A stretch of 33,769 nt of DNA, taken from Clostridia bacterium (GTDB lineage Bacteria > Bacillota > Dehalobacteriia > Dehalobacteriales > Dehalobacteriaceae). The stretch is from positions 1-33,769 of the forward strand of contig DUPU01000135.1 in the NCBI GenBank assembly GCA_012838175.1. The letters run 5' to 3'. Positions 1 to 33,769 of this stretch are shown piece after piece (position 1 is the first letter of the stretch; each line of letters starts with the position of its first letter). Both the position numbers and the translations under genes were made by a program. The notes beneath the pieces were generated by a model. The model worked only from the letters and a program-made list of their open reading frames with translations, ran no database searches and was not told the DNA's origin.

Positions 1-1551
1 CATTTGAATTGCCGTAACCCCTTTAGCCGTACCGGCAACTTTAAAATCCATGTCTCCTAACGCATCTTCAATTCCCTGAATATCTGTAAGAATCGTAATA
101 TGTTCTTCGTCTTTAATTAAACCCATGGCCACCCCGGCTACAGGTGCTTTTATAGGTACTCCGGCATCCATCAAAGACAAGGTACTGGCGCAAACACTCC
201 CCATAGAAGTGGAACCGTTAGATTCTATGGCTTCAGAGACTAAACGGATGGTATATGGGAAATCTTCCTCGGAAGGTATCACCGGTTCCAATGCTCTTTC
301 CGCTAAAGCCCCATGGCCGATTTCCCTTCTGCCGGGTCCCCGAATGGGCCGAGCTTCTCCAACGCTGTAAGGAGGAAAGTTATAATGATGCATATATCTT
401 TTAGATTCCTCTATGCCAAGTCCGTCCAGAATCTGTTCGTCTCCCACCGCACCTAAAGTACAGGCGTTAAGAATCTGGGTTTGCCCCCTGGTAAACAGGG
501 AAGATCCGTGAGTTCTGCTGAGCACTCCCACTTCCACCGAAATCGGACGGACTTCGTTCAACTGTCTTCCGTCAATTCTGATTTTTTCCCGAGCAATTAT
601 CTTGCGTACAACTTCTTTTTCGTACTTTTCTACCAAAGTGGTAATCATTTTTAAATCTTCGGGATATTCTTCTTCAAATTGGGCAATTATTTCCGACTTA
701 ATTTGTTTCAGGTAGTTCTCCCGATCCGCTTTAAGCATCTTTTCCGCTGCACATTTATGTACCGCCTCAGATATTTTATCAATGGCAACTGAACTCACCT
801 TTTCTTCTAATTCAGGGGCAGGTTCTTCCGGAACAAATTCAATTTTTTCCCGAGCTAACCCTAATGCCAATGCTTCCGCCCGGAATTCCTCAATAAAGCT
901 TACAATCCTCTTAATTTCTTCGTGACCGAACATGATTGCTTCCAGAATCTCTTCCTCCGGTACTTCAAGAGCGCTGGCCTCCACCATATTAACAGCTTCC
1001 TTGGTACCGGCAACGGCAATATGCATATCACTTAAAGCAGCCTGCTCCACGGTGGGATTAATGATAAATTCCCCGCCAACTCTGCCTACTATTACTGATC
1101 CAATGGGGCCCATAAAAGGAATATCAGATATATGTAAGGCTGCGGAAGCACCTATGAGTGCAGTCATATCAGGAGTACTGTCCTGATCCACCGACAAAAC
1201 CGTTGTCACAATCTGAACATCATTTCTATATCCCTTAGGAAATAAAGGCCGGATCGGGCGGTCGATAATACGTGAAGTTAAAATTGCTTTTTCACTGGGT
1301 CTGCCTTCCCTCTTGATAAAACCGCCGGGGATTTTCCCTACTGCATAGAATCTTTCTTCGTAATCAACGGTAAGAGGGAAAAAATCTATCCCTTCCCTTG
1401 GTTCAGTAGTACCGGTCACGGTGGCTAATACCATCGTATCACCGTAAACAGTAAATACAGCACCGCTGGCTTGTTTTGCCATGCGGCCCGTTTCCAAGGT
1501 TAAGGTTCTCCCTCCAATCTCCATACTTTTTTTCAAACATTGATTTTGCAT
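1..1551 (-). CDS. pnp: Polyribonucleotide nucleotidyltransferase (PNPase), 3' end cut by window
   Basis: This is the phosphorolytic 3'-5' exoribonuclease of mRNA decay. The frame is open from an ATG at 1549-1551 to position 1, giving 517 codons of the roughly 700 expected; the KH and S1 RNA-binding domains should lie beyond the window. Visible are the first RNase PH core ([18 protein letters not shown] near residue 30 and [23 protein letters not shown]), the helical linker around residues 215-300, and the second RNase PH core ([68 protein letters not shown]). A GGAGG lies 15 nt upstream of the ATG, which is long spacing, but no better start is present. rpsO precedes it, the classical rpsO-pnp order. 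The identity is certain. Confidence 0.97.
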
Positions 1552-1623
1552 ATAATTCTTGCTAAACCTCCTATTTTCTGCATTTTTTTCATTTCTTCTT
1601 CTCAACTTTTATCTTCGACGCTA

Positions 1624-1655
1624 ATAGTATTATTTCCTTCTTATGGCAATACTAT
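1624..1655 (-). promoter_or_regulatory. Hairpin in the pnp leader
   Basis: An 8-bp perfect stem (positions 1624-1631 with 1648-1655, ATAGTATT/AATACTAT) closes a 16-nt purine-rich loop in the pnp 5' leader, about 70 nt before the start codon. In Enterobacteria a leader hairpin of pnp is the site of RNase III and PNPase autoregulation. Whether this one has that job is inference; no T-run follows, so it is not a terminator. Confidence 0.35.
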
Positions 1656-1725
1656 AAGTTAAATATTAGAAACATTGGCCAATAAAAAGGCTTGTGAGTT
1701 GAATAAACACTCTTTTCAATCAAAT

Positions 1726-1748
1726 AAAGAGCGGTGATCCCGCTCTTT
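1726..1748 (-). terminator. Intrinsic-type hairpin after rpsO
   Basis: A 9-bp stem (AAAGAGCGG/CCGCTCTTT, loop 5 nt) lies 3 nt beyond the rpsO stop codon. In the minus direction it is followed by only a short T-rich stretch (TTTATTTG), so termination is probably partial, letting some transcripts read into pnp. Confidence 0.6.
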
Positions 1749-1751
1749 AAG

Positions 1752-2021
1752 CTACCTACGCAAATTAAGGGCTTCAATAATTCGACGATATCTGTCGAAA
1801 CTACTTTTTTTCAAGTAGTTTAATAATCCCCTGCGCTGTCCAACCATTTTCAACAAACCTCTTCGAGAATGATGGTCCTTTTTATGAATTTTCAAATGCT
1901 CATTCAGATGGTTGATCCGTTCTGTGAGTATCGCAATTTGAACTTCAGTAGAACCGGTATCAGTTTCATGCAATCTATACTTTTCAATAATTTCTTTTTT
2001 CTTTTCCGAGGACATGGTCAC
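1752..2021 (-). CDS. rpsO: 30S ribosomal protein S15
   Basis: S15 is a primary 16S rRNA-binding protein of the small-subunit platform. The 89-residue product matches the family length and carries the family sequence almost throughout: [15 protein letters not shown] near residue 10, [16 protein letters not shown], then [25 protein letters not shown] around residues 45-70. The usual GSPEVQ is GSTEVQ here, a minor variation. Two starts compete: GTG at 2019-2021, 9 nt after AGGAGG, or ATG at 2013-2015, 15 nt after it. Spacing favours the GTG, giving a protein that begins M-T-M. It has its own promoter within the end of the preceding small gene. Confidence 0.97.
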
Positions 2022-2119
2022 AGCACATCACCTCCTTTGTTCAAAAATCCCCATAGCCAAGAAAAGCGTCGGAGTAGTCGCCAATCCTAGCATATGGTTA
2101 CCTAATAAGGCACAAACTG

Positions 2120-2148
2120 ATTATACTTTATTTTTTCCAATATCGCAA
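2120..2148 (-). promoter_or_regulatory. Sigma-A-type promoter for rpsO
   Basis: TTGCGA (2143-2148) and a consensus TATAAT (2120-2125) are separated by exactly 17 nt. Transcription would start near 2113, leaving a leader of about 90 nt before rpsO. Confidence 0.7.
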
Positions 2149-2150
2149 GC

Positions 2151-2372
2151 CTATTTCCCAATAATTGTAATTACAAGTCTACCTCCGGGGATATCTTTTG
2201 CAACAATATCAAAAATTCTCCCTGAACGGGCAAAAAAGCCGCGAAAACGGGTTGCAGTGGGAATAGTGCCCGGTATTTGCTGAGCGGCTATAATAATATC
2301 ATCTATGGTAATATTCCCTTGTCGCTGATCCCTGAGTCTTTTTCTGGCATGACTGGTAATGATCACGCGCAA
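2151..2372 (-). CDS. Small conserved-looking protein of unknown function
   Basis: A basic protein of about 73 residues sits in line between ribF and rpsO. The sequence has a HARKRLRDQRQ segment, a predicted helix (ITIDDIIIAAQQ), and a C-terminal beta-like half with FRGFFARSGRIFDIVAKDI. The layout loosely resembles small DUF4258-type/RelE-like folds (a HAxxRxxxR segment followed by strands), but I cannot assign a family. The frame opens with GTG at 2379-2381, which abuts the AGAAGG ribosome-binding site; TTG at 2370-2372 is 8 nt downstream of it and is the better start, while GTG at 2364-2366 is also possible. Its coding base composition matches its neighbours, so it is probably a real gene. 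No toxin partner is visible, so a toxin role is not supported. Confidence 0.6.
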   Translation of the reverse strand: MRVIITSHARKRLRDQRQGNITIDDIIIAAQQIPGTIPTATRFRGFFARSGRIFDIVAKDIPGGRLVITIIGK

Positions 2373-2439
2373 TATGTCCACCTTCTAAAGGAATGCTCCA
2401 AGAAACTACTACCAAATGTTTATGAAACTTTCATATTGA

Positions 2440-3399
2440 TTATACCAAATCCACTAACGGCACGACTTCCTTGTTTTGAAGATAATACTTGGCTGCTGCG
2501 ATATCGGAATGGACTTGAAACTTTAATTCGTTGATATCGGAAAACTTTTTTTCAGACCTTAAACGTTCTAAAAAATATACCCGGATTCTTTTATCATATA
2601 AATTCAATTCCCGGTCAATGATATGAATTTCAATGGTTTTAGGCAAATCCGAACCAATAGTAGGCCGGTTTCCTATGTTTGCGACCCCTTCATAAATCTC
2701 CTTGCCTAATTTAGCTTTTACCACATAAACCCCGTTTTTCGGTATAACTAACCCCGGGGGCACTTGGATATTTGCTGTAGGGAATCCTAATTTGCGCCCT
2801 AATTGACTGCCGGGCAACACAATCCCTGATAAAGAATAAGAATATCCTAAAAACAGATTTGCCCAGGCAACTTTACCCCGTAAAAGATAATCCCTGATAA
2901 CAGTGCTGCTAATATGAATGTCTTTGTATTTTACCTCGGGAATTATTTTTACCTCGCAACCGTAGTTTTGGCAAATCTCTTTAAGCAACGAGGCATCTCC
3001 CATGGCTTTTCTGCCAAAAGAATAATTATAACCCACAAAAACAGCCTTTGCCCCCAAACCCTGAATAAGAATATCTTTAACAAAATCTTCCGGGCTCATA
3101 TCAGCAACATTTTGATCAAAGGGAAAAGGAATATAAATATCCGCTCCGCAACGGCGAATTAGATTCTCCTTTTCTTCTGAAGTATTTAAAAGAGAAATCT
3201 TTTTTTTATTACCTAGCACCGCCAAAGGGTGGGGCTGAAAGGTAAAAACAACACTAATGCCTTTTTCCTGGTGTGCTTTTTCCACCAGTTCCCTGATTAA
3301 AGTTTGGTGTCCCAAGTGGACACCGTCAAAATTCCCCAGAGCTACTGCAACAAAATCCTGTTCCTGGGGGAAATCTTCTAAGGCTGTTATCACTCTCAC
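2440..3399 (-). CDS. ribF: Bifunctional riboflavin kinase / FAD synthetase
   Basis: This enzyme phosphorylates riboflavin to FMN and adenylylates FMN to FAD. The 319-residue protein has the usual length. The N-terminal FAD synthetase (nucleotidyltransferase) domain shows GNFDGVHLGH at residues 22-31, FTFQPHP, and VGYNYSFGRKAMGD; the C-terminal riboflavin kinase domain shows GRKLGFPTANI and NGVYVVKA followed by GVANIGNRPT. The start is a GTG at 3397-3399 preceded by AAAGGAGA at good spacing. It lies directly downstream of truB (44 nt gap), as in Bacillus. No FMN riboswitch is evident upstream, which fits an operon-internal housekeeping gene. Confidence 0.97.
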   Translation of the reverse strand: MRVITALEDFPQEQDFVAVALGNFDGVHLGHQTLIRELVEKAHQEKGISVVFTFQPHPLAVLGNKKKISLLNTSEEKENLIRRCGADIYIPFPFDQNVADMSPEDFVKDILIQGLGAKAVFVGYNYSFGRKAMGDASLLKEICQNYGCEVKIIPEVKYKDIHISSTVIRDYLLRGKVAWANLFLGYSYSLSGIVLPGSQLGRKLGFPTANIQVPPGLVIPKNGVYVVKAKLGKEIYEGVANIGNRPTIGSDLPKTIEIHIIDRELNLYDKRIRVYFLERLRSEKKFSDINELKFQVHSDIAAAKYYLQNKEVVPLVDLV

Positions 3400-3443
3400 T
3401 TTTCTCTCTCCTTTATGCCCAACAAAAGTGATAGATCTTATTT

Positions 3444-4346
3444 TTATCCAAAAACTTTGCTCGGTTTAAAGAAATATATATGTTCCTTTTGGGAAAAAAC
3501 CTTTCCAACAGCTATTAAACGATTATATGGGTCCGTAATTTGATACATTTTATTGGTGTTATATTCATTACGAGGCAAGATAATACTCTTACCATGTATT
3601 AAATCTTCCGCCTTTCCTGCATCAACGGTTATAACCGGGATAAATGATATGCCCTCCTGCATGGGCAAAAGAAAGTTATATTTTTCAATCATAACTGAGG
3701 AGGTAATTTCCTCTCCGGTCCAAGCATCATTTATATGGAATGAACCGGTTTGAGTTCTGATCAGAAATGATAAATATGCACCTACCCCCAGTTTTTCTCC
3801 GATATCGTGGCATAATGTACGGATATAAGTACCTTTAGAGCAAACAACATCAAAAATTACCTTGGGATAAGGTAATTTCCATTCCTTTCTAAGAATATTA
3901 AGCCGGTATATGGTAACCTCTCTTGGCTTTCTTTCTATCTCAATTCCCCGGCGGGCCAATTCATAGAGTCGAACTCCTCCCGATCTTACCGCAGAGGTCA
4001 TCGGCGGGACCTGCTTAATTGAACCAAGAAAGCTATAAAAGACTTTTTGAAACTCTTCCTCCGAAATATGGGAACAGTCCTTTTCCGATAATACCCGGCC
4101 ATAAGCATCTTGGGTATCTGTGGCAACACCCAGGGTAATTTCCGCCCGATAGCTTTTAGGCCTGGCCAACAAGTATTCAGCCAATCTGGTAGCTTTACCC
4201 ACACAAATAGGGAGAACACCGGCAACACCAGGATCTAAAGTTCCGGTATGGCCTGCTTTTTTTACTTTTAGTTGCTTTCGGATAAAACTAACGGCGTCAT
4301 GGGAAGTCATACCAGGCGGTTTAAGAAAATTAATAAATCCATTCAA
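3444..4346 (-). CDS. truB: tRNA pseudouridine(55) synthase
   Basis: TruB isomerises uridine 55 in the T-loop of tRNAs to pseudouridine. The 300-residue protein shows the family's N-terminal GFINFLKPPGMTSHDAV, the catalytic motif GHTGTLDPGVAGVLP with the nucleophile Asp38, then YRAEITLGVATDTQDAYG and CSKGTYIRTLCHDIGEKLG. A C-terminal region of about 60 residues corresponds to the PUA-like end. It follows nrnA with a 3-nt gap, so the two are probably translationally coupled. Confidence 0.97.
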   Translation of the reverse strand: MNGFINFLKPPGMTSHDAVSFIRKQLKVKKAGHTGTLDPGVAGVLPICVGKATRLAEYLLARPKSYRAEITLGVATDTQDAYGRVLSEKDCSHISEEEFQKVFYSFLGSIKQVPPMTSAVRSGGVRLYELARRGIEIERKPREVTIYRLNILRKEWKLPYPKVIFDVVCSKGTYIRTLCHDIGEKLGVGAYLSFLIRTQTGSFHINDAWTGEEITSSVMIEKYNFLLPMQEGISFIPVITVDAGKAEDLIHGKSIILPRNEYNTNKMYQITDPYNRLIAVGKVFSQKEHIYFFKPSKVFG

Positions 4347-4349
4347 CCT

Positions 4350-5324
4350 TTACTCTTCCTCCATTATGCTGAGGGTTTTTCCAATAACCTGCTTTATGGC
4401 CTCCTCCAGAGGGCCGGCCAGGGTACATCCTGCTGCTTGCTGATGACCTCCCCCTCCAAAAAGGAGGGCAATCCTATTGACATCAAAACGGGCACGGCTT
4501 CTCAGACCCACTTTTACGGTGCCGTTTTCGGTTTCCCGAAAAAGCAAACCAATTTCCACATTTTCCAAAGATATGGGGTAGTTTACAATGCCCTCACTAT
4601 GCTCAGAAAGGGCCTGATATTTTTCCATTGTTTTATAATCTAAATATGTCCAGGCAATTTTACCCCCAGCGGCAAAATTGAGATTTTCAATGGCGGCAGC
4701 AATCAGCCGAAGGTTTTTTATAGACTTGTTTTGATATAAGTACTCCCTGATTGCAGATAAATCAACCCCGTTTTCCAAAAGTGATGCAGCTATTTTTAAA
4801 GTACCGGGAGTGGTATTCTGGTATTGAAAAGAACCGGTATCCATCACGATTCCGGTATATAAAGCCGATGCCACTTCTTTAGTTAGGGAACAATCCAGTT
4901 CACTCAATAAAGAATAAATGATTTCAGCAGTAGCAGCCGCATGAGCATCTACATAGTTCAAAGTACCAAAATATTCATTACTGACATGATGGTCAATATT
5001 TATGACCGTCCTATCCCTAACCAAAGAATCAATCCAATCCTCACCCGCTCGGGAAATATCTCCGCAGTCAAGAAAAACGATCAGGTCAGGCTGGGCTGAA
5101 ATTTCTTGAGGGGTAATTATCTTTTCGCTCCCCTTTAAAAAAAGATACATCTGGGGAACCTTATCCTGCATGACCATGGAAACTTTTTTTCCAAAAGACT
5201 CCAAAGCCAAGCCTAAGCCTAACACTGAACCGATACTGTCACCGTCAGGAAAAACATGGGCGGTTATCAATATACTCCTGGCCTGTTTTATCACTTCAGC
5301 AATTTTTGACAGGTTATTGTTCAT
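4350..5324 (-). CDS. nrnA: DHH-family oligoribonuclease / pAp phosphatase NrnA
   Basis: NrnA degrades nano-RNAs of 2-5 nt and dephosphorylates pAp to AMP. The 324-residue product has the DHH domain (HVFPDGDSIGS near residue 25, FLDCGDISRAGE, the signature DHHVSN near residue 112, VMDTGSFQYQNT) and a DHHA1 domain ending in GGGGHQQAAGC. The start ATG overlaps the rbfA stop by 11 nt. Placement between rbfA and truB is common in Clostridia. In this cluster it would finish RNA turnover begun by PNPase. Confidence 0.95.
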   Translation of the reverse strand: MNNNLSKIAEVIKQARSILITAHVFPDGDSIGSVLGLGLALESFGKKVSMVMQDKVPQMYLFLKGSEKIITPQEISAQPDLIVFLDCGDISRAGEDWIDSLVRDRTVINIDHHVSNEYFGTLNYVDAHAAATAEIIYSLLSELDCSLTKEVASALYTGIVMDTGSFQYQNTTPGTLKIAASLLENGVDLSAIREYLYQNKSIKNLRLIAAAIENLNFAAGGKIAWTYLDYKTMEKYQALSEHSEGIVNYPISLENVEIGLLFRETENGTVKVGLRSRARFDVNRIALLFGGGGHQQAAGCTLAGPLEEAIKQVIGKTLSIMEEE

Positions 5325-5676
5325 TTTTATCCTCTTCCGGCAAAATATCAGCTAAAATTTTAGAAATTTTTGCTCCATGAGCAATGGAATCATCATACAC
5401 AAAGGTTAGTTCCGGAGTATATCTTAGATTTATCCGCCGGGCAACTTCCCGTCGGATAAATCCGGCAGCACTTTTTAAGGCCTTAATTGTATCGGAAATC
5501 GACTTCTCATCACCTAAAACACTGACAAATACCTTAGCGTGTCTAAGGTCACCGGAAACCTCAACAAATACTACCGATACAAAACCTACTCGGGGATCCT
5601 TTACTTCATTTTTGATAATATCGGAAATCTCTTTTTTAAATTCTTCTGCTACCCTGCCTGAACGATATTGAACCAT
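5314..5676 (-). CDS. rbfA: 30S ribosome-binding factor A
   Basis: RbfA is a KH-fold factor needed for late 30S maturation and 16S 5'-end processing. The 120-residue protein has the family's RVAEEFKKEISDIIKNEVKDPRVGFVSV at the N-terminus, the conserved AKVFVSVLGDE, and LRYTPELTFVYDDSIAHGAKI near the C-terminus. It lies 14 nt after infB, the standard position. B. subtilis has ylxP between infB and rbfA; it is absent here. Confidence 0.96.
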   Translation of the reverse strand: MVQYRSGRVAEEFKKEISDIIKNEVKDPRVGFVSVVFVEVSGDLRHAKVFVSVLGDEKSISDTIKALKSAAGFIRREVARRINLRYTPELTFVYDDSIAHGAKISKILADILPEEDKNEQ

Positions 5677-5690
5677 ATTTCCAACCTTCC

Positions 5691-8129
5691 TTACAGTTCT
5701 CTTTTTGTTTCCTCCATGATGAAAGCCTCTATGATGTCGCCGACTTTTACATCGTTAAAATTCTCTATACCAATACCACACTCAAAACCTGTTTGGACTT
5801 CTTTTACATCTTCCTTAAATCTCTTTAAAGATTCAATATGACCTTCATGTATGACAATTCCGTCACGAATTACCCGCACTTCCGCCTGACGGGTGATTTT
5901 GCCCTCGGATAAATAGCATCCGGCAATAATGCCTACTTTAGGCACTTTAAAGGTAGCCCTTACTTCCGCATGACCAATTACCACCTCTTTATATGTGGGG
6001 TCAAGTAATCCGGCCATGGCTGCTTTTACGTCATCTATGGCGTCATAAATAACCCGATAAAGCTTAATATCCACATTTTCATTTTCAGCAGCCTTCCTGG
6101 TGCTGGAATCAGGTCGGACATTAAAGCCGATAATCACTGCATTTGAAGTGGCTGCCAACATTACGTCGGACTCAGTAATAGTACCCACACCACTGTGAAT
6201 GATATTTACACGAACTTCATCAGTGGAAAGATTTATCAATGCCTGGCTTAAAGCTTCAATAGAACCTTGGACATCAGCCTTTATTATAATATTCAGTTCT
6301 TTGACCGTTCCTTCCGATATCTGTTTAAACAAGTCATCCAAACTTACCCGAGCTGTTTTATTTAACTCTTCTTCACGCTTTTTAAGCTGGTATTTTCCGG
6401 CAATATATCGGGCATCCTTTTCTTCTTCAACCCCCACAAATTGTTCCCCTACCGGAGGAACATCGGAAAAACCTAATACCACAACGGGCGTGGACGGTCC
6501 CGCATTTTTCACCCTGCGACCCTTGTCATCAATTAAGGCACGCACCTTGCCAAAGGTTGTCCCGGCTACAATATTATCACCTATTCTCAAGGTGCCTTTC
6601 TGCACCAGGACAGTCGCCACCGGGCCACGTCCTTTATCCAGTTCCGCCTCAATCACCGTACCCCGGGCTTCCCGCTTGGAATTAGCCTTTAATTCCGCCA
6701 TTTCTGCCACTAGTAAAATCATTTCCAACAATTGTTTTATTCCCTTTTGGGTTTTGGCAGATACCGGAACCATAATGGTATCTCCACCCCATTCTTCCGC
6801 AACCAAATTATATTCAGTCAGTTCTTGTTTTACCTTTTCCGGATTTGCTTCAGGCTTATCTATTTTGTTAATGGCTACAATGATCGGTACTTTAGCAGCC
6901 TTGGAGTGATTGATGGCTTCAACCGTTTGGGGCATTACTCCGTCATCTGCGGCGACTACAATTATTGAAATATCGGTAACTTGGGCTCCTCTGGCCCGCA
7001 TAGCGGTAAATGCTTCGTGTCCGGGAGTATCCAAAAAAGTGATTTTTTTGCCGTCAACTTCTACTTGATAAGCTCCGATATGTTGGGTAATCCCTCCTGC
7101 TTCTGTGGCCGTAACGTTTGCTTTTCTAATGGCATCAAGGAGAGAAGTCTTTCCATGGTCAACATGGCCCATAACGGTTACCACCGGAGGACGTTCTATT
7201 AATAATCTCTCATCGTCCTCCTCCAGGTCTTCCATAATTTCCATGGTTTTGTCCATCCGGACTTCCACAGGAATTCCAAATTCAGCACCGATTAATACCG
7301 CCGTATCCGCATCAATCTCCTTATTTATCGTCGCCAGAACCCCTAAATCCATCAGTTTCTTAATTACTTCCGCAGCTGTTTTTCCCATACTCTTGGCCAA
7401 TTCCTGAACGGTAACCGATTCTCCGATAATTACCTTCTTGGGGGTTACAGGCGGCATTTCGGCTTTTTGAGGACGCTTTTTTCCTTTTTTGCCGTAATAG
7501 CTTTTCCTCCCGCCAGACCGGAAACTATCTTTCTGTCCGGTTTGCTGAGCAGAAAGTTTTGACCTCTTAACTTTGCTTTTATTTCCTATCTCAAAATCTA
7601 ATTCTTTTTCTTCATGCTCCAAATAGATATTATCTTTATGATCAGGGCTCTTTTGAGATACTTGTTTATGCATAGCCGGTGCATTATCGTTTTTGCTGCT
7701 TTTTTGGTCTGTTTTCTGCCCCTTTTCTTTCTTTCCCTGGATTCCGCTATAATTACTTTTATTTTGAGGATGCTTACTTTTATCTAGATTGTTTGTTTTC
7801 CCTTTCGCCTCTTTTTTGTGCTGCTTCGGGATATTTTTTAATTTTTCCTGTCGTTTTTGCTGATTCCCTCGTTGGTTATTTAATTGTTGAGAATTTATTA
7901 ATTTTGAATCGTTATCCCCGCTAAATTCAGATGCATCCCCACTTTTCGCAGCATATTCAGTTTTTTGAGGATTGGGTTTGACCATTTCCCTCAAAGCATC
8001 GGCAAATTTATCATCAACGGCACTCATGTGATTTTTTACTTCAAATCCCATTTTACTAAGTCGACGAATCACTTCTTTGCTTTCCATCGATAATTCTTTT
8101 GCTAACTCATATACTCTCAATTTACCCAT
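5691..8129 (-). CDS. infB: Translation initiation factor IF-2
   Basis: IF-2 is the GTPase that brings fMet-tRNA to the ribosome and promotes subunit joining. I place the start at the ATG 8127-8129, 7 nt after GGGGG, giving [16 protein letters not shown] and 812 residues; an upstream in-frame start that would add 17 residues has no sensible ribosome-binding site. Order of regions: an IF2-N domain (residues 1-50), a Lys/Gln/Ser-rich disordered linker (about 55-230), a second IF2-N domain ([21 protein letters not shown]), the G domain ([11 protein letters not shown] near residue 320, [18 protein letters not shown]), then the beta-barrel and C-terminal fMet-tRNA domains. It is the fifth gene of the rimP operon. 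Confidence 0.98.
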
Positions 8130-8161
8130 GAAACCACCCCCATAGTTGAAAATCAAAAACT

Positions 8162-8461
8162 TTAATAAAAGGTTTTCCAAATTGCGTCAGCAAAGTTTTT
8201 TTCCAAAACTCCGATTACAGCCCGCGGCGACTTCCCAATACTGATACCCAAATCTATTTTAGACCCCAGTTCCAAAAAAGGAATTTTATATTGACGGCAA
8301 AGGGGTATTATTTGATTCTTTGTGTTGTCCGATGCATCTTGAGCCAAAATTATTAAAAAAACTTTTTTTTGTTTAATAAAAGCTGTACAAGCTTCTCCCG
8401 AAATAATCTTTCCAGCGCGTTGGGCAAATCCCAGTAAATTTAATGCTTTATTATGGTTCAT
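8162..8461 (-). CDS. ylxQ: L7Ae/L30e-family RNA-binding protein (YlxQ)
   Basis: A 99-residue member of the L7Ae family, which binds kink-turn RNA. The sequence shows the family core: [38 protein letters not shown], and the C-terminal [16 protein letters not shown]. In B. subtilis YlxQ occupies the same place between ylxR and infB; its cellular role is not well settled. The start overlaps the end of ylxR by 11 nt. The short gap to infB supports co-transcription. Confidence 0.92.
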
Positions 8462-8741
8462 TCTGGGGCAATGGCTCCTTTGGTAACTGCTCTTTTAGAT
8501 TGTTGTAAATTTCCGGTGAAATTTTTGTTTTTAAAGATTTTTCCAGTCCTTTCGACTTAATTGCCTGTTGCAAGCAATGTTCGTCAGGACAAACATACGC
8601 TCCTCGGCCGGACTTTTTCCCTGTTGTATCAATCATCACCAAATCTTCCGGGGTCTTTACCACTCGGATGAGAGCCTTCTTGTTCTTCATTTCCCTACAA
8701 CCCACACACATTCTTTGAGGAATTTTTTTTACCCGCACCAT
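8451..8741 (-). CDS. ylxR: YlxR family (DUF448) nucleic-acid-binding protein
   Basis: A 96-residue basic protein with the family signature RMCVGCREMKNKKALIRVV at the N-terminus and GRGAYVCPDEHCLQQAIKSKGL in the middle. I set the start at ATG 8739-8741, 6 nt after GGGGGGAG; a TTG six codons upstream lies inside the ribosome-binding site and is unlikely. YlxR proteins are thought to bind RNA and have been linked to transcription regulation and RNase P, but the role here is inferred. It lies between nusA and ylxQ, the standard order. Confidence 0.94.
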   Translation of the reverse strand: MVRVKKIPQRMCVGCREMKNKKALIRVVKTPEDLVMIDTTGKKSGRGAYVCPDEHCLQQAIKSKGLEKSLKTKISPEIYNNLKEQLPKEPLPQNEP

Positions 8742-8755
8742 CCGATTCTCCCCCC

Positions 8756-9802
8756 TCAATTATTGTTTTCCTCGACTTGAGATTCACTCTTAATATCAAT
8801 TTTCCATCCCGTCAGCTTCGCCGCTAAACGAGCATTTTGTCCTTCCTTGCCAATGGCCAGGGATAGTTGATAATCTGGTACCACTACTTCAGCAACTTTT
8901 TCTTCCAGATTGACTTTAACCGAAAGAACCTTTGCCGGACTTAAAGAATTCTCTACAAAAACCGCCGGATCCGGGCTCCATTTTACAATATCTATTTTTT
9001 CTCCCCGCAGTTCATTGACAATGGTTTGCACCCTCATGCCTTTCGGACCAACACAGGCCCCTACCGGATCTACGTTTTCATGTTTGCTGTATACTGCTAT
9101 TTTGGAGCGGGCTCCGGCTTCCCGCGCCACCGATTTCAACTCAACTATACCGTCATGAATCTCGGGAACTTCTAATTCAAAAAGTCTTTTCAACAGTCCG
9201 GGATGAGTCCGGGAAACAATGATCTGAGGCCCTTTCGTGGTTTTTTTAACCTCCACAATATAAGTTTTTATTCGGTCTCCTTGGTTATATTGTTCATGGG
9301 GAATTTGTTCCGTCGGCATTAAAACGGCTTCAGTTTTTCCTAAATCGATGAATACGTTTTTCATTTCATGTCGTTGCACAATTCCCGTTACAATATCTGA
9401 TTCCCGGTTTATATATTCTTCGTAAATATTTGTTCGTTCCGCCTCCCTGATACGCTGTACCACTACCTGTTTTGCTGTTTGAGCGGCAATTCTGCCAAAG
9501 GACCTAGGGGTTACCTCAGTTTCCAAAATATCTCCAATTTCAAAATTAGGCTTTATTTTTCGAGCCTCATCCAAGGAAACCTCCAGCTTAGGATCTTCCA
9601 CCTCTTCCACAATATTGCGTCTATTGAAAACACGGATTTCTCCGGTGTTCCTATTAATTTCCACCCTTACATTTTGTGACGAGCCGAAGTTCTTTTTATA
9701 CGCCGAGATTAAAGCAGCTTCAATTGCTTCTATTAAAACATCTATAGCAATATTCCTTTCCTTTTCTAATTCTTTCAGTGCTTCCATAAACTCAGCATTC
9801 AT
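8756..9802 (-). CDS. nusA: Transcription termination/antitermination protein NusA
   Basis: NusA binds RNA polymerase and nascent RNA and modulates pausing, intrinsic termination and antitermination. The 348-residue length fits the Gram-positive form, which lacks the C-terminal acidic repeats of E. coli. Visible are the N-terminal polymerase-binding domain (residues 1-125), an S1 domain (IVTGIVQRHEMKNVFIDLGKTEAVLP-like, near 135-200), and two KH domains with GACVGPKGMRVQTIVNELRGEKIDIV and LAIGKEGQNARLAAKLTGWKIDI. The ATG start follows GGGAGG with 7 nt spacing. It lies second in the rimP operon. Confidence 0.97.
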   Translation of the reverse strand: MNAEFMEALKELEKERNIAIDVLIEAIEAALISAYKKNFGSSQNVRVEINRNTGEIRVFNRRNIVEEVEDPKLEVSLDEARKIKPNFEIGDILETEVTPRSFGRIAAQTAKQVVVQRIREAERTNIYEEYINRESDIVTGIVQRHEMKNVFIDLGKTEAVLMPTEQIPHEQYNQGDRIKTYIVEVKKTTKGPQIIVSRTHPGLLKRLFELEVPEIHDGIVELKSVAREAGARSKIAVYSKHENVDPVGACVGPKGMRVQTIVNELRGEKIDIVKWSPDPAVFVENSLSPAKVLSVKVNLEEKVAEVVVPDYQLSLAIGKEGQNARLAAKLTGWKIDIKSESQVEENNN

Positions 9803-9879
9803 GATTAAACCTCCCTATTAAGTTTTGCAGTAAATATAAATAAACGGATTTTCTTACCCAAAATCTTTTAACTGAATTA

Positions 9880-10347
9880 TTAAAAATCTACCATTAAATG
9901 AGCCTTGGCAATCTCATCCATGTTAAACAAAAATTTGTCTTGATTATTAACCAAAACCGCTACTTGATCCCTTTCCACCCCCAATAATTTACCAATATAA
10001 TCTTTTTGACCCTCTCTGGCCGAAAATAATTTAATTCTTACTTTTTCCCCGCTGAATCTTTGGAAATCTTTCAGGGATTTTAACGGTCGTTCAATTCCCG
10101 GAGAAGATACTTCCAGGAGGTAGGAATGGGGAATGGGATCGTGTTTATCTAAGGCATCTCCCACAATATTACTAACCAATTCACAAGCTCGATGATCAAT
10201 TCCTTTTTCATGATCAATAAAAAATCGTAATACCCAATTATTACCCTCTTTTTGATATTCTATATCCACGAGTTCAAAACCGGCCTGTTCGATTAAAGGT
10301 TGAGCTATATCTCGCACCTGTTTTTCAATTTTACCGTTTTTGTGCAT
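9880..10347 (-). CDS. rimP: Ribosome maturation factor RimP
   Basis: RimP binds the 30S subunit and is required for its assembly. The 155-residue protein has the N-terminal domain with GFELVDIEYQKEG, then IDHRACELVSNIVGDALDKHD and the signature YLLEVSSPGIERPLK near residue 80, followed by the SH3-like C-terminal domain (GEKVRIKL, IGKLLGVERDQVAVLV). The ATG is preceded by GGAGG. It is the first gene of the nusA-infB operon, as in most bacteria. Its roughly 120-nt upstream segment follows a promoter plus hairpin (see separate entries), suggesting leader control. Confidence 0.96.
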   Translation of the reverse strand: MHKNGKIEKQVRDIAQPLIEQAGFELVDIEYQKEGNNWVLRFFIDHEKGIDHRACELVSNIVGDALDKHDPIPHSYLLEVSSPGIERPLKSLKDFQRFSGEKVRIKLFSAREGQKDYIGKLLGVERDQVAVLVNNQDKFLFNMDEIAKAHLMVDF

Positions 10348-10472
10348 TTAATTTCCTCCAATCCAACAAATCAAAACATTTCTAAAGATTATGTTTACCC
10401 TGCCCCTTGGTATAATATTCTTTTAAGCATAACAATTCTTTAAGAAAATCTATTTTGCCAATTCAAATGAAA

Positions 10473-10492
10473 AAGTGGGTTAAAACCCACTT
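10473..10492 (-). terminator. Terminator-like hairpin in the leader upstream of rimP (possible attenuator)
   Basis: A 9-bp inverted repeat AAGTGGGTT/AACCCACTT with a minimal centre is followed in the minus direction by TTTTTC. It sits about 25-45 nt after the probable start site of the promoter at 10524-10552 and about 125 nt before rimP. No complete gene lies between that promoter and this hairpin, so it is either an attenuator of the rimP operon or the end of a very short RNA. Confidence 0.6.
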
Positions 10493-10523
10493 GTTTACAA
10501 ATTCGTTCCCCTTCTCCTCAATA

Positions 10524-10552
10524 ACTATAACACAAAATGGAAAATTTGACAA
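10524..10552 (-). promoter_or_regulatory. Sigma-A-type promoter upstream of the rimP-nusA-infB operon
   Basis: TTGTCA (10547-10552) and TATAGT (10524-10529) are separated by 17 nt. The expected start is near 10517. The early transcript contains a strong Shine-Dalgarno-like tract (GAGGAGAAGGGG) with no open frame after it: the only start at good spacing is a TTG followed at once by TAA. Confidence 0.65.
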
Positions 10553-10660
10553 GTCTCAAAGAAGCTTTGATTGCAAACAAAAAAAACAGCTAAAAAATTC
10601 GTTACTGAATCAGGAACCAATAGTTGCAAAATGGTTGCAGTTTTTCATTTTTCGCCTATG

Positions 10661-10697
10661 TTAAAAAAATTAAAGAGCCGCAATCCCTTGCGACTCT
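10661..10697 (-). terminator. Intrinsic terminator after tRNA-Pro
   Basis: A 10-bp stem (AGAGTCGCAA with TTGCGGCTCT, one G-U pair, 4-nt loop) is followed in the minus direction by TTAATTTTTTT. It ends the tRNA transcript and probably any read-through from aspartokinase. The stretch from here to the rimP promoter (about 110 bp) holds nothing else I can recognise. Confidence 0.88.
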
Positions 10698-10707
10698 AGT
10701 ATCTTCC

Positions 10708-10785
10708 TGGTCGGAGCGACACGACTTGAACGTGCGGCCTCTACCACCCCAAGGTAGCGCTCTAGCCAAACTGAGCTACGCCCCG
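10708..10785 (-). tRNA. tRNA-Pro (anticodon GGG)
   Basis: A full cloverleaf can be folded on the minus strand. The acceptor stem is CGGGGCG/CGCTCCG with one G-U pair; the D arm is GCTC/GAGC; the anticodon stem CTACC/GGTAG encloses the 7-nt loop TTGGGGT with anticodon GGG, which reads CCC (and CCU by wobble) proline codons; the T arm is GCACG/CGTGT with loop TTCAAGT. The 3' CCA is encoded at 10708-10710. It is a single tRNA lying between aspartokinase and the rimP operon, with its own promoter and terminator. Confidence 0.95.
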
Positions 10786-10799
10786 AAAAGCCACTAACT

Positions 10800-10828
10800 A
10801 TATTATAATATTTATCTTCACCTGTCAA
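10800..10828 (-). promoter_or_regulatory. Strong promoter for tRNA-Pro
   Basis: A consensus TTGACA (10823-10828) is followed 15 nt later by a consensus TATAAT (10802-10807), or 17 nt later by the overlapping TAATAT (10800-10805). It lies between the aspartokinase stop and the tRNA 5' end. Confidence 0.7.
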
Positions 10829-10849
10829 TAGCTATGCAGGTAGAATTAT

Positions 10850-12082
10850 TTACGCCGGCTGATCTAATTCAAAGGCCTCATGTAATATTACTACCGCCTT
10901 TTTAATAAGCTCAGACCTGATTATGCAAGAAACTTTAATTTCAGAAGTGGCAATCATTTCGATATTAATGTTGTTTTCCGCCAAGGCTTCAAACATACGG
11001 GCAGCCACACCGGGATTAGTAATCATTCCGGCTCCCACAATAGATATTTTGGCCACATCACTATCATAGGAAAACTCCCTGGCCCCGATTTTTTCCTTAA
11101 TATCTGCCAGTACTTCTTTTGTTTTTTCTAAATCGTCTTTGGTAATGGTAAATGAAATATCGGTTATATTATCCCTTTGCTGGCTTTGAATGATCATATC
11201 TACATTAATTTTTTCATCTGCCAAAGCCCGGAAAAGTTTACTGGCCGACCCGGGAATATCAGGAACATCGAATAAGGTAACCTTTGCTACATTCAGGTCG
11301 TAAGCCACACCCCGCACAACCATTTCTTTTTCTACGATTTTATTCATTTCTTCAACCCCCTGCACTATCGTTCCAATATTTTCATTAAAGCTGGACCTGA
11401 CATGGATTTTCACTCCGAATTCTTTAGCTATTTCCACGCTGCGCGGATGCAAAACAGCTGCTCCTAAACAAGCCAGTTCCAACATTTCATCATAAGAGAT
11501 GGCGCTAAGTTTTTGCGCTTTAGGCACTATTCTGGGATCGGTAGTATATACCCCGTCTACATCCGTGAAAATTTCACATACATCGGCATTAAGCGCAGCA
11601 GCCAGGGCTACAGCACTGGTATCGGATCCCCCCCGTCCCAAGGTAGTTATTTCATTTTCTTCAGTTACTCCTTGGAATCCGGCTACAATCACTATCCGGT
11701 TTAAGCTTAATTCCTCTTCTAACCTGGTAGAATCAATGCTCAATATCTTTGACTTGGAGTGAACCGGGTCTGTAAGAATACCCGCTTGTTGACCGGTAAG
11801 GGAAACAGATCGGTAGCCCAAATCATTAAGGGCCATGGCAAGTAATGCCACTGATTGCTGTTCTCCTGTGGATAAAAGCATGTCCATTTCTCTTTTAGGC
11901 GGGTTTTTGGCAACTTGTTTTGCTAAATCAATAAGGTTATCTGTGGTATCCCCCATAGCAGAAACAACTACCACCACTTGATTGCCTTTATCATAGGTTG
12001 ATCCGATTCTTTTGGCCACTCTTTTTATACACTCAGCATTTGCAACGGAACTTCCCCCAAATTTCTGTACTATAATTGCCAT
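10850..12082 (-). CDS. lysC: Aspartate kinase (aspartokinase II type)
   Basis: Aspartokinase phosphorylates aspartate, the first step to lysine, threonine and methionine. The 410-residue protein has the kinase motif KFGGSSVA at residues 7-14, TLGRGGSDTSAVALAAAL near residue 150, and FTDVDGVYTTDPR, followed by two C-terminal ACT domains (SKLFRALADEKINVDMI and AARMFEALAENNINIEMI) that bind the feedback amino acid. An in-frame ATG at codon 246 (11345-11347) is preceded by AGGGGG at 9 nt and could give a separate 165-residue beta subunit, as known for B. subtilis LysC. The context (pheB, hom, thrB) suggests a role in threonine/methionine supply. A start ATG after GGGAGG is clear. Confidence 0.95.
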   Translation of the reverse strand: MAIIVQKFGGSSVANAECIKRVAKRIGSTYDKGNQVVVVVSAMGDTTDNLIDLAKQVAKNPPKREMDMLLSTGEQQSVALLAMALNDLGYRSVSLTGQQAGILTDPVHSKSKILSIDSTRLEEELSLNRIVIVAGFQGVTEENEITTLGRGGSDTSAVALAAALNADVCEIFTDVDGVYTTDPRIVPKAQKLSAISYDEMLELACLGAAVLHPRSVEIAKEFGVKIHVRSSFNENIGTIVQGVEEMNKIVEKEMVVRGVAYDLNVAKVTLFDVPDIPGSASKLFRALADEKINVDMIIQSQQRDNITDISFTITKDDLEKTKEVLADIKEKIGAREFSYDSDVAKISIVGAGMITNPGVAARMFEALAENNINIEMIATSEIKVSCIIRSELIKKAVVILHEAFELDQPA

Positions 12083-12126
12083 TTTTTATATTCTTCCTCC
12101 CTGCCGAAAATTTATCATGTATAATT

Positions 12127-12154
12127 ATTTTAAGGTCCCTTTAAATATTTTCAA
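12127..12154 (-). promoter_or_regulatory. Possible internal promoter for aspartokinase
   Basis: TTGAAA (12149-12154) and TAAAAT (12127-12132) are 16 nt apart in the 86-nt gap between thrB and aspartokinase. The match is reasonable, but the region is AT-rich, so chance is possible. Confidence 0.4.
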
Positions 12155-12168
12155 GTAAATTTTCCGGC

Positions 12169-13071
12169 TCAATCAGTTTTAACTAATACAGCACCCTGAA
12201 CATCAGGGTACAAATCTAAAGTTTTTGCGGAAATACCATGTTTTTTAAAGGCCTTAACCATAGCTTCCGCCACCTCTGTTCCATCTCCGGTGACAAAAGC
12301 AATCAAAGTCGGGCCGGCACCACTGATGGCAACAGACAAAGCCCCTCTTTCTTTAGCCTGATTAAAAACATCCTGCATACCCGGAATCAATGACATCCGA
12401 TATGGTTGATGCAACCTGTCCTCCATCATTTTGCCAAACAAGTTTAAATCTCCGTTCATTAATGCACCGACCATTAAAGAGGACCGGCTAATATTAAACA
12501 CGGCATCTGACCTGTCAATCATAACAGGTATTACCTTGCGCGCTGTCATGGTTGATAATTGAAAATCCGGAATAGCAAAAATCCCATGCAATTCTTTAGG
12601 AGGTTCGATTTTTAAACAATCCACACGATCGATTCCAACTACCGATATGGTCATTCCCCCAAAAATTGCCGGAGCGATATTATCAGGATGACCTTCCATC
12701 TCTACCGCCATCTTAAATATCTCATCCTTGGACAAATAAGCCCCGGAAATCTCGTTGGCTAAAAGCATCCCTCCCCCGATTATGGAGGCGGAACTCCCCA
12801 TCCCCCTGGCAATGGGGATATTATTCTCTAACTTAATTCTTAAACCACTGGGGTGATAGTTAACCTTGTCGAAAACCTTTTTAGCAGCCTGATATACAAT
12901 ATTATCTTCTCCCCGGGATATTTCCTCCGCTCCTTCTCCGGAAACTTCTATCTCCAGTCCCTCGGCTAATACCTCAAAAGTAATATAATTATATAACCGG
13001 AAAGCCATGCCAATGGTATCAAAACCCGGCCCTAAATTACCTGATGTTGCTGGTATACGAACTTTCAGCAT
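12169..13071 (-). CDS. thrB: Homoserine kinase
   Basis: This GHMP-family kinase makes O-phosphohomoserine for threonine synthesis. The 300-residue protein begins with the family's LKVRIPATSGNLGPGFDTIGMA, has the ATP-binding GHMP motif IPIARGMGSSASIIGGGMLLAN near residues 85-105, GHPDNIAPAIFGG, and the C-terminal ALSVAISGAGPTLIAF. It follows hom with a 20-nt gap. Threonine synthase (thrC) is not next to it, unlike many Firmicutes operons. Confidence 0.97.
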   Translation of the reverse strand: MLKVRIPATSGNLGPGFDTIGMAFRLYNYITFEVLAEGLEIEVSGEGAEEISRGEDNIVYQAAKKVFDKVNYHPSGLRIKLENNIPIARGMGSSASIIGGGMLLANEISGAYLSKDEIFKMAVEMEGHPDNIAPAIFGGMTISVVGIDRVDCLKIEPPKELHGIFAIPDFQLSTMTARKVIPVMIDRSDAVFNISRSSLMVGALMNGDLNLFGKMMEDRLHQPYRMSLIPGMQDVFNQAKERGALSVAISGAGPTLIAFVTGDGTEVAEAMVKAFKKHGISAKTLDLYPDVQGAVLVKTD

Positions 13072-13091
13072 TTTCTTGAAGCGCTCCCTTT

Positions 13092-14405
13092 TTAGTCAGT
13101 TTCTTCCACCCTAATTACATTTTCCACTCTTTCCACACTGGACAAGCCACTAATAATAGCTATGGCATCCTTTAAACTGTGCTCTTCAACGGCATGGGTA
13201 ATCAATACTATTTCCGCATGGTTCTCTTCGCTAATCCTTTTTTGAATGACGGAAGCGATACTTACGTTTTGATTACCAAGAACAGCGGCAATGCTGGCTA
13301 AGACCCCTGGTTGATCTTTTACCACCATCCTTAAATAATACTTAGTTCTAATTTCCCCGATAGGTTTAATCCTTTTATGTTCAAAACAAGTGCAGCCTAA
13401 CCGTCCTCGAGCTGAAAACCTAATGTTGCGGGCCGCGGAAATAATATCACCGACAATAGCACTGGCTGTAGGCAGCTCCCCGGCACCACGGCCATAAAAC
13501 ATGGTCTTACCCACGGCATCTCCTTCCACAAATACAGCATTAAAAGAATCATTAACGGCACTAAGGGGATGAGTAGAAGGTATCATCGCCGGATGCACCC
13601 GCACCTCAATCTCTTCATTCTCTAATTTGGCAATACCTAATAGTTTAATAGTATACCCCAACTCCTGAGCATAAGCAATATCAAGTGCGGAAATATTGGT
13701 TATTCCTTCTACATAAACAGAAGCGTCGGTCACCCGGCTGTTAAATGCAATAGAGGCCAAAATAGCCACTTTTCTCGCTGCATCAAAACCGCCTACATCC
13801 GAGGTAGGGTCTGCTTCAGCATAACCCAGCTTCTGGGCCTGTTCTAAAACCTCTTGAAAACTTTTCTTTTCTTTCGTCATTTTTGTTAAAATAAAATTGG
13901 TTGTCCCATTGACTATCCCCATAATTTGCTTAATTTGATTCCCTGCAAGACTTTCTTTCATCGATTGAATAATAGGAATCCCGCCGGCGACACTGGCTTC
14001 AAAAAACAAATCAGTTTGATGATGAGAAGCAGCTTCAAACAGCTCTTTGCCATGGGCGGCAATTAAGTCTTTATTTGCCGTCACCACGCTTTTACCCTTT
14101 TCCAGAGCCTTAATAATATATTCCAGTGCAGGGTGAATACCACCGATCACCTCCACTATAATGTCAATTTCCGGATCTCCAATCAATTCATTGACATCTG
14201 AAGTAAGAATACTTTCATTTAAGCCTAATTCCTTAATCTTAGCAGATACTCTTTCTATGTCTTTATCTAATACCCGTTTTATTTCCAAGTCTGCTCCAAT
14301 CCGGTGGGCTATAACTTCCTGATTTTTCAGCAAGACCTTGATTACACCGGTACCTACCGTACCCACACCCATTAATCCGATTTTTATGACTTTTTTATCC
14401 TCCAT
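13092..14405 (-). CDS. hom: Homoserine dehydrogenase
   Basis: Reduces aspartate semialdehyde to homoserine with NAD(P)H. The 437-residue protein has the Rossmann motif GLMGVGTVGTGVIKVL at the N-terminus, VVTANKDLIAAHGKELF, the catalytic region GIVNGTTNFILTKM and LGYAEADPTSDVGGFDAARK, and a C-terminal ACT domain (LRMVVKDQPGVLASIAAVLGNQNVSI). The start ATG is 11 nt after GGAGG; an intervening ATG at better spacing opens only a five-codon frame ending in TAA, overlapping the hom start. It follows the pheB-type gene and precedes thrB. Confidence 0.97.
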   Translation of the reverse strand: MEDKKVIKIGLMGVGTVGTGVIKVLLKNQEVIAHRIGADLEIKRVLDKDIERVSAKIKELGLNESILTSDVNELIGDPEIDIIVEVIGGIHPALEYIIKALEKGKSVVTANKDLIAAHGKELFEAASHHQTDLFFEASVAGGIPIIQSMKESLAGNQIKQIMGIVNGTTNFILTKMTKEKKSFQEVLEQAQKLGYAEADPTSDVGGFDAARKVAILASIAFNSRVTDASVYVEGITNISALDIAYAQELGYTIKLLGIAKLENEEIEVRVHPAMIPSTHPLSAVNDSFNAVFVEGDAVGKTMFYGRGAGELPTASAIVGDIISAARNIRFSARGRLGCTCFEHKRIKPIGEIRTKYYLRMVVKDQPGVLASIAAVLGNQNVSIASVIQKRISEENHAEIVLITHAVEEHSLKDAIAIISGLSSVERVENVIRVEETD

Positions 14406-14433
14406 AACCCATTTATCCTCCTAAAACAATATA

Positions 14434-14895
14434 TTAAATACTCTGCCCCACCAATTCTACCCTCAATACACCGGAAGTAGCCAAAAGGCAGTTTAATAAC
14501 TCCGGAATATTAATTTCCATCTGCCCAGATTCTATAGACACAGTAACATTGGCCATACCTTGCAAGGGTAATCCCTGATTAATAGTTAAAATGTTGCCGT
14601 TAAAGGAAGCGATAGCGTTGATAACTCCCGAGAGAACACCGGACCGGTGGTCAAGAATCATGTTGATAGTGACAATTTTCTCTTTCCGCTCTTGATAAAA
14701 AGGAAAAATACCGTCCCGATACTTATAAAAAGCACTTCGGCTTATTCCTACAAGGTCAACAGCCTGATTGATGGTATCCGCCTTTCCTTTCGCCAATATT
14801 TCTTTTACCTGAGCGGTCTTCACTACTGCCTCGGGAAGGATATCTTCCGAAACAATATAAAATCGGCGGTTGGCTTTCAGTTTCATCTCCTCCAA
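14434..14895 (-). CDS. pheB: PheB-type ACT domain protein (UPF0735)
   Basis: A roughly 154-residue protein with an N-terminal FYIVSEDILPEAVVKTAQVKEIL segment, a helix-turn-helix-like part containing the family hallmark SRSAFYKYRDGIFPFY, and a C-terminal ACT domain (DHRSGVLSGVINAIASFNGNILTINQ, PLQGMANVTVSI). ACT domains bind amino acids; in Firmicutes this family lies beside hom or pheA and is thought to be regulatory. The frame extends to an ATG at 14943, but a good -10 box overlaps that codon, so I place the start at TTG 14893-14895, 5 nt after GGGGG; ATG 14884-14886 is an alternative. It heads the hom-thrB-aspartokinase operon. Confidence 0.88.
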   Translation of the reverse strand: MEEMKLKANRRFYIVSEDILPEAVVKTAQVKEILAKGKADTINQAVDLVGISRSAFYKYRDGIFPFYQERKEKIVTINMILDHRSGVLSGVINAIASFNGNILTINQGLPLQGMANVTVSIESGQMEINIPELLNCLLATSGVLRVELVGQSI

Positions 14896-14934
14896 TGTAT
14901 CCCCCTGGCATACTTTTATCTTCCCATAGTGTAC

Positions 14935-14963
14935 AGTATACATATATTTTAATAATTAAGCAA
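14935..14963 (-). promoter_or_regulatory. Promoter of the pheB-hom-thrB-aspartokinase operon
   Basis: TTGCTT (14958-14963) and TATACT (14935-14940) lie 17 nt apart, and the predicted start is about 35 nt before the chosen pheB start codon. The short leader leaves no room for a T-box or riboswitch. Confidence 0.6.
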
Positions 14964-14981
14964 TACCTTTTTCAAAACAAA

Positions 14982-15001
14982 AAAGGTGGTGAACCACCTT
15001 T
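14982..15001 (-). terminator. Intrinsic terminator after spoIVA
   Basis: An 8-bp stem AAAGGTGG/CCACCTTT with a 4-nt loop is followed in the minus direction by TTTTTTGTTTTG. It lies about 80 nt beyond the spoIVA stop codon. Confidence 0.88.
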
Positions 15002-15080
15002 CTTTGAACAGATATTTTTTCTTTGCCATCCTCATGATTTAACAGAAAACCGGATCCTTGAACTTGGAAAAGTTACTGCC

Positions 15081-16559
15081 TTAGAGTATGATACAAATTA
15101 GTCCGCCTCCTCCTTCATTGGCAATACGTTGCAATGTTTCCTGGAGCTTTAGTTGGGCATTTTCTGGCATCCGGTATAATTTGCTTTGAATTCCCTCTTG
15201 CACCAATTCATGAAGTGATTTACCAAAAATATTGGTATTCCAAATCCTCTGGGGATCATCTTCAAATTCTTCTAAAATATAGCGTACTAATTCTTCACAT
15301 TGCTTTTCCGTGCCTATTAACGGTGTTATTTCTGTTGAAATATTTGCCCTGATTAAATGAAAACTTGGAGCACTGGCTTTAAGTTTAACCCCGAATCGTC
15401 CTCCCTGTTTAATCAGTTCCGGTTCTTCCAAGGTCATTTCGTCCAAACGGGGCGTAACCACTCCGTAGCCGGTATTTCTGACTTCTTCTACGGCATAGGC
15501 TACCTTGTTCCATTCCTTATTGGCATGGCTGTATTCCCTTAACAGCTTTAATAAGGTATGGTCGCCTTCAATTGGTGTACCTGTGACTTCTTCCAAAATG
15601 CGGTGGAACAAACCATCCTGCAAAGTAATTTCAATGGAAGCAACCCCTGTCCCCAAATCCATGTGACTGAGAATAACCGAATCAATTATTTCCGGTTTAT
15701 TTAACTCCTGCAGGGACCAATCAATATCCCGCAAGCGTCGGACATTTTGCACGGTATTTTTAATATTTTCTTCACACTGACTGCGCAGCCAGTGGGTCGC
15801 ATCCAATTCTTCAATCCACAATGGAAGGTTTATATTTACCTCCGTCACAGGGAACTCATAAAGAGACTGATGCAATACTCTCATTACATCATCATGGTCC
15901 ATGGAATAAGCATTAACCGGTATAACGGAAACATTGTACCTTTCACCTAAGGTTTCCGCCAAAGCCAAAGTTTCCGGATCGTAAGGATGAACAGAATTTA
16001 ATACAATAATAAAAGGTTTGTTCAATTCCTTTAACTCAAAGATTACCCTTTCTTCCGCCTCTAAATAACTTTCCCGGGGAATTTCCGTGATGCTCCCGTC
16101 AGTTACAATAACAATACCAATCGTGGAATGGTCGGCAATTACCTTTCTGGTTCCAATTTCCGCCGCTTCCTGAAAGGGAATTTCCTCATCAAACCAAGGT
16201 GTATGCACCATTCTTGGTCCGTCCTCTTCCTCAAAGCCCAGGGCACCGGGAACTGCGTATCCTACACAATCCACTAATCTCACCCTCATATCGATGCCTT
16301 CTCGAACAGATATCTCCACCGCCTCGGATGGAATAAATTTAGGCTCCGTTGTCATAATGGTCCGACCGGCACCGCTTTGAGGCAATTCATCTTGCGCTCT
16401 TTCCCGTTCATGGAATTCTTGAATGTTGGGAAGGACAAGTAATTCCATGAACCTCTTGATAAAGGTAGATTTTCCTGTACGCACAGGTCCCACTACCCCT
16501 AAATAAATATCACCTCCGGTACGTTCTGCTATATCACGCAGAATATCATATTTTTCCAT
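15081..16559 (-). CDS. spoIVA: Stage IV sporulation protein A, spore coat morphogenetic ATPase
   Basis: SpoIVA polymerises with ATP hydrolysis on the outer forespore membrane and forms the base of the spore coat. The 492-residue length is that of the family. The Walker A motif GPVRTGKST occupies residues 24-32 (Lys30), ERAQDELPQSGAGRTIMTTEPKFIP follows, and RLVDCVGY near residue 97 is the Walker B region. The C-terminus ends in the hydrophobic GGGLICIIL needed in B. subtilis for membrane localisation through SpoVM. The ATG follows GGGAGG. It is monocistronic here: a terminator follows, and sigma-E-like motifs precede it. Confidence 0.98.
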   Translation of the reverse strand: MEKYDILRDIAERTGGDIYLGVVGPVRTGKSTFIKRFMELLVLPNIQEFHERERAQDELPQSGAGRTIMTTEPKFIPSEAVEISVREGIDMRVRLVDCVGYAVPGALGFEEEDGPRMVHTPWFDEEIPFQEAAEIGTRKVIADHSTIGIVIVTDGSITEIPRESYLEAEERVIFELKELNKPFIIVLNSVHPYDPETLALAETLGERYNVSVIPVNAYSMDHDDVMRVLHQSLYEFPVTEVNINLPLWIEELDATHWLRSQCEENIKNTVQNVRRLRDIDWSLQELNKPEIIDSVILSHMDLGTGVASIEITLQDGLFHRILEEVTGTPIEGDHTLLKLLREYSHANKEWNKVAYAVEEVRNTGYGVVTPRLDEMTLEEPELIKQGGRFGVKLKASAPSFHLIRANISTEITPLIGTEKQCEELVRYILEEFEDDPQRIWNTNIFGKSLHELVQEGIQSKLYRMPENAQLKLQETLQRIANEGGGGLICIIL

Positions 16560-16667
16560 TAACTTTTTCCCTCCCTTTAATAAACATTAATCCCAGACGA
16601 ACCCATCACACCATCCCTTTCGGGTAGGCGGAATGTCCATTTATCCTTGACATGCTTTTTAATTTTA

Positions 16668-16695
16668 TATATATGATTCGTTCTGGTAATTATGA
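16668..16695 (-). promoter_or_regulatory. Sigma-E-like promoter (proximal) for spoIVA
   Basis: TCATAA (16690-16695) and CATATATA (16668-16675), spaced 14 nt, resemble the mother-cell sigma-E pattern (-35 ATA-type box, -10 CATACAAT-type box). It lies about 110-135 nt upstream of spoIVA. Confidence 0.5.
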
Positions 16696-16706
16696 CCAAA
16701 CAAAAA

Positions 16707-16735
16707 AAGTACGGATGTTTTTCCATACTTTTTAT
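16707..16735 (-). terminator. Terminator after gpsA
   Basis: Arms AAAAAGTA-GGA and TCC-TACTTTTT form an 11-bp stem interrupted by one mismatch, with a 6-nt loop and T-tract in the minus direction (ACTTTTTTTGTTTGG). It ends the DUF1614-to-gpsA transcription unit and overlaps the distal spoIVA promoter motif. Confidence 0.65.
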
Positions 16736-16757
16736 GCTCGTTCTGTAAAAATTATGA
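16729..16757 (-). promoter_or_regulatory. Sigma-E-like promoter (distal) for spoIVA
   Basis: TCATAA (16752-16757) and CATAAAAA (16729-16736), spaced 15 nt, form a near copy of the proximal motif, sharing also CAGAACGA in the spacer. Its -10 box lies inside the gpsA terminator stem, so the assignment is less sure than for the proximal copy. Confidence 0.35.
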
Positions 16758-16822
16758 ATGTTTTATTATTTTTATCTCCGATATTTAGGAAAAAGCCGGT
16801 TGTAGATTAAGAATAACCGATA

Positions 16823-17857
16823 TTAGTTTTGACCATCCCCTAACATTTCTCTTTCTCTCTCATGGGTTTTAGACCGGGACATAAGGCTTACCACAGCCTC
16901 TTGGGGATCTTTGCCTTCAAATAATACCTGATACATTTGCTCAGTGATCGGCATGACTACATTATTTTTTCGCGCTAAATGATAAGCAGCCCGGGTAGTA
17001 TTAATTCCTTCCACCACCATACCCATATTAGCCAAAACTTGACTTATCGATTGTCCTTGACCGATTTGGATTCCTGCGCGCCTGTTTCTGCTATGCATAC
17101 TGGTACAGGTTACTACCAGGTCTCCCAATCCGGCTAATCCGGAAAAAGTTTGTTCTTCAGCTCCCAGGGCTGTTCCCAGCCTGGTAATTTCAGCCAAACC
17201 CCGGGTTATCAAAGCTGCCTTGGTATTATCCCCATATCCTAAGCCGTCCGAAACACCCGTTCCCAAAGCAATAACATTTTTTAAGGCCCCGGCCAGTTCC
17301 ACTCCGATAATGTCATAGTTTAGATAAACTCGAAAATCAGTTGTCATAAAAGCATCCTGAACCGTTTCCCCGACCTTTTTATCCCGGGTCGCCACAACCA
17401 CCGCTGTAGGCAGATTCCGACCTACCTCTTCCGCATGACTGGGCCCGGATAATACTGTTATATTTTGAACAGGGATTTGGGCCAATTCTTCTTCCAAAAC
17501 ATTAGATAATCTGATAAATGATTCCGGTTCAAATCCCTTTGCCGTATTAACAATAATTGTTTCAGAATCAATATAAGAGCTGATTTCTTTGGCAACTTCC
17601 CGTACACTGTGGGAGGGAACGGCCATGACAATCATATGGTGCCCGGCCAGGTCTTTGGAAAGATCATGGCAAACCTTTAATTTCGGCGGAAGAAACACAC
17701 CGGGCAGATATTTTCGATTTTCTTTGGTACGTTTTATTGCTTCACATTGATTAATATTCCTGGCCCAAAGTGTAACCTGATAGCCTTTTTTAGCAAGAAG
17801 ATATGCTAAGGCAGTTCCCCAACTGCCAGCACCTAATACAGCAATTCTATAGTTCAT
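16823..17857 (-). CDS. gpsA: NAD(P)H-dependent glycerol-3-phosphate dehydrogenase
   Basis: Reduces dihydroxyacetone phosphate to sn-glycerol-3-phosphate for phospholipids. The 344-residue protein begins with the Rossmann motif IAVLGAGSWGTALAYLLAKKG, has MAVPSHSVREV, TVLSGPSHAEEVGRNLPTAVVVA, ELAGALKNVIALGTGVSDGLGYGDNTKAALITRGLAEI with the catalytic lysine, and FSGLAGLGDLVVTCTS. It follows plsY by 6 nt; together they make and acylate glycerol-3-phosphate. Confidence 0.97.
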   Translation of the reverse strand: MNYRIAVLGAGSWGTALAYLLAKKGYQVTLWARNINQCEAIKRTKENRKYLPGVFLPPKLKVCHDLSKDLAGHHMIVMAVPSHSVREVAKEISSYIDSETIIVNTAKGFEPESFIRLSNVLEEELAQIPVQNITVLSGPSHAEEVGRNLPTAVVVATRDKKVGETVQDAFMTTDFRVYLNYDIIGVELAGALKNVIALGTGVSDGLGYGDNTKAALITRGLAEITRLGTALGAEEQTFSGLAGLGDLVVTCTSMHSRNRRAGIQIGQGQSISQVLANMGMVVEGINTTRAAYHLARKNNVVMPITEQMYQVLFEGKDPQEAVVSLMSRSKTHEREREMLGDGQN

Positions 17858-17863
17858 ATATGT

Positions 17864-18448
17864 TCAATCCTTTCCTATCTTTCTCTCACATCCTTTTAAC
17901 AATCGGGAAATATTGGAATGGTGTTTATAAATGACAAATATTGCTCCCAAAAAACTAAATAAAATATAATGTATTTCATGATGAAAATATAATGTGGCAA
18001 TGGGTACGGTTAAGGCTCCTAATATGGTACCTAATGAAACATAGCGGGTTAAAAAAACCGTAATAATCCAAACTATAATTGCTAAAAACCCTTCTAAAGG
18101 CAGCAGGGTAATCAAAGCCCCAAATCCGGCAGCTGCCCCTTTACCCCCTCTGAAACCTAAAAATATGGGGTAATTATGTCCGATCACTACGGCCAGTCCC
18201 GCTAATGTGGCTGTCAAAGGTGAACCAAAGTGTTTTGCAATTAATACGGCAACAATACCTTTGCCTACATCTCCGATTAATACCAAGAAGGCCGGAACCT
18301 TACCTATGGTGCGCAGGGCATTAGTGAAACCTACATTACCACTGCCGTAATCCCGAATATCAATACCTTTAGTTATTCTGCCAATTAGATAAGCCCAGGG
18401 AATAGCTCCAAGCAAGTAAGCTGTTAATATAAAAACTACAGTTTTCAT
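17864..18448 (-). CDS. plsY: Acyl-phosphate:glycerol-3-phosphate acyltransferase
   Basis: PlsY transfers an acyl group from acyl-phosphate to glycerol-3-phosphate at the membrane, giving lysophosphatidate. The 194-residue protein has about five transmembrane segments and the three family motifs: GSGNVGFTNALR near residue 37, GHNYPIFLGFRGGKGAAAGFG near residues 91-110, and KHHSNISRLLKG near the C-terminus. It lies between der and gpsA; its product is the substrate of the PlsC encoded further upstream in this window. Confidence 0.96.
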   Translation of the reverse strand: MKTVVFILTAYLLGAIPWAYLIGRITKGIDIRDYGSGNVGFTNALRTIGKVPAFLVLIGDVGKGIVAVLIAKHFGSPLTATLAGLAVVIGHNYPIFLGFRGGKGAAAGFGALITLLPLEGFLAIIVWIITVFLTRYVSLGTILGALTVPIATLYFHHEIHYILFSFLGAIFVIYKHHSNISRLLKGCERKIGKD

Positions 18449-18498
18449 ACTTCACTCCCCTCCGAAAAACCTTGATGTCATTTCTGTAAAGATGAAAA

Positions 18499-19821
18499 TC
18501 AGGATTCTTTTTCCCTTTTCCTAATCATCATCCAAATATCTGTTCCTTCAAAACCGAAATTTTTCCGGAACTGATTTTCCAGATACCGCCGGTATGAAAA
18601 GTGCATTAGCTCCGGTTCATTAACAAACAAAACAAATTTTGGTGGTTTTACTCCTACTTGAGTGGCATAATATACCTTTAATCTTTTTCCTTTGTCCGTA
18701 GGAGGAGGAGTAATTGCCAAAGCTTCGTCCACCACCTCATTCAGACGCGCCGTAGGCACTCTCAGGTTTTGTTGTTCTGCCACAAAATCAACAATTTCCA
18801 AAATCCGGTTTACTCTTTGTCCGGTAAGGGCTGAGATGTACATAATGGGAGCATAGTGCAGAAACCCCATTTCTTCCCTGATCTTTCTATCAAATTGATG
18901 CATGGTTTTATCATTTTTCTTAACCAAATCCCATTTGTTGACAACCAGGATCATCCCTTTGCCGGCCTCATGGGCATAGCCGGCAATCTTTTTATCCTGT
19001 TCGGTAACTCCGTCTGTTCCGTCAATCAGCATAAGAATAATATCACTTCGGTCGATTGCCCTTAAGGATCGAAGCACACTATATCTTTCGGTAGGCTCAT
19101 TGACCCGTGATTTCCTCCTGATACCTGCCGTATCAATGATGACATAATGCTTTCCCTCTTGTTCAAAATAGCTGTCGACGGCATCCCGGGTTGTACCGGC
19201 AATATCGGAAACAATCAGTCTTTCTTCACCTAATATTTTATTTACTAAAGAGGACTTTCCTACATTGGGCCGCCCAATTACGGCTATTTTTATCGTTTCC
19301 GGCGGAATATTTTCTTCCCCTTCCGAAGGAAACTTATCCACTATAGCATCCAGAAGATCTCCCGTATTCATACCGTGAGCGGCGGAAATAGGAATTGGGT
19401 CGCCCAATCCTAATTTATAAAATTCATACACCCTATCCTGCTGATCAAAATTCTCAATTTTATTCACAGCCAGCACGATAGGCTTGCTGCTTTTTCGAAG
19501 TAATTGAGCTACAGCTTCATCATCAGGGGTTATCCCCGTTTTACCGTCTACCACAAAAAGGATTACATCCGCGTCTTCAATAGCGAGCTGGGCTTGTTGC
19601 TTTACCTTCATTTCTATAATACCGCCTTTGCCGTAAATCTCAATACCACCAGTATCAATTACGGTAAACTCCCTATTTAACCACTCAGCATCACGATACA
19701 AGCGGTCCCGGGTTACACCCGGCGTATCTTCTACAATGGCCACACGGCCTCCGGTGAAACGGTTAAATAATGTGGATTTGCCAACATTAGGACGGCCTAC
19801 AATAGCCACAATAGGTTTCAT
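18499..19821 (-). CDS. der: Ribosome-associated GTPase Der (EngA)
   Basis: Der has two tandem GTPase domains and is needed for 50S assembly. Domain 1 shows GRPNVGKSTLFNRFTGGR and DTPGVTRDR with NKIE; domain 2 shows GRPNVGKSSLVNKILGEER, DTAGIRRKSR and NKWDLV; a KH-like C-terminal domain follows (PPPTDKGKRLKVYYATQ and FRKNFGFEGTDIWMMIRKR). I place the start at ATG 19819-19821, 8 nt after GGAG, giving 440 residues; a GTG three codons upstream is the alternative. Confidence 0.97.
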   Translation of the reverse strand: MKPIVAIVGRPNVGKSTLFNRFTGGRVAIVEDTPGVTRDRLYRDAEWLNREFTVIDTGGIEIYGKGGIIEMKVKQQAQLAIEDADVILFVVDGKTGITPDDEAVAQLLRKSSKPIVLAVNKIENFDQQDRVYEFYKLGLGDPIPISAAHGMNTGDLLDAIVDKFPSEGEENIPPETIKIAVIGRPNVGKSSLVNKILGEERLIVSDIAGTTRDAVDSYFEQEGKHYVIIDTAGIRRKSRVNEPTERYSVLRSLRAIDRSDIILMLIDGTDGVTEQDKKIAGYAHEAGKGMILVVNKWDLVKKNDKTMHQFDRKIREEMGFLHYAPIMYISALTGQRVNRILEIVDFVAEQQNLRVPTARLNEVVDEALAITPPPTDKGKRLKVYYATQVGVKPPKFVLFVNEPELMHFSYRRYLENQFRKNFGFEGTDIWMMIRKREKES

Positions 19822-19857
19822 GCCTTTCACTCCAGCCTTTCCAGCACAATTGTGCCA

Positions 19858-21210
19858 TTAAGTTTGGGCTTTTTCCGAAAAAGCCTTTATAATAGCGGTT
19901 CCCGTAGGATCCAGTACATTTATCTTGCAGTTTAAAACTTTTTCCACCTGAGGGACTGTCATATTATCTAAAAATACATTCTCAGAAAATTTAAGCATGG
20001 TTGATGTGATAAAAATTTCCGGCATTCCTTTCTCTTTTTTTCTCCATTCTGAAAGACCCATAATCAAATCATGGCCTGTCAGGAGGCCGGTTACAGTAAC
20101 AGAATTACCGAAAAAATCATTGGAAACAGGGATTAAGCTTACTTCTAAATTTTTAATCTCATTAAGTTTCTTCATAATGGGCCGTAAAACAGGTTCTCCG
20201 GAAATTCCGGTGACAAAATAAAATTTTTGAAATGTTTTTAAGGCCGGGGGCAATTTAAAAGCATTTTTTTGAAAGTCATGCCAAAAAAATCGTACTAAAC
20301 CTACACCATTCTCAATCTGAGGAAATCCTTCATAATGCTCGTATGGTGGTATTTCCTGCCCTGCCAAAAGATAAAATTCATCTGCCAAAAAAACAAAATT
20401 AGTTTTTAACTTTCCCTTAAACTCTCGTTGCAGTGAGGAAATATCCCTGATTATGTTCCTGGCTTCCATAGGTGTATAGGACCGAAGAAAAGAATTTTTT
20501 TGATACTTGGTAATTCCGACCGGTACCACGGCAACAGACCTTACCTGGGGCCAAAATTTAGCCAAATCATCTATGGTATTCTGCAAATGTTTCCCGTCAT
20601 TAATTCCCGGACAAAGCACTATTTGAGTGTGCATTTGGATGCCGGCATCGGCAAGGCGGGAAATCTGGGTGATGATTTCGCCGGCACGAGGATTATTTAG
20701 GATTTTTTTTCTCAAACCCGGATTAGTGCTATGAACGGAAATGTAAATCGGACTAATGTGCATTTTTATGATGCGGGAGATGTCTTTTTCGCTAATATTA
20801 GTCAAGGTAATAAAATTCCCATATAGTAGAGATAACCGATAATCGTCATCCTTTACATATAATGTGTCTCTTAAATTAGGAGGCATTTGGTCCACGAAAC
20901 AAAAGATGCATTTGTTTTTGCATCTTTTCATTCCGTCAAATGTATCCTGGGTAAATACCAGACCCAAATCTTCATCAGGATCCTTTTCAATCTCCAATAT
21001 TATTCTTTCATGATTACACTTTTTAATCTCCACATCAATGTATTCATCTGCGCAAAGATAGCGGTAATCAATGAGATCCTGAGGCACAATCCCGTTAACG
21101 GATATAAGGATATCACCTTTTTCTATGCCAAGCTCATCTGCAATGCTTTTCTGTATCACATCGGAAATTTCTGCCTTCACTGGAGTCACCGCTTTCAATG
21201 ATTTCCCCAT
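19858..21210 (-). CDS. DUF512 protein: PDZ plus radical-SAM-like domain
   Basis: A 450-residue protein of the DUF512/TIGR03279 group of putative radical SAM enzymes. The N-terminus is PDZ-like (ADELGIEKGDILISVNGIVPQDLID, residues 25-50). A Cys cluster of the form CxxxCxxC (CKNKCIFCF near residue 92) fits 4Fe-4S radical SAM binding, followed by YISVHSTNPGLRKKIL and QIVLCPGINDG. The C-terminal DUF512 domain contains GVGLVRFF and VTGLLTGHD. The reaction is unknown. The family commonly lies next to der, as here. The ATG lacks a strong ribosome-binding site; TTG at 21196-21198 after GGGG, or the nearby GTG, could be the real start. Confidence 0.85.
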   Translation of the reverse strand: MGKSLKAVTPVKAEISDVIQKSIADELGIEKGDILISVNGIVPQDLIDYRYLCADEYIDVEIKKCNHERIILEIEKDPDEDLGLVFTQDTFDGMKRCKNKCIFCFVDQMPPNLRDTLYVKDDDYRLSLLYGNFITLTNISEKDISRIIKMHISPIYISVHSTNPGLRKKILNNPRAGEIITQISRLADAGIQMHTQIVLCPGINDGKHLQNTIDDLAKFWPQVRSVAVVPVGITKYQKNSFLRSYTPMEARNIIRDISSLQREFKGKLKTNFVFLADEFYLLAGQEIPPYEHYEGFPQIENGVGLVRFFWHDFQKNAFKLPPALKTFQKFYFVTGISGEPVLRPIMKKLNEIKNLEVSLIPVSNDFFGNSVTVTGLLTGHDLIMGLSEWRKKEKGMPEIFITSTMLKFSENVFLDNMTVPQVEKVLNCKINVLDPTGTAIIKAFSEKAQT

Positions 21211-21231
21211 TATTATCCATTATACCGTAAA

Positions 21232-21684
21232 TTAAGTCAATACTCCCTGTCTCTTAAGCATCTTCTTAACCTCCTTGAATAAAAGAGGGAAATCTTTTTT
21301 CAGGCCTTGACGTGCCAAAAAATTGCCTGTTTTTATTAAGCCATACCGGGCTAACCTTTCTCCCCACCTGGACATTCTATTAATAAAAAGGTTAGTATTT
21401 ATCATAATTAAATCCTGAGCCGGTATTTCCATTAATTGCAAAAAGTCTTGAATTGCCCTTGGCACAAGTTCCATTTCCCCTTTGACACCTAAAGTATATA
21501 CTTGATTGCCCTGTTTATCATTTCCCAGATATCTTAATTCACTTTTACTTTCTTGGCAACCGAAAAAAGGTATCCCTGAAAATTGAAGAGAGGCTGCTTC
21601 TTGGGCAGACCATAATCCCAAATAAGCGGCCCCAGCTACCACAGCAGAATGCACTCCGCTATAACTGTAAAATATTATTTTCAT
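21232..21684 (-). CDS. DUF3189 family protein (second copy)
   Basis: A 150-residue cytoplasmic protein of unknown function. It begins MKIIFYSYSGVHSAVVAGAAYLG, a clear parallel to the MKIIYCCYGGSHSSVTAAAIHLG start of the adjacent gene, and also shares GIPFF/SIPYF, LGNDKQGNQVYTLG and DLIMINTN segments with it. I recognise both as DUF3189, a family I know from endospore-forming Firmicutes. The start overlaps the upstream stop codon by 4 nt (ATGA), so translation is coupled. This copy replaces the CYGGSHSS motif by SYSGVHSA and is the more diverged. No catalytic function is known to me. Confidence 0.8.
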   Translation of the reverse strand: MKIIFYSYSGVHSAVVAGAAYLGLWSAQEAASLQFSGIPFFGCQESKSELRYLGNDKQGNQVYTLGVKGEMELVPRAIQDFLQLMEIPAQDLIMINTNLFINRMSRWGERLARYGLIKTGNFLARQGLKKDFPLLFKEVKKMLKRQGVLT

Positions 21685-22163
21685 TGGGTACCTCCATCAG
21701 AATTTCCCCTTGCTATGGTTACCTTTAACCTATGCACCATTGCGGCAATTTTGAAAAAAGCATTTTGTGTTCCCATGATCACAATAGGTCTGCCGAGGGA
21801 AACAATCCCTAAACGCCTGGAAGTATATCCTCCAATCATCATAGCTACATTAACATAGGGCATAGTATCAATGATAACCGTCTGGGACTGGTCGATACCG
21901 TAGATTTGGGCAATCTGCCTGAGAATATTTTCAAAGTATTTTCCCAAATTATGTTTGCCGATAATATAAACCTCATTTCCGTATTCATCACGGCCCATAA
22001 ACCGGAAGTACCCATGGTCTTTATTTATTTGTCGGTCAAAATAGGGTATTGACAATAATTCTTTCCCAGTCGGTTTCCTGGTTAAAGGAAGCATACCCAG
22101 ATGTATTGCTGCTGCTGTGACGGATGAATGACTGCCCCCGTAACAGCAATAAATAATTTTCAT
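21681..22163 (-). CDS. DUF3189 family protein (first copy)
   Basis: A 160-residue protein with the motif YCCYGGSHSSVTAAAIHLG at the N-terminus, then LLSIPYFDRQINKDHGYFRFMGRDEYGNEVYIIG and QTVIIDTMPYVNVAMMIGGYTSRRLG. The N-terminal strand plus Gly/Ser/His loop suggests a nucleotide- or phosphate-binding alpha/beta fold, but this is inference. It sits 11 nt after the spoIIP-like gene and overlaps the second DUF3189 gene by 4 nt. Its ribosome-binding site GAGGGGG is good. The association with spoIIP points to a sporulation role. Confidence 0.8.
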   Translation of the reverse strand: MKIIYCCYGGSHSSVTAAAIHLGMLPLTRKPTGKELLSIPYFDRQINKDHGYFRFMGRDEYGNEVYIIGKHNLGKYFENILRQIAQIYGIDQSQTVIIDTMPYVNVAMMIGGYTSRRLGIVSLGRPIVIMGTQNAFFKIAAMVHRLKVTIARGNSDGGTQ

Positions 22164-22174
22164 AATCGCCCCCT

Positions 22175-23353
22175 CTATTTTTCTTTTCTTTTGCTAAAAG
22201 CGTTTTTCCACTCACTGCCCGCAAATTCTTTAAGCTTTTTCATTCCCCCGCTTACTGATCCAGTGCTGATTAATAAAAACAATCCTCCACCGACCACTAA
22301 GATTCCTAAAAGCCACCATATAGCTTGTCCGGAACCGGACTTGGATCTGGTAATATCCGGAGCGGCCATTTGATTGTATTGGGGATTATTTGCCCTGGAT
22401 TGATAGACGCCTAATACCTTGGGTACGGTATCAGCAAAAAGGGCTGCTCCCCTTTGAGCATCTTCCCGGCTGTTTTTGTCTGAACCCACCTCAACTAACA
22501 TCATCCTGGGACCTAAGTCCTGGTTATAATTGCCCCGGGCCAAAAAAATTCCTTCAAACAAGCCGGGATGGGTTTTATCCATGGCAGCTTTCATTGTTTT
22601 AGCGAATTCCAAATTGGCTTGTTTGTTTTGGTTTTGCCGGCCCACTACCATTTTGATCTTTGTTACCTTTTGACCCTTTACTTCGCTTTCATAAACTTCA
22701 GCAGGTACAGCATCCCGATGTACGTCAAAAACAATGGCCGGCTGCTTTTTTAACAGGTTCACCGCAGTTCTCCTGGAACGTTGATATGCTCCGGCATCAT
22801 GAGGATCATGAGGTGTTTTGTCATGATATACCTCCAGGCCTAAACTTTTCATTTTTTCGGCAAATACCGTTCCTACCTTAAGGATTCCCCCCCTACCCTG
22901 GTGACTGGCAGCTCCGTCCGTGGGAGTATAGGATTCATCAGTATGAGTATGATAAACACCTACTACATTATTCTGTTTATTACCCCCTTGAACACTGATA
23001 TCTGCTGCGGCCGGTAAATCATCCCATTCATCCAGCCAGGCAATATTTTCCGTTCCTAAATACTCGCAATAGGCGGTAAAATCCTTTACCTTTGTAACCC
23101 GATAATGCTTATTATCGGCGGCCCAGAATTCATCATCTACATGAACAGGGAGAGCGGTCATGGTAATGGTGTTGTTTGATTGATCTACTATTTGGTAATA
23201 CTTCCCTTCCGGTGCCTCACTTTCATAGCTGACACCTAAAAAATTCCACCAGCCGGATGTGAGTACCGAGTGATGATTAGCATAGGTCGCACTTCCCAGG
23301 ACGATTAGACCAAAGATAATTAGAAATACAAGAGCCGATTTATTTCTCACCAT
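22175..23353 (-). CDS. spoIIP: SpoIIP-like peptidoglycan hydrolase with N- and C-terminal membrane segments
   Basis: SpoIIP is the amidase/endopeptidase of forespore engulfment. This 392-residue homologue has an N-terminal hydrophobic segment (residues 7-23), a roughly 100-residue beta-rich stretch unlike the classical protein, then the catalytic family motifs YHTHTDESYTPTDG (residues 134-147), FDVHRD (209-214), KMVVGRQNQNKQANLEFA and NYNQDLGPRMMLVEVGSDKNS. A second hydrophobic segment at about 344-362 (WWLLGILVVGGGLFLLI) is followed by a basic tail. The second anchor is unusual, as B. subtilis SpoIIP has only the N-terminal one. The ATG follows GGAGG at 5 nt and overlaps the DUF1614 gene by 14 nt. 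It may be a paralogue rather than the engulfment enzyme itself. Confidence 0.85.
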   Translation of the reverse strand: MVRNKSALVFLIIFGLIVLGSATYANHHSVLTSGWWNFLGVSYESEAPEGKYYQIVDQSNNTITMTALPVHVDDEFWAADNKHYRVTKVKDFTAYCEYLGTENIAWLDEWDDLPAAADISVQGGNKQNNVVGVYHTHTDESYTPTDGAASHQGRGGILKVGTVFAEKMKSLGLEVYHDKTPHDPHDAGAYQRSRRTAVNLLKKQPAIVFDVHRDAVPAEVYESEVKGQKVTKIKMVVGRQNQNKQANLEFAKTMKAAMDKTHPGLFEGIFLARGNYNQDLGPRMMLVEVGSDKNSREDAQRGAALFADTVPKVLGVYQSRANNPQYNQMAAPDITRSKSGSGQAIWWLLGILVVGGGLFLLISTGSVSGGMKKLKEFAGSEWKNAFSKRKEK

Positions 23354-24059
23354 TAGTTCCTCCTTCTTTTTCCTCCTGTTCTCTGGTGTGAGAGGGATTC
23401 TTCAACTCATCCAAGAGTTTTTTCGGACGTCCTGCCAAAGCCGGACCGCCTTGAATTCTTTCCCTTAATTCACCTACAAACTCCGCCAATAATACCGCAA
23501 TAATTCCGGAAAGGACTACCGCATCTATAGCCCCCGCTCCTCCCATATTTACCCTGCCGGGGGTATTAGTGCCGATTAACCACAAGTAATTGACTATATC
23601 AGCCAAAATAACCCCCAAAATAGCCGTAATAAAAGCCCCTCTTCTGGACCGGCTCAAAATATATGCCACTAATCCGGCAATAATTGGGATTACCCATAGA
23701 GGGTCAATCATCATGGTCTCCGGTTCGGCAGAAAGCAGTCTGAAAGCTGAAACTATCAGAAAAGCGGTAACAATGGTTCCAAAGACTGTTCGCCCCCATT
23801 CTTTGGTTGTGCCCGCTGTTACCAGGAGATATATGGCAAAGATAAAGGGAATCACAGCGCCCCCGAGATTTACAATAAGGTCGGTCCTTCCCGAAATGAG
23901 GGGAATGTTAATAAAACTGCCTACAATTATGGCGGCAATAACCGCCAATGCCCCCTTATCCGTTAGCTTCATCCGATCTAAGACCCGCTGGGCTAATCCA
24001 AAATAAATAATAATTGACAATATTACAAGAACAATCATGCCTATAGGTACTTGCGGCAT
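23340..24059 (-). CDS. DUF1614 family integral membrane protein
   Basis: A 239-residue protein with about seven hydrophobic segments between residues 5 and 195 (for example IGMIVLVILSIIIYFGLA, GALAVIAAIIVGSFI, LWVIPIIAGLVAYIL) and a charged cytoplasmic tail (residues 200-239). The segment VNMGGAGAIDAVVLSGIIAVLLAEF is the part I associate with DUF1614. Function is unknown. It is the first gene of the operon and overlaps the spoIIP-like gene by 14 nt, which suggests the two act together at the membrane. Confidence 0.78.
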   Translation of the reverse strand: MPQVPIGMIVLVILSIIIYFGLAQRVLDRMKLTDKGALAVIAAIIVGSFINIPLISGRTDLIVNLGGAVIPFIFAIYLLVTAGTTKEWGRTVFGTIVTAFLIVSAFRLLSAEPETMMIDPLWVIPIIAGLVAYILSRSRRGAFITAILGVILADIVNYLWLIGTNTPGRVNMGGAGAIDAVVLSGIIAVLLAEFVGELRERIQGGPALAGRPKKLLDELKNPSHTREQEEKEGGTNGEK

Positions 24060-24127
24060 TAAATCTAACCCCTTTCCTTAATTGGATTTCATAATTATAT
24101 TTTGCGAAAACCAAAAGGAATATACAA

Positions 24128-24154
24128 AAAAGCGCGGCTCACAGCCACGCTTTT
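24128..24154 (-). terminator. Intrinsic terminator after ispH-rpsA
   Basis: The minus strand folds AAAAGCG-U-GGC with GCC-G-CGCTTTT (11 bp including a U-G pair, 5-nt loop) followed by TTTTTTGT. It lies 30 nt after the stop codon. Confidence 0.85.
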
Positions 24155-24185
24155 ACTAATCAGGGTTAATTATATGAAAACTTGT

Positions 24186-26348
24186 TTATTCTTTAGTTAA
24201 ATCTTTTCCCACAATTTCGCCAATGGTAACTTCCAGTCCCTCATCCTGGGAGGTTTGGGGAAAATCATCTTTCGCCTTTTCTTCATTTACTCCGGGAGAG
24301 TTTTCCATAGTATCCCCAGGTAGGTCAAGGGCTTCCTTAATGCTTAGGCTAATTCTCTTTGCCTCTTTATCAACGCCTAATATTTTCACTTTTACTTCAT
24401 CACCGGGTGATACCACATCTTCGGTTTTTGCTACCCGATGATGAGCAAGTTGAGAAATATGGGCTAACCCTTCAACCCCTGGTTCCAATTGAATAAAGGC
24501 ACCAAAAGGAGCTGTGCGCATAACTTTGGCGTCTACAATAGCGCCAACAGGATATTTTTCATCCACAGTATCCCAGGGATTGGGTAAAAGCTGTTTTAAC
24601 CCTAAAGATATTTTCTCCTGCTCCCGATCCAAGGCTAAAATATATACCTCCAGTTCATCTCCCTCTTTCAGGACATCGGCAGGATGGTTCACCCGATACC
24701 AAGCCATTTCGGATACATGAAGCAAGCCGTCAACACCTCCGATATCCACAAAGGCGCCAAAACTGGTTAAACGACGCACCACACCTTTTACAGTTTGACC
24801 TTCACTGATTTTTTCCCAGGTTTCTTTTTTACTTTGTTGGGCTTCTTCCAGTAAAACTGCTTTGGCGGAAAGAACCAGTTTATTGCTGGACCGTTCACAT
24901 TCAATCACTTTCAGGCGGATTTCCCTGCCTACATATGGCTTCAAGTCCTCGACAAAACCCATTTCCACTAAGGAAGCAGGGATAAAGCCCCGAACTCCCA
25001 CATCCACTAATAATCCACCCTTAACCACTTCAATAACTTTTCCGGTAACTATTGCTCCAGTTTCCAAGGCATTATTTAATCTTTCCCAGTTTTTCTCCTG
25101 ATCCACCCGGCGTTTGGATAAAACAGGGTGCCCCTCATCATTTTCTCTCTTTAGCACCAGAACTTCTATTTGGTCGCCCACTTTAAGAGCGTCATGTATA
25201 TTTTCTGCTTCATAGGCAGAGAGCTCAGAACGGGGGATTATGCCCTCAGACTTGCCCCCTACATCTACAAGTACTTCCGTATCACGTACCTGAACTATTG
25301 TACCGGAAATTCTTTCACCCCTGCGCACACGTTTAATGTCTTTGTCATATGCTTCAGCAAAAGACGGTTCGGTACTATTCTGGGTCTCTCCTTCTACTAA
25401 TGGCTCCTCTGCGGGTAGATCATTTTGAGGTTTTTCATCTGTTCCTTTTTGTGCTTCTTCATTTGCTGTTATTTCTGATGCTGTTTCTGTTGTTACTTCT
25501 GTCCTTTCCTCTTGATCAGTAAATTCCATCATCCTCTGTAATACCTCCTTAATAATCCAATCTGGGGTAGATGCCCCAGCAGTTACACCTACTTTCTTTT
25601 TACCTTTGAACCATGAAAAATCTATATCATTTACTTCCTCTATATGATATGTAGGTGTACCTGCTTCACTTGAAATCCGGGCCAATTTTTTTGTATTGGC
25701 ACTATTTAATCCTCCAACAATCAGTACAAGATCAACTTCTTTAGCCAATGCTAAAGCTGATTCTTGTCTTTCGGCTGTGGCATGACAAATAGTATTGTAT
25801 ATTGTCAAGTTTTCTTTCCTTTTTTTTAAGACATCCACAACCTGTTGGAAGTTTTGGTCCGATTGAGTAGTTTGAGCAATCACCCCAACCTTGTCCCCGA
25901 GAGGTACTGTTATTGCTTCCATAGGATTTTCTACCACTACAGCGGAATTATTTGACCAACCCACAATACCTTCAACTTCAGGGTGGTTTTTATCACCCAC
26001 CACCACTACCGAGTAACCTTGTTCGGATAAATCCTTGGCAAATGACTGGGCTTTTTTTACAAACGGACAAGTGGCGTCAATCAATGAAATATTCTTTTCT
26101 TTCGCCAGGGTAAAAACTTCCGGCTTAACTCCGTGGGACCTAATAATGGCATAGTTTCCTTCAACCTGATTTAAATCGTCTACTCCAACAATCCCTTTCT
26201 CAGCCAGTCTTTTAACTTCCTGAGGATTATGAATCAAGGGACCTATTGAATATACTCTCCCAAATTGTTTGGCAGCATCTTCTGCAAATTGCAGAGCTCT
26301 TTTTACACCAAAGCAAAAACCGGCGTTTTTTGCCAAAACTACTTGCAA
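24186..26348 (-). CDS. ispH-rpsA: Fused HMBPP reductase (IspH) / ribosomal protein S1
   Basis: The N-terminal half is IspH, the 4Fe-4S enzyme making IPP and DMAPP in the last MEP-pathway step; the C-terminal half is an S1-like mRNA-binding protein. IspH cysteines are visible at residue 12 (GFCFGVKRA), 94 (DATCPFVKK) and 188 (NTICHATAERQ). An acidic, low-complexity linker (about 278-340) leads to four S1 repeats beginning near residues 346, 430, 515 and 600, of which the third (GQTVKGVVRRLTSFGAFVDIGG) is the most canonical. I set the start at TTG 26346-26348, 8 nt after GGAG (720 residues). This fusion is established in Clostridia. The protein links isoprenoid synthesis to translation, for unknown reasons. 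Confidence 0.95.
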   Translation of the reverse strand: MQVVLAKNAGFCFGVKRALQFAEDAAKQFGRVYSIGPLIHNPQEVKRLAEKGIVGVDDLNQVEGNYAIIRSHGVKPEVFTLAKEKNISLIDATCPFVKKAQSFAKDLSEQGYSVVVVGDKNHPEVEGIVGWSNNSAVVVENPMEAITVPLGDKVGVIAQTTQSDQNFQQVVDVLKKRKENLTIYNTICHATAERQESALALAKEVDLVLIVGGLNSANTKKLARISSEAGTPTYHIEEVNDIDFSWFKGKKKVGVTAGASTPDWIIKEVLQRMMEFTDQEERTEVTTETASEITANEEAQKGTDEKPQNDLPAEEPLVEGETQNSTEPSFAEAYDKDIKRVRRGERISGTIVQVRDTEVLVDVGGKSEGIIPRSELSAYEAENIHDALKVGDQIEVLVLKRENDEGHPVLSKRRVDQEKNWERLNNALETGAIVTGKVIEVVKGGLLVDVGVRGFIPASLVEMGFVEDLKPYVGREIRLKVIECERSSNKLVLSAKAVLLEEAQQSKKETWEKISEGQTVKGVVRRLTSFGAFVDIGGVDGLLHVSEMAWYRVNHPADVLKEGDELEVYILALDREQEKISLGLKQLLPNPWDTVDEKYPVGAIVDAKVMRTAPFGAFIQLEPGVEGLAHISQLAHHRVAKTEDVVSPGDEVKVKILGVDKEAKRISLSIKEALDLPGDTMENSPGVNEEKAKDDFPQTSQDEGLEVTIGEIVGKDLTKE

Positions 26349-26439
26349 CTTTTTCACTCCTATTAGTCTATCACATTTCCGCAAACATAATTTCTATTCG
26401 GTAAAAAAAAAAATATTCCTGCATAAATTAACAATTTTT

Positions 26440-26468
26440 ATCGAAACCTTTTAATATCGATACCTTTT
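26440..26468 (-). repeat. Short tandem repeat upstream of ispH-rpsA
   Basis: Two 13-nt units (ATCGAAACCTTTT at 26440-26452 and ATCGATACCTTTT at 26456-26468, plus-strand reading) with one mismatch lie 16 nt apart in the 92-nt gap before the gene. They could be a protein-binding site or chance; the gap holds no clear sigma-A promoter. Confidence 0.35.
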
Positions 26469-26476
26469 CCCCAATG

Positions 26477-27082
26477 TTAAGCCTTAACTTTTACTTGGCT
26501 ATCCAGTAAATCCTGAACAGCTTGGCGGATAATTTCATTTAATTCTTCCAATTCTTCTCGGGAGGGCCTGCTGTCTTTAAATGAAAAAAATATAGGTTTG
26601 CCGAAAATGACTTTTACCGGATGCCACCAGCCTAGAAGCACCTTCCGCGCGTTAATCACTGCCATAGGAAGAATGGGGCAATCCGCCTTGTAAGCCAGCA
26701 TGTTGACACCGGATTTAAAAGGAAGCAATTCTCCCGTTTTGCTCCTGGTACCTTCCGGAAAAATTCCGATTACTTCATTGTCTTTCAGCAGTTTCAACGC
26801 CGTTCTGAGAGCTGTTCTGTCTGATTGACCTCTTTTTATGGGGAAAGCACCTACTACATGTAAAATTAAATTCAACACAGGGATGGAAAAAAGCTCTGCC
26901 TTTGCCATAAAGCGGACTTCCCGGGTCATGGCACACCCGACTAAAACCGGATCCCAATAACTTGTATGATTGCATACTAATATTAAAGGGCCTTGGGGAG
27001 GTATGTGCTCCCGGCCTTCCACTTTCCAGCGGGAAAAGATATTTAATATTAAAATACACACTAATTTAAAAAAACGATACAA
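26477..27082 (-). CDS. plsC: 1-acyl-sn-glycerol-3-phosphate acyltransferase
   Basis: PlsC acylates lysophosphatidate to phosphatidate at the membrane. The protein shows an N-terminal hydrophobic segment, the catalytic HX4D motif NHTSYWDP (His39 and Asp44), the acceptor-binding FPEGTRSKTG near residue 110, and LPMAVINARK. I choose the TTG at 27080-27082, 8 nt after GAGGGAGAG at the end of cmk (201 residues); a GTG at 27103 inside cmk would add seven residues. It lies 4 nt after the cmk stop, so translation is probably coupled. Confidence 0.93.
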   Translation of the reverse strand: MYRFFKLVCILILNIFSRWKVEGREHIPPQGPLILVCNHTSYWDPVLVGCAMTREVRFMAKAELFSIPVLNLILHVVGAFPIKRGQSDRTALRTALKLLKDNEVIGIFPEGTRSKTGELLPFKSGVNMLAYKADCPILPMAVINARKVLLGWWHPVKVIFGKPIFFSFKDSRPSREELEELNEIIRQAVQDLLDSQVKVKA

Positions 27083-27086
27083 TGAT

Positions 27087-27755
27087 TCACTCTCCCTCGC
27101 CACAGAGACTTAGTATTTTCTCGACCACCGTTTCAATGGAAAGTCCTGTAGAATCGATTAAGACCGCATCGGGACTTTGCATCAATGGTCCAACTTCTCT
27201 TTCCTTGTCTAATAAATCTCTCCGGTAAATATCCTCTTTAACTTTATCCAGCGGCTCTTGATAACCCTTTTCAACTAATTCTTTATATCTTCTTAACGCC
27301 CTTTCTTCAACGGAAGCCGTTAAAAATACCTTGCAATCCGCCTGAGGTAGAACTACGGTGGCTATATCTCTCCCGTCCATTACTACACCGCCTTTTTTTG
27401 CCATTTGACGCTGCGCCTCAACCATTTTTTCTCTAACTCCCGGGATTAAGGCTACTAACGAAACATTTTGGGAGACCTCCGGCTTCCTGATTTCTTCAGA
27501 AACATCCTGACCGTCACAAATAACAATAATTTTATCATTCTTACTTAAAAGTTCAATTTTAGTTTCTTGGGCTAACTTAGTAAGCAAATCCCAATCAGTG
27601 AGAGGAATATGCATTTTCAAAGCTTTCAATGTCAAAGCCCGGTACATAGCCCCTGTATCTATGTATAAATAATTCAACCTTTTTGCTACCTGACGGGCTA
27701 CCGTACTTTTACCCGCACCGGCCGGCCCGTCTATAGCAATTACTTTTTTGGGCAT
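27087..27755 (-). CDS. cmk: Cytidylate kinase
   Basis: Phosphorylates CMP and dCMP. The 222-residue protein has the P-loop GPAGAGKST at residues 10-18, YIDTGAMYRALTLKAL, KGGVVMDGRDIATVVLPQADCKVFLTAS and RRDLLDKEREVGPL. The gene order aroA-cmk-plsC-ispH/rpsA is typical of Clostridia. The start ATG follows GGAGG. Confidence 0.97.
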   Translation of the reverse strand: MPKKVIAIDGPAGAGKSTVARQVAKRLNYLYIDTGAMYRALTLKALKMHIPLTDWDLLTKLAQETKIELLSKNDKIIVICDGQDVSEEIRKPEVSQNVSLVALIPGVREKMVEAQRQMAKKGGVVMDGRDIATVVLPQADCKVFLTASVEERALRRYKELVEKGYQEPLDKVKEDIYRRDLLDKEREVGPLMQSPDAVLIDSTGLSIETVVEKILSLCGEGE

Positions 27756-27805
27756 TTTTACCTCCGTAATGCTCTTTTAGCTTCTATTCTGAAAACGTCT
27801 GTATC

Positions 27806-29089
27806 CTACAAGGATTCCAGAAGAGGAAAAAAGTTGGGAAAAGAGATATTAACACATTCAGCATTCTCAATGGTTGTCTCTCCTTGAGCAACTCTGGCTG
27901 CTACAGCCAAAGCCATGGCAATTCTGTGGTCATGAAGACTGTTTACTCTTGCTCCTTGCAAGGGACGGCCTCCGTTAATAACCATTCCGTCTTCCCGGGG
28001 CAAAATATCCATACCCAGTTTAGCCATTTGAGATACAATCCCCTGTATTCGATCCGTTTCTTTTACTCTTAACTCACCGGCGTCTTTAATGACCGTTTGA
28101 CCGACAGCATGGGCAGCTGCCACCGTCAAAACCGGAATTTCATCGATCAAACGGGGAATATCCGCTCCGGAAACAGTCACCCCATGCAATGTCCCATATT
28201 TTATTACTACATCAGCCACAGGTTCCCCTGCTTCATTTCTTTTGTTTTCGAAACTAATTTTTGCGCCCATTTTCTTTAGTATATCTATTATTCCTGTCCG
28301 GGAAGGATTAATTCCCAAGTTTTCCACAATTAATTCGGATTTGGGTGTAATAGCAGCCAATACCATAAAAAATGCAGCTGAAGAAATATCCCCGGGGACA
28401 ATTATTTTCTGACCACTAAGGCGGGGCAGTCCTTTAATTGATACTTTAACACCCTCCTCTATGATCTCCGCGCCAAAAGATCGGAGCATGCGTTCAGAAT
28501 GATCACGGGATTTAACAGGTTCTTCCACAATAGTGGTTCCATTCGCATACAATCCTGCCAATAAAAGAGCGGATTTAACCTGAGCACTGGCCACCGGAGA
28601 GCGATAATGTATTCCCTGGAGGTTTCCCCCTCTTACAGCCAGAGGTGCTTTTTTCCCTTGTTCTCTTCCGTCAATGGATGCTCCCATCATCCGTAATGGG
28701 TGGACAACCCGACCCATGGGACGATTGTTTAGAGATGCATCGCCTGTAATAATACTGTGAAAATCTTGACCCGAGAGCAAACCTAAAAGAAGCCTCATCG
28801 TAGTCCCGGAGTTTCCTGCTTCTAAAACTTCCCTTGGTTCTTGCCAGCCAAACAAACCTTTACCAAGCACTTTTAACCGGCCGGGCCCAAGTATTTCTAC
28901 ATGGATACCTAATTTTTGAATACATTTTACCGTACTCAGACAATCTTCACTCATCAGGAATCCCTTAATCTCCGTAGTACCTTCAGCGATACTGCCCAAA
29001 AGAACAGCCCGGTGAGAAATCGACTTATCCCCAGGCACCATAATGCTTCCCGTTATCCTTTTATTTTTGTTTTTAATGCTTATTACCAC
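27806..29089 (-). CDS. aroA: 3-phosphoshikimate 1-carboxyvinyltransferase (EPSP synthase)
   Basis: Joins shikimate 3-phosphate and PEP to form EPSP, the sixth shikimate step. The sequence contains ITGSIMVPGDKSISHRAVLLGSIAEG, the loop EAGNSGTTMRLLLGLLSG typical of the Gram-positive (class II) type, DASLNNRPMGRVVHPL, IPRLIDEIPVLTVAAAHA with the catalytic Asp, and RVKETDRI. I place the start at GTG 29087-29089, 7 nt after AGGAG, giving 427 residues; the frame extends to ATG 29140, overlapping aroF by 4 nt, but that ATG has only weak ribosome-binding sequence and adds 17 residues not usual for the family. Confidence 0.95.
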   Translation of the reverse strand: MVISIKNKNKRITGSIMVPGDKSISHRAVLLGSIAEGTTEIKGFLMSEDCLSTVKCIQKLGIHVEILGPGRLKVLGKGLFGWQEPREVLEAGNSGTTMRLLLGLLSGQDFHSIITGDASLNNRPMGRVVHPLRMMGASIDGREQGKKAPLAVRGGNLQGIHYRSPVASAQVKSALLLAGLYANGTTIVEEPVKSRDHSERMLRSFGAEIIEEGVKVSIKGLPRLSGQKIIVPGDISSAAFFMVLAAITPKSELIVENLGINPSRTGIIDILKKMGAKISFENKRNEAGEPVADVVIKYGTLHGVTVSGADIPRLIDEIPVLTVAAAHAVGQTVIKDAGELRVKETDRIQGIVSQMAKLGMDILPREDGMVINGGRPLQGARVNSLHDHRIAMALAVAARVAQGETTIENAECVNISFPNFFPLLESL

Positions 29090-29136
29090 AGCTTCTCTCC
29101 TCTTATAAATGACCTTGCCCGACAAATCTTCAAATT

Positions 29137-30156
29137 TCATGCTCCCAAGGTCCGCCCCACTGCTTTGGCTACAGCAAACGTTTCTACCATTAATTTTTGA
29201 AAATTATCTCCCGTCAATGATTGAGGCCCGTCGGATAAGGCCTCATCCGGGTAAGGATGTACTTCTATGATTAATCCGTCGGCTCCGCATGCGACAGCGG
29301 CTTTTGACATGGGAGTAACTAAAGACCACTTGCCTGTACCATGGCTGGGATCCACAATGACAGGCAGGTGCGTTAAACTTTTTAATAAAGGGACAGAACT
29401 TAAATCCAGAGTATTTCTGGTTGCCGTTTCAAATGTGCGAATTCCCCGTTCACAAAGGATGACCTTATCATTTCCTCCTGCCATGATATATTCTGCTGCT
29501 AAAATCCATTCCTCAACAGTGGATGAGGGGCCTCTTTTTAATAAAATCGGTTTGCATGTATTTGCAACCTCTTTTAGAAGAATAAAGTTTTGCATGTTTC
29601 GGGCTCCGATTTGTAAAATATCAGCATACTCTGCCACCAATTCCACACTTTTTGTATCCATCACTTCAGTAACAATAGGCATCCCGGTAATTTCCCGCGC
29701 TTCGGCCAAAATCTTCAATCCTTCTTCTTCCAAGCCTTGAAAAGAATAAGGGGATGTGCGGGGCTTAAAAGCTCCTCCCCTGAGGATGGTGGCGCCCGCT
29801 TTCTTCACAATTTTTGCTGTTTCAATTAATTGATCTCGATTTTCTACGGCACAGGGCCCGGCCATGACCTGTATTTTTTCAGATCCGATTTCCAGGTTAT
29901 TTACCCTGATTATCGTTTTTTCCGGCTTATAATCCTTACCGGCTAATTTATAAGGACGCAAAATAGGTATGACTCTTTCTACTCCTTCCATAGCCTCCAC
30001 CGCAATACAACCTGATCCTTTATTTTCACCCACTGCCCCGATTATCGTCCTTTCCACCCCTTGGGAAAGATGAATATTATAACCTTCTCTTTTAAGTCGC
30101 TCAACCACTTTATATATTTGTTCATCATTTGCTGCATGGTTCATTACGACAATCAT
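29137..30156 (-). CDS. aroF: 3-deoxy-7-phosphoheptulonate synthase (DAHP synthase, type I beta)
   Basis: Condenses PEP and erythrose 4-phosphate, the first shikimate-pathway step. The 339-residue protein has an N-terminal ferredoxin-like domain (residues 1-80, [21 protein letters not shown]) and a (beta/alpha)8 barrel with [61 protein letters not shown] and [10 protein letters not shown]. This extra N-terminal domain is a known site of feedback regulation in the type I beta subfamily. It precedes aroA and follows the TrpF-like gene. Confidence 0.97.
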
Positions 30157-30183
30157 CCTTTATTCCTCCCCAGATATTCTTTC

Positions 30184-30732
30184 TTAACGGAAAATTTCAC
30201 GGAGCAAACCGGGTAAAATCTTCGGGTCATTAACAGTCAGGTCCCATTGTATCCCATAAGGTTGGTAATTCTTTATCGCTTGAGTCCACTCACTGAGAGT
30301 TAAATCTCCGCTGAGAATTAGGGATGGTTTTTTCATATTTTTTACGTCAACACCGGTCAATATTCCAGAGTTTAGCTTTAAGACAATCCCGTGCAGATCA
30401 TAATCTTTTAACCGGGCTATATCTTTTTGTTTAAAGGTTTTGATAATATGTTCCGGATATCTTTCCAAATCCTCCGGTTGTTCCTGACCTAAAAAATGCA
30501 GGGTATCCAAACGGCAAAAGGTCACCAGCTCTTGGATGTGATATCTCTTTTCATTCACAAAAATACCTACCCGGGAAATAAATACCGGGAGATTGAAAAA
30601 AATATCCCGGGCTGTTTCAGGATGTACATCATCCATACCGTAGCCCATTTTTATGCCTATAGCCGATGCTCCGAGGGATACGGCATTTTCTGCATCGCAA
30701 ATGTTTTTTATTCCTGTCATATATAATCTCAT
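30184..30732 (-). CDS. TrpF-like barrel protein lacking the catalytic residues
   Basis: A 182-residue protein aligned to phosphoribosylanthranilate isomerase: the family's KICGITN start is YMTGIKN here, followed by DAENAVSLGASAIGIKMG, VFISRVGIFVN, and LDTLHFLGQEQPEDL. The general-base Cys is Thr6; the Asp of the VLLD strand is replaced (GIVLKLNSG); the phosphate-binding GGTG, LAGGL and SGVE elements are absent or altered (ILSGDLTL, WDLTVND). It is therefore probably not an active isomerase. It is slightly short for the family (about 200). It sits between aroH and aroF, with its ribosome-binding site inside the end of aroH, and no trp genes nearby. The role is unknown; sequence and context are the evidence. 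Confidence 0.8.
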   Translation of the reverse strand: MRLYMTGIKNICDAENAVSLGASAIGIKMGYGMDDVHPETARDIFFNLPVFISRVGIFVNEKRYHIQELVTFCRLDTLHFLGQEQPEDLERYPEHIIKTFKQKDIARLKDYDLHGIVLKLNSGILTGVDVKNMKKPSLILSGDLTLSEWTQAIKNYQPYGIQWDLTVNDPKILPGLLREIFR

Positions 30733-30735
30733 AAT

Positions 30736-31101
30736 TCACCTCATTGTTAAATCAGGTCTTAATTTTTCTGCCTCCTTTAGGTAAATGTGTTTTATTTCCT
30801 TCTGAGTTTTATCCGTATTTATGTGGAGCATTACCCTGATGATACCTTTGGCGCTGCCGGGTACATTCATCTCCCAACCACACATCATCGGCACATGATG
30901 CCATCCTATCTCCCTGGCAAAACGGGCGGGAAATTCCGCATCCAAATCAGTTGTTACCGAAAAAAAGGCACTGGCGATATCTGTAATATCTATCTCATTT
31001 TTCTCTACTATTTTCTGAAGCAATTCTTGGGTGGCTTTTCTGATTTCTTCTCTCGAATTATTCTCCACCGATATTGCTCCCCTAACCCCTCGCACCGGCA
31101 T
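30736..31101 (-). CDS. aroH: Chorismate mutase, AroH type
   Basis: Converts chorismate to prephenate for phenylalanine and tyrosine. The 121-residue protein belongs to the small monofunctional trimeric class: MPVRGVRGAISVENNSREEI, AFFSVTTDLDAEFPARFAREIGW, VPMMCGWEMNVPG with the active-site Cys-Glu, IIRVMLHINT with its Arg, and HIYLKEAEKLRPDL with its Tyr. The key residues of B. subtilis AroH (Arg7, Cys75, Glu78, Arg90, Tyr108) have recognisable counterparts. It lies between the HutP-family gene and the TrpF-like gene. Confidence 0.96.
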   Translation of the reverse strand: MPVRGVRGAISVENNSREEIRKATQELLQKIVEKNEIDITDIASAFFSVTTDLDAEFPARFAREIGWHHVPMMCGWEMNVPGSAKGIIRVMLHINTDKTQKEIKHIYLKEAEKLRPDLTMR

Positions 31102-31111
31102 CTAATCCCTC

Positions 31112-31528
31112 CTACATTACCGCGCGATGGGCCAAACCAATGGCCACATCATCCAAATGGATCATCCCAATACCAAAGAATACAGCCACGCTAATATGGT
31201 CTTGATATCGAGCAATACCGATTTTACCGCCAATATTTAATCCAATCCCTTTGGGCATAATCTGGGATAAAGCCTCGTGGGTTGCTCCCGCTACCGCACC
31301 TTCATCGGGATGGGTATCTTTGATGACACCTTCTCTTTTAGCAGCAACCACTGCCCGTTCAATTACTTTGGCAACAGAAGTTAAAAACTCTCCGCCATAA
31401 TCCACCGCCGCAGTACGAATACCTTGTGCCAGATAAACTTTTTTTAATTCTTTTTCTTCTTCCCGGCTTTCTGTTAAGGCCATTTTAACGGCAACTGCCG
31501 CCACCTTTTTACTACCAAAAGGCACCAT
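31112..31528 (-). CDS. HutP-family protein, probable RNA-binding regulator
   Basis: HutP is an L-histidine- and Mg-dependent RNA-binding antiterminator of the Bacillus hut operon. This 138-residue protein is recognisable as a family member by length, by GVIKDTHPDEGAVAGATHEAL in the middle, and by the C-terminal ISVAVFFGIGMIHLDDVAIGLAHRAV, which parallels the end of HutP. The two HALYH-type metal-binding histidines of B. subtilis (73 and 77) are not at the same places; histidines occur at nearby but shifted positions. The ligand may therefore differ. No hut genes are near; it heads the aroH-aroF-aroA operon. The ATG follows AAGGAGG. The family call is good, the regulated target is inferred. 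Confidence 0.78.
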   Translation of the reverse strand: MVPFGSKKVAAVAVKMALTESREEEKELKKVYLAQGIRTAAVDYGGEFLTSVAKVIERAVVAAKREGVIKDTHPDEGAVAGATHEALSQIMPKGIGLNIGGKIGIARYQDHISVAVFFGIGMIHLDDVAIGLAHRAVM

Positions 31529-31543
31529 GTTTTATCCTCCTTT

Positions 31544-31603
31544 TCAAAATAAATTCATGAAAAAACCAAAAAACACTCCATCGGGAGTGTCGTATTTTAC
31601 CAT
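31544..31603 (-). CDS. Possible leader peptide of the HutP-aroH-aroF operon
   Basis: A 19-codon ORF (MVKYDTPDGVFFGFFMNLF) begins at ATG 31601-31603 after AAGGATGGTGAT, nearly a full Shine-Dalgarno match, and ends with TGA just before the ribosome-binding site of the HutP-family gene. Its codons cover both arms of the terminator at 31573-31590. It has Tyr at codon 4 and five Phe codons; four of these follow from the T-tract itself, so the aromatic richness is not independent evidence. This ORF has no recognised homologue. Confidence 0.5.
   Translation of the reverse strand: MVKYDTPDGVFFGFFMNLF
31573..31590 (-). terminator. Intrinsic terminator in the leader, probable attenuator
   Basis: A perfect 7-bp stem ACACTCC/GGAGTGT with a 4-nt loop is followed in the minus direction by TTTTTTGGTTTTTT. 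It lies between the operon promoter (31634-31662) and the HutP-family gene, about 45 nt before the latter. It could also end transcripts of the upstream membrane protein gene. Because it follows a promoter and precedes the operon genes, attenuation is likely. Confidence 0.8.
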
Positions 31604-31633
31604 ATTATCACCATCCTTCCATTCTGCAAATAT

Positions 31634-31662
31634 ATTATAAAAAACATGGGATAAAATAGCAA
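31634..31662 (-). promoter_or_regulatory. Sigma-A-type promoter of the HutP-aroH-aroF-aroA operon
   Basis: TTGCTA (31657-31662) and consensus TATAAT (31634-31639) are separated by 17 nt, just after the stop codon of the upstream gene. The start would be near 31627, giving a leader of about 100 nt. Confidence 0.72.
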
Positions 31663-31665
31663 CAC

Positions 31666-32166
31666 TTATTTGAACTTAACCTGCCCGAAGGATTCTACCG
31701 TACTGTCGGTTTGGATTACCTGATGCAGATCTGGGGCGGAAATATTAGGTGAAATTTCACTAATCACAAATTCTAATTTTCGATTATAAAAAGTACCGTC
31801 AATTTTTATTGTATCACCCGGATATACCTTTATAGTTACTTTCTTGTTGCGAAAATCAGCAATTTCTACATCGTTAAGTAAAACTTTTGCTTTGGATAAG
31901 GAAGAAAAATCCATAAGTTCCACAGTAAGATGGGCAAAAACAGATGATTCTGCATCCATTACCCGGGCGGAAGGATTGGACCATTCCGGAAAGGGCTGTC
32001 CTTCCAGCCGTTCTGCCCAGCTAAGGTAAAACCTCATAGAGTCGGAGGTGAGCATTGCCTGCACCCCCACTAAAGCTACCAGACCAAAAATTACCACCCT
32101 AACTAAGATTTTCTCCCCATATTCCACCAAAACCCAAAAATTCCCCTGCCATCTTCTTTTAATCAA
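31666..32166 (-). CDS. Membrane-anchored protein of unknown function
   Basis: A roughly 166-residue protein with a basic N-terminus (KRRWQGNFW), one transmembrane segment (about residues 21-39, ILVRVVIFGLVALVGVQAML), and an extracytoplasmic domain of about 125 residues that ends in beta-like strands (KAKVLLNDVEIADFRNKKVTIKVYPGDTIKIDG). It has no Cys and no catalytic motif I recognise. The frame begins with GTG at 32175, which abuts GGGGA; TTG at 32164-32166, 8 nt after GGGGAG, is the better start. The downstream aro operon promoter starts right after its stop. I cannot assign a family. Confidence 0.7.
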   Translation of the reverse strand: MIKRRWQGNFWVLVEYGEKILVRVVIFGLVALVGVQAMLTSDSMRFYLSWAERLEGQPFPEWSNPSARVMDAESSVFAHLTVELMDFSSLSKAKVLLNDVEIADFRNKKVTIKVYPGDTIKIDGTFYNRKLEFVISEISPNISAPDLHQVIQTDSTVESFGQVKFK

Positions 32167-32271
32167 ACCAATCACTCCCCGCCTATCTAAGAATAAACCA
32201 TGCTATCCCCAAGCTTGATTTTATTGGCCAAGTTTTCTTTATCCTTATAAGATATGCGGTAGTGAAATGTT

Positions 32272-33513
32272 TTATTCAGCAGCGGAAAATCCCGCGGTAT
32301 AACCTGTAGAAAACGCCGCCTGGAGGTTATATCCCCCGGTAAAACCGTCAATGTCCAGCACCTCTCCGGCAAAGTACAACCCGGGCACGATTTTTGATTC
32401 CATGGTTTTGGGATTTATCTCCTTCAGGCAAACTCCCCCGGCGGTTACTATAGCTTCCGCTATGGGACGGGTTTTGGTTATGGTTAAGGTAAAATTTTTC
32501 AGCAGCTTAACGATTTTATTTCGTTCTTCTCTGGTAATCTGATGCACGAATTTTTCCTTGGGCACGGGCAGAATATTTACAAAAACCGGGATCAATGACT
32601 TGGGCAAAAGGTCAAAAAAGGCATTTGACAAATACTTGCGGGAATATTTCTGAAAATCTCTTTGAATTCTTAAATCCAATTGTTCTATTGTTAAAGCCGG
32701 CTTTAAATCGATATGTACCTGAACCGTGCCATGGCCGGAAGTTTCAAAATAATCCGCGATAGGTTTACTTAATGACAAAATTACCGGACCGGATATGCCA
32801 AAATGGGTAAACAGCATTTCTCCGAACTCATAGCCTAAGACTTTTTCCCCTGCTGTTGCTTCTACTTTTACGTTTTTTAAACTTAAACCCTGCAATTCTT
32901 TTACCCATGGTTCCAAGGTTTCCAGAGGAACCAAAGAAGGTTTTAAAGGAGTAATCCTGTGGCCTGCTTTTTGGGCAATGATATACCCATCCCCGGTAGA
33001 ACCGGTAGCAGGATACGAGGCACCTCCTGTCGCGATAACTACGGATTCCCCGGAAAAAGTTTTTCCTCCGTGGGCAATTACTCCTGCCAACTTCCCCTCT
33101 GTTATATGTATTTCCTCCACCTTAGTTTCATATTTTGTCCGGACACCGATTTTTTCCAGATAGTTTTTCAACGCTTCCACCACATCCATTGCCCGATTAG
33201 ATTGGGGAAAAACCCGTGCTCCTCGCTCCACCTTTGTTTCTACCCCAAGCCTATGAAAAAAATCAATTACATCCCTGTTGGAAAACCTATTCAGGGAGCT
33301 GTACAGAAACCGGCCGTTACCGGGTATGTTTTTAATAATATCATCTATAGAACCGGCATTGGTAATATTACAACGTCCCTTGCCCGTAATCAGCATTTTT
33401 TTGCCTAATCTCTTGTTTTTTTCCAGCAGGGTTACCTCAGCCCCCCTTTCTCTGGCTGTTGCAGCCGCCATCATCCCCGCAGCCCCGCCACCTACTACAA
33501 TAACCTTCTTCAC
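32272..33513 (-). CDS. FAD-dependent flavoprotein of the HI0933/BaiN family
   Basis: A 413-residue flavoprotein. The N-terminal FAD-binding Rossmann motif is VIVVGGGAAGMMAAATARERGAEVTLLEK, followed by the family signature KRLGKKMLITGKGRCNITNAG, VVIATGGASYPATGSTGDGY and the C-terminal IVPGLYFAGEVLDIDGFTGGYNLQAAFSTGYTAG. Homologues are called aminoacetone oxidase-like or BaiN-type (bile acid 3-dehydro-4,6-desaturase), but for most the substrate is unknown, so I do not assign one. It lies 5 nt after the upstream FAH-type gene. The 96-nt stretch after it holds no clear element. Confidence 0.92.
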   Translation of the reverse strand: MKKVIVVGGGAAGMMAAATARERGAEVTLLEKNKRLGKKMLITGKGRCNITNAGSIDDIIKNIPGNGRFLYSSLNRFSNRDVIDFFHRLGVETKVERGARVFPQSNRAMDVVEALKNYLEKIGVRTKYETKVEEIHITEGKLAGVIAHGGKTFSGESVVIATGGASYPATGSTGDGYIIAQKAGHRITPLKPSLVPLETLEPWVKELQGLSLKNVKVEATAGEKVLGYEFGEMLFTHFGISGPVILSLSKPIADYFETSGHGTVQVHIDLKPALTIEQLDLRIQRDFQKYSRKYLSNAFFDLLPKSLIPVFVNILPVPKEKFVHQITREERNKIVKLLKNFTLTITKTRPIAEAIVTAGGVCLKEINPKTMESKIVPGLYFAGEVLDIDGFTGGYNLQAAFSTGYTAGFSAAE

Positions 33514-33518
33514 TGAAT

Positions 33519-33769
33519 TTATCCGTTCCTTCCTACTTTGTTTTTTAATGTTCCTATCCCTTCAATCGTCACCTCAACTTCATCCCCCGGAACCATAGAG
33601 GAAATTCCGGAAGGAGTCCCAGTGATAATTACATCCCCCGGCAGCAGGGTCATAATTTTACTTAAATAGCTGATAAGATAAGGCACCCCGAAAATCAAGT
33701 TTTTGGTATGGGATTTTTGTTTTACCACTCCGTTTAAGGTACAAGAAATGTTTAAATTGTCCCATGGAA
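33519..33769 (-). CDS. Fumarylacetoacetate hydrolase family protein, 5' part outside window
   Basis: Only the last 83 residues are present, continuous from PWDNLNISCTLNGVV at the window edge to a stop at 33519. GDVIITGTPSGISSMVPGDEVEVTIEGIGTLKN is the characteristic C-terminal segment of the FAH family, whose members act as hydrolases or decarboxylases of 2-oxo acids (for example acylpyruvate hydrolase, oxaloacetate decarboxylase). The metal-binding residues lie upstream outside the window, so activity and length cannot be judged. Confidence 0.9.
   Translation of the reverse strand, partial: PWDNLNISCTLNGVVKQKSHTKNLIFGVPYLISYLSKIMTLLPGDVIITGTPSGISSMVPGDEVEVTIEGIGTLKNKVGRNG

Follow-up and report, generated by a model that had tools for sequence, protein, structure and literature searches.

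To our knowledge, textbook accounts of HutP are limited to histidine utilisation. In Bacillus subtilis it is a hexamer that a ligand activates for RNA binding, its sites have 4-nt spacers, and we take His73, His77 and His138 to be its metal and L-histidine site. The B. subtilis protein binds clusters of NAG repeats and acts as an antiterminator (PMC7430163), the opposite of the feedback sense that we propose below. No prior description of a HutP attenuator of aromatic genes with NAG triplets 8 nt apart (NAG-8) was found in the open-access papers searched.

The window analysed here is a stretch of 33,769 nt, contig C85 of its genome. Its family is represented by three other species in the genome set. 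The window holds an aromatic operon whose leader appears to be a protein-controlled attenuator. We estimate a probability of roughly 0.7 that a HutP-family protein, together with an aromatic signal, binds a NAG array in this leader and sets the terminator readthrough of its own operon. Sequence comparison gives good support to the attenuator, to its gene set and to its putative link to HutP.

Leader and aromatic operon in the window

The preliminary description had listed a promoter, a 19-codon ORF, an intrinsic terminator and the gene order hutP-aroH-trpF-like-aroF-aroA. All of them are present on the minus strand (Table 1). It had also noted a near-perfect Shine-Dalgarno sequence. This sequence is present, but it is supplied by the second unit of the NAG array.

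Table 1. Features of the leader and its operon, and a second array in the same genome.
Feature	Position	Strand	Remarks
Promoter-like TTGCTA-17-TATAAT	31634..31662	-	10/12 consensus matches; start expected near 31627
NAG unit 1, CAGAATGG	31619..31626	-	with unit 2, the only such site across the 33.8-kb window
NAG unit 2, AAGGATGG	31611..31618	-	8 nt after unit 1; earlier taken for Shine-Dalgarno
Shine-Dalgarno-like AAGGATGGTGAT	31618-31607	-	overlaps the array's second unit
19-codon leader ORF MVKYDTPDGVFFGFFMNLF	31544..31603	-	L037 and L038 have comparable ORFs, the wider family does not
Intrinsic terminator hairpin GACACTCC-CGAT-GGAGTGTT	31572..31591	-	compensatory arm changes among homologous leaders
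Terminator U-tract (T6 GG T6)	31560..31573	-	
hutP-family gene, proposed array-binding regulator	31112..31528	-	PF09021 1.5e-49; predicted fold matches PDB HutP
aroH, chorismate mutase type I	30736..31101	-	Pfam
TrpF-like gene	30184..30732	-	weak PRAI match, 25 bits (Pfam)
aroF, DAHP synthase with ferredoxin-like domain	29137..30156	-	Pfam
aroA, EPSP synthase	27806..29140	-	Pfam
Second NAG-8 array with terminator (CACACC..GGTGTG), L175	G000:C14:17334-17351	-	window's own genome

The promoter-like site is not significant alone, because shuffles of the AT-rich region yield 1.9 such sites. Its -35 element and 17-nt spacing are identical, and its -10 element is kept, in both leader-bearing relatives. 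These are Candidatus Formimonas warabiya DCMF (L037) and G001 (L038). The terminator lies on the correct strand and is one of two found, with 0.3 expected. A T-tract follows its hairpin (ACACTCC-CGAT-GGAGTGT, about -10.4 kcal/mol). The array lies upstream of the hairpin, with about 20 nt between them, and the NAG cluster does not overlap the terminator. Rfam covariance models gave no leader match, T-box or other, in the window or in 12 loci.

The upstream gene (31666-32175) ends less than 100 nt before the hairpin, which could be merely the end terminator of that gene, with no regulatory role. This explanation is scarcely credible. The promoter between the end of the upstream gene and the hairpin is kept in three genomes, and the hairpin accompanies the array and hutP, aroF or transporters in different gene contexts too, one of them on a further contig of the window's genome.

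Downstream of the aromatic genes, the window also encodes a 732-aa ORF (24186-26384, minus strand) that by eye presents an IspH-like domain fused to S1 repeats.

The repeat array and the leader ORF in related genomes

The homologous leaders have in common NAG triplets every 8 nt and a terminator, not the ORF. From 106 copies, the consensus of the unit is NAG-G/A-A-Y-G-G, with N being T in 47, C in 36, A in 18 and G in 5. The arrays contain two to five or more NAG triplets, and that of the window only two. In 42 curated leaders, a set partly selected for this property, the AG-AG distance of 8 occurs 71 times against 21±4 expected. The leaders of DCMF and G001 retain TAGGATGGAAGG..., the start codon and the hairpin. 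In a leader from another family (L042/L072), TAGGATGGCAGGACGG and the CACTCC..GGAGTG hairpin are kept and no ORF runs through the hairpin; this suggested the repeat rather than the ORF as the element. Further leaders were obtained from hutP upstreams, and some of them have other complementary arms (such as ACATTCC/GGAATGT, GACACC/GGTGTC and GCACCC/GGGTGC).

The pattern of array plus terminator gave 17 matches in 399 genomes of the phylum. They precede hutP-aroH(-trpE), aroF(-tyrA) and amino-acid-type ABC binding proteins, with two exceptions: one kinase-like gene and one chance match near a reverse transcriptase. Array leaders before hutP-aroH, aroF and amino-acid transporters are present in at least a dozen families. 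The second array of the window's genome (L175) precedes the genes of a TrpX-type substrate-binding protein (PF04392) and of a permease, with extra TAG triplets further upstream. The hairpin-only pattern was uninformative as a search key in the same 399 genomes. No relatives of the leader were found in plasmids.

Some other sites were observed. In L082 (genome G369), the gene that follows a NAG-8 array with terminator encodes a GHMP-kinase-like protein, by eye beta-RFA-P-synthase-like and not obviously aromatic. In L105 (G099), the NAG unit TAGGACGGTGAT stands at the hutP ribosome-binding site, which suggests translational control in some relatives. A c-di-GMP-I riboswitch (46 bits; L073:1703-1787, plus strand) lies near the hutP leader of G200, on the opposite strand. 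Finally, the HutP-less genome G064 carries a long minisatellite of the same 8-nt unit (AGAACGGC/A; C1:2057113-2057378), partly open as a repeat protein and probably unrelated.

The ORF could act by ribosome-mediated attenuation, being translated through the hairpin and sensing the supply of tyrosine or phenylalanine. The leaders of the window's family agree with this. All three (window, DCMF and G001) have an ORF through the hairpin with ATG and Shine-Dalgarno, and 14-15 nt lie between the start codon and the hairpin core CACTCC. However, such an ORF spans the hairpin in 14 of the 42 homologous leaders, against 8.5±2.5 expected, which is near chance. The Shine-Dalgarno of the ORF is a unit of the NAG array, the peptide and the frame diverge after the loop, and codons for Phe, Tyr or Trp form no run before the hairpin. 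Between the window and its nearest relative, a 1-nt loop insertion breaks the frame after the loop. The changes in loop length in DCMF and G001 cost the reading frame beyond the loop. In shuffles, the probability of an ORF spanning the window's hairpin was 0.25 with at least a weak Shine-Dalgarno, which does not exceed chance, and 0.013 with a strong one. The codons of the ORF also bear out the caution, given with the preliminary description, that the Phe codons come largely from the T-tract. Considering the leader count, the broken frame and the lack of a cognate codon run, the proposal of the ORF as a sensor is not supported, and ribosome-mediated attenuation is quite improbable. The preliminary description had itself named homologous leaders with the hairpin and a frequently broken ORF as refuting its reading, and outside the window's family the hairpin is indeed kept and the ORF often broken. 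As a conserved element the ORF was rejected there, and a comparable one exists only in the window's own family.

Both elements might be combined. HutP on the array would block leader translation and lead to termination, so that the protein would gate a ribosome-mediated antitermination. In the window's family, the second NAG unit would also provide the leader ORF with its ribosome-binding site, and the ribosomes on this ORF would cover the 5' arm of the terminator. The array, the start-codon distance and the ORF through the hairpin are kept in 3/3 family leaders, and the window has no strong RNA antiterminator. We regard this combination as unlikely.

The HutP-family protein and the TRAP alternative

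The HutP of the window scores 167.9 bits against PF09021 (curated cut-off 25). A HutP fold is predicted for it by an AlphaFold2 model (pLDDT 90.5). In the fold search, the best PDB matches were all HutP (query TM 0.70-0.80), and only HutP structures match well. When the PDB was searched by sequence only, with the window protein or a family profile, HutP was missed; the fold search detects it. The hutP gene adjoins aroH in 60 of 82 hutP loci and in many cases is the first gene after the array. The metal-binding histidines of B. subtilis HutP align with G76, G80 and L124, which are invariant (Gly/Gly/Leu) in 32 homologues, although the pairwise alignment is weak. From these residues, the effector of this clade is likely to differ from that of B. 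subtilis HutP. No HutP relatives were found in viral contigs. The window's genome encodes a second, divergent HutP-family gene (G000:C202:514-897, minus strand, L002; 114 bits) near a flavoprotein-like gene.

We searched the motif AGN3GGNAG upstream of aroF, a gene not selected for arrays, in 30 HutP-positive and 30 HutP-negative genomes, one per family. The motif was present in 20/30 HutP-positive upstreams (shuffles 3.4±1.8) and in 2/30 HutP-negative ones (2.9±1.4; Fisher 2e-6). With a stricter two-unit pattern, the values were 12/30 and 0/30. One of the two HutP-negative cases (L260) looks genuine; the genome is 94% complete, and its family otherwise has HutP members. Among hutP upstreams not chosen by motif, AGN3GGNAG occurs in 17 of 116, against 4.6±2.0. 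When all unselected hutP upstreams were taken together, the plain AG spacing was not significant (z 1.3), because most hutP genes lack an array directly upstream.

A search for the array only gave 22 sites in 80 HutP-positive genomes, most of them before aro or transport genes. In 80 HutP-negative genomes, used as control because the reversed array pattern still matches the repeat, no site preceded an aro gene. The few HutP-negative sites were in coding sequence, in a minisatellite or in other non-aro places. The sampling was of one genome per species and the families are not independent; the presence of HutP and that of the array may each follow lineage.

The arrays could instead be sites for TRAP (MtrB), with tryptophan as the signal. 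We considered this protein because the 16 genomes first found with arrays all encode it (16/16). Its gene set also overlaps that of the arrays. Nevertheless, TRAP is common in the phylum anyway (50/80 genomes). Of the 16 TRAP genomes searched for canonical (G/U)AG-N2 arrays, 15 have them, separate from NAG-8. Several of these arrays stand before trpE in the same operon, in the stretch that separates it from aroH. There were none in five TRAP-less genomes of family f10 and none in the window's genome. The NAG-8 arrays have a spacing of 5 nt with N mostly T or C, and they lack the TRAP hallmark of 9-11 (G/U)AG repeats at 2-3 nt. In family f10, which has HutP and no TRAP (0/5), NAG-8 arrays precede hutP, two of them with terminators. 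None of four TRAP-positive, HutP-negative genomes has an array before aroF. Two of the three TRAP-less aroF matches look like chance on inspection. Considering the background frequency, the separate canonical sites and the TRAP-less genomes with arrays, we rejected TRAP as the main binder, and this explanation is very unlikely.

Canonical TRAP-type GAG/UAG arrays with terminators were seen in L208, L222, L209, L215 and L216. Such arrays precede phenylacetate-CoA-ligase-like genes (G001, DCMF) and DctP-like binding proteins (names by eye). They suggest an unusual TRAP regulon in the phylum.

Comparison across genomes shows the leader of array plus terminator, its gene set, an apparent dependence on hutP presence and a difference from TRAP sites. 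The leader and gene set across relatives support the initial suggestion of a transcription attenuator of the aromatic operon. Three controls had been offered for it. HutP-family binding is the one best supported by comparison, from the aroF test, the TRAP-less family f10 and the predicted fold.

Direction of control and relation to described attenuators

The RNA from the promoter would carry two NAG triplets at its extreme 5' end, followed by the terminator and the operon. HutP, produced from the first gene and loaded with a signal of aromatic amino-acid supply, would bind the array in the nascent RNA. The bound protein would decide whether the terminator forms, and would control its own operon. 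The same leader elsewhere in the genome would put an ABC transporter under HutP control. We infer the binding, the ligand and the direction of control. In a feedback sense, which we consider the most likely and prefer moderately, the binding of HutP would release the terminator and switch the operon off, a TRAP-like logic. This preference rests on the antiterminator that, in many relatives, the array can form with the terminator's loop and 5' arm.

Over 34 non-redundant leaders, pairing between the array and its own 5' arm and loop amounts to -10.2 kcal, against -9.2±0.3 kcal in permuted pairs (4 in 10,000). The controls gave 0.011 with GC matching and 0/200 with dinucleotide shuffles. A family-wide partition-function test of the antiterminator was only 1.8 sd above shuffles. 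The window has a weak pairing of -5.1 kcal, which does not exceed that of shuffled sequences, and its 5' arm is paired at 0.16 against 0.59 in shuffles. Folding of the nascent RNA gave an antiterminator of about -10 kcal in DCMF and G001, and of -3.4 kcal in the window. Across the family the support for antiterminator pairing is moderate, and a stable antiterminator in the window itself is not supported.

The main rival to feedback is the same HutP/NAG attenuator working in the sense of hut. Bound HutP would prevent the terminator, and the operon would be on when aromatic amino acids are scarce. With the 5' arm of the window unsequestered, transcription would terminate by default, and the operon would need an activator. 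This mechanism is known for HutP (PMC7430163). On the other hand, the array here is upstream of the hairpin and not inside it, and the complementarity between array and 5' arm across the family exceeds that of permuted pairs. We consider the hut-like sense possible but doubtful.

If HutP does control these leaders, a clade of HutP proteins whose effector site has changed would regulate the synthesis and transport of aromatic amino acids throughout the phylum, and it would work beside TRAP in the same genomes. It would also account for hutP adjoining chorismate mutase in most of these genomes. The defined RNA motif (NAG-N5 repeats with a terminator), the candidate protein and the gene set make the ligand, the binding and the direction directly testable.

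Compared with the leader-peptide attenuators (trp, pheA), the window's family presents a similar short ORF overlapping the terminator. However, no cognate codon run precedes the hairpin here, and the ORF is not conserved in the wider family. The TRAP trp attenuator is alike in its xAG triplet arrays, which can overlap the antiterminator, in the aromatic pathway and in the protein-controlled termination. It differs in spacing (5 nt here, 2-3 in TRAP), in the triplets (T/C-AG here, G/U-AG in TRAP) and in their number, which is low here. Separate TRAP sites coexist in the same genomes and operons. The B. subtilis hut attenuator shares a HutP-family protein of the same predicted fold, NAG clusters in the leader, an intrinsic terminator and hutP as the first gene. 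In contrast, the genes controlled there are for histidine degradation and here they are aromatic. The repeat has here an 8-nt period with a conserved G-A-Y-G-G spacer, the array is upstream of the terminator and not within it, and the metal-binding histidines are replaced by invariant Gly/Gly/Leu.
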